Notes under the pieces: generated by a model | What the model was told of the DNA's origin: nothing | Database searches by the model: none | The model's input: the letters and a program-made list of their open reading frames with translations, nothing else | Source: Calothrix sp. 336/3 | GTDB taxonomy: Bacteria > Cyanobacteriota > Cyanobacteriia > Cyanobacteriales > Nostocaceae | Reading direction: 5' to 3' | DNA length: 64,000 nucleotides | Assembly: GCF_000734895.2 (NCBI RefSeq) | Contig: NZ_CP011382.1 | Coordinates: 1,156,700-1,220,699 of the forward strand | Program-made: the position numbers and the translations under genes | Part shown: piece after piece, positions 1-64,000 of the stretch | Layout of the letters: every line of letters starts with the position of its first letter | Numbering within the stretch: the first letter of the stretch is position 1

Positions 1-195
1 AGAAAAAATTTCAATATTATTACTTCTAGGGTGCATAAAAATTAACTACCCAGCCTAAATTAATTCATGAGACAAATTTAATTACATAGTTTTTCGCAAG
101 TTTTCGGAGTATTTTTTCTACAGATGTCAAACAGGTTATGTGACTACAGAGCAGATGTTGGCAGAGTAGCACAAAATCAGTGATAATTTTTACGC

Positions 196-3100
196 TTACT
201 TACTGACATAGGGGAGGGCGATCGCAAAACAACTGCCTACCTCCAACTCACTAGTTAAAGTCACTTCTCCGTGATGCATTTCAACGATACGTTTAACTAA
301 AGCCAATCCTAAACCTGTACCTTCATAGTTGCGATTTAGCGCACTATCTACTTGAATGAAAGGTTCAAACACTTTCTTGAGATTTTCAGGAGCAATGCCA
401 ATTCCTGTGTCTTTGACGTTAATTTGTAAGTAATTTTGTTGTTTAATTGTGGTTGGATAAATAACTTCTAAAGTAATACATCCTCCTTCGGGAGTAAATT
501 TCACGGCATTATTTAGCAGATTAATTAATACTTGGCGGATGCGTCGTTCATCGAGATTGAAATCGGGCAAATTAGTAGGTAATTTACTGACTAACTGAAT
601 TGATTTTTTCGCTGCTTGGGGTTTGATGAATTCTAAACTTTGCTGACATAAGGGTATAATTGCCGTGTTTTGGCAGTCAAGTTCAATTTGTCCAGAGGCA
701 ATTTTAGAAACATCGAGAATATCATTAATTAGTTCGAGTAAATGGTTCCCACTACGCTCCACTGTAGCTAGAGCTTGCAGTTGTTGTGCGTTAATTTCTC
801 CAAAGATTTCTTCCTGTAATGCTTCCGTCATCCCCAAAATTGCATTCATAGGGGTACGCAATTCATGACTCATAGTAGCGAGAAATTCGTCTTTGAGACG
901 GGTTGCACGGATAAGTTCTGCATTAGTTTGTTCGAGTTCCTCTTCGTAGGCTTTGCGATCGCGAAACAACTTAGCATTTTCTAAGGATATGGCAGCTTGG
1001 GTAGAGAGGAAATTGAGAATTTGCAAGCGATTACGACTAAATACACCACTAGTGATTTGATTTTCCAAGCAGAGAATGGCGATCGCTTTACCTTGGTTGA
1101 GTAGGGGTAAACAAAGGAGACTTTGGGGTTGTTGTTGAGTGAGATAATTATCAATAACTGGTAAATCGGTATCAAGATTATCGATTACCACAGTTCCTTG
1201 GGTATTTTTGACGTAATTAATCAGTTTTACAGGTAAATGGGGATTCCCAATCAGGGGTTCATTAACTAAGGTAGTAGTTTCCGAAGTCCCCAGGGCTTCT
1301 ACTTGCCAACCATTATTACTATCAGGAAGGATAATTGCACAGCGATCGCCACCTGAATATTTCAGGATAATTTGGGTTAGTTGATGGAGCAATTCACCAA
1401 TTTCAATAATTCCTGATAGACTTTGAGCGGCTCTGAGGATGCTGGCAAAGTCGAGGATATTATTAATGTTGCTGCTGGAAGAACTACTGGAATTGGTGCG
1501 ATTATGAATAGATTCAATCGGGGTAATCGTTGCTAGATTATCAAGTAAATTTAGGGGTATGGCTGTTGATTGAAAAATAGGTTGTAATAAGTTGGGATAA
1601 CGCTTTTCCAAGTCATTGGTTTTAGCTCTGGCTCCCCAATGGGCATAGCAATAGTAGGCTTCCTGTATATATCCGGCGGCAACTTTTTCTTTGCCCCAGG
1701 CGAGATAGAATTTTGCTGCTAGTTCATTGGCGATCGCAGCTTCGTAACCATATCCCTCAGCTTGAGCTTGGGCAATGGATTGATCATAGTAATCAATCGC
1801 CTCTAATTTTTGTCCCTTCAGTCGTGCTTTTTCAGCTTGGATGAGCAAACACTTGTGCTGAATGTTCGCCGGACAATCCTGTTGCCAACGGGTTAACCGT
1901 TCTTCCAGGGGTATAATTGCCTGCCAATGGAACTCTCTATCAGCCTCATTCTGGGCGGTTTCAACTAGTGCCAAGTGCATAAGAATCACATAAAAGACAC
2001 TGGATGGAACCTTGGCATGGCTGGGAACCGTTGACTCAATAATAGTAAGTTGAGGAATTAAGGTTAGATAGGTAGTTTGCTGATTGAATAAGTAAGCGTG
2101 GCGAATTTTGACGGAATAAAACCAAGCTAGATGATAGGGGGTGTCGTGATATTTTTGCAAATATTCTGCTTCGCTGAATGATTCATCATCAAAGCTGAGA
2201 ACGTTGGTGGTTAACCCGAGTAACTGGCGAAGGGGTTGCAGCACACCGACAGTCAGAGCATCTAGGTTTTCTAAACTTTTAATCTGACGCAGAAACCCTA
2301 CATGAGTTTGGGCGATCGCATACAAATCATCCAAATTTTTGCCATAGGTAAGGCGATCGGAGCCACTTTGCATCATCATAAAGCCCACGGTCAACCAGTT
2401 CCCTGCATCCATCCCATAGGTAAAAGCATTGTCGTAGTATTTATCGGCAGCTTGCAAGGGACGGCTCCAGCTATGCACATCCGCCGCAAACAGGAAATTG
2501 GTCATACCTCGGACATCAGCATTATCAAACTGTTCGCAAAGTTGCACAGCTGTATCACCAAATTGATAAGCTTGATGGGCATCTTTGAGTAAGGCATTGG
2601 CAATTAAGCCATACCCCACATAGCCAAAGGGTGACATATCGCTGTTACCATACTGGAATGACAGGGTTGTCATTTTAGCCAGTGCCAGTAAAGCCAAGGT
2701 TCCTTGCCCATCGAGCCATGCGGCATAAAACAAAATCTGTAAAATCCGCAACATTTCTGCAATGTTACTATCTGCCATCTTCGGCAGTTCAAGAATCGAT
2801 ACAATTGGTTGCTGTTCTAGGTAACGATTGACGATAGCAATTTGCTCATCAAGACTGGCTTGAATCTGCTCTGGTTCCGTTGGCATTGTCCAGCCTAGGA
2901 GTTGCAGACTCTGGCGCTGAATGGCGATCGCTTCCGCATTTCGACCTTGAAGTTGATATTGGGTCATCTGTACCCGATAAATCGTCGCTTTGTCGAGGGA
3001 TGTTTGAGCTTGGGCAAGAGCCTGTGTATAAAGGGTTTCAGCTCGGTCAAAATCACTCGAAAGATAAGCGGCTTCTGAACCATCTCGGTACAGAGCATAG

Positions 3101-5547
3101 GTGAGGGCATAATCTAGCTGCCAAGCCTGATCGGGTAAGGAATCAATGCCAATCTCACAATAATTCTGAGCAGCTTGATAGGCGGCAGAGAGTTTTGCCT
3201 TCTGCCCTGCTTGCAGATTAAGTTGGGCTAGTTGGTATTTCTGCTGGGAGTCGGTAATTGTTGCCCTGCCTAAATTCAGCTGATTCACAATGTCAAATAT
3301 CTGTTCCGACTGTTGTGCTTGTGACGTACCTTGTAATAATAATTGACCAATTTTCCAGTGGGTGACTTGTTTTTTGTCTTCTGGAATCAAAGAATAGGCT
3401 GCTTGTTGAACGCGATCGTGCAAAAAACGATAAATGGGATTGGCAACATGGTTCGAGTCAACTTGTTCTGTCTCTTGAAAGAACTTATACATTTGACTGG
3501 TGGGTAACAGCAGCCCTTCCTGCAAGGCTCGCCACAATGCTGTTGCTGTTTCCGTTGGTGATTGCTGGCAAACGATCGCCAAAGTCGCCAAGTCAAATTG
3601 GTTGCCAATACAGGCTGCTAATTGGATTACTAGTTGTGTCTCGGCAGGCAATTTTTGTAATTGCAGCGCCATAAATTCCACCACATCATCCGTGAGTGCC
3701 AAGGCATTTACTTGGGCAATATCGCACTCCCAATAGCAGCTATTCCCATTCTCTGAGTTTCCTCTAACACGATTGAAGGTGATCTGTCCATCTTCATACA
3801 ATGCTTTGAGAAACTGCGTTGTGAAAAAGGGATTTCCTTGGGTTTTGCGCTCGACTAATTGCGTCAGTGGCTGTGCTAGTTCCAGGGAACACTTCAGTGT
3901 ATCTGCGATCAATCGATTGGTATCGGCAAAGGCGAGGGGAGCTAAGGTGATGGTATTCACAATCGCCTCAGTCTTGTTGAGTTCTTCCACCATCAAAATG
4001 AAGGGGTGAACGGGTGATACCTCATTATCTCGATAGGCTCCCAACATCAAGAGATAGGAACCCTCATTCATCAACAGACTCAGCAATTGTAGCGAGGCGG
4101 AATCTGCCCACTGTAAGTCATCCAGAAAAATCACTAAAGGATGGTCTGGAGTCGTAAAGACTTGAATAAACTTTTGAAATAATAAATTAAATCGATTTTG
4201 GGCGGCTGTTCCTGAAAGTTCTGGTGCTGGGGGTTGTTTCCCAATAATCTGCTCGAGTTCGGGAATGACTTCAACGAGAACTTGTCCATTTTCACCTAAA
4301 GCTAAGTGGATTTTGGTACGCCACTGTTCTAGCTGCTCGTCTGATTCTGAGAGTAATTGTCCCATCAAATCGCGGAAGGCTTGGACGAAGGCAGAAAAGG
4401 GAATGTTGCGATTGAATTGGTCGAATTTGCCTTTGATAAAATAGCCTTTTTGTTTGACAATTGGCTTGTGAACTTCGTTGATAACAGCTGTTTTGCCAAT
4501 TCCTGAAAACCCAGCAACTAACATTAGTTCGGATTTGGGATTTGGGTGAGATTGGGAATTGCCAGCTACGCGATCGAAGGCTGCGAGGAGGGTTTTAACT
4601 TCCGTTTCACGACCGTAGAGTTTTTCGGGGATGAGGAAGCGATCGCTTAAATCCTGCTGTCCCAATTCAAATTTGGAGATTTCACCGCAGGTTTTCCACT
4701 GGGTTAAACAATGGTGTAAATCATGTTTCAGACCCATTGCACTTTGGTAGCGATCCTCGGCATTTTTTGCCATCAGCTTGGAAACAATCGCTGCAACCAT
4801 TGCAGGTACCTCTGGATTCACCTGATCCACGGCTAAAGGCTGCTTGGCAATATGGCAATGCATTAGCTCCAAGGGGTCATCCGACTCAAAGGGGAGTTTT
4901 CCACTCAACAATTGATAGAGCGTGACACCCAAGGTATAAAAATCAGCCCGATAGTCAATCCCGCGATTCATCCTTCCCGTTTGTTCGGGAGCTAAATAAG
5001 CCAGCGTTCCTTCCAGGGTATTGGCACTTTGGATTTCTTGGGTTTCCTTGGGCAACAAAGAAGCAATGCTGAAGTCAATGAGCTTGATTTGTTTCGACTC
5101 TGGGTTAATTAAAATATTGGCGGGCTTGATGTCTTTATGCACCAGCCGATGCTGAACCAGTTCATGGAGAATCTCAGTTAGTTGGAGCGCGATCTCCAGT
5201 ACCTCTGGGAGGGTTAACGATTGTCGTTCCAGGTATTTGGCTAAATCTATGCCTCCCCAATCTTCCATCACGAGGGCATAGCCACTATCTAATGATTCCA
5301 AACTCAAGGAGTGGATAATCCCTGGAATCGTCAGGTTTTTGGTGATGGTGTACTGATTGCGAAACTGCACCAATTCGTCAAACCTGGGATATTCCCGCCG
5401 TAACACCTTAATCACCACAGGCTGCTGGGTTGCCGTTTGTACCCCTCGATAGACTACGGTGCGACAACCTAAATAAATTTGCTGAGTGAGCCTGTAACCG
5501 GAAATTTCCGGGAATGACTGAGGGAAGGTGGTGGTTGAAGATATCAT
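196..5547 (-). CDS. Giant HstK-type Ser/Thr and His kinase with AAA and GAF domains (copy A)
   Basis: Cytoplasmic hybrid signalling protein of 1783 residues. An N-terminal protein-kinase domain (about 18-285) keeps the ATP lysine (VVIK, Lys47), the catalytic loop HKDIKPAN (Asp139) and the metal Asp158, although DFG reads DFS and the glycine loop is degenerate. An AAA_16 ATPase follows, with Walker A GFSGIGKT (346-353) and Walker B FLDDLQWAD (Asp476/477). A long helical, TPR-like middle (about 750-1330), a GAF domain (about 1360-1510), HisKA (SHELRTPMN, His1561) and HATPase_c (DTGIGI, GTGLGLAL) complete it. This order matches the cyanobacterial HstK family, in which both kinase types occur in one chain. 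It is the last of three tandem minus-strand copies, 185 bp from its neighbour. No response regulator is nearby, so the phosphoacceptor is unknown. The domain reading is secure; the stimulus cannot be inferred. Confidence 0.95.
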   Translation of the reverse strand: MISSTTTFPQSFPEISGYRLTQQIYLGCRTVVYRGVQTATQQPVVIKVLRREYPRFDELVQFRNQYTITKNLTIPGIIHSLSLESLDSGYALVMEDWGGIDLAKYLERQSLTLPEVLEIALQLTEILHELVQHRLVHKDIKPANILINPESKQIKLIDFSIASLLPKETQEIQSANTLEGTLAYLAPEQTGRMNRGIDYRADFYTLGVTLYQLLSGKLPFESDDPLELMHCHIAKQPLAVDQVNPEVPAMVAAIVSKLMAKNAEDRYQSAMGLKHDLHHCLTQWKTCGEISKFELGQQDLSDRFLIPEKLYGRETEVKTLLAAFDRVAGNSQSHPNPKSELMLVAGFSGIGKTAVINEVHKPIVKQKGYFIKGKFDQFNRNIPFSAFVQAFRDLMGQLLSESDEQLEQWRTKIHLALGENGQVLVEVIPELEQIIGKQPPAPELSGTAAQNRFNLLFQKFIQVFTTPDHPLVIFLDDLQWADSASLQLLSLLMNEGSYLLMLGAYRDNEVSPVHPFILMVEELNKTEAIVNTITLAPLAFADTNRLIADTLKCSLELAQPLTQLVERKTQGNPFFTTQFLKALYEDGQITFNRVRGNSENGNSCYWECDIAQVNALALTDDVVEFMALQLQKLPAETQLVIQLAACIGNQFDLATLAIVCQQSPTETATALWRALQEGLLLPTSQMYKFFQETEQVDSNHVANPIYRFLHDRVQQAAYSLIPEDKKQVTHWKIGQLLLQGTSQAQQSEQIFDIVNQLNLGRATITDSQQKYQLAQLNLQAGQKAKLSAAYQAAQNYCEIGIDSLPDQAWQLDYALTYALYRDGSEAAYLSSDFDRAETLYTQALAQAQTSLDKATIYRVQMTQYQLQGRNAEAIAIQRQSLQLLGWTMPTEPEQIQASLDEQIAIVNRYLEQQPIVSILELPKMADSNIAEMLRILQILFYAAWLDGQGTLALLALAKMTTLSFQYGNSDMSPFGYVGYGLIANALLKDAHQAYQFGDTAVQLCEQFDNADVRGMTNFLFAADVHSWSRPLQAADKYYDNAFTYGMDAGNWLTVGFMMMQSGSDRLTYGKNLDDLYAIAQTHVGFLRQIKSLENLDALTVGVLQPLRQLLGLTTNVLSFDDESFSEAEYLQKYHDTPYHLAWFYSVKIRHAYLFNQQTTYLTLIPQLTIIESTVPSHAKVPSSVFYVILMHLALVETAQNEADREFHWQAIIPLEERLTRWQQDCPANIQHKCLLIQAEKARLKGQKLEAIDYYDQSIAQAQAEGYGYEAAIANELAAKFYLAWGKEKVAAGYIQEAYYCYAHWGARAKTNDLEKRYPNLLQPIFQSTAIPLNLLDNLATITPIESIHNRTNSSSSSSSNINNILDFASILRAAQSLSGIIEIGELLHQLTQIILKYSGGDRCAIILPDSNNGWQVEALGTSETTTLVNEPLIGNPHLPVKLINYVKNTQGTVVIDNLDTDLPVIDNYLTQQQPQSLLCLPLLNQGKAIAILCLENQITSGVFSRNRLQILNFLSTQAAISLENAKLFRDRKAYEEELEQTNAELIRATRLKDEFLATMSHELRTPMNAILGMTEALQEEIFGEINAQQLQALATVERSGNHLLELINDILDVSKIASGQIELDCQNTAIIPLCQQSLEFIKPQAAKKSIQLVSKLPTNLPDFNLDERRIRQVLINLLNNAVKFTPEGGCITLEVIYPTTIKQQNYLQINVKDTGIGIAPENLKKVFEPFIQVDSALNRNYEGTGLGLALVKRIVEMHHGEVTLTSELEVGSCFAIALPYVSK

Positions 5548-5702
5548 AGATTTGGCTAGGAGAACTGACCTGGGTCTGGGATATTATTAAGGGTTCCCAA
5601 AAAATGGGGCGATTGTATCAGATGCTTTTACAGTCCGACACAATGCCTTGTTCTAAGGTGAACTAAACCTCCAAAACCGTGTTTTTCTATGACAATTTGA
5701 CG

Positions 5703-5720
5703 GGTGATAAGCCTATCACC
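5703..5720. other. Perfect short inverted repeat downstream of copy B
   Basis: A 7-bp stem (GGTGATA / TATCACC) with a 4-nt loop lies 12 nt beyond the stop codon of the kinase gene at 5733. Position suggests transcript-end processing or termination. Neither strand shows a clear T-run after the stem, so it is not a canonical intrinsic terminator. Confidence 0.4.
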
Positions 5721-5732
5721 TGCTTGCAAAAA

Positions 5733-8700
5733 TTAGGATGGTAGAGCGATCGCAAAACAACTACCTACCCCCAACTCACTAGTTAAAGTAACTTCTCCGT
5801 GATGCATTTCAACGATACGTTTAACTAAAGCCAATCCTAAACCTGTACCTTCATAGTTGCGATTCAGCGCACTATCGACTTGAATGAAAGGTTCAAATAC
5901 TTTGTTGAGATTTTCAGGAGCAATGCCAATTCCTGTATCCTTGACGTTAATTTGTAAGTAATTTTGTTGTTTAATTGTGGTTGGGTAAATAACTTCTAAA
6001 GTAATACATCCTCCTTCGGGGGTAAATTTCACAGCATTATTTAGGAGATTAATTAACACTTGGCGGATGCGTCGTTCATCGATATTTAAATTGGGCAAAT
6101 TAGTAGGTAATTGACTGACTATCTGAATTGATTTTTTCGCTGCTTGGGGTTTGATGAATTCTAAACTTTGCTGACATAAGGGTATAATTTCTGTGCTTTG
6201 ATATTCCAGTTCGATTTGCCCCGAGGCAATTTTAGAAACATCGAGAATATCATTAATTAGTTCGAGTAAATGGTTCCCACTACGCTCGACAGTAGCTAGG
6301 GCTTTGAGTTGTTGTGCGTTAATTTCTCCAAAAATTTCATCCTGTAATGCTTCCGTCATCCCTAAAATCGCATTCATGGGGGTACGCAATTCGTGACTCA
6401 TGGTAGCAAGAAATTCATCCTTCATACGGGTTGCACGGATGAGTTCGGCGTTATTTTTTTCTAGACGTTCTTCGTAGGCTTTGCGATCGCGAAACAACTT
6501 AGCATTTTCTAAGGATATTGCAGCTTGGGTAGAGAGGAAATTGAGAATCTGCAAGCGATTATGACTAAATACACCACTAGTGATTTGATTTTCCAGCAAA
6601 AGAATGGCGATCGCTTTACCTTGGTTGAGTAGGGGTAAACAAAGGAGACTTTGGGGTTGTTGTTGGTAGAGGTAATCATCGATAACTGGTAATTCTGTAT
6701 TTAAGGCATCGATTACTACTGCTTCCTGGGTATTTTTGACGTAATTAATCAGCTTTACAGGTAGAGCAATATTACCTTCTAAGGGAAATGAGGCAATTTC
6801 TACAGTTTCCGGTGTTGCCAGGGCTTCTAGTTGCCAAATATGATCTTGATTGGGGAGGATAATCCCACAGCGATCGCCACCAGAATATTTGAGGATGATT
6901 TGGCTAAGTTGACGCAATAACTCATCTAATTCGATTTTACTGGCTAAAGTTTGGGAGGCGGTGAGGATGGCGGCAAAATCTAGGGCTTGGTTAATATTTT
7001 TACCTGATAATTTACTAGATTCTGTGGATTCACTGATGGATAAATCAGGAGTAGTAATGGTGGCTAGAATATCGAGTAAATTACCTGGTTGAGGTTTAGG
7101 TTGGAGAATAGGTTGGAGTAGGTGAGGATAGCGTTCGCTGAGGTCATCGGTTTTGGCTTTGGCTCCCCATTTGGTATAGCAATAGTAGGCTTCCTGCATA
7201 TAAACACAGGCAATGTTTTCGCGATCGCAATGAAGGTAAAATTTAGCAGTCAGTTCGTTTGCTAGGGCTGCTTCTTGAATGTAGTTATTGGTTTTGGCAA
7301 GGGAAATAGCGCGATCGTAGTATTCTCCTGCTTGAGTTGACTTTTTGAAGACGCGCAAATATTCAGCTTCTACTAACAGCCACTTATGTTGATAATTTGT
7401 TGGTGCATATTTAGCGAACTTAGATAAATTTCTGCGGGCTGTTTTGATGCGACGGAGACAGGCTTTTTGTTGCTTTTTTGACAAGTCAGGATACCTTGCT
7501 AACCAGACTAGGGCACTATAAAAATAGAACATTACCTTGACGAAGGTACCATTCAGGGGATCGAGATTAGCCTCAATGATGGCAATTTGTTCTGTAGCAA
7601 GGATATGACGGTCGAAGAGGTAGGCTAGCTGGAGTTTACGAAAACTAGTATGTACTGTAAGTCGAACATCATCAACCGGGATAGCTGTTTCGTCAAAAAA
7701 ATCACCAACTAACTCACAAACATCATTACTACCACTACAGAGATTCTCGACAACTTGACAGTTGAGGTTGTAAATATCCAGAATTATTAACTGTTGCAGT
7801 CTCTGTAAATTTGTGCGACTGGCGATCGCTTCTTGTTGCAAATCTGCCAAATTTTTTCCCGTCCAATAGGCTTGGGTAAAATATATAACTAAACTATAGG
7901 CAGCATATTCAATATCTCCAACTGCTAATCCGGCTTGATAGGCTTCTAGCAATAATGCTGAGGTATTGTGAAGAAGTTCCTTGCGATAGGCAATAAAATG
8001 ATGCCATAGAAACAAGGTGGGAGCTAAAGCTTCTTGAGAAGAATTTTGCTGAGATAACGCGATCGCAGCTTTACCAATTGCGTACCCTGCATCAACCCAA
8101 CCAAGTTTTTCGCAGAGCAAATACCCATAGATAATGTAGCCCATGGAAGATTTGGGGATATTTCCATAACGCAGATATAATGACAACCCGTTAAAGGTAA
8201 TAAATGGTAACATCTCTGGCATTCCACTAGCTGCTGCCGAACCAACCGCGTTAAAAATTTGACAGGCTGCTAATTTCGATGGGTTGGTCATGGGGGGCAA
8301 TTTAAGTAAACCCTCTGGCTTTTTCTTCGACATCCGATACAGAGTAGCGAAGAATCCTAGCATGGTTCGTAGTGGAGAGGGATTTTGGGGAAGTCTAACA
8401 CCAAATTGCCGTAATACCCTGCGGGCATAATCTACCGCTTCCCGTGGTTGATTTTGGGCTACAAAGGCAAGAATTTGCGTTTCATAAAATTTGACCCGAT
8501 CAATGTCATTTTTGGCTCGATCAAGTCCGATAACTATCAGTTTAGTCATGCGATCGTAATCAGCCGATAAATAAGCGACTTCTGCGGCTAATTGGTGCAG
8601 TCCTAAACAGAGAAAATACTGATGTTCCCAAGCTTGAGACTGTAAAAGTTCTAATCCCAGATTCAGATAACTCATTGCTGCATCATAAGCAGAAGAAAAC

Positions 8701-11018
8701 CTAGCTTTTTCCCCCGCTCGTCGGTTTAGTTCCGCAAGTTCTTCCCGTTCCTTTGCATTCTCAATTAAAGGAATACCACAATTGAGTTGATTGACAATTT
8801 GGAAAATTTGTGAATTAAAAGCTTGTGATTCCCGTTCCACTTTGGGAGTACGATTTAATAGCAATCGACCAATTTGCAGATGTACCTTTGGGGTTTGGTT
8901 GGAGGGAATTAAGGAATAGGCTGCTTGTTGGACGCGATCGTGTAAAAATTTGTATGTGAAAGTCTCTTGAATATCTTGGATATCTGTATTAGTAATTGAA
9001 TTTTTTTCACCAACATAAAATCTATAAATATTACTAGTCGGTACAATTAAACCTTCTTCCAGAGCTTTCCACAAATGGGACGCGGTTTCAATTTGTGATT
9101 CTTCAGAAACAATAGCCAAAGTCTGCAAATCAAATTGGTTACCAATACAAGCTGCTAACTGCAATATATATTGAGTTGATGCTGGTAATCTGCGTAGCTG
9201 GAACGCCATAAAAGCAACAACGTCATCTGTCACCGCTAGCTGAGATACTTGAGCAATATCACTTTCCCAACATCCTAAATCAAAGTTAAATTGAATCAGC
9301 TGATCTTGATATAAGGACTTGAGGAACTGAGTCACAAAAAATGGATTTCCTTGAGTTTTTTGGAAAACTAATTTAGATAATTTACCAACTAATAACTCTG
9401 AACATTTAAAGGTGTCAGCAACCAGATTATTTACTTGTAATTGACTTAGAGGTGCTAAATTAATCTGATTAATGATTGCCGATGATTTTTTAACTTCCCT
9501 CAAAGTCAACATTAATGGATGGGCACTGTTAACTTCATTGTCCCGATATGCACCAATCAAAAACAGATGCCTTGTATCAGCAATTAATCGCTGTATCAAT
9601 TTTAATGATGCAGAATCAGCCCACTGCAAATCATCTAAAAATATGACTAGGGGATGTTGTTGATTAGTAAAAATTTGGGTGAATTTTTGAAATAGTAAAT
9701 TAAAGCGATTCTCTGCTGCTGTTCCGGATAATTCTGCAATAGGTGATTGCTTACCAATAATCCTTTCTAGCTCAGGGATAACTTCAATAATTACCTGTCC
9801 ATTTTCACCCAAAGCTGTCAAAATCTGCTGTTGCCAAATTTGCAACTGAGCATCACCTTCTGTTAACAATTGTCCGATCAAATCTCGGAAGGCTTCCACA
9901 AATGCACTAAAAGGTATATTCCGGTTAAATTGGTCAAACTTACCTTTAATAAAATAACCCCGTTGCTTGACAATTGGTTTATGTATTTCGTTGACAACTG
10001 CTGTTTTCCCAATCCCCGAAAATCCTGTAACTAGCATGATTTCCGTTGCACCTTGACTAACACGTTCAAAGGCTGCAAGTAGGCTTTTTACTTCTGCTTC
10101 TCTTCCATAAAGTTTCTCAGGAATAATAAAGCGATCGCACAAATCTCTTTGAGCAATAATAAAGCTTTCAATCTTTCCTTTGTCTTGAAATTGTACTAAG
10201 CATTTCTCTAAATCAAACTTCAATCCCCAGACACTTTGATAGCGGTCTTCGGCATTTTTTGCCATCAACTTGCTAACTATTTCGGAGATGACAGTTGATA
10301 TTTGCGGATTAATTTCATGTAATAAGGGTGCAGTTTTGGCAATCTGAGAATGTATCAGTTCGATGATATCTTCTGACTGAAAGGGTAATTTCCCCGTTAG
10401 CATTTCATGAAAAACTATGCCTAAAGAATAAAAGTCAGTGCGATAGTCAATTCCCCGATTCATTCTTCCAGTTTGTTCTGGAGAAATATAGGCTAATGTC
10501 CCTTCTAAGACGTTGATATTTTTTAAGTTTTGCACTTCTTTTGGTAATAAAGAAGCAATGCTAAAATCGATTAACTTAACTTCTTTGATATGAGGATTAA
10601 TTAAAATATTGCTGGGTTTAATATCTTTATGAATAATGCGTTTTCGAGACAGAATATCTAAAATATCACATAAAGAAATTGCTATCTGCAAAAAATCTAG
10701 TAAACTTAGCGGACTTTTCCCCATCCATTCGCTTAGAGAAATTCCTTCAAAGTCTTCCATGACTAACATATAGCCATTTTGGTAATTCTCCAAACTATAG
10801 ACTTTAACTATTCCAGAAAAATTGAAGCTTTTGGCAATAGTGTACTGATTGCGAAATTGTACGAGTTCCTTAAAGCTGGGATAAGGATTCTTCAGCAGCT
10901 TAATTACCACTGGTAATAAGTCAGTTTCTCGATTTCCCCGATAAACAACTGTTCTGGAACCTTCATAAATGATTTCCCTTACATGATATCCAGGCAGACT
11001 GACTTGAGTGCTAATCAT
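5733..11018 (-). CDS. Giant HstK-type Ser/Thr and His kinase with AAA and GAF domains (copy B)
   Basis: A 1761-residue paralogue of the gene at 196, with the same architecture. The protein-kinase domain has Lys40, HKDIKPSN (Asp132) and DFS (Asp151). The AAA_16 ATPase has Walker A GFSGIGKT near residue 335 and Walker B FLDDLQWAD. A divergent helical middle is followed by GAF (about 1345-1495), HisKA (His1542) and HATPase_c. The kinase and ATPase parts are clearly homologous to copy A, while the helical middle shares little beyond scattered motifs. The last roughly 750 bp, which encode the His-kinase module, are almost identical by eye to copies A and C. The start ATG is followed directly by the conserved N-terminal kinase segment. 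It is probably a soluble sensor whose middle region sets specificity (inference). Confidence 0.95.
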   Translation of the reverse strand: MISTQVSLPGYHVREIIYEGSRTVVYRGNRETDLLPVVIKLLKNPYPSFKELVQFRNQYTIAKSFNFSGIVKVYSLENYQNGYMLVMEDFEGISLSEWMGKSPLSLLDFLQIAISLCDILDILSRKRIIHKDIKPSNILINPHIKEVKLIDFSIASLLPKEVQNLKNINVLEGTLAYISPEQTGRMNRGIDYRTDFYSLGIVFHEMLTGKLPFQSEDIIELIHSQIAKTAPLLHEINPQISTVISEIVSKLMAKNAEDRYQSVWGLKFDLEKCLVQFQDKGKIESFIIAQRDLCDRFIIPEKLYGREAEVKSLLAAFERVSQGATEIMLVTGFSGIGKTAVVNEIHKPIVKQRGYFIKGKFDQFNRNIPFSAFVEAFRDLIGQLLTEGDAQLQIWQQQILTALGENGQVIIEVIPELERIIGKQSPIAELSGTAAENRFNLLFQKFTQIFTNQQHPLVIFLDDLQWADSASLKLIQRLIADTRHLFLIGAYRDNEVNSAHPLMLTLREVKKSSAIINQINLAPLSQLQVNNLVADTFKCSELLVGKLSKLVFQKTQGNPFFVTQFLKSLYQDQLIQFNFDLGCWESDIAQVSQLAVTDDVVAFMAFQLRRLPASTQYILQLAACIGNQFDLQTLAIVSEESQIETASHLWKALEEGLIVPTSNIYRFYVGEKNSITNTDIQDIQETFTYKFLHDRVQQAAYSLIPSNQTPKVHLQIGRLLLNRTPKVERESQAFNSQIFQIVNQLNCGIPLIENAKEREELAELNRRAGEKARFSSAYDAAMSYLNLGLELLQSQAWEHQYFLCLGLHQLAAEVAYLSADYDRMTKLIVIGLDRAKNDIDRVKFYETQILAFVAQNQPREAVDYARRVLRQFGVRLPQNPSPLRTMLGFFATLYRMSKKKPEGLLKLPPMTNPSKLAACQIFNAVGSAAASGMPEMLPFITFNGLSLYLRYGNIPKSSMGYIIYGYLLCEKLGWVDAGYAIGKAAIALSQQNSSQEALAPTLFLWHHFIAYRKELLHNTSALLLEAYQAGLAVGDIEYAAYSLVIYFTQAYWTGKNLADLQQEAIASRTNLQRLQQLIILDIYNLNCQVVENLCSGSNDVCELVGDFFDETAIPVDDVRLTVHTSFRKLQLAYLFDRHILATEQIAIIEANLDPLNGTFVKVMFYFYSALVWLARYPDLSKKQQKACLRRIKTARRNLSKFAKYAPTNYQHKWLLVEAEYLRVFKKSTQAGEYYDRAISLAKTNNYIQEAALANELTAKFYLHCDRENIACVYMQEAYYCYTKWGAKAKTDDLSERYPHLLQPILQPKPQPGNLLDILATITTPDLSISESTESSKLSGKNINQALDFAAILTASQTLASKIELDELLRQLSQIILKYSGGDRCGIILPNQDHIWQLEALATPETVEIASFPLEGNIALPVKLINYVKNTQEAVVIDALNTELPVIDDYLYQQQPQSLLCLPLLNQGKAIAILLLENQITSGVFSHNRLQILNFLSTQAAISLENAKLFRDRKAYEERLEKNNAELIRATRMKDEFLATMSHELRTPMNAILGMTEALQDEIFGEINAQQLKALATVERSGNHLLELINDILDVSKIASGQIELEYQSTEIIPLCQQSLEFIKPQAAKKSIQIVSQLPTNLPNLNIDERRIRQVLINLLNNAVKFTPEGGCITLEVIYPTTIKQQNYLQINVKDTGIGIAPENLNKVFEPFIQVDSALNRNYEGTGLGLALVKRIVEMHHGEVTLTSELGVGSCFAIALPS

Positions 11019-11192
11019 AAACTGGGTAAATCCTTGATGCCACTATACTTAGTATACATCCATACAAGTTTTGTTATACACGTAGAAAAGAAACTTGATT
11101 AGATAATCATCATCGCTTAATATATTTACCCAATATAAGTAAGTCGGTGAGAATAAACCTAACTATGTAACAGATTGTAAAATCGTCAAAAC

Positions 11193-11258
11193 CGTTGCGA
11201 TTGCTAGAGCCCACGGCACGCTACGCGAACATTCCACTTCGTTTCATTCGCAATGACA
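11193..11258. repeat. Partial copy of a TGTCATTGCG-ended inverted-repeat element
   Basis: The intergenic sequence between two kinase genes ends in CGCAATGACA (11249-11258), preceded by GATTGC and a CACTTCGTTTCATT segment. These are the same right-hand parts as the complete element at 41004-41129. The left terminus is missing, so this looks like a truncated copy of the same non-autonomous repeat family. The 286-bp gap holds no gene. Confidence 0.5.
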
Positions 11259-11304
11259 TAGCGTGAATTATTTAAGCCGTTCTACTTATTTACCCAAAAC
11301 ATAA

Positions 11305-14300
11305 TTACAAGGGTAGAGCGATCGCAAAACAACTACCTACTCCTAATTCGCTAGTTAAAGTAACTTCTCCGTGATGCATTTCAACGATACGTTTAACTAA
11401 AGCCAATCCTAAACCTGTACCTTCATAGTTGCGATTCAGCGCACTATCTACTTGAATGAAAGGTTCAAATATTTTGTTGAGATTTTCGGGAGCAATGCCA
11501 ATTCCCGTATCCTTGACGTTAATTTGTAAATAATTTTGTTGTTTAATTGTGGTTGGGTAAATAACTTCTAAGGTAATACATCCTCCTTCGGGAGTAAATT
11601 TCACGGCATTATTTAGGAGATTAATTAACACTTGGCGGATGCGTCGTTCATCGATATTTAAATTGGGCAAATTAGTAGGTAATTGACTGACTATCTGAAT
11701 TGATTTTTTCGCTGCTTGGGGTTTGATAAACTCCAAACTTTGCTGACATAAGGGTATAATTTCTGTGCTTTGATATTCTAGTTCGATTTGCCCCGAGGCA
11801 ATTTTAGAAACATCGAGAATATCATTAATTAGTTCGAGTAAATGGTTCCCACTACGCTCGACAGTAGCTAGGGCTTTTAGTTGTTGTGCGTTAATTTCTC
11901 CAAATATTTCATCCTGTAATGCTTCCGTCATCCCTAAAATCGCATTCATAGGGGTACGCAATTCGTGACTCATGGTAGCCAGAAATTCATCCTTCATACG
12001 GGTTGCCCGGATGAGTTCGGCGTTATTTTTTTCTAGACGTTCTTCATAGGCTTTGCGATCGCTGATATTCTGACCTTGGGCAAAGATATAGCCAACTCCT
12101 CCATATTCCAGGTAGTTGCTTGTAATTTCTACTGGATAAATAGAGCCATCTTTTGAGCGATGTAAGGTTTCAAACCGTTCGTATCTACTTAGCTTGAGTA
12201 TTTCCAATCGTTCTGCCCATGCTTCCTTTGACACATTGGGATCGATGTCCCAGACAAACATCTGCTTTAATTCTGCTGCACTGTAACCTAAAGCAGTACA
12301 AGCTGCATCATTGACATCAATAAAGCCAGCCTGTTCACTTATCCAAAAAATACTTGTCACCGTGGATTCGATGGCAAATTTAGTCAGAATCAGTTGTTTC
12401 TCAGCAGCTTTCTGCTCACTAATATCTCGCATGATTGTGGAGATATATTGTACTTCGCCCGATTGAGATTTATGGGCAATAATCACTTGAGAAACAGGAA
12501 TTTCTTGACCGTTGCTATCTAGAAGGGCAAGTTCCCCTGACCAACTGCCTTGTTCCATTAATATAGGAAAAACCTGATTTAAGATGATTTCATTCACCCA
12601 TGCTGGATGACATTCGGAAATATTTTTGTGGCTAATTAAATCTTGGCGCAATTCTCGCAGTTGCTTGTTATGCCAGATAATTTTCCCGCTTACACTGGCT
12701 AAACCAATATAATCGGGTGTCGCTTCCAAAATATCCATTAAGCGGCTTTGCTCTTCTTCCAGTTTCTTGCGATCGCTAATATCAATTAAGACACCACTAG
12801 AACTGGTTAAATTTCCGTTTTCATCAAAGTTGGGGCTAGATATGTCATATATCCATACTAAGCTACCATCGGCAGCTACCATGCGGTATTCAAACTCACA
12901 GCCACTTTGGTTTTGTATTGCTTCATCAAAGCTCTTTTCGACCTCAATATCTTCGGCGTAAACATGATTTTTCCAAAACAGAGGTTCATTCAACCAATCT
13001 TCAACGGGGTATCCTAATATTTGTTCTGCTTTGTTGCTCACAAATGTAAATCTATTGGTTTGTAGATCGTATTCCCATACAATCCCGTTTACAGATTGAA
13101 TCAGAGAGTAATATTTTTGGCGCGATTTTTCTAACTCAATTTCTGCCTGCTTGCGATCGCTGATATCTCTGACAATACCTTGGTGTCGAGTAATATTACC
13201 ATCAGCATCAAAAATCGGACCTGCATTGACTGTCACCCACAAATAGCTACCATCGTGACAAAGATGGCGAAACTCTTGATTGCTCAGCTTTTTACCTTGA
13301 ATAATTGTAGCCATAGACGATTCCATGGTTTCTTGGAGGTCATCAGGATGGATTAATGTGGAAAAGGACTTCCCGATCCAATCTGCTGGATTCCATCCAA
13401 ACAAAGTCTGAAATTGGGGAGAAAGATAAGTCAAAGTTCCATCTGTATTTGACGACCAAATTACATCTGTTACCCCTTCCACTAAACCTCTAAATTTGGC
13501 TTCACTTTCACCTAGGGCAGCTTCTGCTTGTTTGCGTTCACTAATGTCTAGCAAAACACCGTCCGAGACGATAAATCCACCTGGGAGTATTTGAGGTTGA
13601 GCAACAATTTGAATCCATTTCATCTCACCCGTTTTCGTGATAATGCGCAATTCTTCTCGAAGAGGGGTAAGATGTTTTATAGATTTTTGGATGGCTTGCT
13701 CGATTCTGGGATAATCTTCAGGATGCTCAAAGTCCCTAAAAAAGTATTCTCCTGCCATAAAACTTTCAGCAGTCACTCCATATAGCTCATAGCAACCGGA
13801 GCTAGCATAGGGGATAGATTCTGAACCATCCTTGAGGTTGACACTAACCTTAAAAATAACTCCAGGAATATTTTTGGCAAGAGCTTGGAACTGGGATTGA
13901 CTCTCACTTAATTTTTGCAGCGATCGCTCTAATTGTTGGGCGTAGGATTGGGATTGCTCGTATAATCTGGCATTGGCTAGGGAAATAGCAGCTTGGGAAC
14001 AAAGCAATTTAAGTAATTCTACCCGCTCATTGGTAAAAACTTCTGCGGTGATGGAGTTTTCCAGATATAAAACAGCTACCAACTGCCCTTGGTTAAGAAT
14101 TGGCGTACATAATAAACTTTTGGGTCGGAACTGGAGACAATAGGGGTCGTTAGTAGTACTAACATGGGTTTTAAAGTCGGTAATTACCGTTTCCAGGGTG
14201 CGCTCTACATAACGAATCAATCGATGGGATAAGTATTGGCAACTATCTAGGGGTTTACGCTCCAGAGATTGAACTGCATGATCAAAATATAAAACTCCCA

Positions 14301-17300
14301 GTTCTAAGGAACCATCGCAGTTGAGGAAAAGTGCGGCTTTACTTGCACCTGCATTGGTAATGACGAGTTGAATCAGGTTTTGGAGTAATTGATCGAGGTG
14401 GATTTCACGGGAGAGGGCTTGATTGGCTGTGAGAACTGTGTTTAAGTCTAGTGTGGCGGAGAATTCCCTAGCAGACTCAGAGATGTGTGCGGTGGAAACT
14501 ACAGCACCTTGTACTGGTGCAAGGACGGATATGAGGAGTTGTGGATAATTTTGGGCTAAATCTTGGGTTTTGGCTTTGGCTCCCCATTGTTTGTAGCAAT
14601 TATAGGCTTCTTGCATATAAATAGCCGCAAATTTTTCTTTACCCCAAGCTAGATAAAATTTGGCTGCAAGTTCGTTAGCAAGGGCTACATCTTGGATGAA
14701 TCCGTTAGTTTTGGCACTAGTAATGGCGCGATCGTAATATTCAATTGCGGCAATTTTATTGTCTTCAACCCGATTTTTTTCAGCTGTAACTAATTCCCAA
14801 CGATGTTGATGATTTGTGGGTGCAAAATTTGCCCAATGCTGTAACTTATCTTGCTGCTGTTGGATTTGTTGTAAAATTTCTTGACGTTCTGCGGGGTCTA
14901 GGTTGGGGTAAAGTTGGAGTTGATTTAGGGCATCAAACCAACTATATAGAACAATCCCAAATGTCGCTGTGGCACCATCTAGATATTCTAAGGCTTGGGC
15001 AGAGATGCGAGCAGCTTCGTCATTTTTATTAAATAAATAATACAAAATTAGTTGACTGAGCTGCCAATGGGCAATGACAGATCGATAATTATTCGCTTGT
15101 ATCTGTGGCAAAAGGGTATCTGCATCAAATATATCCCCCGTCAAGCGATCGGGTTCCTGGTTTCTCCCCAGGAGGTTAATCATCGTTTGGTGAGTAATAC
15201 TTTGTAAAAATAGGCAATGTAAATGTTTGTGGTTAATGATAATTTGCCGATAAGCATCCATCTTGGGCAGCAACTCAGTTAATACTTGCCCTTGATAATA
15301 GGCACAGAAACAATAAATACCTGCGTTGAGGATACCAGATTCAACATCTCCTGTTTCGATGCCACTTTGATAAGCTTCTTCTATGCTGGGTACAATTTGA
15401 GATAAGCTAGTTTTCCAATGTTTAACAAAGTAGTTAATGACAAATAAAGTTCGGCTTTTGAAAGAGGAAAGTTGCCAGCGTTCGCGTAGATTTATAGCCA
15501 ATTCTCCAAACTCGTAACCGCTTTCGATATCACCAATCACACCGCAGAGGATGACACCAAAATCGCTATAAGTAAATACAGAAATGGGACAATTACCAAA
15601 CTGGATGCAAATTTCTACCTGCTTAAAAATCAGCAGTGGCATTAAGCTTGGTGCTGCAACGTAAGCAGTAGAGGATAAAACCGTCAAAATTTCCATCTGG
15701 GCTAGTAGATGGGTATCGTTAAGGGGAGGTAAATCTAATAAACTGGAAATAGGTTTATCTGCCCACAGCGATCGCGTTCTCCCAAAAGCTTGCGCGATAT
15801 CTTCCTGGGTTGGTTGTTCGGGAAATTCAAGCCCTAAGGAACGTAAAAAGCTTAATCCAATTTGTAGTGCATCGAAAAGTTTACCCTGGACATTTGCAGC
15901 GATAATACGATTTTGCTGAACTTTGATGGTGTCAATTAGAGTTTTAGCTTCTTGACACACGACACTAGACCATTTTTCAACTGCTGCAAAATCAGAATTG
16001 AGATAGCTAACATTTGTGATTTCTTTATGTAAAGCTAAAGTCAGGGAATAAAGTCTGTCCCAGCAGTCATTTGGTAACAGTTGGATACCCTGTTCCAAAT
16101 AGGCGATCGCAGCACTATAAGCATGAGAAATTTTGGCTTTTTTCCCCGCCGTGAGATTTAATTTCGCTAGATGTTCCCGCTCTTGAGCTTGGGTAATTAG
16201 GGTACTACCCATATTCAAATGGTTGACAATTGTGAATAACTTTTCTTCCTGTCTTTCGGGGGAAGTATTCTTTAATAAGAGTCGCCCAATTTGTAAATGG
16301 GTTGCTTGTTTTTGATGGTCAGGAATTAGGGAATAGGCTGCTTCTTGAACGCGATCGTGCAAAAATTTATAAGTGACAGTATGAGTATTACCCCATGTAC
16401 CCACACTTGTTTCTTGTCCAACAAAAAATTTATAAATTTCATCAACGGGTAAAATCAATTCTTCCTGTAATGCTTCCCACAAAATAGCAGCAGTGTCACT
16501 TTGGGATTGTTGCGAAATTATCGCCAAAGTTTCTAAGTCAAATTGATTACCAATGCAAGCGGCAAGCTGCAATATATTTTGAGTTAATGGCACTAGTTTT
16601 TGCACTTGCGAACTGATAAAGCCCACAATATCATCAGTAATATTTTGATATTTTAAGAGTGTGATATCACATTCCCAACATCCTAAATCAAAGTTAAAAT
16701 TAATTATTTTATCTTGGTGTAATGCTTTTAGATATTGTACAATAAAGAATGGATTCCCTTCAGTTTTTTTGTGAATTATTTGAGATAATTTCCATACTGT
16801 GTTGTTGGAGCATTGCAGAGTTTCCGAAACTAAAATATTAACTGTAGTTGGACTGAGGGGGGCTAAGATAATCCGATTAATAGTTATTTTTGCCTTATGT
16901 ATATCATTCAAAGTTAACATTAATAGGTGTCCGGCGTTAACTTCGTTATCACGATAGGCTCCAATTAACAATATATGATGAGTATTACTGATTAATAATT
17001 GGATTAACTTCAGTGATGCCGAATCAGCCCATTGTAAATCATCTAAAAATATAACTAAAGGATGTTTATCACTAGCAAAGACTTGGGTAAAACTTTGGAA
17101 TAATAAATTGAAGCGATTTTCTGCTGCTGCTCCTGATAGTTCTGTAGCTAATGGCTGTTTACCAATAATTTTTTCTAGCTCAGGGATGACTTCAATAATT
17201 ATCTGACCATTTTCTGCGACTGCTTCTAATATTTTATGTTTCCATAACTGAATTTGAGTATCACTTTCTGTCAACAATTGCCCCATTAAGTTGCGGAAAG

Positions 17301-18444
17301 CTTGAACAAATGCACTAAAGGGAATATTGCGGTTAAATTGATCAAATTTGCCTTTAATAAAATAACCCCGTTGCTGCACAATCGGTTTATGTACTTCGTT
17401 GACAACCGCAGTTTTACCAATTCCAGAAAAACCGGAGATAAGCATTATTTCTGTGGCACCGTTTGGGGAGGCTACACGAACAAATGCTTCCAGTAGGGTT
17501 TGAACTTCTGTTTCTCTACCATATAATTTATCAGGAATAATGAAGCGATCGCATATATTCCGTTGTGCAATCGGAAAATCTTCAACTCTGCCAGTTTCCT
17601 GAAATTGCATCAAACACTTTTCTAAATCATATTTTAAACCCAATGCACTTTGATAGCGGTCTTCAGGATTTTTTGCCATCAATTTTCTGATAATTTCTGA
17701 GATGACAGTTGGAATTTGTTGATTAATTTCATTTACTAATGGTGCTGTTTTAGCAATATGAAAATATATCAGTTCCATTGCATCTTCGGAATGAAATGGT
17801 AATTCTCCTGTCAATAACTCATAAAAAGTCACACCTAAGGAATAAAAATCTGTGCGGTAGTCAATCCCCCGATTCATTCTTCCTGTTTGTTCAGGAGAAA
17901 TATAACTTAATGTCCCTTCTAAAATATTAGAACTAATTAAAGTTTGGGTTTCTCTGGGTAATAAAGATGCAATACTGAAGTCAATGATTTTAACTTGTCT
18001 TGTATCTGGATTGATTAAAATATTGGTTGGTTTGATATCCTTATGGATAATTCTCTGATGGTAAAGAACATCTAAGGTGTCACAGAGGGATATGGCTATT
18101 TGCAAAAATTCCTCTAGAGACGGAATAAATCGTGTTTCTCGGTGGGAAAAGTAACTTTTTAGGGAAATTCCACCAAAATCTTCCATCACTAGCATAAAAC
18201 AATTTTGAAGCGATTCTAGGCTATAGGTTTGGATAATTCCAGGATGATTAAGATTTTTGGCGATAGTATACTGATTACGAAATTTTACCAGTTCGCTAAA
18301 ATCAGGATAAGAATTTTTCAGCAGTTTGATGACTACAGGCAAATTGTCAGCTTCACGAAAAGCTCGACATACTAGGGTTTTAGAACCATCGTAAAGTGTT
18401 TCGTGGATTCGATAACCGAGAATATTCACCTGAGTGCTATCCAT
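11305..18444 (-). CDS. Giant HstK-type kinase with AAA, GAF and five PAS domains (copy C)
   Basis: The largest paralogue, 2379 residues. The order is protein kinase (Lys40, HKDIKPTN Asp136, DFS Asp155), AAA_16 ATPase (GFSGIGKT, FLDDLQWAD), helical middle, GAF (about 1330-1490), a short coil, five PAS/PAC units (about 1515-2130), HisKA (His2160) and HATPase_c. The PAS units end in the recurring motifs ISERKQAE, ISDRKQAE, ISDRKKLE, ISEQKAAE and ISDRKAYE. PAS domains typically bind small ligands, haem or flavin; the sequence does not say which. The His-kinase module is nearly identical to copy B, and identity begins precisely at DRKAYEERL, replacing the GAF-linker junction of B with a PAS-linker junction. 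It is the first of three minus-strand tandem genes and is divergent from the caspase gene. Confidence 0.95.
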   Translation of the reverse strand: MDSTQVNILGYRIHETLYDGSKTLVCRAFREADNLPVVIKLLKNSYPDFSELVKFRNQYTIAKNLNHPGIIQTYSLESLQNCFMLVMEDFGGISLKSYFSHRETRFIPSLEEFLQIAISLCDTLDVLYHQRIIHKDIKPTNILINPDTRQVKIIDFSIASLLPRETQTLISSNILEGTLSYISPEQTGRMNRGIDYRTDFYSLGVTFYELLTGELPFHSEDAMELIYFHIAKTAPLVNEINQQIPTVISEIIRKLMAKNPEDRYQSALGLKYDLEKCLMQFQETGRVEDFPIAQRNICDRFIIPDKLYGRETEVQTLLEAFVRVASPNGATEIMLISGFSGIGKTAVVNEVHKPIVQQRGYFIKGKFDQFNRNIPFSAFVQAFRNLMGQLLTESDTQIQLWKHKILEAVAENGQIIIEVIPELEKIIGKQPLATELSGAAAENRFNLLFQSFTQVFASDKHPLVIFLDDLQWADSASLKLIQLLISNTHHILLIGAYRDNEVNAGHLLMLTLNDIHKAKITINRIILAPLSPTTVNILVSETLQCSNNTVWKLSQIIHKKTEGNPFFIVQYLKALHQDKIINFNFDLGCWECDITLLKYQNITDDIVGFISSQVQKLVPLTQNILQLAACIGNQFDLETLAIISQQSQSDTAAILWEALQEELILPVDEIYKFFVGQETSVGTWGNTHTVTYKFLHDRVQEAAYSLIPDHQKQATHLQIGRLLLKNTSPERQEEKLFTIVNHLNMGSTLITQAQEREHLAKLNLTAGKKAKISHAYSAAIAYLEQGIQLLPNDCWDRLYSLTLALHKEITNVSYLNSDFAAVEKWSSVVCQEAKTLIDTIKVQQNRIIAANVQGKLFDALQIGLSFLRSLGLEFPEQPTQEDIAQAFGRTRSLWADKPISSLLDLPPLNDTHLLAQMEILTVLSSTAYVAAPSLMPLLIFKQVEICIQFGNCPISVFTYSDFGVILCGVIGDIESGYEFGELAINLRERWQLSSFKSRTLFVINYFVKHWKTSLSQIVPSIEEAYQSGIETGDVESGILNAGIYCFCAYYQGQVLTELLPKMDAYRQIIINHKHLHCLFLQSITHQTMINLLGRNQEPDRLTGDIFDADTLLPQIQANNYRSVIAHWQLSQLILYYLFNKNDEAARISAQALEYLDGATATFGIVLYSWFDALNQLQLYPNLDPAERQEILQQIQQQQDKLQHWANFAPTNHQHRWELVTAEKNRVEDNKIAAIEYYDRAITSAKTNGFIQDVALANELAAKFYLAWGKEKFAAIYMQEAYNCYKQWGAKAKTQDLAQNYPQLLISVLAPVQGAVVSTAHISESAREFSATLDLNTVLTANQALSREIHLDQLLQNLIQLVITNAGASKAALFLNCDGSLELGVLYFDHAVQSLERKPLDSCQYLSHRLIRYVERTLETVITDFKTHVSTTNDPYCLQFRPKSLLCTPILNQGQLVAVLYLENSITAEVFTNERVELLKLLCSQAAISLANARLYEQSQSYAQQLERSLQKLSESQSQFQALAKNIPGVIFKVSVNLKDGSESIPYASSGCYELYGVTAESFMAGEYFFRDFEHPEDYPRIEQAIQKSIKHLTPLREELRIITKTGEMKWIQIVAQPQILPGGFIVSDGVLLDISERKQAEAALGESEAKFRGLVEGVTDVIWSSNTDGTLTYLSPQFQTLFGWNPADWIGKSFSTLIHPDDLQETMESSMATIIQGKKLSNQEFRHLCHDGSYLWVTVNAGPIFDADGNITRHQGIVRDISDRKQAEIELEKSRQKYYSLIQSVNGIVWEYDLQTNRFTFVSNKAEQILGYPVEDWLNEPLFWKNHVYAEDIEVEKSFDEAIQNQSGCEFEYRMVAADGSLVWIYDISSPNFDENGNLTSSSGVLIDISDRKKLEEEQSRLMDILEATPDYIGLASVSGKIIWHNKQLRELRQDLISHKNISECHPAWVNEIILNQVFPILMEQGSWSGELALLDSNGQEIPVSQVIIAHKSQSGEVQYISTIMRDISEQKAAEKQLILTKFAIESTVTSIFWISEQAGFIDVNDAACTALGYSAAELKQMFVWDIDPNVSKEAWAERLEILKLSRYERFETLHRSKDGSIYPVEITSNYLEYGGVGYIFAQGQNISDRKAYEERLEKNNAELIRATRMKDEFLATMSHELRTPMNAILGMTEALQDEIFGEINAQQLKALATVERSGNHLLELINDILDVSKIASGQIELEYQSTEIIPLCQQSLEFIKPQAAKKSIQIVSQLPTNLPNLNIDERRIRQVLINLLNNAVKFTPEGGCITLEVIYPTTIKQQNYLQINVKDTGIGIAPENLNKIFEPFIQVDSALNRNYEGTGLGLALVKRIVEMHHGEVTLTSELGVGSCFAIALPL

Positions 18445-18889
18445 ACTAAGGTAACTCTTGAGACACTAGATATTTATTATTCCCTGATTTGGCAATAATA
18501 TTTACATCCAATTGTGAAAATTTGCCTAATTACTGATATAGACTGTTAGGGCGATCGCTCCCCGTGAGCACTTTCGTGTAAGAGTCTGTTTTAAAAGTTG
18601 AGGAAGGTATGATTAGTCATTTTGTAAATGCTTCTGTAACTTTCCCCAGGGTGCTTCATACAGTGGAGGTAAATCTCACTGTTACTTCTAAGGGTAGAAT
18701 TAGGGGTTTGTGCTACGTACCAGGATGCGACTAGGTAACAAGTATTAATATGATGTTCAGGTAAAAATCAACGCAACTCTTACACTATATTATTTTTTTC
18801 TTCTGCGTAGCGGTACTAGATTCTACTCCCGATTATAGAAATAATTTTATTCTAACTAATCCAGCAAAATTGACTAATTTTCTTTCCCT
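18445..18889. other. Intergenic region between divergent giant genes
   Basis: 445 bp separate the divergent starts of kinase copy C and the caspase-WD40 gene and must hold both promoters. It contains one HIP1-containing stretch near 18551 and a piece reading CGTAGCGGTACTAG (about 18806-18820) that recurs at about 44043-44056 upstream of tamB, so it is probably a dispersed repeat fragment. No ORF or RNA gene is visible. Confidence 0.6.
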
Positions 18890-21800
18890 ATGTCACCTAT
18901 TGGCATTACCACCAGCAACTTATCCTCTGTAAAAAAATCTCCTACTCCTAAACTTTGGCTGTTAATCCTAGGAGTTAGTCAGTATCAAGATACAGATTTA
19001 CCTAATCTCACCTATCCTTCTGGTGATTGTCAGGGTTTAGCGAAGGCTTTAGTTGAGGCTACCCAGGGTTTATACAGTACAGAACTTAAAATTTATCATG
19101 ATTTTTCGCCACTTATCCCAACCCTAGAAAATATTTTAACAACCCTGGAAGATATTCGCCAATCAGCTCAAAATACAGATACAATTCTTTTCTATTTTTC
19201 TGGACATGGCATAGTTGATAATTCCACTCAACAGGTATTTCTCTGCTTACAAAATACGAAAAAATCAAATTTACTGCAAACAGCATTACCCCTACCTCAA
19301 CTATTACAACTGCTAAATCAATGTGCAGTCAAAAATCAATTAATTTGGTTGGATGCTTGCCATAGTGGAGGGATGACATTACGGGGAGCAAACCCTACTC
19401 CTCAATTAATTGCCACATTACAAAAATGCGCTTCCCAAACTCAGGGTTTTTATGCCTTACTATCCTGTGATAATCATCAACAGTCTTGGGAATTTCCTGA
19501 ATTGGGGCATGGGGTATTTACATACTTTTTAATGCAGGGTTTACAGGGTGCAGCCGCAGATAATCAGGGACAAATTTCTATTGATAGTTTATACCGCTAT
19601 GTTTATCATAAAACCCTACAATATATAGATAAAACAAATCAGCAAATCAGGTTAATTAACCAGCAGAAACGGGGAAAGGGAGAAGCTCAATTGTTCCAAG
19701 AATATCCCCTGCAAACTCCCAAGCGAATTGTTGAGGGTGTGGGGGAGTTTATTTTGGCAAAAAAAGCCGGATTATGGAAAAATTCTCTATCTCGTCGTTG
19801 TGGTTTACTCATTGAGGGTAGAGGGACAAATTCTCTTTCCTTAGATATTAGTAAAAAAATTACGAGCATTGGTCAATTCAAATTAGAATATCTCTCAGGA
19901 AATCGACTTTCTATGGGAGAAATTCCTACTATCATTGAGACTTGCTGTCAAACACCAGAGTTAGAAACGGTGTTAATTTATCTGCGGGGAAAAGTTTCAG
20001 AAACAGAAACTGGAGAATATTTGATTTTTGGTAATGATATTTTCTTGAAGCGTTCTTGGCTGAAGCAAATTTTACGTCATTGCCATGGCAAGCAAATCAT
20101 TATTTTAGATATAATCGCCACTTCCGACAATATCTCTGGACAAATTTGGGTGGATGATTTGCAAATTGACTCCCAATCTGGACAGTGTATCATGGCAGCA
20201 ATTTCTCCTCCAGAACAGCCAGATTTGTTTGCTGAGGTATTTCTCGACACTTTACAGTCTGCCACCACTACGGAAGGATTATCTGCCGCAGGGGCGATCG
20301 CCCAACTTCAGTTAAAATTAGCTGGTAGCTCTATTCCCCTAAATATCTGGTTATCGGGTTCCCAAGGTATCATCGAAATTTTACCACCTCAAGCAGAGAA
20401 TCCAGAGGAAAATACAGCTTTAGACTTGGGTGTCTGCCCATACATGGGACTCAGTGCTTTTTCTGAGGCGGATTCTCAATATTTCTATGGTAGGGAAACC
20501 CTAACTCAACAAATTATCCACCACCTGACTCATCATTCTCTGACTGCGGTAATTGGTGCATCTGGTAGTGGGAAATCTTCCTTAATTCAAGCAGGTGTGA
20601 TTCCCCAATTGCGACATGGTAAACAAATTCCCCATAGTCAGGAGTGGTTCATTGCAACTATGCGTCCTGGGGCGACTCCCTTGGTAGAATTGGCTAAGGT
20701 ACTTCCGGCTTCTTCTTCTCTCCTGGAAGGTTTTATTTACCAGGGTGTGGAAAGTTTTGTGTACTGGCTGCGAAGTCTGTCCTATCCAGTAGTATTGTTA
20801 TTTATAGACCAATTTGAAGAACTCTTCACTCTCTGTCCTGCTCCAGAGCGAGAAAAATTCATCCAGCTGTTATTAGGAATTCGAGAATATGCTGGCGATC
20901 GCTGTAAGATAATTATTACCCTACGCGCAGATTTTATCGCTTCTTGTTTGGAATTTGCCGACTTAGCGACAGTTTTACAAACTACAAATATCCTGGTTTC
21001 TCCGACTCTTACCCTGGATGATTACCGTCGAGTCATTATCAACCCATCTCAACAAGTAGGGTTAAGGGTAGAACCGGAATTAGTGGAAGTTTTACTCCGA
21101 GAGTTAAACTCATCTCCTGGTGATTTGCCTCTTTTGGAATTCGTTTTAGAACAACTTTGGCAAAACCGTGTCGAGGGAGAACTCACCCTACAAGTATATC
21201 AGGAAAAGCTGGGCGGTTTGCAAGGAACCTTAGAATTATCTTGTCAACAAGTTTATGGCAATTTAGAGAGGGAAATACAGGATTGTGCTAAGTGGATTTT
21301 TCTCTCCCTGACTCAGTTAGGGGAAGGAACGGAAGATACTCGCAGAAGAGTCTATAAATCAGAGTTAATCGTCACCAAATACCCCCAACAATTAGTTGAG
21401 CAAACCCTGAATATTCTCACCGCAGCAAAGTTAATTGTGATGAATGTGGAGACGACAACTATTGGAAGTGAGAAGGGAGAAGAAACTGCAAATTCTACGA
21501 TAATTCCTAGTAATATTACTGTAGAGGTAGCCCATGAAATTCTCATCCGTCATTGGTCAACTCTGCGCTGGTGGTTAGAAGAAAATCGCAGTCGTCTGCG
21601 TTCTCAACGACAAATTGCCCAAGCTGCACAACTCTGGTATCAACACCAAGAGCAACCAGACTTTTTACTCCAAGGTGTGCGATTAGCTGAAGCTGAAGAT
21701 ATCTATATTAAGTATACAGATGAACTGTCCCAAGATGTGCAACAATATATTGCCGCTTGTTTAGCTCAGAGAAAACAACAGCAATTTTTAGAAAAGCAAA

Positions 21801-23977
21801 GACTCAAACAAGCACAACGAGCAGTAGTCGCTTTGAGCATTTTTGGAGTAGTGGCAGTTTCCTCTGGGGGATTAGCTTATTGGCAAAGTCGAGAAGCAGT
21901 ACTTCGGGAAATTCAAGCTTTAAATTCTTCCGCTCAAGCTAATCTTTTATCCCACCAACAGTTAGAAGCTTTACTAACTTCGGTACGAGCAGCCCATCAA
22001 TTAAAACGGGTAATTTCCACGCCCCAAAATATCCAATCTTCAACTATTAATATTTTACAACGAAATCTGAATAATATTCAAGAGAAAAATCGCATTCTCG
22101 CCCATGATGCCAATATTACATCCATAGATATTAGTTCTAATGGTCAAAATATTGCCTCAGCTAGTGATGATGGAACATGGAAACTTTGGACACACCATGG
22201 TAAATTAATTCAGAAAATTACTGCCCACCAAGCTCCTATTAAAAGTCTGAGTTTTAGTCCTGACGGTGAAATGGTTGCCACTGCTAGCTTTGACAAAACT
22301 GTTAAATTATGGCGCGTTCGGGACGGTTCTCTCCTCAGAAGTTTTACGGGACATCAAGCAGAAGTATTAAGTGTTGCTTGGTCAAGGGATGGTCAATTCT
22401 TAGCTTCTAGTGGTGCAGATAATTTAATTCAAATTTGGCAACCCGATAACGGCAATTTAGTTAAAACCATAACTACTCAATCAGCTATTATTAATAGTAT
22501 CACTTTTAGCCCCGATAGTCAAACTATTGCGGCGGCAAATAGCAATCAAACTCTAACAATATGGCGAGTTAAAGATGGGAACTTAATTAAAACCATACCA
22601 GCCCATAGTGGAGAAGTATATACTATCGCCTTTAGCCCAGATGGTCAAACCCTTGCCTCAGGAAGTGCGGATAAAACTATCAAGATTTGGCAAGTCAGAG
22701 ACAGCAAGCTTATCCATACTTTCACTGCTCATAGTGCAGAAGTCAAAAGTGTGAATTTTAGTCCTGATGGACAGAGCTTAGTCTCTGGTAGTTTAGACAG
22801 TACTATCAAAGTTTGGAATCTTGCAGATGGTACGCTCCTAGAAAATTTTTCTGGTCATAGTATTGGAATTTTCAGTGTCAAATTTTTCCCCAATGGTCAA
22901 AATATCATCTCTGGAAGTGCAGATAAAACTATCAGAATTTGGCAGCGAAATAATCCTTTGCAAAAAACCTTAACTGGTCATACTGGGGAAATTTTCAGTG
23001 TGAATTTCCATCCCCAGGGTAACTTATTAGCCACAGGGAGTAGTGACACAAATATCAAATTATGGAATATCCCTGCTGGAAATTTACGACAAACTTTACT
23101 CGGTTATCAAAAGTCAATTTATGGACATAGTTCTCCTATATATAGTACCGTCTTTAGTCCCCAGGGCGATATTCTTGCCTCTGCTAGTAAAGATTACTAT
23201 ATTAAATTGTGGCGCGTTGCTGATGGATATATGATTAAGACCTTACAAGGTCATGAAGATAGTGTGAATAGTTTAAGCTTTAGTCCCGATGGTAAATTTC
23301 TTGCCTCTGGAAGTGATGATCAAACTGTGAAAATTTGGCAAGTCTATCAGCATACTTTAGTAAAGACTTTCAGAGGACATAATAATCAAGTTTTAACTGT
23401 GAGTTTCCATCCCCAAGGACATCTCCTAGCTTCTGGTAGTCGGGATAATACTATCAAAATTTGGCGTGTCGCAGATGGTAAGCTATTACAAACTTTGACC
23501 GGACATAGTAACACCGTCAACGGAGTAGTATTTCATCCCCAAGGCAAAATTTTAGCCTCTGCTAGCTCCGATAAAACGGTAAAATTATGGTATTTAGAGG
23601 ATATTGCTACTGCTAAATTCAATCCCCAACCTCAAACTTTGACTGGACATAGTGACTCAGTTTGGGGAGTAAATTTTAGTCCGGACGGTGAGATAATTGC
23701 TTCAGCCAGTAGTGATAAAACTGTCAAATTATGGAATTTAGCAGGTCAGGAATTAAAAACTTTGCAGGGACATAGTGATACTGTTTTTGGTGTCGCTCTC
23801 CAAAACCAGCTGCTTGCTTCCGTCAGTTTTGATGGTACCGGGAAATTATGGCAGTTAAATAGAAGAGAACTGCAAACCGCAGATTTAGATCATCTTTTGG
23901 TTCGCAGCTGTCGTTGGTTAGGTGATTATTTAGACAATCATCCCCAGGAGAATCAACCAGAAAAAGTCTGTCCTTAA
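18890..23977 (+). CDS. Caspase-like peptidase / STAND NTPase / WD40 repeat protein
   Basis: A 1695-residue protein. The N-terminus (about 20-265) is a peptidase C14 (metacaspase-like) domain with catalytic His106 in FSGHG and Cys157 in DACHSGG. A P-loop NTPase of the bacterial STAND type follows, with YFYGRE entry motif, Walker [10 protein letters not shown] near 558-566 and Walker [10 protein letters not shown] near 638. A charged helix and one hydrophobic segment (about 980-1000, [15 protein letters not shown]) precede 14 WD40 repeats (about 1065-1655), enough for two seven-bladed propellers. The family is known for ligand-gated NTPase switches in which the propeller senses and the N-terminal enzyme acts; orthocaspase-type proteins are typical of filamentous cyanobacteria. 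Proteolysis after sensing, possibly in programmed death or defence, is inference. The hydrophobic segment suggests the propeller could sit across or at a membrane. Confidence 0.95.
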
Positions 23978-24013
23978 TGCAGTTGGGGGAATGGGTGACT
24001 GTCGCTTCGCTCC

Positions 24014-24043
24014 AATTGAAAATGAATTAAATAATTTTCAATT
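24014..24043 (+). terminator. Hairpin downstream of the caspase-WD40 gene
   Basis: A perfect 10-bp inverted repeat (AATTGAAAAT / ATTTTCAATT) with a 10-nt loop lies 37 nt after the stop codon. It is AT-rich and followed only by a short ATTTTGG stretch, so termination is likely from position but weakly supported by sequence. Confidence 0.4.
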
Positions 24044-24153
24044 CTCACATTTTGGAATTGCATAATTTTTGGGAGGTTTGGATTGGAGACAATCCCATCT
24101 CTTGATTTATTTAATTGTGAATTGGTAATATTTACCTCCCTGACCATCCAAAT

Positions 24154-24438
24154 CTATCTTGGTGGTGGTCCCGGTGGTCCTGGAGGTCTTCCTGGTCTTG
24201 CTGGTCTTGCTGGTCTTCTGGGGGGTGCTGTCCTCCTGACTGCACGTACACGGTTGGGAGGGGTTCTTCTGACCACACGTCTGCGAACTACCCGACGGTA
24301 TTTGGGTCTGGGAGGTCTTTGGGCAATTTGATACTCCGTAGTTTCCGGGTTATTTTCGGCAACACTCGGTGGTACGTTAGTCACCCCTATAGAAAGGGCG
24401 ATCGCCACACTCGCCATTCTCATTAACAGCTTGTACAT
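24154..24438 (-). CDS. Small secreted Pro/Arg-rich protein
   Basis: A 94-residue protein. It starts with a typical signal peptide (short basic start, hydrophobic core about 8-20, likely cleavage after PSVA near residue 27). The mature part is acidic for about a dozen residues and then almost entirely Arg, Pro, Val and Gly, ending in PPGPPGPPPR. Such tails are disordered and strongly basic. No enzyme motif is present and I do not recognise a named family. It could bind anionic polysaccharide, nucleic acid or membrane outside the cytoplasm (inference). The reverse strand is also open because of the codon bias, but only the minus reading gives a signal peptide. Confidence 0.75.
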   Translation of the reverse strand: MYKLLMRMASVAIALSIGVTNVPPSVAENNPETTEYQIAQRPPRPKYRRVVRRRVVRRTPPNRVRAVRRTAPPRRPARPARPGRPPGPPGPPPR

Positions 24439-24536
24439 TTTTGATTATCAAAAATAAAACAATCTTTTATCCTCTGAATTTATCCTAGGAAAAAATCTTC
24501 CCCGCAAATGAGAAGAAATAGTTAAAAATAAGCCAA

Positions 24537-24561
24537 AAGAGACGCAAAACTTACGTCTCTT
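24537..24561 (-). terminator. Intrinsic terminator of the DUF4870 gene
   Basis: A perfect 8-bp stem (AAGAGACG / CGTCTCTT) with a 9-nt loop lies 39 nt past the stop codon at 24600. On the minus strand it is followed by a T-rich stretch (TTTTGGCTTATTTTT), as expected of a Rho-independent terminator. Confidence 0.7.
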
Positions 24562-24599
24562 GATGATTTATGATAAATATTTACAAAACCTAGTTAAAC

Positions 24600-24974
24600 T
24601 TAAAAAATACGAAAGATGAATGGGTAACGGAAAGGCTCATCGGGTTGTGCCAGACAATGCAATAATGCCCAAATAGTCAATCCCCAATGGATAGCAAAAC
24701 CTAGAGCAATCACAGGGAAGAACAAGATACCACCAATCCCAAAGGTAATCCAGGAGAGGATACCGATAGGTACACCAATGACGGTTGCCCAAAACCAAAC
24801 ATTTAAATGAAAGTTAATTGACTCTTTGGCATTACTTTTGATTACTGGGTCATCTGCTACTAAATTAATCGCAATGGGAACCCCAATAGAAAAGAGTATA
24901 GTACTCAAGAATATTGACCCATGGCAAAGACAAGATAATAGTTTACGTTTATCAGAATTAGATGTAATTTCCAT
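24600..24974 (-). CDS. DUF4870 / Tic20-like small membrane protein
   Basis: A 124-residue integral membrane protein with three to four hydrophobic segments (about 13-34, 50-72, 74-100). The family signature is a conserved stretch between helices resembling DPVIKSNAKESINFHLN. DUF4870 proteins are widespread, small, helical membrane proteins of unknown function that resemble the Tic20 fold. The gene is flanked by its own terminator downstream and about 240 bp of upstream sequence, so it is probably monocistronic. Nothing shows a substrate. The family assignment is fairly certain; the function is not. Confidence 0.85.
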   Translation of the reverse strand: MEITSNSDKRKLLSCLCHGSIFLSTILFSIGVPIAINLVADDPVIKSNAKESINFHLNVWFWATVIGVPIGILSWITFGIGGILFFPVIALGFAIHWGLTIWALLHCLAQPDEPFRYPFIFRIF

Positions 24975-25125
24975 TATGCTCCTTCACTAGGTTTATAGTC
25001 TAGATTTTAGTCAATATTAACCAACACTGTATTCATGTTTTCCGCAAGATGTCATGAGGTTTACCGAACTTTACAGTTTACCAACTCATGCATACATATT
25101 GTATGGATATGTGTCCTAAAAACAA

Positions 25126-25150
25126 CAAGAGCGGAGTCACGCTCCGCTTG
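25126..25150 (-). terminator. Intrinsic terminator of the PEP-CTERM gene
   Basis: A GC-rich hairpin (CAAGAGCGGAG / CTCCGCTTG, one bulge) lies 67 nt after the stop codon at 25218. On the minus strand it is followed by TTGTTGTTTTTAGG. Stem, loop and T-tract fit a Rho-independent terminator. Confidence 0.7.
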
Positions 25151-25217
25151 TCTTCGATTTAACATTAAATTATGATTGACACCCTGTATACTCAAATATT
25201 ACCTGAAATAAACCTAT

Positions 25218-25916
25218 TTATGCTTTCCGTTTTTTGCGCTTGTAGAGGGAGTTTGCACCGATTGCACCGAATGTCAGTAAACCCATCATGGATGTAGGTT
25301 CAGGAACTGCTTTTGCTCCCTTGACAGCGATCGCGTTGACATCAAAACCATCACCACTGGTAGCTTTTTCTGTACTAGTACTTATGGTCGGTGATTTGTC
25401 TACCAACTTAACGTATCGGAAAAGAGTATTAGCAATATTCTTATCTTGTGCTTTGATAGTTGCACCTTCGGGCTTGATATAAGCACCATCATCGATATTT
25501 TCTATAATACCAAGTGAAATCCAATTATTTAAGTCGTTACCAACTAATACTTCCACCTTCTCATTATGACCATTCTGGTTTTTTTGTGTTCCCCAGGTCG
25601 TTTCCCAAATAGTGATTTCTGGGAAGAAATATTCTCCAAACTCAAAAATAGCTGAACCACCTAAACCTAAGCTCAAAAAGTTTCTTGTATCACCAGACTG
25701 AGGTCTTCCCTTTGCATTATCCGTATTTGCTCTAAATCTTTCAGAAATACCTTTACCTTCTTGGTAATTGAAAACATTGGTAGCAAAGTCCAATTCGGAA
25801 GATACAGAAGTATAGTTTTTGTTTTGGCTAGTAGTTGCAAAAGCAGGTGTCGCACTCAGTGCTGTCATCGCAATAGATACAGGTAACAACAGAGTCGCGA
25901 TAGTTTTGAGTTTCAT
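25218..25916 (-). CDS. PEP-CTERM sorted extracellular protein
   Basis: A 232-residue exported protein. An N-terminal signal peptide (about 1-27, ending at TPAFA) precedes a domain of about 170 residues, with recognisable beta-rich stretches such as FEFGEYFFPEITIWETTWG. The C-terminus has a classic PEP-CTERM tail: VPEPTS, one hydrophobic helix and KRKKRKA. PEP-CTERM tails are recognised by an exosortase (EpsH/XrtA-type), cleaved, and the protein is released to the surface or polysaccharide matrix; no exosortase gene lies in this window. The body resembles PEP-CTERM proteins that handle isolated hydrophobic ligands or carbohydrates only loosely, so no activity is assigned. It has its own terminator and a long upstream region. 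Confidence 0.9.
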   Translation of the reverse strand: MKLKTIATLLLPVSIAMTALSATPAFATTSQNKNYTSVSSELDFATNVFNYQEGKGISERFRANTDNAKGRPQSGDTRNFLSLGLGGSAIFEFGEYFFPEITIWETTWGTQKNQNGHNEKVEVLVGNDLNNWISLGIIENIDDGAYIKPEGATIKAQDKNIANTLFRYVKLVDKSPTISTSTEKATSGDGFDVNAIAVKGAKAVPEPTSMMGLLTFGAIGANSLYKRKKRKA

Positions 25917-26429
25917 AGTTAAAAAGTTGCGTATGTAATGGTTTAGGTGTCTTAACCACTACATCCTGTCACGGGTAATTAGGGGATGTCCACGGACATT
26001 GCTGTATCTTATTTATCTAGCGTAATATACTTAAATTTGATGTTTTTTGATGTATTATTCTTGCAATACTTTGCCCAATGTACTTTTGCGATAACGAAGA
26101 TTCTATTATTTTTGAAAAATTTATTTTTTTGCAGATAAAAATATGAAGTTACTGTAAATAGTTAAATTAAATGGGGGGCTAACTATAACAGTTATTCTAT
26201 GTATATTATCAGTTTATCCTGTGAAAGTCTAGAATTTTGCAAATAGTAATCATATATTCAGTTAATAGATAATTATGTCGTTGAGAAATTTTGTAACTGA
26301 CTATTCAATATCACCTATGCCAGATAGTTTAAGTTAGTGAACGATGCTAAAGGTGTGAATTTATTCAAGGCAGTCAAAGAACCCCTACAGAATCGTGTGG
26401 GAGTCCCTTGTCTGTCTTTTTTGATGTTA
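25917..26429. other. AT-rich intergenic region
   Basis: 513 bp between the start of the PEP-CTERM gene and the end of the amidase gene. It must carry the PEP-CTERM promoter. Near 26371-26415 a weak imperfect stem (TACAGAATCGTGTGGGA region) precedes a T-rich stretch when read on the minus strand and may end the amidase transcript. No credible ORF or RNA gene is seen. Confidence 0.5.
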
Positions 26430-27824
26430 TTAATCAATTGATGGACGGTATTGGAGCCAAGGTTGGGCAGTTTCAATTTGCGCTGCTAACTGAATCAGGG
26501 TTGCTTCGTCAGCAGGTTTCCCAACAAGTTGGACACTCAAGGGTAAACCGTTGCTAGCAAAACCTCTGGGTATGGCGATCGCAGGTTGTCCAGTGGCATT
26601 TGCTATGGGACAGGGTGCCACCCACTGGACAATTTTATTGAAGGTTTCTTCCGGACTCAGGTTTGCCCATTCACCGACACGGATGGGAGAATGAAGATAA
26701 ACGGGTAAGACTAAAACATCGATATCTGCAAATAAGGCGATAATCTGCCTTGCGGCTAGTTGCATTTTAAACACTGCCTGCAAGTATTCTCCCGCAGAAC
26801 CCGTACGAGATAAAAGCCAACGATTCACAGGTTGTAGAGCTTGGGGAGGAATACCAGAAGCTCCCACACCAGCTTGCCAAACTTGCTGAAATGGTTCTAC
26901 TAAAGCAGTGACATCAAGGTTTATCTCCTCAAGACAATGCCCCATATCTGCCAATAATTTGACTGTATCCAGGACACTAGTTTCACAGTTAGAATCGGCA
27001 CTGCCTAGGGGAGGAATACTGGTAGAAAAAGCAATACGTAATTTACCTGGTGGTATTTGGCTATGTTGTAAAAATGATGGTTCGGGATTAGGCAACCAGT
27101 AGGGATCACCGGTGATATAACCAGACATCACATCTAAAAGCGCTGCCGCATCGGCAACTGTGCGAGCAATCGGTCCATTGGTAGCAATTCCACTCAGGCG
27201 ATCGCCAGCTGGTGCATGACTCACCCGCCCCCGCGCAGGTTTGATACCAACTAATCCACAACAAGCCACCGGACCACGAATCGAACCACCACCATCAGAA
27301 CCCTGGGCGATCGCGCACAAACCCGCCGCCACAGCCGCCGCCGCTCCACCACTGGAACCCCCGGAGGTGTATTCTAAGTTCCAGGGATTACGAGAGGGGG
27401 GAAAACCCGTAGGCTCAGTGTAAGGAAAAGAACCAAGTTCCGATGTGGCTGTTTTGCCTAAAAGAATAAACCCAGCCCGCCGCAGCTTGGCAACTACCCC
27501 ATCATCGTAATCAGGGACATTATTTATTAAAGCTGGATTTCCGAAGGTGCAAGTCACCCCTGCGACTGGGTTTAAATCCTTAATGGAAATAGGTACACCA
27601 AAAAACGGTGGTAATTCCTCCCCCTTGGTTAAAATTTCGGTTTTCGCCTTGGCATCACTAATTGCCCCATCCGCCATCACGGTAAAATAACTACCCAGTT
27701 GAGGATTTAAACGTTGAATGCGCTCTAAATATATTTCCACCAATTCCAAAGGGGAAATCTGGCGACTACGAATTAATTCTGCCTGAACCAGGGCAGGAGT
27801 AAAAGCTAAATCAATTTCCTTCAT
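26430..27824 (-). CDS. Amidase-signature-family amidase
   Basis: A 464-residue cytosolic hydrolase of the amidase signature family, which cleaves carboxamide bonds. The Lys-cisSer-Ser triad is visible: Lys82 in VPISIKDL, the cis-Ser in TSGGSSGG (157/158) and the nucleophile Ser181 in GSDGGGSIRGP. The length is normal for a stand-alone amidase. GatA, the Glu-tRNA(Gln) amidotransferase subunit, belongs to the same family, but no gatB or gatC is adjacent and the C-terminal half is not GatA-like. The substrate is therefore unknown; cyanobacterial homologues are usually annotated simply as amidase. The start ATG is followed immediately by the usual family N-terminus. Confidence 0.92.
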   Translation of the reverse strand: MKEIDLAFTPALVQAELIRSRQISPLELVEIYLERIQRLNPQLGSYFTVMADGAISDAKAKTEILTKGEELPPFFGVPISIKDLNPVAGVTCTFGNPALINNVPDYDDGVVAKLRRAGFILLGKTATSELGSFPYTEPTGFPPSRNPWNLEYTSGGSSGGAAAAVAAGLCAIAQGSDGGGSIRGPVACCGLVGIKPARGRVSHAPAGDRLSGIATNGPIARTVADAAALLDVMSGYITGDPYWLPNPEPSFLQHSQIPPGKLRIAFSTSIPPLGSADSNCETSVLDTVKLLADMGHCLEEINLDVTALVEPFQQVWQAGVGASGIPPQALQPVNRWLLSRTGSAGEYLQAVFKMQLAARQIIALFADIDVLVLPVYLHSPIRVGEWANLSPEETFNKIVQWVAPCPIANATGQPAIAIPRGFASNGLPLSVQLVGKPADEATLIQLAAQIETAQPWLQYRPSID

Positions 27825-27976
27825 TTAAAGAATAACCTCATAAATAAAAATCCCCTGGTTTCAGAGGACTCATTTGTATCATCTATCTTCCATTCCTTAC
27901 CGTCTATATCATGGATGATTTATGGTCAGTCCGGTAAATCTAGCGTATGATCTTACACCAGATTTGGGGATTTTCC

Positions 27977-28840
27977 ATGCAGCAGCAACAAAATATCTTT
28001 AGTCATCTGACAGCGATTGAAAGAAACTCTCTCTCCTTCCCGGCACAGTTTCTTTACAATCAAAACCGACTCCATGGAAAAATTCTCGACTTTGGCTGTG
28101 GCTTCGGTAATGACGTAAAAATGTTACGGCAGAAAGGTTTAGATGTTACAGGGTATGACCCGTATTATTTTAATCAATATCCCCAAGGTAAATTTGATAC
28201 GATTATTTGTTTTTACGTGTTGAATGTGCTTTTTCCAGAGGAGCAAAGTCAAGTTCTCATGGCAGTATCCCACCTCCTCAAACCAGGAGGAAAGGCTTAC
28301 TACGCAGTCAGAAGGGATATAAAAAGAGAAGGATTTCGGCAACACTATGTCCATCAGAAACCAACCTATCAATGTCTGGTAAAGCTACCTTTTAAATCCA
28401 TTCATTTAGATGAATATCGAGAATTTTACGAGTATCAACATTATAACTATCAAAGAAATTCTTCTATTCACTGTCTTTTTTGTAATCCCCATAGAAACTT
28501 GAGAATTATCACAGAATCTGCTAACGCCTATGCCATGTTTGACGGCTATCCTGTTAGCAAAGGTCACGTTTTAGTAATTCCCAAACGCCATGTGAGTAAT
28601 TATTTTGACTTGCCCCTGGCAGAACAATCAGCTTGCTGGTTGATGGTGAATCGTGTACAAGAAATTTTAACCCAGGAATTTGCCCCAGATGGTTTTAATG
28701 TGGGCATGAATATTCAGCGAGCCGCAGGACAAAATATGATGCACGCCAGTATTCATATTATTCCTCGTTATCAAGGGGATGCCATGGCAAAGAGAGGGGG
28801 AATGCGGTGCGTCATCCCTCAGAAATCAGTTATCAAGTAA
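27977..28840 (+). CDS. Methyltransferase-HIT domain fusion protein
   Basis: A bifunctional protein of about 287 residues. The N-terminal half is a class I SAM-dependent methyltransferase with SAM-binding motif I ILDFGCGFG (about 36-44), acidic motif II (GYDP) and a LLKPGG post-motif. The C-terminal half (about 165-287) is a HIT domain with the zinc-like CLFC pair, the KGHVLVIPKRH strand and the active-site region. The usual HxHxH triad reads HASIH (256-260), so the middle, normally nucleophilic His is Ser258. HIT proteins hydrolyse or transfer nucleotides. An upstream in-frame ATG at 27947 would add ten residues, but only the ATG at 27977 has a purine-rich stretch (GGGGAT) at a suitable distance. 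It converges with the hydrolase gene, leaving 15 bp between stops. Confidence 0.88.
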   Translation: MQQQQNIFSHLTAIERNSLSFPAQFLYNQNRLHGKILDFGCGFGNDVKMLRQKGLDVTGYDPYYFNQYPQGKFDTIICFYVLNVLFPEEQSQVLMAVSHLLKPGGKAYYAVRRDIKREGFRQHYVHQKPTYQCLVKLPFKSIHLDEYREFYEYQHYNYQRNSSIHCLFCNPHRNLRIITESANAYAMFDGYPVSKGHVLVIPKRHVSNYFDLPLAEQSACWLMVNRVQEILTQEFAPDGFNVGMNIQRAAGQNMMHASIHIIPRYQGDAMAKRGGMRCVIPQKSVIK

Positions 28841-28855
28841 GAGAATATCTCATAT

Positions 28856-29800
28856 TTACTTGCAAAATTCCAAAATATGTTTTGCTGTCACCTGGGATTT
28901 TTCTAAATGGGGAACGTGCCCACTATTTTCTATCCAAATTAACTGACTATTCGGAATGACTTGTTGGAATTTCTTGGCATCTTTTGTGCCTAAGATTCTA
29001 TCATCATCACCCCAGAGAATTAATGTTGGCTGTTGAATCGCTGCCATTTCTGATAACTTAAAAGCACTATAGCCACCGCTTTTAGTAAAGGCAATTAAAG
29101 CTTTACTCCATTCCGGATGTTCCAGATGTAAGGAGGCACAAATTTGAGCATCTAGGGTAGCAAAAGTTTTGTCTTTATATGCCGCACGACTAATATTTTG
29201 ACGGATATTCGGACTACGTAAAAAATTTGTTGCCCAAGCATCCAAGGGGGGAAACATGAATTTGACTAAGGGAGAACTACCTAAAAATCCTGCACTATCA
29301 ATTAAGATTAACTTCTCGACTGATTGCGGATAAGTTAGTGTAAAGTCAATGGCTGCTGCACCGCCCATGGATGCACCAACTAAAATCACTGGCTGGTTAA
29401 TTTGAGTTTGCCAAAAATGATAAAGATGGGTTTTGATGTTAACCTTATTAAAGGTAATTCCTGCTGGTCTGGCTGTAAAACCAAAACCGAGTAAATCCAC
29501 AGCGCAAGTATCATGATGCTCTGACAATAAGGGTATCAGGCGACGAAATTCTAAAATAGAGCTATCAAAACCATGGATTAATAATATGGGAATATTGCCA
29601 CTGCCTTGACGTACATAGGTAGTGAGAATTGGTTCTGTGGTGATGGGAGTATTGATGGCTGTTTGTTGAATTGTTTGCCCCAGAGCAATCGAAGTAGATT
29701 CTGTGAGTTGGGTAAAAGCTGCTGGTAAAAAGGCAGGATAATCAATTGCCGATACATCTACACCAGAAAGGGATTCATTCAGAGCCACGGGAACTCCCAT
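28856..29800 (-). CDS. Alpha/beta-fold hydrolase
   Basis: A 314-residue alpha/beta hydrolase. It shows the oxyanion motif LLIHGFDSS (73-81), the nucleophile elbow GASMGG (Ser144), the acid in LWGDDDRIL (Asp267) and the base in NSGHVPHLE (His295). The cap region is short. An N-terminal extension of about 60 residues precedes the core fold and lacks a signal peptide. Homologues are annotated as hydrolases or haloperoxidase-like enzymes, but no residues define a substrate. It is convergent with the methyltransferase-HIT gene and divergent from the DD-peptidase gene. The catalytic triad is complete, so an active esterase or lipase-like enzyme is likely. Confidence 0.9.
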   Translation of the reverse strand: MGVPVALNESLSGVDVSAIDYPAFLPAAFTQLTESTSIALGQTIQQTAINTPITTEPILTTYVRQGSGNIPILLIHGFDSSILEFRRLIPLLSEHHDTCAVDLLGFGFTARPAGITFNKVNIKTHLYHFWQTQINQPVILVGASMGGAAAIDFTLTYPQSVEKLILIDSAGFLGSSPLVKFMFPPLDAWATNFLRSPNIRQNISRAAYKDKTFATLDAQICASLHLEHPEWSKALIAFTKSGGYSAFKLSEMAAIQQPTLILWGDDDRILGTKDAKKFQQVIPNSQLIWIENSGHVPHLEKSQVTAKHILEFCK

Positions 29801-30215
29801 ACAGTAAATGACACTGGATTCGATTTTACCTTAGGTAGGGAGAAAACACGCGATCGCGACACTATCTTGCCTGATTGCATTGCCAGACCTTATGCTATTT
29901 CTCTGGGAAGAAAGCTTCCTAGGTGTATCTAGCAAGTTTTACCACATTAGGTAATTTTTGGTATTAGGATTTGAATCGGTACAAAACTTGGTCTCGCGAT
30001 CGCAGAAACAATTTTCTCACAAGCCATCAAAGCACCGGACAAATTTCGTGCGGTTGGTCTGATTTGCAACGCAGCGAACCCACGTTTTTATCATTTTTGA
30101 TGTCGTTGTGATTAGGGAGTATAGTCGTTAATGGATAAAGATAAAATCTTTATTAAATTTTGCGCGTAAAGAATTTACGTGTGAAGAAGTTTAGTAAAAA
30201 GTAATGTGAGACAAG
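29801..30215. other. Divergent promoter region with a palindrome
   Basis: 415 bp between the divergent starts of the hydrolase and the DD-peptidase genes. It holds two HIP1-type sites (about 29850 and 29996) and a palindrome CGTAAA-GAA-TTTACG at 30165-30179, 37 bp upstream of the DD-peptidase ATG, a position suited to an operator. A short stem GGAAG/CTTCC is near 29907. No gene is apparent. Confidence 0.5.
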
Positions 30216-31172
30216 ATGGGAAAACCCAAAACACAAGCTCCTATTCGGCTTTCTAGAGTAGTAGTAACACTAACCACCCTAACTACTGGTATTAGTCTGG
30301 AAAATTTTAACCGAGCCGAGGCTAATGTTGTTCAAGCATCCCAACCTGCCGAATCTGCTGCATCTGCGTCCCAATCATCTCCCTTTGGTGTACAGCCAAT
30401 TAGACCGAGATTTTGCCAAGGTGATTTGGACACTACGATTACTTCGATTGTTAATAATCCGAGTTTTAAAACCGCAAAATGGGGAATTGTTATCAAACCA
30501 ATTGCGGAACCTGGGAGTCTTTATCAACACAATCCCAATATTAATCTCATCCCCGCATCAAATATCAAACTATTGACGACGGCGGCAGTATTACAGTTTT
30601 ATACTGAAAACCGTCCAGAACAACTAGCTTCCCTAGGTAATTTGGTGACTGCGGTGAATCGTTATAGCAACAATCCAAAAGCAAACTCGTTATTGCGTCG
30701 GATTGGAGGGAAAAAAGCCGCAATGACTGCTCTTGCTAATCTGGGTGTGGATACTAGTGCTTACCGACAAGTCGATGGATCGGGATTATCTCGGAATAAT
30801 CGTGCTACCCCATCCACATTAGTTGGAGTGCTAGAAAAAATGTATGTTCGTCGTCCTAACGAAGTGAACGCAGAACATTCATTACTAAAACAACTACAAC
30901 CAAAACGAGATTTGTTTTATAACTCTTTAGCGATCGCTGGAGTTAACGGAACCCTACGCAGTCGCTTTTTAAATACCCCAGTTCAAGGACGACTATTTGG
31001 TAAAACCGGTACTTTGCGGGGGGTTCGCTCCCTTTCTGGATACCTGCAAAATCCCGACTATGGAACCATTGCCTTTAGCATTGTGGTCAATCAACCTGGT
31101 CAGTCAGGACAGCGATTAACCCAAGCCATCGACCAGATTTTGCTAAAAACCTCCCAGGTAAATCGCTGCTAA
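30216..31172 (+). CDS. dacB: Compact PBP4-type D-alanyl-D-alanine carboxypeptidase
   Basis: A 318-residue penicillin-binding protein of the S13 (PBP4/DacB) family, which trims or cleaves D-Ala cross-links in peptidoglycan. A signal-type N-terminus (about 10-36) implies export. Active-site motifs are SNIK (Ser115, Lys118) in PASNIKLLTTAA, SNN (Ser151) in NRYSNNPKANSLLRRIGG, and KTG (263-265) in FGKTGTLRG. Classical DacB has a large insert between the first two motifs; here they are only about 33 residues apart, so the accessory domains are missing and the protein is short for the family. It converges with an N-acetylmuramoyl-alanine amidase gene with stop codons overlapping by 4 nt. Carboxypeptidase versus endopeptidase action is not decided by sequence. 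Confidence 0.85.
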   Translation: MGKPKTQAPIRLSRVVVTLTTLTTGISLENFNRAEANVVQASQPAESAASASQSSPFGVQPIRPRFCQGDLDTTITSIVNNPSFKTAKWGIVIKPIAEPGSLYQHNPNINLIPASNIKLLTTAAVLQFYTENRPEQLASLGNLVTAVNRYSNNPKANSLLRRIGGKKAAMTALANLGVDTSAYRQVDGSGLSRNNRATPSTLVGVLEKMYVRRPNEVNAEHSLLKQLQPKRDLFYNSLAIAGVNGTLRSRFLNTPVQGRLFGKTGTLRGVRSLSGYLQNPDYGTIAFSIVVNQPGQSGQRLTQAIDQILLKTSQVNRC

Positions 31173-32227
31173 TTTTTCCTTGCAGTCTCTTTCAACCATT
31201 GAATGATCGACTCTCCCATTGCCTCACCACCCCGTTGTGACCAGTCACGACGGTTGGAAATTGGGGCATCGAGAAAATACAATTCAGCCAAAACTGAAGC
31301 GCGAACGTTGGTGTCTTCCGCACCCGATAGAACTAGGAGATTGAGGTTATCTTTAACACCTCTGTCGCGGATATTCAACGCCCTAGCTATTGCCCTTGAC
31401 ATGATGGCTGCCAAACGGCGGTCGGCGGCATCAGCTTTGGTTCTGTGGACTAAAACCTCTGCCCCTTGGGGGTCTTGTCCTCCTGGTCCGTCAAAAGCGT
31501 TATGGTGGACACTGCAAAATACATCAAAAGCAGCCGCTTGACGACCGATATTATACAAGTCCTGTAGATTAGCTTGAGGCGTATCAATTATCATGCAAGG
31601 AACACCCGCCGCCACAATTACTTCCCGCGCCGCATTGGCTGCAATGACGTTAAGATTATACTCTGTTTCCCCCGTCGGTGCGATCGCCCCTGGGTCAAAT
31701 CGAGTTCCTGGTCCGTGACCAATTTCCAGCATTACCCCCTGTCCCCGATAAATCGATTGATGATTGGGAGGTGCAACAATAATGGGAATATCGGCATCCA
31801 TCGACGCAACATCAAAAGCCGTTGCCGTGGGATATTTATTTAAGAAATTAATCAGTGCTTCCTTGCGGTTACCACGAAATATTTCCACAGCCTCCAATCC
31901 AGCCATGACCACAACCACTGGTTGACCATTGCGATCGCGGAAAAACCGATAGGTATCAGCTGTCTTGGAAACATTCAAGTTAGTAATAAAGGACGCATCC
32001 TCAGCCAGTAAGCTTACTGACTCAACCGCCTCCCCTACCCTAGCCACCAAAAAACTCCCAGCCCGATCAAAACGATTTAAAAATGCAATTAGTTCTGCCC
32101 TTGATGAACTTTCCAGATTTTCTGCCACTTCACCACCAGTCATGGCTGACACAACTGGTATCCCACTTGCACCACTGTTAAATAAAATCCAAGTAGCCAC
32201 TGTTACTTCTCCAAGTTTACTAGGCAA
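31169..32227 (-). CDS. N-acetylmuramoyl-L-alanine amidase (Amidase_3)
   Basis: A 352-residue protein with a C-terminal zinc amidase domain (about 163-350). The metal and catalytic residues are present: His171 (EIGHG), Glu187 (TGETEYN), His241 (SVHHNAFD) and Glu315 (AELYFLD). Amidase_3 enzymes cut the bond between MurNAc and the stem peptide. The first 150 residues show two copies of a short module, visible as AFLNRFDRAGSFLVARV and NFLNKYPTATAFDVASM, probably a wall- or self-binding segment. No clear signal peptide is visible, which is unusual for a wall enzyme and suggests a non-classical route or a different start. It converges on and overlaps the DD-peptidase gene. Confidence 0.88.
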   Translation of the reverse strand: MPSKLGEVTVATWILFNSGASGIPVVSAMTGGEVAENLESSSRAELIAFLNRFDRAGSFLVARVGEAVESVSLLAEDASFITNLNVSKTADTYRFFRDRNGQPVVVVMAGLEAVEIFRGNRKEALINFLNKYPTATAFDVASMDADIPIIVAPPNHQSIYRGQGVMLEIGHGPGTRFDPGAIAPTGETEYNLNVIAANAAREVIVAAGVPCMIIDTPQANLQDLYNIGRQAAAFDVFCSVHHNAFDGPGGQDPQGAEVLVHRTKADAADRRLAAIMSRAIARALNIRDRGVKDNLNLLVLSGAEDTNVRASVLAELYFLDAPISNRRDWSQRGGEAMGESIIQWLKETARKN

Positions 32228-32404
32228 ATGTTTTAACCAAAAAACAGAGAAAAGACAAGTGCCATTAAAATTAGGCGATATGAGATAATTTTCCGCCAGA
32301 CTTGGGAATCCTAGCTATAGGGTTCAGTTAGTGCTTGTGTGTTTTCCCTAGTATCTCTGAACCCTGTTGTTTGTTAGTACCCTCTGGGTTTGGGAGAATT
32401 AGCT

Positions 32405-33703
32405 ATGGATAAGTCAATTATTCAATTGGTTGATGAATTATCGAATGATAATGTTACTGTCAAAGTATTAAAAGCTCTAGATTTTGTCGCCCCAGGTGAG
32501 TGGAGTAATCTCTCAGGGTTTGAAAACAGCATTCGGGTGATTACAGGGGAAACCGATGCAAATGTAATTAAAAAAATTAGCGATCGCGCTGCTAGTTTAT
32601 ACAATGACCCTGAAAAAGGCTACCAAACAGCCATCAAACTTTACCAAACCATTGATAAAGCCGATATGGCAATGGCAACCGCAGCTTTAGCAAATAAAGT
32701 GGGCGAAAAAATTGCTTTTCTTTCCTTCTTGAGCAATATCACTCCGAAGGCAGATGTCACCCAGACTGTGGATTTAGTGCTGAAAATTGCCATCGAAATT
32801 ATTGCTTTCTGTAAAATCAACGGGATTCCCCAACCTAATCCCCAAGAATTTGCTAATGCTTTGGGTAGCCACTACAAAAATGAAGCTTTAATGCGGATGG
32901 TGGCGTTAGTTTGTATTGATGGGATTTTACCATTAGGTCCCGACTTTCTAGGGAAAATTCACGCAATTATCACCAACGCAGATACCAGCGCAATTACCCA
33001 GAATCCTCTATTTTCGACGGTTAGCAGTTCTCTCCCCGGTAGCAATCCCACCGATAAACTGGGATTTATTACCCAGGGTTTTAATGCAGTGCAAGGTTGG
33101 ATGGGTAATTTAGTCTCAAAAACAGGTGTCACACCTCAATCTATTTCTAGTAGTCTCGGTAATATTATTCAATTTGCCGATGATAACTTGGATTTTGTGG
33201 CTGCATTCTTAGACCAAACTACCAATTATTACGAACATACGGGAATCCAAACTGTCGCTCGGAAATTGATTCTAGAAGCTCACACTTTAGTCAAAGCTGA
33301 AATTGCCGCAGCACCCCAACCGATTCAAGATAGTGTATCTACTCCCAGCCCAGACAATAAGTATACTGCTGGTCAGACAATAGAAGTTTGGGATGAAGAT
33401 GATGAGGATTGGTATCAAGCAACGATTGAGAAAGCTGAAGGGAAGCGATTCTTTGTACATTATGTCGGCTATGGTTCATCTGATGATGAATGGGTAGAGG
33501 AAGAAAATATTCGTATCCGCGATCGCGCTGCTTCTGACGCAAATGGCTATGCCATCGGTGATAAAGTCAAAGTTTGGGATGAAGATGATGAAGAATGGTA
33601 TGGTGCCATTATTGGTAAAAACCAAGGACAGCAATACTTTGTCCACTACATTGGTTATGACTCATCCTATGACGAATGGGTTGACTTAGACGAGATTTGC
33701 TAA
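32405..33703 (+). CDS. Helical protein with two C-terminal chromo-barrel (Tudor-knot) domains
   Basis: About 432 residues. The first 300 are alpha-helical with no recognised family. The C-terminus has two similar modules of about 45 residues (about 327-372 and 385-430), each with the pattern VWDEDDExWY-x-A-x-I, FxVHYxGY and DEWV. This is the chromo-barrel/Tudor-knot fold, best known in eukaryotic chromatin readers but also found in cyanobacteria, where it may bind nucleic acid or protein (inference). A TTG at 32390 would add five residues; ATG at 32405 is preferred because GGGAG lies about 8 nt upstream. Helix-rich N-terminal repeats such as AASLYND and AMATAAL suggest a scaffold. The role is unknown. 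Confidence 0.85.
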   Translation: MDKSIIQLVDELSNDNVTVKVLKALDFVAPGEWSNLSGFENSIRVITGETDANVIKKISDRAASLYNDPEKGYQTAIKLYQTIDKADMAMATAALANKVGEKIAFLSFLSNITPKADVTQTVDLVLKIAIEIIAFCKINGIPQPNPQEFANALGSHYKNEALMRMVALVCIDGILPLGPDFLGKIHAIITNADTSAITQNPLFSTVSSSLPGSNPTDKLGFITQGFNAVQGWMGNLVSKTGVTPQSISSSLGNIIQFADDNLDFVAAFLDQTTNYYEHTGIQTVARKLILEAHTLVKAEIAAAPQPIQDSVSTPSPDNKYTAGQTIEVWDEDDEDWYQATIEKAEGKRFFVHYVGYGSSDDEWVEEENIRIRDRAASDANGYAIGDKVKVWDEDDEEWYGAIIGKNQGQQYFVHYIGYDSSYDEWVDLDEIC

Positions 33704-33714
33704 TTTCTGTTTTC

Positions 33715-33750
33715 GGGAGGGGATGTATTATATATTACATCTCCCTTCCC
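33715..33750 (+). terminator. Hairpin after the chromo-barrel gene
   Basis: An extended imperfect inverted repeat (GGGAGGGGATGTA with TACATCTCCCTTCCC) begins 11 nt past the stop codon. The stem is strong, but no T-run follows. It probably stabilises or ends the transcript. Confidence 0.5.
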
Positions 33751-33823
33751 AGGAATTATGCTAATTCTCCAAAATTAAAGCTATACATAGACAGCAGTGA
33801 GCAGGGGGAAAGAGAATTTTCCC

Positions 33824-33879
33824 ATTACTTCTTACTCATTACTTCTTACTCATTACTTCTTACTCATTACTTCTTACTC
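33824..33879. repeat. Four perfect tandem 14-bp repeats
   Basis: The unit ATTACTTCTTACTC is repeated four times without a mismatch, ending 8 bp before the recN stop codon. It is a short tandemly repeated sequence of the kind known from filamentous cyanobacteria. Because it is 14 bp it behaves as a double heptamer. Confidence 0.95.
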
Positions 33880-33887
33880 ACAAAAGT

Positions 33888-35630
33888 CTAATGCTGATGT
33901 CGATAGGTAGCAGCTTGGGTTAATAGGGATTCGGCAAAGGCGATCGCGTCTGGAGCAGATTTTCCCCCAGCTAATTGTGCGAGTTCTTCCCGTCGTTGAT
34001 TCAAATTATCTAATGCTGTGACTCTGACAACGGTACGCTCTTCACCATGTCCGTTGTTTTCTTTTTTACCTTTAACTTGTTTAATTACTTGCTTGTCAAC
34101 GCGAAAGTGCCTATCTGCCAAGGCTGCGATTAAGGGTTGGTGTGTCACACATAACACCTGTTGTCTGTGGCTAAGTTGATGTAATTTATCGGCGATCGCC
34201 TGAGCAACTCTTCCGGAAACACCGACATCAATTTCATCAAAAACCATGGTTCCTGGTGCTTCTGTTTGGGAAAAACAGGTTTTCAATGCGAGCAGAAACC
34301 GACTCATTTCTCCACCGGAGGCAATTTCTGTTAATGGTTGTATGGGTTCTCCAGGATTGGGGCTAAACATAAAGGCGATTTTATCTGTACCAGTCACACT
34401 GGGGGAAGTGGGAACAACTGCCACTTGAAACTGAACTTTTTCCATGGCAAGGGGTTTGAGTTCCCGGATAATTTCTGCTTCTAATTTGCCTGCTGCTTGT
34501 TGACGAAGTTTACTTAATTTCTGCGCTGCGTGGGTGAATTTTTCTAATAATTTCTGTTCTTGCTGCTCTAAATTCTCGATGGATTGTTCACTGTCGGAAA
34601 GTTCAGCCAATTCTATTTGAATGCGGTTGTAATATTCAATCACTTCTCCCAAATTCGAGCCATATTTTCGGCAAATTAACTTTAACTCCCGGATACGTTC
34701 TTCTACTTCCAGTAACCTTTGGGGATCTGCCTCCAGGTTTTCTCCATAGGTATTAATTTGTCGGGAAACTTCAGCGATCGCTGTCTGGGCTTCTAGTATT
34801 AAATCTAACAACGGTTGCAATTGACTGTCATACTCCACCATATCTGTTAAAACTGCCTCACTATCCGCGAGTAAGTCTGTGGCGTTGGGTGTTTCTCCAT
34901 CATTTTGATACAAAGCTTGGTAAACCTTGTAACTCATCTGTTGTAAATCCACCACATGATTTAAGCGTTGGTGTTCCTGTTGCAGTTGTTCAAGTTCGTC
35001 AGCTTCGGTGAGATTTGCCTCTCCTAATTCCTTGACTTGGTAGGTTAATAAATCTAGTTGCTGCAAGCGTTCCCGCTCCGAGGTGCGGCGTTTTTCCAAG
35101 GCTAAATGTGCCTGTTGGTAGCTGTTAAAACTTTGACTCACTGTTTGCCGTTGCCCTAAAACCGATTCTCCCCCATAGATATCTAACCATTCCCGTACAA
35201 GGGTAGCTTTTCCTACCTGAACTGTTTGTCCTTGGGCAGTGATTTCCACGAGGCGATCGCGCAATTCGTTCATGACTTGGCGATTAACTAATACCCCATT
35301 CACCCGCGATCGGCTACGGACATTACTGACAGTGGCGGAAATTTCCCGACTGACAACTACGGTGCTGTCTTCGATTAAATCTAGTTCCTGCTCACTTAAC
35401 CAAGCAGCTAGGGCAGAATTGGTAGTAAAAGTTGCTTCCACTAAAGCGCGACTTGTACCAGTGCGAATGACTCGACTAGATACCTTCCCCCCTAAAGCAG
35501 CATCAATGGCATCAAGGATAATCGATTTTCCTGCACCCGTTTCCCCTGTGAGTACATTTAAGCCAGTGCCAAATTCTAATTCTAATTTGTCGATTAAGGC
35601 GAAATTTTCTATACGTAACAGAGATAGCAT
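33888..35630 (-). CDS. recN: DNA repair protein RecN
   Basis: An SMC-like ATPase of about 580 residues that tethers or organises DNA at double-strand breaks for RecA-dependent repair. Walker A GETGAGKS (29-36), the flanking LRIENFALIDKLELEF start, a long coiled-coil middle (about 155-370), the signature LALKTCFS/SGGEMSR region and Walker B VFDEIDVGVSGR are all present. An upstream in-frame ATG at 35675 would add 15 unrelated residues; the ATG at 35630 gives the standard MLSLLRIENFALI start of the family and is chosen. The stop lies against a tandem repeat. It is transcribed alone; the neighbours are unrelated. Confidence 0.96.
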   Translation of the reverse strand: MLSLLRIENFALIDKLELEFGTGLNVLTGETGAGKSIILDAIDAALGGKVSSRVIRTGTSRALVEATFTTNSALAAWLSEQELDLIEDSTVVVSREISATVSNVRSRSRVNGVLVNRQVMNELRDRLVEITAQGQTVQVGKATLVREWLDIYGGESVLGQRQTVSQSFNSYQQAHLALEKRRTSERERLQQLDLLTYQVKELGEANLTEADELEQLQQEHQRLNHVVDLQQMSYKVYQALYQNDGETPNATDLLADSEAVLTDMVEYDSQLQPLLDLILEAQTAIAEVSRQINTYGENLEADPQRLLEVEERIRELKLICRKYGSNLGEVIEYYNRIQIELAELSDSEQSIENLEQQEQKLLEKFTHAAQKLSKLRQQAAGKLEAEIIRELKPLAMEKVQFQVAVVPTSPSVTGTDKIAFMFSPNPGEPIQPLTEIASGGEMSRFLLALKTCFSQTEAPGTMVFDEIDVGVSGRVAQAIADKLHQLSHRQQVLCVTHQPLIAALADRHFRVDKQVIKQVKGKKENNGHGEERTVVRVTALDNLNQRREELAQLAGGKSAPDAIAFAESLLTQAATYRHQH

Positions 35631-35837
35631 TGAAATCAATTCTCCCTGGCAGCTGATATCCAGTGAAATTCCCAAAATATAAGTCTGGCAACCTTTGAAA
35701 GACTACCTACCCTAGTTTAATGTTACCTGAAGCTATCGTGTAGCTGACTATAGACTTTCTTAAGGCAATTTAAATATCTTTGAGTGGGAAAAAGTCACAA
35801 AAAATACAGTGTCAGGAAGATACATCACATTGACTGA

Positions 35838-37376
35838 TTAATCAACCCAATAAAGATAATACCGCTCACTATCTACCCAAGCTCTGGTAAAATTTTTCAC
35901 CGGGACTATATTTAAATCATTACGGCTATTTTTCAACTCTTTGTGTAAAATCAGCAACATCTTCTTTTTCTCCGGTTGATTTTTTAACAAAACTGTAATT
36001 TGTCTTAGTACTTCTGCTTGTTCAACTGGTTGACGACTACCTTTAAATAGGGTGTAACTTCCCATTTTTTGTAGTTCGGGATAGTAAAGTTTGCGATTAA
36101 GATAACCTGATAATGCTGCCATGTTAGCATCTCGACTAGCAACGATAAATTCATTAGCTAATTGGGATTTTTGCAGATAATTAGCTGTTTCACGAGCCGC
36201 AGAAAATGGTATAATCAAGTCTCTCGAAAAAGCGTAAATTCCCCCGCAAAACTGGACAGAGAGAATCACCATGAACACAATATTGTGCCATTTGTGAGCA
36301 GTTTGATTGAATTTATTGAAAAAAGGTACTTTCTGAATTAAAAAATTAGAGTCTGGATAATATTTGGCGAGCCACAAGGCAGCAATAAATACTAAATAAA
36401 GATGTCCAAAATGTCGAGGCATCCCGGAAAATCTCAGATATGTAAACATCAAAATTATCGAAGTTCCGGCACTATAGAAGAAAAACGGAAATGGCTTTTT
36501 CGATAACTTAACTAAGGTTAAAAATGCAATCAAGAGAGCAACGACACCACAAACTATTAAATCCAACCATCTTTTTCTAGTTGGAATAATTAATAAATAG
36601 CTTCCAAACAGTCTACCTGTGGTTTTCAGTAGATTACGAAAATCTAATTGTACTACCCACCCATTATCTAATCCACCATGAAGATAACTATCTGAAGGAG
36701 GGGTAATAATATAAACTGACAGGAGAAACGAGAAGATAATAATCCCCAGACTTAAAAATAAGTCATACTTGTTACTCTGCTGCAAATATTGCTGACGTTG
36801 CTGACTATTAAAACAAAACTCTGCCAACAAAGTTAAAAATAAAGAGAAGGAGACAAATAAGGCATAAACACTACTATTTGCTAACAATCCGAGAAAAGTT
36901 GCTAAATAAAAGTAGGTCTTTTTTCGAGAAGGGAACGCCGCACAAAAGGCAAAGATAAATAATAAACTAAAGGCATAATTTCGAGAAATTACCAAATATT
37001 CATAAAAAGGGAAATAGCCGAAGGTGAAGAGAATTTTTTGCTTCTGGCTAAAGGGACTATATAAACAGAAAAGAGTGACGGCAATAATCGCGATCGCCAG
37101 GTGAAACATTTGCATGACAAGGGGAGTATCCGCAAGTTGTCGCAGAAATGCCAGAGAAAAATACCACAGTACCGGATGTCCTTCATAGCGGATATTGGCA
37201 ACTAACTCTGTAAAAGATGTACTGTCTCTGACAATTAGCCAGGGATTAAGTTCATCGCGCCACATGGCATGATTGAGAATACCAATGAAACCAAGACAGG
37301 AAAAAACAATGATAATCAACCAAGGAGAATGGAAAAATCCTCTGGGAAGTCGATTGGTGATTTTTGAGGCTAGCAT
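35838..37376 (-). CDS. Multi-spanning membrane protein, probable GT-C glycosyltransferase
   Basis: 512 residues with about ten hydrophobic segments. Near the first luminal loop it has HAMWRDELNPWLI and YEGHPVLWY, which match the acidic-motif loop (DE) and following loop of GT-C enzymes such as PMT/GT39 and ArnT, which move sugars from polyprenyl carriers on the outer face of the membrane. The C-terminal soluble tail (about 400-512) contains SRDANMAALSGYLNRKLYYPE. The acceptor is unknown. The gene is not in an operon with recN (gap about 207 bp). Membrane topology is clear; glycosyltransferase activity is inferred from the loop motif. Confidence 0.75.
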   Translation of the reverse strand: MLASKITNRLPRGFFHSPWLIIIVFSCLGFIGILNHAMWRDELNPWLIVRDSTSFTELVANIRYEGHPVLWYFSLAFLRQLADTPLVMQMFHLAIAIIAVTLFCLYSPFSQKQKILFTFGYFPFYEYLVISRNYAFSLLFIFAFCAAFPSRKKTYFYLATFLGLLANSSVYALFVSFSLFLTLLAEFCFNSQQRQQYLQQSNKYDLFLSLGIIIFSFLLSVYIITPPSDSYLHGGLDNGWVVQLDFRNLLKTTGRLFGSYLLIIPTRKRWLDLIVCGVVALLIAFLTLVKLSKKPFPFFFYSAGTSIILMFTYLRFSGMPRHFGHLYLVFIAALWLAKYYPDSNFLIQKVPFFNKFNQTAHKWHNIVFMVILSVQFCGGIYAFSRDLIIPFSAARETANYLQKSQLANEFIVASRDANMAALSGYLNRKLYYPELQKMGSYTLFKGSRQPVEQAEVLRQITVLLKNQPEKKKMLLILHKELKNSRNDLNIVPVKNFTRAWVDSERYYLYWVD

Positions 37377-37604
37377 GATTGGGGAAAGAAGTTAGGGAAG
37401 TAGGAAAAGGTATCTCACCAAGTTTCTAGGAAAAGAGAATGAGCAATGAATTTAAGAACAATGACTGTATTATTTTAGGGAAAAATGTGTGAGTTTGAGA
37501 CTAAAAACAAAAATTAATTCTGTCTGACTAATTTTTTTGGAGTCATGAATTCATGCAAAAAACGTGGCGAAAAAAGACTTGTTCCAAGACTCTGGCTTTG
37601 AATA

Positions 37605-37680
37605 CAGGTAGGGAAGCTCTGCTTCCTGATTCGAGGCAGAGCCTCGCTTAATGGGTTCCTACGCAGAGCGTGGGAACGAG
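37605..37680. repeat. Palindrome-rich dispersed repeat in the gap 37377-37727
   Basis: The 351-bp gap between the membrane protein and the NTPase gene contains adjacent palindromes: CGAGGC-AGA-GCCTCG (37632-37646) and GTTCCTACGC-AGA-GCGTGGGAAC (37655-37677, one G-T mismatch). Such AGA-looped, gene-like palindromes are a common dispersed repeat of filamentous cyanobacterial genomes. A 63-codon minus-strand ORF across it reads only repeat-derived sequence and is not considered a gene. Confidence 0.75.
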
Positions 37681-37727
37681 TTAAATACTGAGTGGAATGT
37701 AGCAAAGTATCTCGGAGATTCCATAAC

Positions 37728-38726
37728 CTATGGAACGCTTTTGATTTTTTCTGTCAACCAATTAGCAAAATTGGAATGGTATAAGCTGTAGCGGGTTTCT
37801 CCATTAACTTTTTGTTGTTGTAAAAACTCAAACCAATTTTCTAGCACTTCCTCAACATCGTACTCATCTTCGTTAATTATTTGCGCGATCGCGCTCACAC
37901 TCCAACCCGTTAACATCTTCTCTTTCTGGGTAGATGTGAGAACCTGCAAGATTTTCACGGCGATATCTGAGAAATTGTCAGCTTGCATTTTCTGCCAATG
38001 GTGGTTAAAAGCTTGCTCATCGTCCCAGTTTTTTAAGTCATATTCGGATAAATCGAGAATTTGGGATGGTGCTTCGATGAGTAAACCAGATTTTTCGGTT
38101 TGGAAGGGACGACGGGTGAGGAGAAAATAAATTCCTTGGGGTAGGTAGCGGGGTAGGTAGAAGAGGTTAGTTCCCAGGGGTTGGTTATCGGGGTTGACTG
38201 CATCAATCCCATCGATCGTAATGATGAGTTTGTGGTTGGGTGGGAGTTTGTCGCTGGTTTGTTGTAGTAATAAGGACAAAAATCCACTTCCCTCTGTTGT
38301 GTTATCGAAAAGAACCCCCCTCTGTCCCCCCGTGTACGAGGGGAAGTTAGAATCTTGCTTTCTGTGTTCCTCTATATCTGCTAGGAAGTTAGAATCTTGC
38401 TCCCTCCTCGCTAGCGGGGAGGGTTGGGGTGGGGTCATTAATTGACTGCAAACATATTTAAAAAATTCCTCAGCAGTGTTTTTGTTGGGGATTTGCGCGT
38501 TGTAATAAATAGGTTGAATGTGGGGTTGGGGATTGGTGGTGACGAATTGAGCAAGGATGGCACTTTTACCGCTACCAGGAGAACCAACAATGGTGAAGTA
38601 ACCGCGATCGCGCTTGTGTAAAAAATCATTAATTGCGGCAAAGATAAATTCGCAGTTGGTAAAATTTTGGCTTTTTTCGTGGAGGATTTTTTGGAATTGG
38701 GAATCTAATTGAGGTGGGGTGTTCAT
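37728..38726 (-). CDS. Short STAND-like P-loop NTPase coupled to a WD40 gene
   Basis: A 332-residue NTPase. It has Walker A GSPGSGKS (48-55), Walker B IITIDGIDAV (Asp172), a sensor-like LTRRPF segment and a winged-helix-like C-terminus, in the same order as the NTPase at 41218. It lacks both an effector domain and a sensor domain. Its ATG overlaps the stop of the upstream WD40 gene (ATGA), so the two are translationally coupled and probably work together as a split STAND protein (inference). Residues about 97-140 are encoded by inserted repeat DNA (38307-38438) and have no counterpart in the paralogue. The core motifs on both sides are in frame, so the gene still looks intact. Confidence 0.85.
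   Translation of the reverse strand: MNTPPQLDSQFQKILHEKSQNFTNCEFIFAAINDFLHKRDRGYFTIVGSPGSGKSAILAQFVTTNPQPHIQPIYYNAQIPNKNTAEEFFKYVCSQLMTPPQPSPLARREQDSNFLADIEEHRKQDSNFPSYTGGQRGVLFDNTTEGSGFLSLLLQQTSDKLPPNHKLIITIDGIDAVNPDNQPLGTNLFYLPRYLPQGIYFLLTRRPFQTEKSGLLIEAPSQILDLSEYDLKNWDDEQAFNHHWQKMQADNFSDIAVKILQVLTSTQKEKMLTGWSVSAIAQIINEDEYDVEEVLENWFEFLQQQKVNGETRYSLYHSNFANWLTEKIKSVP
38307..38438. repeat. Repeat DNA inserted in frame in the NTPase gene
   Basis: About 130 bp inside the NTPase gene reads as cyanobacterial intergenic repeat sequence: a C-rich block, two 18-bp direct copies of GGAAGTTAGAATCTTGCT (38342-38359 and 38384-38401, 42 bp apart and so in frame), and a CTCGCTAGCGGGGAGGG hairpin-like block. 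In protein it gives TPPQPSPLARRE and two QDSNF copies, a translation typical of this repeat. Confidence 0.85.
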
Positions 38727-40957
38727 GGTTGTACCTCAATATTTTCTAGTTTGAGAAAATGCACGTTTCCCGAACCGTCACCTGCGATTATTTTGCCATT
38801 GTCGGGAGCAATGGCACAGCAACGTATACCACCTTCCCCTGTAAATGCGACAATTTCCTTCCCTGTGGATAATTCCCAGATTTTGACTGTATTGTCACGG
38901 GAACCAGAAACCAGATATTGACCATCGCTGCTGAGAGCTACTGCATAAACCGAATCACTATGACTAGTCAGGGTGTGAATTTCCTTCCCTGTGGATAATT
39001 TCCAGATTTTGATTGTAGTGTCACCGGAACCAGAAACCAGATATCTCCCATCGCTGCTGAGAGCGATCGCACGAACCGAATCACTATGACCAGTCAGGGT
39101 GTGAATTTCTTTCCCTGTGGATAATTCCCAGATTTTAACTGTTTTGTCCCCAGAACCAGAAACCAGATGTTGACCATCGCTGCTGAGAGCTACTGCATAA
39201 ACCCAATCACTATGACCTGTGAGGGTGCGAATTTTCTTCCCTGTGGAGAATTCCCAGATTTTGACTGTATTGTCACGGGAAGCAGAAACCAGATATCTCC
39301 CATCGCTGCTGAGAGCTACTGCATAAACCGAACTACTATGACCTGTGAGGGTGCGAATTTTCTTCCCTGTGGAGAATTCCCAGATTTTAACTGTTTTGTC
39401 CCAAGAACCAGAAACCAGATATTGACCATTGCTGCTGAGAGCGATCGCACGAACCGAATCACTATGACCAGTCAGGGTGCGAATTTTCTTCCCGCTTGCA
39501 AATTCCCAGATTTTGATTGTAGTGTCACCGGAACCAGAAACCAGATATTGACTATCACTGCTGAGAGCGTTCGCATAAACCGAACTACTATGACCAGTCA
39601 GGGCGCAAATTTTCTTCCCGCTTGCAAATTCCCAGATTTTGACTGTATTGTCACGGGAACCAGAAACCAGATATTGACCATCGCTGCTGAGGGCTACTGT
39701 ATCAACCCAACCACTATGACCAGTCAGGGTGCGAATTTCCTTCCCTGTGGATAATTTCCAGATTTTGACTGTATTGTCACGGGAACCAGAAACCAGATAT
39801 TGACCATCGCTGCTGAGAGCGATCGCATAAACCGAACTACTATGACCAGTCAGGGTGCGAATTTCCTTCCCTGTGGATAATTTCCAGATTTTGATTGTTT
39901 TGTCACCGGAACCAGAAACTATATATTTACCATCGCTGCTGAGGGCTACTGCATAAACCGAACTACTATGACCAGTCAGGGTGCGAATTTCCTTCCCTGT
40001 GGAGAATTCCCAGATTTTGATTGTTTTGTCACCGGAACCAGAAACTATATATTTACCATCACTGTTGAGAGCGATCGTACGAACCGAATCACTATGACCA
40101 GTCAGGGTGTAAATTGCCTTCCCTGTGGAGAATTTCCAGATTTTAACTGTTTTGTCCCAAGAACCAGAAACCAGATATTGACTATCACTGCTGAGAGCGA
40201 TCGCACGAACCGAATCACTATGACCAGCTAGGGTGTGAATTTCCTTCCCTATGGATAATTCCCAGATTTTGATGGTTTTGTCCTCAGAACCAGAAACCAC
40301 GTATTTACCATCATTGCTAAGTACAATCGCGCAAACCGAACTACGATGACCAGTCAGGGTGCGAATTTCCTCCCCTGTGGACAATTCCCAGATTTTTACT
40401 GTATTGTCCCTGGAACCAGAAACCACATATTTCCCATCATTGCTGGTGGCGATCGCATTAACATAATCACTATGACCAGTCAGGGTGCGAATTAAACCGT
40501 TACCAGGAGGAGTTAAGCTAGCTGTGAGAGGACGCAGCCAGGGTATTTTGATTTGCGATATTTGTTGTAATAAGTTTTGAATTATTGCTTTTTCTTTAAA
40601 GGTTAACAAACGTCCTGTTAATTGTCCTGGGAACTGGGTTGTATCTTGGTTTAAAATGTGCGCTGACAGTCGTAATGCTTCTTTAATTAACTTTAAATCT
40701 TTGAGTGTTTCAATATTATCTGCTTCCTGGTTTTTTAGCTCATCATTCTCGACTAACTCATAATCTTCAATCAGCGCTTGTACTCCATACTTCGGATGAT
40801 TAACCTTTGCTTCAATAAAATCATAATTGGTTAATAAATCACAATATTTTTCAAATTTTTCAGGTGTCTTTGCATCAACTAAACTACGCAAATTACCGAG
40901 AAAAGCAATCCGCGTTCTCTCGTCCATCTTCGCTAGTTTTTTTGCAATCTCTCCCAT
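38723..40957 (-). CDS. WD40 repeat protein with 14 near-identical repeats
   Basis: 744 residues. Residues 1-155 are a charged helical domain without a recognised family. Residues 156-743 are exactly 14 WD40 repeats of 42 residues with the core pattern LTGHS, VxAxALSSDGxYLVSGS, DxTxKIWE and STGKE; the last is degenerate (FTGEGGIRCC). Fourteen blades allow two seven-bladed propellers. The protein has no enzyme domain of its own but is coupled by a 4-nt overlap to the NTPase gene downstream, so it probably supplies the sensor for that NTPase (inference). Repeat similarity leaves the opposite strand open over long stretches; those are not genes. Codon-level homogeneity indicates recent unit duplication or gene conversion. 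Confidence 0.93.
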   Translation of the reverse strand: MGEIAKKLAKMDERTRIAFLGNLRSLVDAKTPEKFEKYCDLLTNYDFIEAKVNHPKYGVQALIEDYELVENDELKNQEADNIETLKDLKLIKEALRLSAHILNQDTTQFPGQLTGRLLTFKEKAIIQNLLQQISQIKIPWLRPLTASLTPPGNGLIRTLTGHSDYVNAIATSNDGKYVVSGSRDNTVKIWELSTGEEIRTLTGHRSSVCAIVLSNDGKYVVSGSEDKTIKIWELSIGKEIHTLAGHSDSVRAIALSSDSQYLVSGSWDKTVKIWKFSTGKAIYTLTGHSDSVRTIALNSDGKYIVSGSGDKTIKIWEFSTGKEIRTLTGHSSSVYAVALSSDGKYIVSGSGDKTIKIWKLSTGKEIRTLTGHSSSVYAIALSSDGQYLVSGSRDNTVKIWKLSTGKEIRTLTGHSGWVDTVALSSDGQYLVSGSRDNTVKIWEFASGKKICALTGHSSSVYANALSSDSQYLVSGSGDTTIKIWEFASGKKIRTLTGHSDSVRAIALSSNGQYLVSGSWDKTVKIWEFSTGKKIRTLTGHSSSVYAVALSSDGRYLVSASRDNTVKIWEFSTGKKIRTLTGHSDWVYAVALSSDGQHLVSGSGDKTVKIWELSTGKEIHTLTGHSDSVRAIALSSDGRYLVSGSGDTTIKIWKLSTGKEIHTLTSHSDSVYAVALSSDGQYLVSGSRDNTVKIWELSTGKEIVAFTGEGGIRCCAIAPDNGKIIAGDGSGNVHFLKLENIEVQP
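38726..40492. repeat. Tandem 126-bp WD40-encoding units
   Basis: Fourteen consecutive 126-bp units, most differing at only a few positions (for example the recurring AAACCAGATATTGACCATC stretch). The unit length never changes. Such an array can gain or lose blades by unequal recombination. Confidence 0.9.
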
Positions 40958-41003
40958 ATTTTTGCCTATATTATTTATTTTTTTATATTGGAAAATATAA
41001 TCT

Positions 41004-41129
41004 TGTCATTGCGAGGAGGAACGACGAAGCAATCTAATGGACTCGTTTTTAGTGAGAGATTTTGTGATTGCCACGCTCCACTTCGTTCCGTAAGCGCTAT
41101 CGCGCACGCTAAGAGCGAACGCAATGACA
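41004..41129. repeat. 126-bp MITE-like inverted-repeat element
   Basis: The element has perfect 10-bp ends TGTCATTGCG and CGCAATGACA. Internal sub-repeats GAAGCAATC (41026-41034) and GATTG-CCACG...CTTCGTTCC (41066 on) form a second partial inverted match. It has no ORF, so it is non-autonomous. A truncated relative lies at 11193-11258. It sits between the NTPase at 41218 and the WD40 gene. Confidence 0.8.
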
Positions 41130-41217
41130 CGCTAAAAAGTTTACATAGTCCTCTATAAGAGGACTTTAGCTATTAGACCGCGATTTAAATCGCTGGCTGG
41201 CTATTGCAATTAATTCC

Positions 41218-42816
41218 CTACCGATAAACATAATCCGCAATACGTCCATTCACCTCCTCAAACAATTTCCTTTTCCCATCTAACTTTCTTTGCGCTTTGA
41301 GAAAATCCAAAAAACTAGCATGATAAACTCGATAAAACTTTTCCTCTTTCCCCATATCACCCAAACTTTGCACCTTCAAATACTCTCGCCATTCCTCTAA
41401 AACTTCCTCAACTTCGTATTCATCCTTCCCAGAAATTTCCACAATATCTCTCAAGGAAATCGGTGGTGTATTCCACTCGACAATAATATATAAAATAATT
41501 ACTTGAATTTCCTTTGGTTGTTTTTCCATCCCCATCCTCACCCAATGCTGCTGATAATAATCTTCCAAACCTTTGGGTAACTTATCCAAACTCAAATCAT
41601 TGTAATAACCACCTGCAATTCCCGGTAAAATGTAGCGCAGGTACATAAAGTTATTTTCACTTTTTGTGGCAACTTCCGTAATAAAATTATCTGGACTAAT
41701 TTGCCGTTCTTGAATCCACTTCTGTAAATTATCCCGATATTCAGAATCACTCAAAAACAAGCGAATACAAGCTTGAATATCTGCTAGATTTCTTGTTTGA
41801 TATTCTTCTGAATTTAAATCTAATTCACGTTCGGGAACTTGTAATTTTAATCGTTTTTGACTGTTATCATAGGGTCTACGAGTCAGGAAAAAATAAACAC
41901 CTTCCGGCAAATATTCGGGTAAATATAAAATATTCTCCGCTCCATCGGGTTGTTCGACTTCATCGAGAGCATCAACGATGATGATTAATTTTTTTAGTTG
42001 ATTTTGTTGATTTTGATAATTCTTTCGGTGTACTTGAATCGCTTTTTCCAATAATTCCTGTAAATTGGCATTCTCGCAATCCTGCAACCCGTATATTTGA
42101 ATCAACTGCCGACGCATACTCTTAATAAAATCATCGGGACGATTGCGACGTTCTGCCAAAATATTGAAATAGCAAGGACAATGATTGTCTGAGACATATT
42201 TTGCTGCAATACTGCTTTTTCCCATCCCCGCATCCCCAATTACGGTAAAATATCCTTTGGAATGCTCTTGTTGAAACTTGGCAAATTCCGCGAACACAAA
42301 CAAACGACCACAAAATGATTTAATCTTCTCCTCAATTAAAGATTTAAACTCATCGGGGTAGGGATATTTTTCTGGTAACTTTTTAAAATTTACATCTTTT
42401 GGTGGGCGACTACGTTCGGCTACGCTGCAAAATGTGCGATAAAATTCCTCGATTTCTTGACGAACATTGATATTATTTGCGCGGATTTCATCACCTAAAA
42501 TATGCCAATCTTGAAAATACTCGGCATCCTCATAGAAATTTCTAGGATTGTCGTTAAATGCTTGCCAAAATTTAGCTTTAATTTCCTTCTCTCGCCAAAA
42601 ATTTAAAATTGGCTCTGGTTTGATATTTCCTTGCTTATCAACTGCATACTCAACCAAAGCATGGTTGAAAACCCCTTCAAAATCGCTGGGTGGTTGAATT
42701 GAGTATAAATTTAATTTTTGTAAAATTTCAATAATAATTTTCTGCCTTGAGAGCGGAGCGATCGCCTTAGAAGCTGTAAAACCAAGAATAGTAGTAATAA
42801 CCTTTATGGGTTCCAT
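41218..42816 (-). CDS. P-loop NTPase with an uncharacterised N-terminal domain
   Basis: 532 residues. Residues 1-165 form a helical domain of unknown family (FNHALVEYAVD, FWQAFNDNPRNFYED), a likely effector-associated or adaptor domain. A NACHT/STAND-like NTPase follows with Walker A GDAGMGKS (194-201), Walker B IIIVDALDEV (Asp282, Asp285), LTRRPY and a winged-helix C-terminus (HASFLDFLK). The NTPase core is paralogous to the short NTPase at 37728 (shared LPEYLPEGVYFFLTRRP / LPRYLPQGIYFLLTRRP). Residues 130-137 (SVAERSRP) come from a short repeat (42404-42428) often found in cyanobacterial DNA. It lies upstream of the WD40 gene on the same strand, 260 bp apart, with a MITE between. Confidence 0.85.
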   Translation of the reverse strand: MEPIKVITTILGFTASKAIAPLSRQKIIIEILQKLNLYSIQPPSDFEGVFNHALVEYAVDKQGNIKPEPILNFWREKEIKAKFWQAFNDNPRNFYEDAEYFQDWHILGDEIRANNINVRQEIEEFYRTFCSVAERSRPPKDVNFKKLPEKYPYPDEFKSLIEEKIKSFCGRLFVFAEFAKFQQEHSKGYFTVIGDAGMGKSSIAAKYVSDNHCPCYFNILAERRNRPDDFIKSMRRQLIQIYGLQDCENANLQELLEKAIQVHRKNYQNQQNQLKKLIIIVDALDEVEQPDGAENILYLPEYLPEGVYFFLTRRPYDNSQKRLKLQVPERELDLNSEEYQTRNLADIQACIRLFLSDSEYRDNLQKWIQERQISPDNFITEVATKSENNFMYLRYILPGIAGGYYNDLSLDKLPKGLEDYYQQHWVRMGMEKQPKEIQVIILYIIVEWNTPPISLRDIVEISGKDEYEVEEVLEEWREYLKVQSLGDMGKEEKFYRVYHASFLDFLKAQRKLDGKRKLFEEVNGRIADYVYR

Positions 42817-42997
42817 ACTGATACTTACGGATATATATGTAGTAAGCCTTTATGATACCGATTTTCACGAACCGCGATCGCAGCAAATTCACCACAAATG
42901 AGGTACACAAAGCTTAATACTTCTGCAATCAATTACGAGCAGGTAAGAAAATCATGCTAAAAAATAAAAATCGTCAAACTGTGCATCTTTCCTGCTT

Positions 42998-43861
42998 GTG
43001 AAAACAGACAGCATCTTCTATCGTTTATTTCAAGAATTCCCCAATATCTTCTTTGAACTAATTGGCAATTCTCCAGAAATTGCGTCAAATTACCAATTCT
43101 CGTCAGTCGAACTCAAGCAAACAGCTTTCCGCATCGACGGTGTATTTCTCCCGCAAACCCCAGAACAACCAATTTATTTTGTCGAAGTTCAGTTTCAAGA
43201 GGATTCAGGAATATACTCACGCTTATTTTCTGAAATTAATTTATATCTACGACAAAATCAACCAGAAAATAACTGGCTAGCTGTAGTTATTTTCCCATCC
43301 CGCAATATTGATACCGCATCAACCAGCCATTACAGCGAATCCTTTGCTTCCGGGAGAGCGACTCGCATTTACTTAGATGAGTTAGGAGAAGGTACATCCC
43401 TGCCCATTGGCGTTGCTACGATAAAATTGATAGTAGAAAATCAAAAAAAGGCAATCCAGTCAGCCAAGGTGTTAATTGCGAGAAGCAACCAGGAAATTGA
43501 CTCCGTACCCCAACAGCAGCAATTATTACAAATTATCGAGACAATTTTGGTTTATAAATTTCCCAGAATGAACATTGAGGAGATACAAGAAATGTTTGGA
43601 CTAAGCGAGTTAAAACAAACACGAGTATACCAACAAGCCTTTGCGGAAGGTGAGGAGAAAGGGAAACAAGAAGGAAGACAAGAAGGAAGACAAGAAGGAA
43701 GACAAGAAGGCAAACAGGAAGGTATAGAAGAAGGAGAACGTAGGGGTAAATTGAAAACAGTACCCCGATTTATTGCTTTAGGTTTAACTATCGAAGAAAT
43801 TGCACGCGAGTTAGATTTAACTGTTGAGGAGGTGAGGAAAGCTGCTCAAGAATCTGAGTAA
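42998..43861 (+). CDS. DUF2887 (Rpn-like PD-(D/E)XK) protein
   Basis: 287 residues. The N-terminus KTDSIFYRLFQEFPNIFFELIG and FRIDGVFLPQ...IYFVEVQFQ match DUF2887, related to the Rpn/transposase-31 nuclease group. The D...EVQ residues (about Asp48 and Glu69) correspond to the PD-(D/E)XK metal site. A tandem (K/R)QEG repeat (about 224-243) encoded by a 12-bp unit (43667-43714) forms a charged helix, and a small C-terminal helix-turn-helix-like segment (TIEEIARELDLTVEEVRKAAQ) ends it. The family is expanded in cyanobacteria; a role in DNA recombination or plasmid/phage response is not shown. The start is GTG, as no ATG precedes the conserved N-terminus. Confidence 0.9.
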   Translation: MKTDSIFYRLFQEFPNIFFELIGNSPEIASNYQFSSVELKQTAFRIDGVFLPQTPEQPIYFVEVQFQEDSGIYSRLFSEINLYLRQNQPENNWLAVVIFPSRNIDTASTSHYSESFASGRATRIYLDELGEGTSLPIGVATIKLIVENQKKAIQSAKVLIARSNQEIDSVPQQQQLLQIIETILVYKFPRMNIEEIQEMFGLSELKQTRVYQQAFAEGEEKGKQEGRQEGRQEGRQEGKQEGIEEGERRGKLKTVPRFIALGLTIEEIARELDLTVEEVRKAAQESE

Positions 43862-44136
43862 AGGAGGAAAGATGGCGATCGCTGTTGATGGACTATACTA
43901 CTTGAGGGGGGTGACAACAGCCAATGAACTACTCCTGTAGGATATATTTTGAATACTTCGATAGGTGGAACAGTGTGCTTGTCGAACTGCTCAGTAAAAG
44001 TTTTGAATACTTAGTGAGCTTAAGTACAGATTTTGAATTCCGCGTAGCGGTACTAGCCTTGCCAGACAGGTGACAGTAAATTTTAATAGTGTGATGATGT
44101 CATCATCTGGTTCGGCTAAAGTTACGGTGAATACCC
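43862..44136. other. Intergenic region upstream of tamB with repeats
   Basis: 275 bp. Besides the 22-codon ORF it holds two direct copies of TTTTGAATACTT (43947-43958 and 44001-44012), a third partial copy at 44031, a CGCGTAGCGGTACTAG piece (44041-44056) shared with 18806-18820, and the palindrome GATGATG-T-CATCATC (44093-44107), 29 bp before the tamB ATG. A frame open from about 44039 to 44144 (ending VTVNTHD) reads like a decayed gene end and overlaps the tamB start, but lacks a start signal. Confidence 0.45.
43872..43940 (+). CDS. Possible 22-codon peptide ORF after DUF2887
   Basis: A consensus Shine-Dalgarno AAGGAGG (43861-43867) overlaps the end of the DUF2887 stop codon and lies 4 nt before an ATG that opens 22 codons (MAIAVDGLYYLRGVTTANELLL). 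The ORF includes a HIP1-like GCGATCGC and has no match that I know. It may be a real microprotein, a leader peptide, or chance. Confidence 0.25.
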   Translation: MAIAVDGLYYLRGVTTANELLL

Positions 44137-47100
44137 ATGACTAACCCTCCCAATTCTGAACGTCAGTCTCCAACTCCCAGTCAACAGCGTCTGTGGTGGT
44201 TAATTCTAGTTCGTGGTGGTCTGACCCTAAGCGGAATTATTGTTATAGGATTAGTTGGTGGTTATTTGTGGCTCCAGAATTTTATCCGTAAGGATTTAAC
44301 CCCCATTGCCAGCAAAAGTTTAACCACGACTCTCAACCGTCCCGTAAAATTGGGGAATGTCAAGGAATTCTCACTTTCTGGAGTGAAATTTGCAGCTTCT
44401 AGCATACCCGCCACACCCACGGATCCAGATAATGCAACGGTGGAAACTGTAGAAGTCACCTTCAATCCCCTACAGTTTCTCTTCACTCGCACCCTGAAAT
44501 TAGATGTGAATCTAATTAATCCCCAGGTATATCTTGCTCAGGATGCAGAGGGGAAATGGCTAAGTACTACTTTTACTCCCCCGAAAAGGGGTGGTGCATT
44601 CACCACAGACTTAGATTATTTACGGTTTCAGAATGCCAAGTTAGAGTTAGTACCGAGGAAACAGAGTACAGGGGAAAAAAATCAGAATTCTTCCCTTACC
44701 CCTTCCCTTCCCGGTGTCAAATTTACCCAAATCAACGGTACTTCCCAACTCTTAGACAAGAATAGTTTACTGAAATTTGAACTGACAGGTAAACCAGAAA
44801 GCGGTGGTAATATTGCTCTGCGGGGGGAAACTCGTCCGAGGTTAGCCAGTTATAATATTCAACAATTACGTGCCCAGGATTTAGCTGCCACTGATGTTGC
44901 ACGGTTGGTAAAATTACCCCTAACTCTCCAATCAGGTTTAATTGATGGGGATATTGCCTTGCAATGGCAACAACAGGAAACTCCCCTGATGCAAGGAAGT
45001 GTGAATCTGAAGAATGTCAAAGCACAGGTTCCCAAAATGCCCCAACCTTTTAATAATGCCCAAGGGAAGGTGAGTTTTCAAGGGAAGGATGTGCGGTTAG
45101 AGAATGTCAGCACGAGTTATGGCAAAATTCCCTTGGTGGCGAAGGGTTTAATTAATCGAGATAGTGGGTATGATTTAACAGCACGGGTAAATGCGGTCAC
45201 GGTGGCGATCGCGGTGGAAACTTTGAAGGTAAAATTACCTGTACCTGTGACTGGGGAAGCCAAAGCAGATTTAACCCTGACGGGAACGATTCAAAAACCC
45301 CTACTTGCGGGTACTGTCACCACCATTAAACCTGCCAAAATTGATAAGGTAGATTTTCAGTCAGTGGGAGCAAAGTTTGCCTATTTGACGACTGCTGGGG
45401 TGATGAATTTCTCCCAAATTCAGGGGAAACCAAGTCTTGGGGGAAGCATTACTGGTGATGGGAGATTGCAACTTGGTACAAAACCCAGTCTCGATTTTAA
45501 TTTGACAGGGAAAAACCTACCGGGGGATGCGATCGCCACCCTCTACAATACTAAGTCTGCGGTCAAATTGGGCACAGTGGCAGCCACTGCCAAAATTACG
45601 GGTAGCCCCAATCAAGTGCAAACATCTGTTGATTTCCAAGCACCAGGTGCTATCTACCCCGCAACGGGACAGGTGATAGTTAATCCTGATAAAACTGTGG
45701 CTTTCCGGAATGTTAAACTTGCCCTAGCTGGGGGTACAGTCTTGGCTGCGGGAACCTGGAATCAGCAACGTTGGCAAGCTGTGGCAAATGCGAACCAAAT
45801 TCCCATCGCTCCCTTTATTCAACCAGAACAACGGCAAAATCTTATCCTGGATGATGCTCGATTTAATGGTAATCTTGCCCTAGCTGGAACCTCTGCACCC
45901 TTCCAACTCTCTACCATCCGTCCCCAAAATGCCCAATTGCGACTAGGGGGTGGTACTGTCACCGTTGCCAGTTTGCAGTGGGGAGAGGAAAATTTTGCTA
46001 CGGAATTGATAGCTGATGGTATCCGTCTGGCTAAATTATTCAAAAACCCCCTTCCCCCATCCCTGGGCGCTCCCCTCTCTGGGAAATTCCAACTCGCAGG
46101 GAATCGGGAGAATATCAGCTTACAAACTCTTCAGGGTAGGGGTGATGCGCGGTTAGCTGTGGGCGGGGGGACAATTAATGCTAGGAATATTCAACTAGCC
46201 CAGGGCAATTATCAAGCTCAGGTAGAGGTGAATCAAGTATCTCTGCCACAATTAGCTGCCGTACCACGACAATTTGCTGGTAAGTTAAATGGGCAATTTA
46301 CTGTTGCAGGCACGGTAGACAACTTCAAACCGGAGAATATCCAAGCCACGGGGCAAGGGCGATTAAGTTTAGGTGGGGGGGTAATTAACGCCAAGAATAT
46401 TCAACTAAGTAATGGTAATTATCGTGCCCAGGTGCAAGGGAATAACTTACCCTTACAACGGTTTAACTCCCCAATTCCCGGACTCCTGGGGGGAAATTTC
46501 CTCGTCGCTGGTTCCGTAAATTCCCTGAAACCAGAGAGTATTAAAGCTACAGGTAACGCCCAGGTGAATATTGCCGGGGGTACTGTCACAGCCAAGAATA
46601 TTCAACTTGCAAATGGTCGTTATCAAGCAGTTGTCACGGCTGCGAATATCGCCTTGAACCGCTTTTCACCCCAGTTACGGGGTTTATTTGCTGGGAATTT
46701 TCAGGTATTCGGGAATACCAAGTCTTTTTCCCTAGGAAATATCCAAGGGCAAGGAGAGATGGCGTTTTCCCAGGGTTTACCAGGAATTGCCCGCCCCTTA
46801 ACGGCTGTTGCGGCTTGGAATGGTTCCAAGTTGACGGTAGCAAACGCAACAGCACCCGGTTTGAATGCTCGGGGTGAAATACTGGTGAGTACTAGGAAAT
46901 CAGTACCAGAAATTACCCAGTTAAATTTAGATGTGCAAGCCCAGGATTATAATTTACAGGAATTACCTGTGCAGTTACCCCAGGCGATCGCCTTGACAGG
47001 AAGTGCGGATTTTGACGGCAAGATTACCGGAAAATTACCGAAGCCGAATATCTTGGGGCAGGTGGCATTACGTAATTTAGTTGTGAATAAGTTATCCGTG

Positions 47101-49830
47101 GAATCCTTGCTACGGGGTAATATAGAATTTGTGGCGGGTAAGGGTACTATCCTAGATGTGGCAGGATTACGGGATAAAATTGCTTTCAACCTAGATGGAA
47201 ATAATCGTCCTCGCTCCTTCCAAGTGAAGTGGAATCAAGCACTAGCATCGGGAATCACACGGGGAGAGAATTTAGCCGCCAAGTTAGAAAATATCCCCTT
47301 GCAAGTATTAAATATTACAGTACCTGCTAAAGCACGATTCGCAGGTGGCAAGTTAGAGGGGAATTTAACTGGGGATGTACTGGTAAATTTACAAACCTTA
47401 GCAGCGAATGGCAAGTTAGCGATCGCCCAACCCCAAATTGGTAGAATTAAGGGCGATCGTCTGGCAGCAAATTTCCGTTATGCGGGAGACAGCTTAGATC
47501 TGACAGACAGTGAATTTGCCAAGGGTGCTAGTAGTTATCGCTTGGTAGGTAACTTCCGACAAATTAACAGCAATCCCCAAATTCAAGCAAAACTCAACGT
47601 CAACCAAGGCGATATCCAGGAATTATTAAATACCCTACAAATCTCTAGCTTTGATGATTTGCGTCAAGATACCCCCACATCGGGGAAAGCAGAGAATTTA
47701 AATACAATTCCCGTCGGTTTACCCAATGCACCCCTTGACAGACAATTAGCTCGCTTCTCAGAAATAGACGCTCTATTGGCAATCCAGGAGCAACAACGAT
47801 TAAATGCTTCCCTCATCCCCGAATTAGCAGATTTATCTGGGAAATTTAGCGGTGAAGTAACATTCGATAACACCCAACCCAACGGTTTAGCAGTCGGGTT
47901 TAATCTCTTGGGAGAACAGTTTATCTGGGGGAGAAAAGTTAAAAATGATGCCAACACCTGTGAAAATCCCCAACGCTGTTACCGTGGCGATCGCATCATT
48001 GCCCAAGGTAAATTAGAGAACAATATTCTCCGCCTCATTCCCCTGCGTATCGAAACCAAAAACCGCCTGATTGCCTTCACTGGCAACATTGGAGGGCAGG
48101 AACAAACGGGAAAACTGGAAGTTGTCAATTTGCCCATGGCAATCATTGATAGTTACGTGAAGTTACCAGTGAAAGTGGGTGGCAATCTCAACGCCACTGC
48201 ATACCTTGCAGGTAGTATCGAAAACCCCCAAGCAAAGGGAGAATTAGCAGTTACCCAAGGTGATATTAATGGTAAAAAATTGGAATCCGCCGACACCAGT
48301 TTTAGCTACAATAATGGTCGCCTCAATTTTGGCAGCCAAGTGGTTGTCACAGGTAGCAGTGAACCTGTAACTATTACAGGTTATGTACCCTACCAAGTCC
48401 CCACAGCCACCACCTCTTCCCCGGATAATAAAATCAACATGGATATTCGGGTGAAAAATGAGGGATTAGCTGTACTCAATGCTTTTACAAATCAAATTGC
48501 CTACGAAAGTGGTAAGGGAGAAGTATTTCTGCAAGTCAGAGGTACAATGAAAGAACCAGAATTGAATGGTATCGCCTCCCTAAAGGATGCCATCTTTACG
48601 GCTCAAACCCTTACCGGAAAACTTACAGAAGTTACGGGTAATGCTCGCTTCACTTTGAATAGATTGATTGTAGAAAAACTCCAGGGGCAATATGGGCAAG
48701 GTAGTATTAATATTGCCGGAGAATTACCAATTAGCAACCCCCTATTACCTATCCAAACTCCCCTCACCGTTGACATGCAAAAGCTGACACTCAACCTGAA
48801 AGGATTATATCAGGGTGGGGTGGGAGGTAATTTAAAAATTACAGGTGCTGCCATTAGTCCAGAAATTGGCGGTCAATTGCAACTAGATAATGGTAAGATT
48901 CTCCTAGCTGAATCAAGCAGCAATGGTTCCGGCAATGCCGCTAATTTGAATAAGGCAAATAAGGAATTAGAATCAGAAGAGAATCAAGCATTTACCAGCT
49001 TGAAGAATTTAGAAATTAAACTCGGTAAAAATGTCGAAATTGTTCGTCCCCCCATTCTTTCCTTCCGAGCAACAGGTTCCCTAACAGTTAACGGTTCCCT
49101 CAGTAATCCCTTACCAGAAGGAACAATTAGTCTGCGAAGTGGAGATGTTAACCTGTTTACATCCCAATTTAATTTAGTTCGTGGCTATAAAAATACAGCC
49201 ACCTTTACTGAAACTCAACCCCGCAACCCAGAGTTAGATATTCGTCTGATTACCAGGGTTCTAGATATTAACCCCCGACAAATATCAACTAATTCGATTT
49301 CTTCAGAAATTAACGAAGGAATTATCACCAATATCGAACCAGTCAAAACAGTCAAAATTGAAGCTATCATCCGTGGAAGAGCTAGTCAACTCCAGGAAAA
49401 TCTCGAACTCAAAAGTACACCAAATCGCAGTCAAACAGAAATTATTGCTCTGTTGGGAGGTAGTTTTGTAGAAACCTTTGGACGGGGCGATAGTACATTA
49501 GGACTAGTTAACCTGGCAGGTTCTGCTTTAAATCTACAACGCACTTTTACCCAAATTGGTAGTGCTTTTGGTTTGAGTGAATTTCGTCTTTTCCCCACAA
49601 TTAGCTCAGATGATGGAGAAACTCGACGGGGTTCTGCTTTAGATTTAGCTGCGGAAGCGGGGATTGATGTCACCAGTAACTTCTCAGTTTCTACTTCCAA
49701 GATTCTCACATCGAATAAACCTGCCCAGTTTGGGATTAATTATCGGATAAATCCAGAGATTCGTCTACGTACATCTACTGACTTTTCTGGTGATAATCGG
49801 GCTTTAGTTGAGTTTGAAAAGAGGTTTTAA
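44137..49830 (+). CDS. tamB: TamB / DUF490 family envelope translocation protein
   Basis: A 1897-residue protein. A single N-terminal transmembrane helix (about 20-50, LVRGGLTLSGIIVIGLVGGYLWL) anchors a very long beta-rich periplasmic body and a C-terminal DUF490 domain (about 1450-1897, ending in TDFSGDNRALVEFEKRF). TamB proteins form a hydrophobic groove that moves phospholipid or assists outer-membrane protein assembly between the membranes. The body contains repeating GGGTINARNIQL / AKNIQLxNGxY units (about 670-900), giving the internal beta-groove repeats. The length exceeds E. coli TamB (about 1260) but is usual for cyanobacteria. It is followed 69 bp later by the acetyltransferase. The partner Omp85/TamA is not in this window. 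Confidence 0.93.
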   Translation: MTNPPNSERQSPTPSQQRLWWLILVRGGLTLSGIIVIGLVGGYLWLQNFIRKDLTPIASKSLTTTLNRPVKLGNVKEFSLSGVKFAASSIPATPTDPDNATVETVEVTFNPLQFLFTRTLKLDVNLINPQVYLAQDAEGKWLSTTFTPPKRGGAFTTDLDYLRFQNAKLELVPRKQSTGEKNQNSSLTPSLPGVKFTQINGTSQLLDKNSLLKFELTGKPESGGNIALRGETRPRLASYNIQQLRAQDLAATDVARLVKLPLTLQSGLIDGDIALQWQQQETPLMQGSVNLKNVKAQVPKMPQPFNNAQGKVSFQGKDVRLENVSTSYGKIPLVAKGLINRDSGYDLTARVNAVTVAIAVETLKVKLPVPVTGEAKADLTLTGTIQKPLLAGTVTTIKPAKIDKVDFQSVGAKFAYLTTAGVMNFSQIQGKPSLGGSITGDGRLQLGTKPSLDFNLTGKNLPGDAIATLYNTKSAVKLGTVAATAKITGSPNQVQTSVDFQAPGAIYPATGQVIVNPDKTVAFRNVKLALAGGTVLAAGTWNQQRWQAVANANQIPIAPFIQPEQRQNLILDDARFNGNLALAGTSAPFQLSTIRPQNAQLRLGGGTVTVASLQWGEENFATELIADGIRLAKLFKNPLPPSLGAPLSGKFQLAGNRENISLQTLQGRGDARLAVGGGTINARNIQLAQGNYQAQVEVNQVSLPQLAAVPRQFAGKLNGQFTVAGTVDNFKPENIQATGQGRLSLGGGVINAKNIQLSNGNYRAQVQGNNLPLQRFNSPIPGLLGGNFLVAGSVNSLKPESIKATGNAQVNIAGGTVTAKNIQLANGRYQAVVTAANIALNRFSPQLRGLFAGNFQVFGNTKSFSLGNIQGQGEMAFSQGLPGIARPLTAVAAWNGSKLTVANATAPGLNARGEILVSTRKSVPEITQLNLDVQAQDYNLQELPVQLPQAIALTGSADFDGKITGKLPKPNILGQVALRNLVVNKLSVESLLRGNIEFVAGKGTILDVAGLRDKIAFNLDGNNRPRSFQVKWNQALASGITRGENLAAKLENIPLQVLNITVPAKARFAGGKLEGNLTGDVLVNLQTLAANGKLAIAQPQIGRIKGDRLAANFRYAGDSLDLTDSEFAKGASSYRLVGNFRQINSNPQIQAKLNVNQGDIQELLNTLQISSFDDLRQDTPTSGKAENLNTIPVGLPNAPLDRQLARFSEIDALLAIQEQQRLNASLIPELADLSGKFSGEVTFDNTQPNGLAVGFNLLGEQFIWGRKVKNDANTCENPQRCYRGDRIIAQGKLENNILRLIPLRIETKNRLIAFTGNIGGQEQTGKLEVVNLPMAIIDSYVKLPVKVGGNLNATAYLAGSIENPQAKGELAVTQGDINGKKLESADTSFSYNNGRLNFGSQVVVTGSSEPVTITGYVPYQVPTATTSSPDNKINMDIRVKNEGLAVLNAFTNQIAYESGKGEVFLQVRGTMKEPELNGIASLKDAIFTAQTLTGKLTEVTGNARFTLNRLIVEKLQGQYGQGSINIAGELPISNPLLPIQTPLTVDMQKLTLNLKGLYQGGVGGNLKITGAAISPEIGGQLQLDNGKILLAESSSNGSGNAANLNKANKELESEENQAFTSLKNLEIKLGKNVEIVRPPILSFRATGSLTVNGSLSNPLPEGTISLRSGDVNLFTSQFNLVRGYKNTATFTETQPRNPELDIRLITRVLDINPRQISTNSISSEINEGIITNIEPVKTVKIEAIIRGRASQLQENLELKSTPNRSQTEIIALLGGSFVETFGRGDSTLGLVNLAGSALNLQRTFTQIGSAFGLSEFRLFPTISSDDGETRRGSALDLAAEAGIDVTSNFSVSTSKILTSNKPAQFGINYRINPEIRLRTSTDFSGDNRALVEFEKRF

Positions 49831-49899
49831 TCAGAGATTTTCCGTAATTGAGTTATGTTGTATTGTATGTAGTATGCGTAGTTGTAGTCACAGATTCTG

Positions 49900-50859
49900 A
49901 TGCTGACTTTAACAAAACGTGCTTATCTTGGGGAATCAGACTTAGACGCGATCGCGCATTTAATTAACTGCTGTGATGCGGTTGATCAATTAGAACAAGG
50001 AACAACCGTCGGTGAATTGCAAACTGAATTCAGTACACCCTCCATCGACACCCAGCGAGATTTACAGTTGTGGGAAAATGAAGATGGAGAGCTAATTGGT
50101 TTTGGATATCTTTGGATTACCGAACCCAGCGACTCAATCGACGGTTTCCTGAGTTTTTACATCCATCCCAATCATCGTCAAATTAACTTAGAATCTGCCA
50201 TCCTTGCTTGGGGAGAACAACGGATGGGTGAAGTGAAGCAAAAACACCAAATACCCACCAGATTCGGGTTAAGTGCTAGGGATTCTCAACGGGAACGGAT
50301 CCAAATGATCGAAAATCATGGATTTAAAGTCACCCGTTACTTTTTTACAATGGAACGTAATCTCACCGAAACCATTCCCCAACCGCAACTCCCCACAGGG
50401 TATAGCATCCGACAGATGAATCGGGAAACAGACATCCCAGCATGGGTAGAGATGTTCAATCAATCCTTTGTTGATCATTGGAATCACCATGACTTAACCG
50501 TCGAAAACATGATTCACTTTATCAACGAACCCTCCTACAAACCGGATTTGAATTTAATTGCGATCGCCTCCGATAATACATTTGTATCTACCTGTGAATG
50601 TCAAATTTTTCCTGAAGATAACAAACGTACAGGACGAAAAGAAGGTTGGATTGGAGTATTAGGAACCATCCGTAGTCACCGAAAAATGGGTTTAGGAACA
50701 GCCATGTTACTCTCAGGTTTACACAAATTGAAATCTGTGGGGATGAATACAGCCAGACTCGGTGTTGATGCTGATAATCCTAGTGGTGCATTGCGACTCT
50801 ATGAATCTGTGGGATTTGACAAAGTTTACACTAAGATTGTGTACATCAAATCAGTTTAG
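49900..50859 (+). CDS. Tandem GNAT acetyltransferase
   Basis: A 319-residue protein with two GNAT folds. The N-terminal half (about 1-150) is degenerate: it has the strand layout (GELIGFGYLW, FYIHPNHRQ) but no clear acetyl-CoA pyrophosphate loop. The C-terminal half (about 165-319) has the motif A loop RSHRKMGLGTAML (about 260-272) and the usual NPSGALRLYESVGF ending (about 295-308). Tandem GNATs include mycothiol synthase, but no matching pathway genes are here, and cyanobacteria use other thiols. The substrate is unknown. The start is in the usual family position. Confidence 0.88.
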   Translation: MLTLTKRAYLGESDLDAIAHLINCCDAVDQLEQGTTVGELQTEFSTPSIDTQRDLQLWENEDGELIGFGYLWITEPSDSIDGFLSFYIHPNHRQINLESAILAWGEQRMGEVKQKHQIPTRFGLSARDSQRERIQMIENHGFKVTRYFFTMERNLTETIPQPQLPTGYSIRQMNRETDIPAWVEMFNQSFVDHWNHHDLTVENMIHFINEPSYKPDLNLIAIASDNTFVSTCECQIFPEDNKRTGRKEGWIGVLGTIRSHRKMGLGTAMLLSGLHKLKSVGMNTARLGVDADNPSGALRLYESVGFDKVYTKIVYIKSV

Positions 50860-51124
50860 CGAAAATTGACACTATGGTGTTAGGTGGTGTTAGGTGAATT
50901 TTATACTTTGTAGTAAGGCTTTAGCCCTTGATTTCAGCGATAAATAGCTGATTCCGATAATGTGGCGTTTATGACTGCGCGATCGCCATTGGATAGTAAG
51001 ATATACATTAAAGCATTTGCAGATTTGAATGCAGCAAAGAACTTTCCTTACTCCTTATACCATTTCACGAAAATCCTGAAACATATCCAAGCTCTAAAAC
51101 CCTTGTCAAACCAGGATTTATTAA

Positions 51125-54100
51125 TTACGAATTGCGAATTGCGAATTGTGAATTGGTATTACTCCTTACTTTATCTTCTGGAATTTCCTTAGCTCCTGGT
51201 AGGGTAATAATAAATTCGGCTCCTTTCCCAGGTGCAGAATTACACTTTAAGCTACCACCGTGTTTTTCCGTAACAATTTGATAACTAATCGATAATCCCA
51301 AACCAGTACCTTTCCCTTCCGGTTTGGTGGTAAAGAATGCATTAAATAATTTGTCTTGCACTTCTTGACTCATACCCATACCGTTATCAGCAATGCGAAT
51401 GCAAACCCCATCATTCAGGATAGATGTGTTGATGGTGATAGTGTTGGGATTTTTTTCAATCTCTGTATAGGTTTTACCTTGGTTAGATTCTTCTAGAGCA
51501 TCAATAGCATTGGCAATTAAATTCATAAATACTTGATTAAGTTGCCCTGGATAACATTCAATCAGGGGTAAATCGCCATATTCTTTGACAATAACAATTT
51601 GTGGACGAGTTGCCTTTGCCTTGAGGCGATGGGATAGTATCATGATTGTGGTGTTAATCCCTTCATGGATATCAACAGCTTTCTTATCATTGCCATCATT
51701 GCGGGAAAAGTTGCGTAGGGATTGCATGATGTCAGTGATTCTGCTGGCTCCGAGTTGCATGGAGTCAATCATCTTCGGTAAATCCGTAATCAGATAATCT
51801 AAATCGATTTTCTTGGCATCTTGGAGAATTGCCTCAGGTATCTCGGTAAAGTGTTGCTGATAGAGTTGCAGGTGATGAATTAACTGTTGGACGTATTCCT
51901 GAGTATAGTCCAAGTTACCACTAATAAAGCCCACGGGGTTGTTGACTTCGTGCGCCACACCTGCTACTAGTTGTCCTAGGGAAGAAATTTTTTCTGTATG
52001 TACGAGTTGGGATTGGGTTTGTTGTAGTTGTAGGATTGCAGTTTCTAAATCATGGGCTTTTTGTTGCAATAGGGTTTGGGTGAGTTGTAATTCCTCTAGG
52101 GATGTTTGCAGTTGTAGGGATTTTTGTTGCTCTTGGGTATAAAGTTGGGAATTATGGAGCGCGATCGCTGCTTGGGAGGCAAGAATTTTCAAAATTTCCC
52201 AGTGTTGGGGAGTGAATGCTCCTGTAGTCAGTCTATTTTCTAAGTAAAATAAACCAATAAATTTACCCTGGTAAAAAATGGGAAAACAGAGAACTGATTT
52301 TGCTTTTACTGTCAGGATATAGGAGTCTGATGCACACAACGGGTGACTTTGAGCATCGTTAATCACTAAAGGTTGGTAAGTTCTAGCAGCGTAGTTAATC
52401 AGGGTGTGGGGAATATTTGCACTTTCCATTGTGGAGCGGGAAGTGATTATTTCTACACCATCATGCATGGCAACAATTATTAATTGCTCTTGCTGTTGCA
52501 AAACTAAAAAACCTGTTTGTGCCCCAGTGTTTTCAATGATAATTTGTAGGAGGCAACTAGGTAAATTTTCAATATGTAAGCTACTTTGGATAGTTTCACT
52601 GGCTTTGAGTAGGGTTGCCAAATCTAAGATATGAATATTTTCCGAGATTGTACCTTCTTGGGGAATATAGGTTCTCGAACTGATGTTACTGTTAATATCA
52701 ATAGTATTACCAAGGGTGAGGGTTTGAATAATTAAATCTGGGTGATTTTTTTGTAATTGTTTAACCTTGGCAGTTGCTCCCCATTGCAGATAGTTGTAGT
52801 AAGCATCAGTCATGTAAACTTTAGCAATTTTTGGCTGCTGAATCGATAAATAGAACAGGGCTGTACGTTCATAGGCAAGGGCAACTTCTGAGAGAAAATT
52901 ATTTGCTTGTGCTAGGGCGATCGCCCTTTCATAATATGCCATTGCCTTATCTTTTTGACCGAATATTCCATACTTTTCAGCTACCAATAAAGCTACTTTA
53001 TGTTGATAGCTAGTAGGTGAATATTTTGCCCATTTTTCTAATTTCCTTTGATAGCTATTCACCGTTGCCAGAGCTTGCTGTTGCTCAGATTTTCCTAATT
53101 GGGGATAGACTGCTAGGAGTGCGAGAGCTTGGTAAAAATGATAGACACCAACGTTATAGGTACCAACTACACTTTGTAAATAGGTGACAGCTACCTTCCC
53201 TTGGGCGATCGCCCCTTGATAATCACCAAATAAATACTTTAGTTGTAGTTCTTGTAAATGGGCAAAAAATTTGCCAGTATCATCATTAATCAGGGCAAAA
53301 TCTAGGGGAATTACAGGTTTATCGAGGAGAGCATTTACTGTATACTCAAATACCTGAATATAAGTTAGCGCCTTTTCCTGCTTCAACTGCTGAATAGATT
53401 GACGATAGGCACTAATTTCTGTATGTAATTCCTGTAAATCTCGCCCTAAATAATAGGCATACATACAATAAAATAATGCTGCCCAGGTAGTATATTCAAT
53501 CTCTCCCGTTTCCAAACCTAACTGATAGGCAGATTCTAAAAATTTTAATGTTTCCCCTAGGGGTTTTTGCCAATGATAATTAAAGCCATAAACTAAAACT
53601 AATACCTTAGCTTGTAATTCCCTTGCCCGAAATTTATCCACAATGGCTAATGCTAATTGCCCAAAGGCAAAACCCGTCGCAATATCAGAGACAACCCCCG
53701 ATAAAATGAAACCATACTGAGCATAACCCACCGCCGAAAGGGCAGTATTTCCATACTTCACAGATAGACGAATTTGACTAAATACCAACAGGGGCAACAG
53801 ATTGGGAACACTCAAATAGGCAGCTGATGTAACTGTTGACAAAATTCGCATTGCTGCCAATTGTTCCTGCTGCCGCATCTCAGGTAAATCTATTAAACTT
53901 GCAGCTTTTTTATCTAATAAATTCAGCCGGGTAATGACTAAACCTTGCAGCACTTCCAGCATATTTGGTCGGGAAGGCAACTTAATTCCCAATTGCTTTA
54001 AAATTTTCAAAGCTAAATCAACGGCATCTAGTAAGCGATTCTGCGCCAAATTAGCTAAGATTTGAATTTCCTGGGCGGCGACAATATCTAACAGGGAGGT

Positions 54101-56632
54101 TGCTTGGTGGGCGATCGCCTGGGTACAATCTTCGGTGACGGCAAAATCACCACAAAGATAGGCAAGCTGAGCGACTGCTTCATGATATCTCAGGGCAAAC
54201 TTATAATCTTCTTGCCAAATATTCTTACTTAATAACTGAAAACCTGTACGTAAATAACTATAGGCAGCATCATAAGCAGCAGCACTTTTAGCCCTGCTTC
54301 CAGCAATTAAATTTAATTCTGCCAGTTGCAATTTTTGGGATGCATCAATATTCGCGATCGCCATATTGAACTGATTCACAATATCAAAAATATTATTTTC
54401 TATGGCTTCTGGGAGAGTATTTTGCAGTAATAATTGCCCAATGTGATAATGGGTATGCTGTTTTTCGCTTTCTGGAATTAAAGAATAGGCAGCTTGTTGT
54501 ACCCTATCATGGAGAAAACGATAAGCTGGACGTGAATCATCTAGGCGAAAATTGGCTAATTCTTCTTCAGCAAACAGTAGGGGAATTCTGTAATCATTAT
54601 TCAAAGGCAAAATCAACCCCATGTGTAATGCGGAATCCAATGCCACAGCTACCTCTGCAACCCGTTTTTCACTGACTGCGGCGATCACATCCAGGGTAAA
54701 TTTTGCACCAATACAAGCAGCTTTTTGTAAAATACTTTGTGTCAAACTAGGCAATTTATGAATATTTGCCGCCATTAACTCGACAATACTTTTATCACCA
54801 ATACCTGCCGCTTGAATTTGTTGTAAATCCCATTGCCACCCACCTTGATTGATATCAAAGGTCAGTAATTTCTCTTGATATAATATTTTTAGTAGTTGAT
54901 TTAAAAAGAAGGGATTTCCTTGAGTCTTATTAAAAAGTAATTCTGCCAGTTCTTCCGTAGAGAGATTATCTGCCGTGAGAACTAAAGTTTCTCGAACTAA
55001 TTCCTGAATATGATGTAAATTTAAAGGAGATAAAATAATATTAGTTATAGATATTCCCGCTTCCCTAATTAAACTGATGGTTTTCATCAAGGGGTGTACC
55101 GCAGAAACTTCATTATCTCTATAGGCTCCAATTAAAAGTAAATATTGATTCTCCGGGTTTGTGATTAATATTTGCAAAAAATTCAGAGAAGCAGAATCTG
55201 CCCACTGTAAATCATCTAAAAATATGACTAGGGGGTGTGAGGGAGCGGCAAAAACCCGAATTAAAGATTGAAAGATACGAATAAAACGATTTTGTGTTTC
55301 TGTGATACCCAATTCTGCAACCATTGGCTGCTTCCCAATGATATATTCTAATTCTGGAATCACATTCACCATGATTTGACCATTATCACCCAAAGCTTGA
55401 TGCAGTCTCTGCCGCCAATATGTTAACTTCTGACTATCCTCAGTTAAAATTTGCTGGATTAATGATTGTAATGCTTGGATAATCGAAGCATAGGGAATGT
55501 TACGCTGTAATTGGTCAAATTTTCCACTGACAAAGTAACCCTTTTGTCTGACAATTGGCTTATGAACTTCATTGACTAAAGAAGATTTGCCAATCCCCGA
55601 ATAACCAGAAACTAATATCATTTCCGGTAATATCTTCTTCTGGGAATTATTCTGATTCACCCGTTCAAAAGCAGCCAAAATTTGCTGTACTTGCTTTTCC
55701 CTACCGTATAATTTCTGAGGAATGAGCAACTGAGATGGGCGATCGCCCTTACCCAACTGGAAATTTGTAATCCTCCCCCCCCTTTGCCACTGTTGGAAAC
55801 AATCCTCCAAGTCTTTCAACAAACCATCGGCAGTTTGATAGCGCTCCTCCGCATTCTTTGCCATCAGCTTGTCAACAATTGCGGCGATCGCCAGGGGAAT
55901 TTCCGGGATAATTTCCTGTAATGGAGGTGCTTGTTTTGCAATATGACAGTGAACTAATTCCAACGCATCTTGACTAGTAAAAGGCAAACATCCTGCTAAC
56001 ATTTCATAAAAGGTGACACCCAAAGAATAAAAATCGCTGCGATAATCAATGCTACGGTTCATTCTTCCCGTTTGCTCAGGAGACATATATGCTAAGGTTC
56101 CCTCCATCTGCTCAGGGTGTAGCAGTTGAGTTGCTCCATGGGTGAATCTAGAGGCAATACTCAAGTCAGTAATCTTAACCTCCCCCGTCTGAGGATTAAT
56201 AATAATATTGGCAGGTTTAATATCTTTGTGAATAATTTCCTCTTGATGCAGAGATATCAATCCCTGAGCTAACTGCACAGCAATCTGTAAAAATTCCCCC
56301 ACCCCTAACTTTTTGCTGTCAGAATCCCCCATATCTTGGAGAAAGTTTCCCAGACTCACACCACCAATATCCTCCATCACTAAAAACCAGCGATTTTGGC
56401 AAACTTGCAAATCTTCAACTTGAATAACTCCTGGCAAATTCAGGTTTTCCATCATCCGAAACTCGTGTTTAATGCGAGTCACCATCTCCACGCTCGGATA
56501 TTCTGCCTTCAGAGCTTTAATAATTACTGATGTTTGGTTTTTTTCAGATGAGGCACGATAGACAGTAGTTTCTATCCCCTCATAAATTATTTCGTTAATT
56601 ATATACCCCGGGAACATCAAACCTCTCTGCAT
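51125..56632 (-). CDS. Giant HstK-type Ser/Thr and His kinase, divergent copy D
   Basis: 1835 residues with the same plan as the cluster at 196-18444 but less similar. The protein kinase has Lys39, HKDIKPAN (Asp137) and DLS in place of DFG (Asp156). The AAA_16 ATPase has GYSGIGKS and FLDDLQWAD. Helical middle, GAF (about 1335-1490), a coiled coil (QEQQKSLQLQTSLEELQLTQ), a different HisKA (VAHEVNNPVG, His1561) and HATPase_c with a GTGLGLSIS G2 box follow. The VAHEVNNP H-box differs from SHELRTPMN of copies A-C, so the output module was acquired separately or has diverged. The last residues (NSQFAIRNS) are read through a heptanucleotide tandem repeat, so the stop may be repeat-supplied. It is divergent from the Lgt-like gene. 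Confidence 0.94.
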   Translation of the reverse strand: MQRGLMFPGYIINEIIYEGIETTVYRASSEKNQTSVIIKALKAEYPSVEMVTRIKHEFRMMENLNLPGVIQVEDLQVCQNRWFLVMEDIGGVSLGNFLQDMGDSDSKKLGVGEFLQIAVQLAQGLISLHQEEIIHKDIKPANIIINPQTGEVKITDLSIASRFTHGATQLLHPEQMEGTLAYMSPEQTGRMNRSIDYRSDFYSLGVTFYEMLAGCLPFTSQDALELVHCHIAKQAPPLQEIIPEIPLAIAAIVDKLMAKNAEERYQTADGLLKDLEDCFQQWQRGGRITNFQLGKGDRPSQLLIPQKLYGREKQVQQILAAFERVNQNNSQKKILPEMILVSGYSGIGKSSLVNEVHKPIVRQKGYFVSGKFDQLQRNIPYASIIQALQSLIQQILTEDSQKLTYWRQRLHQALGDNGQIMVNVIPELEYIIGKQPMVAELGITETQNRFIRIFQSLIRVFAAPSHPLVIFLDDLQWADSASLNFLQILITNPENQYLLLIGAYRDNEVSAVHPLMKTISLIREAGISITNIILSPLNLHHIQELVRETLVLTADNLSTEELAELLFNKTQGNPFFLNQLLKILYQEKLLTFDINQGGWQWDLQQIQAAGIGDKSIVELMAANIHKLPSLTQSILQKAACIGAKFTLDVIAAVSEKRVAEVAVALDSALHMGLILPLNNDYRIPLLFAEEELANFRLDDSRPAYRFLHDRVQQAAYSLIPESEKQHTHYHIGQLLLQNTLPEAIENNIFDIVNQFNMAIANIDASQKLQLAELNLIAGSRAKSAAAYDAAYSYLRTGFQLLSKNIWQEDYKFALRYHEAVAQLAYLCGDFAVTEDCTQAIAHQATSLLDIVAAQEIQILANLAQNRLLDAVDLALKILKQLGIKLPSRPNMLEVLQGLVITRLNLLDKKAASLIDLPEMRQQEQLAAMRILSTVTSAAYLSVPNLLPLLVFSQIRLSVKYGNTALSAVGYAQYGFILSGVVSDIATGFAFGQLALAIVDKFRARELQAKVLVLVYGFNYHWQKPLGETLKFLESAYQLGLETGEIEYTTWAALFYCMYAYYLGRDLQELHTEISAYRQSIQQLKQEKALTYIQVFEYTVNALLDKPVIPLDFALINDDTGKFFAHLQELQLKYLFGDYQGAIAQGKVAVTYLQSVVGTYNVGVYHFYQALALLAVYPQLGKSEQQQALATVNSYQRKLEKWAKYSPTSYQHKVALLVAEKYGIFGQKDKAMAYYERAIALAQANNFLSEVALAYERTALFYLSIQQPKIAKVYMTDAYYNYLQWGATAKVKQLQKNHPDLIIQTLTLGNTIDINSNISSRTYIPQEGTISENIHILDLATLLKASETIQSSLHIENLPSCLLQIIIENTGAQTGFLVLQQQEQLIIVAMHDGVEIITSRSTMESANIPHTLINYAARTYQPLVINDAQSHPLCASDSYILTVKAKSVLCFPIFYQGKFIGLFYLENRLTTGAFTPQHWEILKILASQAAIALHNSQLYTQEQQKSLQLQTSLEELQLTQTLLQQKAHDLETAILQLQQTQSQLVHTEKISSLGQLVAGVAHEVNNPVGFISGNLDYTQEYVQQLIHHLQLYQQHFTEIPEAILQDAKKIDLDYLITDLPKMIDSMQLGASRITDIMQSLRNFSRNDGNDKKAVDIHEGINTTIMILSHRLKAKATRPQIVIVKEYGDLPLIECYPGQLNQVFMNLIANAIDALEESNQGKTYTEIEKNPNTITINTSILNDGVCIRIADNGMGMSQEVQDKLFNAFFTTKPEGKGTGLGLSISYQIVTEKHGGSLKCNSAPGKGAEFIITLPGAKEIPEDKVRSNTNSQFAIRNS
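51127..51154. repeat. Heptanucleotide tandem repeat at the kinase 3' end
   Basis: Four 7-bp units of the (A/G)(C/T)GAATT type (ACGAATT, GCGAATT twice, GTGAATT) overlap the last codons and stop of kinase copy D. Such STRR heptamers are characteristic of heterocyst-forming cyanobacteria. Confidence 0.9.
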
Positions 56633-57461
56633 TGAATATATACCTGATATTGCTAACTGTCTGAGCTTATTTTTCCCTGTATAGCCTTGAAAGTATCACT
56701 TGTTTAAGATGATTATTTTATGTGTATATCAAGCAAACAAACATCTGCGAACTAATGATTATCATCTATTCTAATAGATATATTGTATATCTTTCTTTAG
56801 ATAAGATTACAACGTGATAAAATTATCCGATAACATATAAAAAATCATAAATATGAATTACTCCTCCAAAATTCATATTTTCAAATAAAAACAAATATTC
56901 ATAAAGTTGAGCCAGGATAAACTGGCTAATTATTAAGATATTACGAGCCTTTGCCCTAGCATCTCAGTATGTTTACAAAGCCTTATTCTTACTGATGTCT
57001 GTAGGGAGTCACAAAAGCTATTATCGATTCGCGTCAATATCCCTTATCTAAATAAAAATAAATTTATCACCCCAAAATATAGAGCTTTCGTAGATTTGTA
57101 TTGATGGAGTACAGAGAAAATTGTCCAATTATCGGATTGCAAACAGACATAAATCGGCTTTTCCATAGAAGCTATATCCAATAATCGGAGATGACCATTA
57201 CAAAATGACTATCAATATATTCATCTTCCACAGATACTTTCTCTACAGTCAATCTTAGAGAACAAAAAAATCTGCTGTGCAAACATCTCACCATGACTAA
57301 ATAATTACCCCTGTCCCTAGAAATCAAGTCATGAGCTATGTCATTTTCCTGTTATTAAAGGAAATACAAAATATCACAGTTAGTTCTGCCTTGTATATCT
57401 TCACTCCTCAGCCAAGCTTACTTAATACCTCAGTCTCTAATCTTTCACCATCATATTAGCT
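56633..57461. other. Long AT-rich intergenic region
   Basis: 829 bp between divergent genes with no ORF that I would call. It contains a perfect 10-bp hairpin at 56850-56879 and two similar 13-mers TCCAATTATCGGA / TCCAATAATCGGA (57124-57136 and 57177-57189). It must hold promoters for both flanking genes and has room for a small RNA, but no known RNA family was recognised. Confidence 0.55.
56850..56879. other. Hairpin with a CTCCTCC loop
   Basis: Perfect 10-bp arms AATATGAATT and AATTCATATT enclose a 10-nt loop ACTCCTCCAA that is complementary to a Shine-Dalgarno sequence when transcribed on the plus strand. T-rich sequence follows on the plus strand (TTTTC) and a T6 run follows on the minus strand. 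It could be part of a small RNA or a weak terminator. Confidence 0.4.
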
Positions 57462-58343
57462 ATGTACAATTCTCTAATTTCCAGTAATATTAAACTCAGC
57501 GAATGGGTGGAAAATGTTCAGCATCCAGACCTTGATAAAGAGCCTCAAACGCTGAATTTTTTAGAGAGAATTATCTATTTATCCCATCGGATAACTCTCT
57601 TTGGGAAGAAATATAGTCCATACTCTTTAATGTTTAACGTCGGATTGCTTTCTGTTTTAGGTACAGTATGGTTTTTATCAGTAAAATTCCATCTTGACAT
57701 TAATATTTTCGCAGGGATAAATTATATCCTGATTTTTCATTACCCTGGATATCCTTTATATCTTTGGGTAAAGTCTCGACTCTTCAATATTCAAGGTCGT
57801 TCCTATATCCAAGATTGTATATTTTTCCTGATTCCTGGCTATACATTCTGTTGCTGGTTAATGGGACAATCCGTCCTGGTGAGTCTCGATTTACTGGGGA
57901 TTCTGCTGCCACTAATTGCCGGAATTGTCAGAGTCGGTTGTTTCTTAAGTGGATGCTGTCATGGGAAATTCTCCGCAAAATTTGGAGTTTTATATACACC
58001 AAGCTATTTACTCCCAGAACACCGAGATACGAAATTAGCTGCCGCTTTCTACACCGGATACCCTGTATTTCCGATTCAACTCGTAGAAGCTAGTTTTAAT
58101 TTGACATTATTTGTAATTTTACTAGTGAGGTTATTACTCACAGAAGAATTTACAGGTCAGACATTATCCTTGTACTTTTTGGTTTACTGCATATATCGCT
58201 TTTTTGCGGACTTCTACCGTGAATCTAGTATTCGTCCCAAAATTGGTAAATTCTCAGAAGCTCAGTGTATATCAATGGTCTTAATTTTAGTTTGTACTCT
58301 CACACTCCAAGGAGAACAAATATTAGAATTATTAAAATTTTAG
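57462..58343 (+). CDS. Lgt-like (prolipoprotein diacylglyceryl transferase family) membrane protein
   Basis: 293 residues with about seven hydrophobic helices. Family landmarks are GIVRVGCFLSGCCHG (154-168), equivalent to the GRxGNFxxxE loop of Lgt, FPIQLVEA (203-210), equivalent to HPxQLYE, and YRFFADFYRES (245-255), equivalent to the conserved C-terminal Arg-Glu. The central loop has GCC instead of the usual NGE, so it belongs to a side branch of the family and may modify a different substrate. Lgt transfers diacylglycerol from phosphatidylglycerol to the Cys of prelipoproteins; whether this protein does so is uncertain. A hydrophilic N-terminal extension of about 35 residues is unusual. 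It is convergent with the amylase gene. Confidence 0.75.
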   Translation: MYNSLISSNIKLSEWVENVQHPDLDKEPQTLNFLERIIYLSHRITLFGKKYSPYSLMFNVGLLSVLGTVWFLSVKFHLDINIFAGINYILIFHYPGYPLYLWVKSRLFNIQGRSYIQDCIFFLIPGYTFCCWLMGQSVLVSLDLLGILLPLIAGIVRVGCFLSGCCHGKFSAKFGVLYTPSYLLPEHRDTKLAAAFYTGYPVFPIQLVEASFNLTLFVILLVRLLLTEEFTGQTLSLYFLVYCIYRFFADFYRESSIRPKIGKFSEAQCISMVLILVCTLTLQGEQILELLKF

Positions 58344-58409
58344 TCTAGGCAGAATTAATACAGCGTCAGCGTTTCGTTGATTTTGAATGGTGAGGCAGTT
58401 AGTAAAATA

Positions 58410-58441
58410 GGGGGTTCTCCATGGGGAGGAGCCAAACCCCC
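58410..58441. terminator. Bidirectional terminator-like hairpin
   Basis: A nested perfect stem GGGGGTT-CTCC-atgg-GGAG ... AACCCCC lies between two convergent genes, 66 nt after the Lgt-like stop and 30 nt after the amylase stop. Short T-rich stretches follow on each side (TTTATTT on plus, TATTTTA on minus). A shared terminator is likely. Confidence 0.6.
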
Positions 58442-58470
58442 ATATGTTGCTTTATTTACACCATGCTGTA

Positions 58471-59955
58471 CTAGGGTGATTCCTGGGGAACCCACACAGA
58501 AACCGAACCAGAGTTACAACGAAACTCACCCCAACCTTCCTCATTAGTTGTTATGGGTTCAGTGATATTTTCGGTGATATCAATATAGGTACGGTTGGGT
58601 TGTCCAACTTCCATATATTTACTGCCTTCGCTACCATTACTAAGTACAACAGCCATTCCACCAGGATGTTCTTCATCACCCAGTCGTGTCCAACCGATTG
58701 TATTTGCGTGGTCAAAATAATCGTACTGCTCACCATAGGCATAGGTTTGACGTGCAAAGAGGAATTTATCAATAATCCATTGGTGACTGTCTAACCAAAT
58801 CTCATATTCATTGCCATCATTGCCATGATCTTTGTAATGAGCGCCGTAATAATCAGCGTAGAAAATACAAGGATATCCCTCCCGTCGAAGTAAAATTAGG
58901 GCATAGGCGAGGGGTTTAAACCAAGCTTCAACCACTGATTCTAAGGATTGTAAAGGTTGAGAATCATGATTATCCACTAAAGTTACAGCGAGAGCAGGTT
59001 GTTGCTGTACTAGGGTATTGTCAAAAATTTGCCGTAGGTCGTAATCATTGCCTGACTTACTAGCTATATAAAAATTATGATGCAGAGGTGCATCAAATAG
59101 AGTCACCTTACCATCTGTAACAGTAATGAAGTGATGTAAAGCTTCGACTTCATAGGACCAATATTCACCGACTGCAAATATCTCCCGTTGAGCATAGTTA
59201 CGAACGTGTTCTAACCATTCTTGGAAAAAGTCTGCCGATACGTGTTTGACAGCATCAAATCGGAAGCCATCCACACCCGTTGTATCAAGATACCATTCGC
59301 CCCAGTATTTTAACTCTCCGGTAACTTCCGGGTTTTGCATATCCAAATCGCAACCCATGAGGTAATCAAAATTACCTTTTTCTAGGTCAATATTGCGGTC
59401 AAATTCTTTGCCTTTGAGTAAATAAATCGCGTTCTCTTCGGCATTATAGGCGTTATAGTCAATTGCGTCGAAGTGCCACCAGTGCCATTTCATACTAGAA
59501 TACTTGTCGCCGCGACCAGGAAAGGTAAAATGTGTCCAAGCCTTGATTGTCTGATACTCGCCAATTGTGGCATTGCGATCGTCAGGATGAAAGGGTGTGG
59601 CTTGGGTTTCTTCTTCTTCGTCTGCACCTAATTTGTGGTTAAAAACCGCATCAGCATAGATTCTAATTCCTGCCTTTTGTGCAGTTTTAATGGCGTGTAG
59701 ATACTCATCCTTGGTTCCATATTTGGTGCGAATAGAGCCTTTTTGGTCAAATTCACCTAAATCAAATAAATCATAAACACCATAACCAACATCCATTCCA
59801 CCACCAGTACCTTTATAAGCAGGAGGTAACCAAACGGAGGTGACACCAACTTTGGCTAAGTCGGTGGCAGACTCTGCCAACTGCTTCCACAGGCTACCGT
59901 CACCTGGATTGTACCAGTGGAAATACTGCATCATAACGCCATTTGTCTCAGTCAC
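58471..59955 (-). CDS. Cytoplasmic alpha-amylase (GH13)
   Basis: A 494-residue alpha-amylase of the bacterial GH13_5 type, which hydrolyses alpha-1,4-glucans such as glycogen or maltodextrin. Conserved regions are ADAVFNHK (101-108), the nucleophile Asp234 in GFRFDAVKH, the acid/base Glu264 in FAVGEYWS and Asp331 in LVDNHDSQP. There is no signal peptide, so it acts inside the cell, probably on storage glycogen. The family start MTETNGVMMQYFHWY is intact and the length is normal (about 490). It is monocistronic; no other glycogen gene is nearby. Confidence 0.95.
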   Translation of the reverse strand: MTETNGVMMQYFHWYNPGDGSLWKQLAESATDLAKVGVTSVWLPPAYKGTGGGMDVGYGVYDLFDLGEFDQKGSIRTKYGTKDEYLHAIKTAQKAGIRIYADAVFNHKLGADEEEETQATPFHPDDRNATIGEYQTIKAWTHFTFPGRGDKYSSMKWHWWHFDAIDYNAYNAEENAIYLLKGKEFDRNIDLEKGNFDYLMGCDLDMQNPEVTGELKYWGEWYLDTTGVDGFRFDAVKHVSADFFQEWLEHVRNYAQREIFAVGEYWSYEVEALHHFITVTDGKVTLFDAPLHHNFYIASKSGNDYDLRQIFDNTLVQQQPALAVTLVDNHDSQPLQSLESVVEAWFKPLAYALILLRREGYPCIFYADYYGAHYKDHGNDGNEYEIWLDSHQWIIDKFLFARQTYAYGEQYDYFDHANTIGWTRLGDEEHPGGMAVVLSNGSEGSKYMEVGQPNRTYIDITENITEPITTNEEGWGEFRCNSGSVSVWVPQESP

Positions 59956-60352
59956 AATTCTTGCTTTCCTTATTTACTTACATAATGCTTACGCAGAGAG
60001 TATATCCAATGGCAGAAAAGTTCATTTGGTGAGGTTGTTCTGCTCTCTCAATCATGAGTATCTAACGTTTATCAACATTCATACATCTATCTTGGGGTGA
60101 TGAAGTATATCTTACTTTTGGCATAAATTTTTATGCTTGCATAGATGCCTGATTTGACGATGAGAGTAAGGAATGTTTGCAGGAAAATAATCATTGTAAA
60201 ATTTGATGAATATTGAGACAGATAGTTTATAAAGAGCAAGATTTTATGACTTTTGATGGATATTATTTTGCCTCTTAATGGACTTATACTAAGCTCAAAT
60301 TTTATGTTTTTAAAGTTTTATTATGAAATTTATTGCTGTGTGAGGTATTATT
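59956..60352. other. Divergent promoter region, amylase / antiporter
   Basis: 397 bp of AT-rich sequence between divergent genes. The only clear element is GAGG at 60342-60345, 7 nt before the TTG start of the antiporter gene and following a stop codon (60341-60343) in the same frame. No RNA gene or other ORF was recognised. Confidence 0.5.
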
Positions 60353-62428
60353 TTGTCACTGCATAGTCCAATTATTACTTTTACGCTGCTGATTTTGGTA
60401 ATTTTAACTATTCCTCCAATTTTTGAAAAATTCAAATTACCCGGATTGATTGGTTTATTACTTGCAGGGGTGGTTCTGGGAGAGAGTGGTTTGAAATTGC
60501 TGAATTCGGATTCAGAAACCATCAAGTTACTTTCAGATATTGGTAAGATTTACTTGATGTTTGTAGCCGGGTTAGAAATTGATTTAGAGCAGTTTCGCAA
60601 AACAAAAAATCGCTCTTTGGTGTTTGGATTTTTAACTTTTATTATTCCTCTGATAGCAGGAATAATTGTTGGGAGATTATTTAATTTTAGCTGGAATTCT
60701 GCGGTTTTAATTGGTTCCTTGCTAGCTTCCCATACACTTTTAGCCTATCCCATCATCAGTCGTATGGGGATGGTGACCAATGAAGCAGTAACTGTGACAA
60801 TTGGAGCGACAATTTTTACGGATACAGGGGCTTTATTGGTACTAGCAATTTGTGTAGGAATTCATGGAGGAGATTTTACAGTTGTCAGTTTAATTAAATT
60901 ATTGGCAGGATTAGCGGTTTATTCTTTATTAATTTTATGGGGTTTTGATTGGGCAGGTAAGGAGTTTTTTCGACGTTCTGGAGATGAACAAGGGAATCAA
61001 TTCTTATTTATTTTACTAGCCTTGTTTTTAGCATCTGTGGGTGCGCAAATTATCGGTGTAGAAAAAATTGTGGGAGCATTTTTAGCGGGATTAGCAGTTA
61101 ATGATGTTTTAGGAAGGAGTGTGGTTAAGGAAAAAGTAGAGTTTGTCGGGAGCGTGTTATTTATTCCCTGTTTCTTTGTGGATATGGGATTATTAATTAA
61201 CATTCCGGCATTTATTAAAACCTTAAGTTCAATTTGGTTGACTCTGGCAATTGTGGTTGCTCTGATTGGCAGTAAATTCTTAGCAGCTTTGATAGCCAAA
61301 TTTCTCTACCGTTACAATACGCCAGAATTGTTAACCATGTGGTCTTTATCTTTACCACAAGTAGCTGCCACCTTAGCTGCAACTTTAGTGGCTTACCAAA
61401 CCTTGAATTCTGGAGGGGAAAGATTAATTAATGAGGGTGTTTTAAATAGTGTAATTGTTTTAATGTTGGTGACGGCAATTATTGGTCCGATATTAACCGC
61501 AAGATTTGGGAATTATTTGACTATTCCCCAGGTGGAATTGACTACAAATAGTTTATCTACATGGTGGCAAAGAGATTTAGCAGCAGAGCAAAAGTTAAAT
61601 TCCCAGTTAACGGTGATTGTACCGATTTATAATCCACAAACCCAACGGGATTTAATTGAAATGGCTGCTTTATTAGCTCGTCATGAGTCAGGGAAAATTA
61701 TTCCCTTAGCGATCGCCCAAGGGTATCTTCACATGGATGACTCTCGACTCCTGGCAAAACTCACCCAAAGTCAGGAAAAATTGCAGATAGCGAGGGAAAT
61801 TAGTCAGGAGTTTGGAGTGGATGTATCGCCCCGAATTCGCATTGATGATGATATCGCTCTGGGAATCAGTCGCACCAGTCGGGAAGAAAATGCCAACCTG
61901 GTTGTGATGGGATGGGGACGTATTACAGGTTTTCGCGCTCGTCTATTTGGTAACGTGATCGATAGTATTTTTCTCTCTTCCCATTGTCCCGTTGCAGTGA
62001 CTCGACTACTAAAAAGTCCGTCGATGATTCAGCGAATTCTCGTACCTGTGGGTGATTTGACTAGGCAAACCGTTGATGCAATTCGGTTAGCGCAAATTTT
62101 AGCCAGTAGCAACCAAGCAGAGGTAGTGTTATTACACGTTTGCGATCGCTACACACCCAGTGCCATAGTTCAGCAATTCCAGTCTCAATTATCTGCGATC
62201 GCCAATAATGAAAACCTCAAAGTCAATACTCATATCCGGACTATCCCCGGTGATGATATTGCCAGAATCATTATTACAGAAGCTAAATCTTTTGATTTAG
62301 TTGTTTTACGTTCTGTACGCTACCGCACCACCGCAGGATTAGCAGTGAGTGAGGTGACAACGGAAGTTATTAAAGCTTTACAATCTTCCATTATCCTTTT
62401 AGGTGAACCGCAAATTTCCAAAATCTAA
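60353..62428 (+). CDS. Kef-type cation/proton antiporter with two USP domains
   Basis: 691 residues. The first about 385 are a Na_H_Exchanger (CPA2) domain of about 12 helices, with PGLIGLLLAGVVLGESGL near the start and HTLLAYPIISRMGMVTNEAVTVTIGATIFTDT in the transport core. Two universal-stress-protein domains follow (about 415-555 and 565-690), the first carrying the nucleotide-binding end GWGRITGFRARLFGNVIDSIF. USP domains bind ATP or AMP and probably gate transport by energy state (inference). The start is TTG, chosen because it is the first usable codon after the in-frame TGA at 60341 and has GAGG 7 nt upstream. It is monocistronic or leads the next gene by 91 bp. Confidence 0.92.
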   Translation: MSLHSPIITFTLLILVILTIPPIFEKFKLPGLIGLLLAGVVLGESGLKLLNSDSETIKLLSDIGKIYLMFVAGLEIDLEQFRKTKNRSLVFGFLTFIIPLIAGIIVGRLFNFSWNSAVLIGSLLASHTLLAYPIISRMGMVTNEAVTVTIGATIFTDTGALLVLAICVGIHGGDFTVVSLIKLLAGLAVYSLLILWGFDWAGKEFFRRSGDEQGNQFLFILLALFLASVGAQIIGVEKIVGAFLAGLAVNDVLGRSVVKEKVEFVGSVLFIPCFFVDMGLLINIPAFIKTLSSIWLTLAIVVALIGSKFLAALIAKFLYRYNTPELLTMWSLSLPQVAATLAATLVAYQTLNSGGERLINEGVLNSVIVLMLVTAIIGPILTARFGNYLTIPQVELTTNSLSTWWQRDLAAEQKLNSQLTVIVPIYNPQTQRDLIEMAALLARHESGKIIPLAIAQGYLHMDDSRLLAKLTQSQEKLQIAREISQEFGVDVSPRIRIDDDIALGISRTSREENANLVVMGWGRITGFRARLFGNVIDSIFLSSHCPVAVTRLLKSPSMIQRILVPVGDLTRQTVDAIRLAQILASSNQAEVVLLHVCDRYTPSAIVQQFQSQLSAIANNENLKVNTHIRTIPGDDIARIIITEAKSFDLVVLRSVRYRTTAGLAVSEVTTEVIKALQSSIILLGEPQISKI

Positions 62429-62519
62429 TCAGATTGCAGCGATCGCACCAGTCAAGTCATGGGTTTTTGCAGTATCTTGATGCCAAGCTAATATTCAATA
62501 GTTCAAAACTGCCAGATCC

Positions 62520-63290
62520 ATGTGTCAACTACTGGGTATGAATTGCAACGTCCCCACGGATATCTGCTTTTCCTTTGAGGGTTTCGCAGCACGGGGAGGT
62601 AAAACAGATGATCATAAAGATGGTTGGGGAATTGCCTTTTTTGAAGGTAAGGGATGCCGAATTTTCGTGGATGAAAAACCCTCCATCGCGTCTCCGGTAG
62701 CGGAATTGGTACGTAGTTACCCCATCCGTTCTACCCATGTGATTGCCCATATTCGCAAAGCTACCCAAGGGGAAATCACCCTGGAGAATTGTCACCCCTT
62801 CCGTCGGGAAATGTGGGGTAGGTATTGGGTATTTGCCCATAATGGTGATTTACCAGACTTTCAACTAGGAAGCACAAAATATTACATTCCTGTCGGCAAT
62901 ACTGACAGTGAGAAAGCCTTTTGCTTGATATTAGAAACCTTAAGGACAGCCTTCCCCTATGGTAAACCCAGTCTCAGAGAGCTTTATTCCGTGTTGCAAC
63001 AAGTTACGCAAAAACTGGCAAGCCATGGAATATTTAATTACCTGTTATCAGATGGGGAATATTTTTTTACCCACTGCTCCACAAAACTTTGTTATATCGT
63101 GCGTCAAGCACCCTTTGTTGCTGCCCATTTAATTGACCAAGATGTTACCGTAGATTTTAGCGAATTAACCACACCCAGCGATCGCGTTGCTGTGATTGCC
63201 ACCACACCCCTAACGGATAACGAAACTTGGACAGCGATCGCCCCTGGAGAGTTATTAGCTTTTCAGGATGGTTTACCTGTACAAATTTAG
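62520..63290 (+). CDS. Class II glutamine amidotransferase
   Basis: A 256-residue Ntn-type glutaminase (GATase_4, YafJ-like). Cys2 of MCQLLGMNC becomes the nucleophile after Met removal. The family motifs DGWGIAFFE (about 36-44), HIRKATQG (about 79-86), CHPF (about 92-95) and FAHNGD (about 105-110) bind glutamine. It is single-domain and so has no synthase partner in the chain; the acceptor of the ammonia is unknown. No amidation-pathway gene adjoins it. Gap to the antiporter gene is 91 bp. Confidence 0.92.
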   Translation: MCQLLGMNCNVPTDICFSFEGFAARGGKTDDHKDGWGIAFFEGKGCRIFVDEKPSIASPVAELVRSYPIRSTHVIAHIRKATQGEITLENCHPFRREMWGRYWVFAHNGDLPDFQLGSTKYYIPVGNTDSEKAFCLILETLRTAFPYGKPSLRELYSVLQQVTQKLASHGIFNYLLSDGEYFFTHCSTKLCYIVRQAPFVAAHLIDQDVTVDFSELTTPSDRVAVIATTPLTDNETWTAIAPGELLAFQDGLPVQI

Positions 63291-63449
63291 CCAGGGAAAG
63301 TATTTTTTCTCTTGTCTATTACCCTAGGGAAACTTCTCCCTATTTGTTCGGTTCTACGACTTCCATCTATCACCAAATATGGATAACCTCATAGGTAGTG
63401 GAGTATTTGCCTAAGGGCAGATGTCGCTCTCAAGCAAGGGGTGAAAGTT

Positions 63450-64000
63450 GTGTATCAATGGATTTTGCCAAGTCTGAGCGAAATAATCGCAGCCAGTCAA
63501 ACTTCAGGGACTTTTTGCCCGCCGCAGAAAGCACAGCAACAATGGCGCATTGCTGTAGCCGCGACAGAGCAACTCCTGATAAATACGGTAGAAACAGCAG
63601 TAGATGATACTCCCAGGGGGTTAGTACTGGCAGCACCTGCCCCAGTATTAAGTAATGCAACCCTACTGCAAAATTTACAGTCGGTAACATTCACAGCAAA
63701 ACCCTTCAATCCTTTGGCGTTGATGCCATTTCAAATGTCCACAGCAGAGATAGCGATCGCCAGCGAAGACACCCACGAATCAGTATTACCCCTAATTGAC
63801 AGCGATCCCCTAGCTAGAGAGCAGTTCTGTTTGGTATTCACAGAGAAATTCTCCCTCGTTCTTGTCCTTGCCGCATCACCCAATGGAGAGAAAGAGTTTC
63901 GCTTCTCCTTTGAGCCAGAGGTAGTACAACAAGTTTGGCGGGCGATCGCTGCCAGAATTATCCTCACCAATCCCGATTTATTCGCCGAACTCGAAGCCTT
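63450..64000 (+). CDS. 5' part of a probable sensor protein (DICT-like domain), truncated by the window
   Basis: An open frame of 183 codons runs off the window end. It begins MYQWILPSLSEIIAASQ and contains RGLVLAAPAPVLSN, SDPLAREQFCLVFTEKFSLVLVLA and FRFSFEPEVVQQVWRAIAARI. This resembles the N-terminal DICT-type sensory segment of cyanobacterial histidine kinases and diguanylate cyclases, from memory of the pattern. The start is GTG at 63450, with AAGGGGTGA about 8 nt upstream; a GTG at 63441 is less well placed and the frame has no ATG before 63720. The catalytic end is outside the window, so kinase activity is not shown. Confidence 0.65.
   Translation, partial: MYQWILPSLSEIIAASQTSGTFCPPQKAQQQWRIAVAATEQLLINTVETAVDDTPRGLVLAAPAPVLSNATLLQNLQSVTFTAKPFNPLALMPFQMSTAEIAIASEDTHESVLPLIDSDPLAREQFCLVFTEKFSLVLVLAASPNGEKEFRFSFEPEVVQQVWRAIAARIILTNPDLFAELEA

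Follow-up and report, generated by a model that had tools for sequence, protein, structure and literature searches.

A recurring three-gene cyanobacterial array resembling an APAF-1-type STAND switch divided among separate proteins

Introduction

APAF-1 and NLRs are textbook switches built as single chains, in which it is difficult to separate sensor, switch, and output for study. In APAF-1, as in bacterial single-chain NB-ARC, APAF1_C, and WD40 proteins, the parts follow the order switch, winged helix, helical arm, and WD40 repeats. In characterised antiviral STAND proteins, according to the available text of PMC10907252, effector, NTPase, and sensor usually lie in one chain. The closest prior art to the locus described here is the cyanobacterial WRAP operon of Nostoc punctiforme (Npun_R6612) and other cyanobacteria (Dunin-Horkawicz et al. 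2014), which is presented in the accessible part of PMC9218822 as a TIR-STAND protein plus a STAND-WD40 protein; the crystal structure 2ymu is assigned to WRAP in the accessible part of PMC6805158. The LypABC, or CARD-NLR-like, system of Caulobacter contains an NLR-like protein, LypB, with repeats in its own chain, and a protease-endonuclease, LypC (PMC13236601, available sections). Kaur et al. have described ternary conflict systems, three-component NTPase systems found mainly in multicellular prokaryotes, whose core consists of MoxR plus vWA and one class of which includes a catalytically inactive STAND, or iSTAND (PMC7159879 and PMC8195603, available sections). Functional precedent for inactive STAND partners is said to be missing in well-studied eukaryotic STAND systems in the portion of PMC8195603 at hand.

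Organization of the three-gene locus

We analyzed a stretch of 64,000 nucleotides from Calothrix sp. 336/3, hereafter the window, in which three genes follow one another on the minus strand in the order NT2, WD40 protein, and NT1. All three had been proposed in a sequence-only reading of this DNA and are present as open reading frames (ORFs) with the following features:

41218..42816, minus strand: NT2, an NNH5-NACHT STAND NTPase of 532 aa, first gene of the array (ORF and Pfam)
42400..42804, minus strand: NNH5 domain (PF22736), NT2 residues 5–139, predicted all-helical output or adaptor domain
41221..42366, minus strand: NACHT NTPase with helical and winged-helix parts of NT2, residues 151–532
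40958..41217, minus strand: 260-nt spacer between NT2 and the WD40 gene
38723..40957, minus strand: arm+WD40 protein of 744 aa, candidate sensor (ORF and Pfam WD40 matches)
40493..40957, minus strand: APAF1_C-like helical arm, residues 1–155 of the WD40 protein (Pfam APAF1_C)
38726..40483, minus strand: WD40 blades, residues 159–744 of the WD40 protein (repeat listing)
37728..38726, minus strand: NT1, a short NACHT-like NTPase of 332 aa lacking both sensor and output domain (ORF)

The ORF coordinates confirm the proposed coupling of the WD40 gene to a short NTPase lacking a sensor, with which it overlaps by 4 nt. The suggested paralogy of the two NTPases also holds, as both are P-loop NTPases by Pfam and match each other. 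We favor, with a probability of about 0.6, a reading in which the three genes encode, on separate proteins, the parts of an APAF-1-like STAND switch that are predicted to join in one complex.

Comparison with described systems

The window shares with the WRAP operon two coupled cyanobacterial STAND ATPase genes, one with an output domain, and a WD40 part whose 14 blades arose by recent amplification. In the accessible accounts of WRAP, the WD40 propeller and a STAND ATPase form one chain and the output domain is TIR, whereas the arm+WD40 protein of the window is separate and lies between two NTPases, NT2 carries NNH5, and the second NTPase is without the glutamate discussed below. TIR is absent from the 25 Pfam families listed for 56 NT2 proteins. 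The locus also differs from APAF-1 and its single-chain bacterial counterparts, since the window's switch and arm+WD40 parts are encoded by separate ORFs, a second NTPase is added, the NTPase is NACHT-like rather than NB-ARC, and the N-terminal domain is NNH5.

NT2, bacterial NACHT/NLR-related antiphage proteins, and Avs (AVAST) proteins all combine an NTPase of NACHT type with an output domain at the N-terminus. NT2 matches Avs1b weakly in PADLOC (7.4e-12) and scores 24.3 bits against the Avs1b family NF041810 of NCBIfam, far under the cut-off of 1500 and outside AVAST type 1. Unlike the usual single chain of antiviral STAND proteins in the text available, the parts are here split over separate genes. 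LypABC, insofar as its available description goes, is likewise an NLR-like operon of three genes and places the executing enzyme on a separate protein; the description names one NLR-type ATPase, whereas the window set has two NTPases. A probably inactive STAND member in a three-component NTPase set recalls one class of the ternary systems of Kaur et al., whose MoxR and vWA core, in the sections available, is unlike the window set; neither MoxR nor vWA is among the Pfam families listed for NT1 and NT2 of the window or for the 56 NT2 proteins. No description of the three-gene layout was found in the literature searched, which includes only a minority of subscription journals.

NT2 combines a STAND switch with an exchangeable N-terminal slot

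NT2 displays the P-loop, NACHT-type Walker B, and winged helix that define a STAND/NACHT NTPase. It scores above the Pfam cut-offs for NPHP3_N and AAA_22, while its NACHT match of 22.4 bits falls under the cut-off of 26.7, and the motif GDAGMGKS is conserved across 25 aligned sequences. An AlphaFold2 model of NT2 (pLDDT 80) matches Apaf-1 and other STAND structures over residues 151–532, the aligned span of Apaf-1 being residues 112–470 at a low Foldseek TM-score of 0.30. A search of PDB sequences with an NT2 profile found no chain.

The N-terminal domain of NT2, previously taken as uncharacterised, belongs to Pfam family NNH5 (PF22736, E 6.8e-36). Modelled by itself, it has a pLDDT of 81 and gives no clear match in the PDB; a literature search on 'NNH5' returned unrelated papers only and no function. 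Among the 56 NT2 proteins, the same position is occupied by NNH5 (30), HTH_26 (13), or GerE (1). It holds EAD4 at locus L043, EAD10 at L125, and CHAT at L227. The N-terminus of NT2 is an exchangeable slot, filled by NNH5 in the window and by HTH, CHAT, EAD4, or EAD10 in relatives. The earlier nomination of residues 1–165 as a candidate adaptor or effector domain has to be amended as to what sits there.

HTH-bearing forms of NT2 could be plain transcription regulators. The whole set might also be a regulator of transcription or stress that, like MalT, depends on a signal, and not a defence or cell-death system; the WD40 protein would sense a metabolite or the state of the cell, and oligomers of NT2 would act on DNA or partners. 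We regard this as unlikely: NT2 of the window has NNH5, not HTH, and CHAT protease or EAD domains occupy the same slot in relatives.

The WD40 protein joins a putative APAF-1-like arm to an amplified propeller array

The repeat listing of the WD40 protein, expected to be a 14-blade sensor, contains 13 regular 42-residue blades, starting at residue 159, and a degenerate fourteenth. The 13 blades share a mean pairwise identity of 74% in amino acids and 84% in nucleotides. The protein had been described as lacking an enzyme domain, and none is seen among the best 25 of the 70 Pfam families matched. Its best match in the PDB is the WD40 repeat protein of crystal structure 2ymu. The number of blades differs from locus to locus, and such variable, repetitive arrays suggest fast-changing sensors, a further point against the regulator just discussed.

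Residues 1–155 had been put forward as a helical adaptor or effector domain, a proposal that the Pfam matches do not bear out. By sequence, this segment looks like the helical arm of APAF-1, although the resemblance is borderline in the window itself, where APAF1_C matches with an E-value of 2.6e-4 and 21.4 bits, 1.4 under the family cut-off of 22.8. Of 30 arms, 19 match the same family with an E-value of 0.01 or lower, the best being 6.8e-6. The arm profile is also matched by single-chain proteins composed of NB-ARC, winged helix, and APAF1_C; in three of these, APAF1_C scores well over its cut-off and overlaps the site of the arm-profile match. On the strength of the APAF1_C matches and the single-chain forms, we dropped the effector reading in favor of a probable arm. 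A profile of the 30 arms run against PDB sequences retrieved no Apaf-1 chain, only two weak, unrelated chains. Because the N-terminus of the WD40 protein is arm-like, NT2 and the WD40 protein together resemble two parts of an APAF-1-type chain that has been divided where the winged helix of the switch would meet the arm.

The three genes recur as a set in cyanobacterial genomes

We defined close arms as matches of 160 bits or more to the arm profile and counted NTPase ORFs on the same strand next to 67 such ORFs, the window included. An NTPase ORF is found upstream at 60 loci, downstream at 57, and on both sides at 52, which establishes a conserved neighborhood of the three genes. The upstream ORF lies within 20 nt in 46 of the 60 cases (29 overlapping), making the 260-nt spacer of the window atypical, and the downstream ORF in 36 of the 57 (24 overlapping). 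Ten close-arm ORFs have no downstream NTPase, among them two that run to the end of a contig and one fusion. Four upstream and four downstream neighbors are short fragments; when the upstream ORF had to exceed 300 aa and the downstream ORF 230 aa, 47 near-full-length triplets were obtained. A second set from named genomes, which overlaps the first and has many genomes in common with it, gives similar figures (n = 83; upstream 72, downstream 62, both 53), also when locus L229, letter-for-letter identical to L227, is removed (n = 79; 70, 59, and 52). Loci L031–L090 were picked by NT1 matches and L091–L150 by arm matches; a further selection retained the 80 best of 112 matches. Before counting, we removed arm matches scoring below 30 bits in the first set and below 60 bits in the second, and the final five of 124 listed arm matches were not included.

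A plasmid record carries the same series in its annotation, AAA family ATPase, WD40 protein, and ATP-binding protein, separated by 19 and 17 nt. Among the three proteins, distance matrices show correlations of r 0.56 to 0.76, with no species-tree control; no value above 0.17 arose in the 999 permutations run for each comparison. These observations support a recurring order of NTPase, arm+WD40, and NTPase in dozens of cyanobacterial genomes, as opposed to a chance neighborhood. The outcome that the sequence-only reading named as a refutation, a lack of conserved gene pairing in other genomes, is thereby contradicted.

At two loci, arm, WD40, and NT1 form a single ORF (L052, 983 aa; L199, 1309 aa). 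With the conserved order, these fusions uphold the idea of a two- or three-component STAND system, which takes the form of a recurring three-component arrangement. Both fusions place WD40 first; in the window, WD40 is not chained to the second STAND ATPase as it is in WRAP. An ORF of 559 aa at L221 joins the arm straight to NT1, whose start is retained. We rejected it as a third WD40-NT1 fusion as WD40 blades are absent. The sequence derives from a metagenome-assembled genome, and a deletion may lie behind it. No fusion of NT2 to arm or WD40 occurs among 119 arm ORFs of the first set and 90 of the second.

The pattern of fusions, WD40-NT1 twice and arm-NT1 once with no NT2-WD40 counterpart, could mean that NT1 is the sole partner of the WD40 protein and that NT2, 260 nt away in the window, is an independent NNH5-NACHT neighbor. 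We consider this improbable. At the close-arm loci, the upstream NTPase is found no less regularly than NT1, and in APAF-1-like chains the winged helix is followed by the arm. The upstream NTPase also persists at 27 of 39 distant arm proteins, and only two have one downstream, a contrast with the close arms that is partly built in because the arm profile was made from arms at loci chosen by NT1. As NT1 is absent beside most distant arm proteins, it is not required in all versions of the set.

A second alternative is decay, in which mutations or insertion of a repeat would have disrupted a STAND gene that once encoded a single chain. The spacer of the window does hold a dispersed palindromic repeat, at about 40985–41140, with 16 other partial matches elsewhere in the genome. 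Strong RNA folding is predicted across 40985–41217 (z −4.1), and this stretching of the link between NT2 and the WD40 gene in the window weighs against the reading that we favor. Yet the three-way split, with open frames, is found in dozens of genomes, NT2 and the arm each align over their full length with split relatives, and no open frame in the spacer continues from one gene into the other. Between NT2 and the WD40 gene, the offset in reading frame is not constant (26, 13, and 7 of 46 cases), which speaks against decay and likewise against one programmed frameshift. We therefore discarded decay or frameshift of a single gene as highly improbable, and return to the favored reading of a switch encoded in separate parts.

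NT1 lacks the Walker B glutamate

The two NTPases differ at the position expected to hold the catalytic glutamate. DALDE is present in NT2 of all 47 triplets, and the glutamate is absent at this position in NT1 of all 47; in the window, NT1 reads IDGIDA where NT2 reads VDALDE. Walker A is kept in 46 of 47 NT1 and in 46 of 47 NT2. A strict Walker B pattern, which matched 17 of 47 NT1, proved too narrow, and the residues at the position were then read directly. NT1 also misses a segment after residue 239. NT1 thus does not combine Walker A with an acidic Walker B bearing the glutamate of a STAND/NACHT NTPase and, with Walker A kept, is a NACHT relative that is likely hydrolysis-impaired. Judging from these motifs, one ATPase of the set, NT2, is likely active and the other, NT1, likely inactive. 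Because NT1 and NT2 are related, their iterative profiles bled into each other, and the two were told apart by single-sequence searches.

A possible mechanism of assembly and activation

In the assembly that we predict, NT2 would be the ATP-driven switch carrying the output domain, and the arm+WD40 protein would dock on it through the APAF-1-type arm and act as a sensor. The sensor would also be bound by NT1, a partner that probably does not hydrolyse ATP. Ligand binding by the propellers would release an inhibited state, allowing NT2 and NT1 to co-oligomerise on ATP. The N-terminal domains of NT2 (NNH5 here; CHAT protease, HTH, or EAD in relatives) would then cluster and start a response, which in these cyanobacteria would most likely be conflict or cell death. 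PADLOC families are no more frequent in the flanks than in a control (87 versus 93 families at a threshold of 1e-10, for 110 of 151 flanking and 110 of 199 control ORFs from the same 20 genomes), in a weak comparison that counts families, not genes, with 25 families listed per set.

More tentatively, and at somewhat less than even odds, the set may be an NLR pair with a detached, shared sensor, in which a catalytically silent NACHT protein and an active one, whose output domain is exchangeable, are bridged by the arm+WD40 protein in an asymmetric, apoptosome-like complex. The propellers could then be exchanged or multiplied with the switch left untouched. If the parts assemble as predicted, sensing, switching, and output could be purified and swapped separately, NT1 would offer a case for the inactive STAND partners discussed in the available sections of PMC8195603, and WD40 repeat amplification in cyanobacteria would be tied to renewal of the sensor. 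At L227, four sensor genes lie beside one CHAT-NACHT gene and one NT1.

The three genes of the array

The three ORFs named by the sequence-only reading are all present at the locus, on the minus strand.

Features of the array in the window, in gene order
41218–42816, minus strand, ORF of NT2, first in order
260 nt, minus strand, spacer between the NT2 and WD40 ORFs
38723–40957, minus strand, ORF of the WD40 gene, second in order
37728–38726, minus strand, ORF of NT1, last in order, overlapping the WD40 gene by 4 nt

In Pfam, the N-terminal domain of NT2 is NNH5 (E 6.8e-36), with NACHT-like matches behind it; NT1 gives AAA/NACHT-like matches, and the WD40 protein yields WD40 and propeller matches among the best 25 of 70 families. 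Its repeat part consists of 13 regular 42-residue blades and one degenerate blade, whose high mean identity (74% in protein, 84% in DNA) points to a fairly recent amplification. The repeats also contain a 195-aa antisense ORF (39167–39754, plus strand), which most probably arises only from their regular pattern. The only match of residues 1–155, the arm, is APAF1_C, the helical domain of APAF-1 (E 2.6e-4, slightly below the family cut-off); 19 of 30 aligned arms match this family at E ≤ 0.01, the best at 6.8e-6.

The spacer holds a dispersed repeat (40985–41140, minus strand) with 16 further partial matches in the window's genome (G000), three of them clustered at G000:C1:1608682–1609517, and its RNA is predicted to fold strongly (z −4.1). 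Both ORFs beside it are open, but gene coupling may be weaker here than in most relatives. Just upstream of NT2, a divergent gene (42998–43861, plus strand) encodes a DUF2887/Rpn-family nuclease-like protein (PF11103, E 3.2e-83; TIGR01784).

Conservation of the gene order

Of 149 related genomes, 70 contain an NT1 relative, and A1, a profile of 30 arms drawn from loci chosen by NT1, gives 124 matches in 73 of the 149. Across the phylum, A1 matches 35 of 386 genomes, all 35 from the window's own order. The context set (60 stretches chosen by NT1, 60 chosen by arm, and the window) contains 119 arm ORFs, with the arm at the start in 106 and internal to a longer chain in 13. Among the 67 close-arm ORFs (160 bits or more), a same-strand NTPase ORF lies upstream in 60 (46 within 20 nt, 29 overlapping) and an NTPase ORF downstream in 57 (36 within 20 nt, 24 overlapping), counts that include four short fragments on each side. 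NTPases flank the arm on both sides in 52 of the 67, which bears out the conserved pairing that the earlier reading had set as a check. Ten lack a downstream NTPase; for two of these the contig stops there, and in L052 the NTPase is fused. The 39 distant-arm ORFs have an NTPase upstream in 27 and downstream in only 2, so that a two-gene form of the system seems to exist, in a contrast that is partly built in because A1 was made from NT1-chosen loci.

A further set, which was drawn from named genomes and overlaps the first, gave 72 upstream, 62 downstream and 53 on both sides for 83 ORFs. Without L229, a place on the same contig as L227 and letter for letter identical to it, the counts are 70, 59 and 52 for 79 ORFs; a cyanobacterium is named in each of the 79 record titles. 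A Chroococcidiopsis plasmid carries, next to an integrase gene, an annotated AAA family ATPase, WD40 protein and ATP-binding protein with gaps of 19 and 17 nt, where sequence comparison covers NT1 only and the other two genes are assigned by annotation. The window's genome has a second array (C1:827000–844000; NT2 474 aa, WD40 protein 618 aa, NT1 355 aa).

Across the 47 loci, distances for NT1 correlate with those for NT2 (r 0.56) and for the arm (0.60), and the latter two correlate with each other at 0.76, where permutations reach at most 0.11 to 0.17; at the level of sequence distance, and with no species-tree control, this shows the three to be co-inherited. The comparisons support the assignment of each part to one set. 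Fusions were found in two cases with blades and one further case without; it is the gene-order evidence that carries the case.

Two differing NTPases and an exchangeable output slot

Across 47 triplets of near full length, DALDE is retained in 47/47 NT2, and NT1 has a glutamate at this position in 0/47, reading ALDA, GLNC, GCDR and others (GIDA in the window). A Walker A motif can be recognised in all but one of the 47 sequences of each protein. With Walker A kept and the glutamate absent, NT1 is predicted to bind nucleotide and to hydrolyse it poorly. A segment after window residue 239, found in at least half of the 47 NT1 and absent from that of the window and six others, should by its place be the helical lid. 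The window's NT1 (37728–38726, minus strand) also has 37 residues in alignment columns that fewer than a quarter of the 47 sequences fill; they include a repeated QDSNF-like stretch and are perhaps an in-frame repeat insertion.

Judged by its domain matches, the N-terminal position of NT2 is an exchangeable output slot. At E 0.001, 56 NT2 proteins carry NNH5 in 30 cases, HTH_26 in 13 and GerE in one; outside these 56, the slot holds EAD4 in L043 (E 5.7e-19), EAD10 in L125 (E 4.1e-31) and CHAT in L227 from Calothrix sp. PCC 7103 (E 3.6e-31). The protein database also contains CHAT-NACHT proteins that share 71% identity with the window's NT2 across the 71 to 72% that match. NNH5 modelled alone is all-helical, and no clear PDB relative of the model was found. 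The L227 array comprises four arm+WD40 genes, the CHAT-NACHT gene, a 249-aa NTPase fragment and one NT1.

We infer the contacts, signal and output of the three-protein set by analogy with APAF-1 and NLRs. The propellers would bind a signal, and the arm would keep NT2 inhibited and then release it. On ATP, NT2 would form oligomers in which NT1, borne by the same sensor, is a second and likely silent subunit, and the clustered NT2 N-terminal domains would produce the output. The main rival is a MalT-style regulatory role, because HTH forms of NT2 exist. Family membership makes a role in defence plausible, but defence families in genes flanking the arrays show no excess over control regions of the same genomes.

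Relation to other STAND layouts

The closest described system found is the WRAP operon, in which a STAND-WD40 gene is reported to be coupled to a TIR-STAND gene, with conservation in cyanobacteria (PMC9218822). The likeness lies in the paired STAND idea, whereas here arm and sensor are detached and placed between two NTPases and the output is changed. No published description of the three-gene layout was found in a search that left most subscription journals outside.

The window itself provides a natural contrast to the split set, a single-chain STAND (18890–23977, plus strand) with a caspase-like N-terminus (3.7e-16 in PADLOC; 120.8 bits in NCBIfam, short of the cut-off of 140), nSTAND1 (E 2.9e-118) and 14 WD40 stretches. 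Long chains with an internal arm occur in L132, L135, L137, L139 and L150, and the order NB-ARC–APAF1_C is seen in L132, L135 and L149. Five of six internal-arm chains scanned have just upstream of them a gene for CHAT, CHAT-bDLD3 or a caspase; here too the layout is split, with the output as the detached part, whereas in the triplet it is the sensor.
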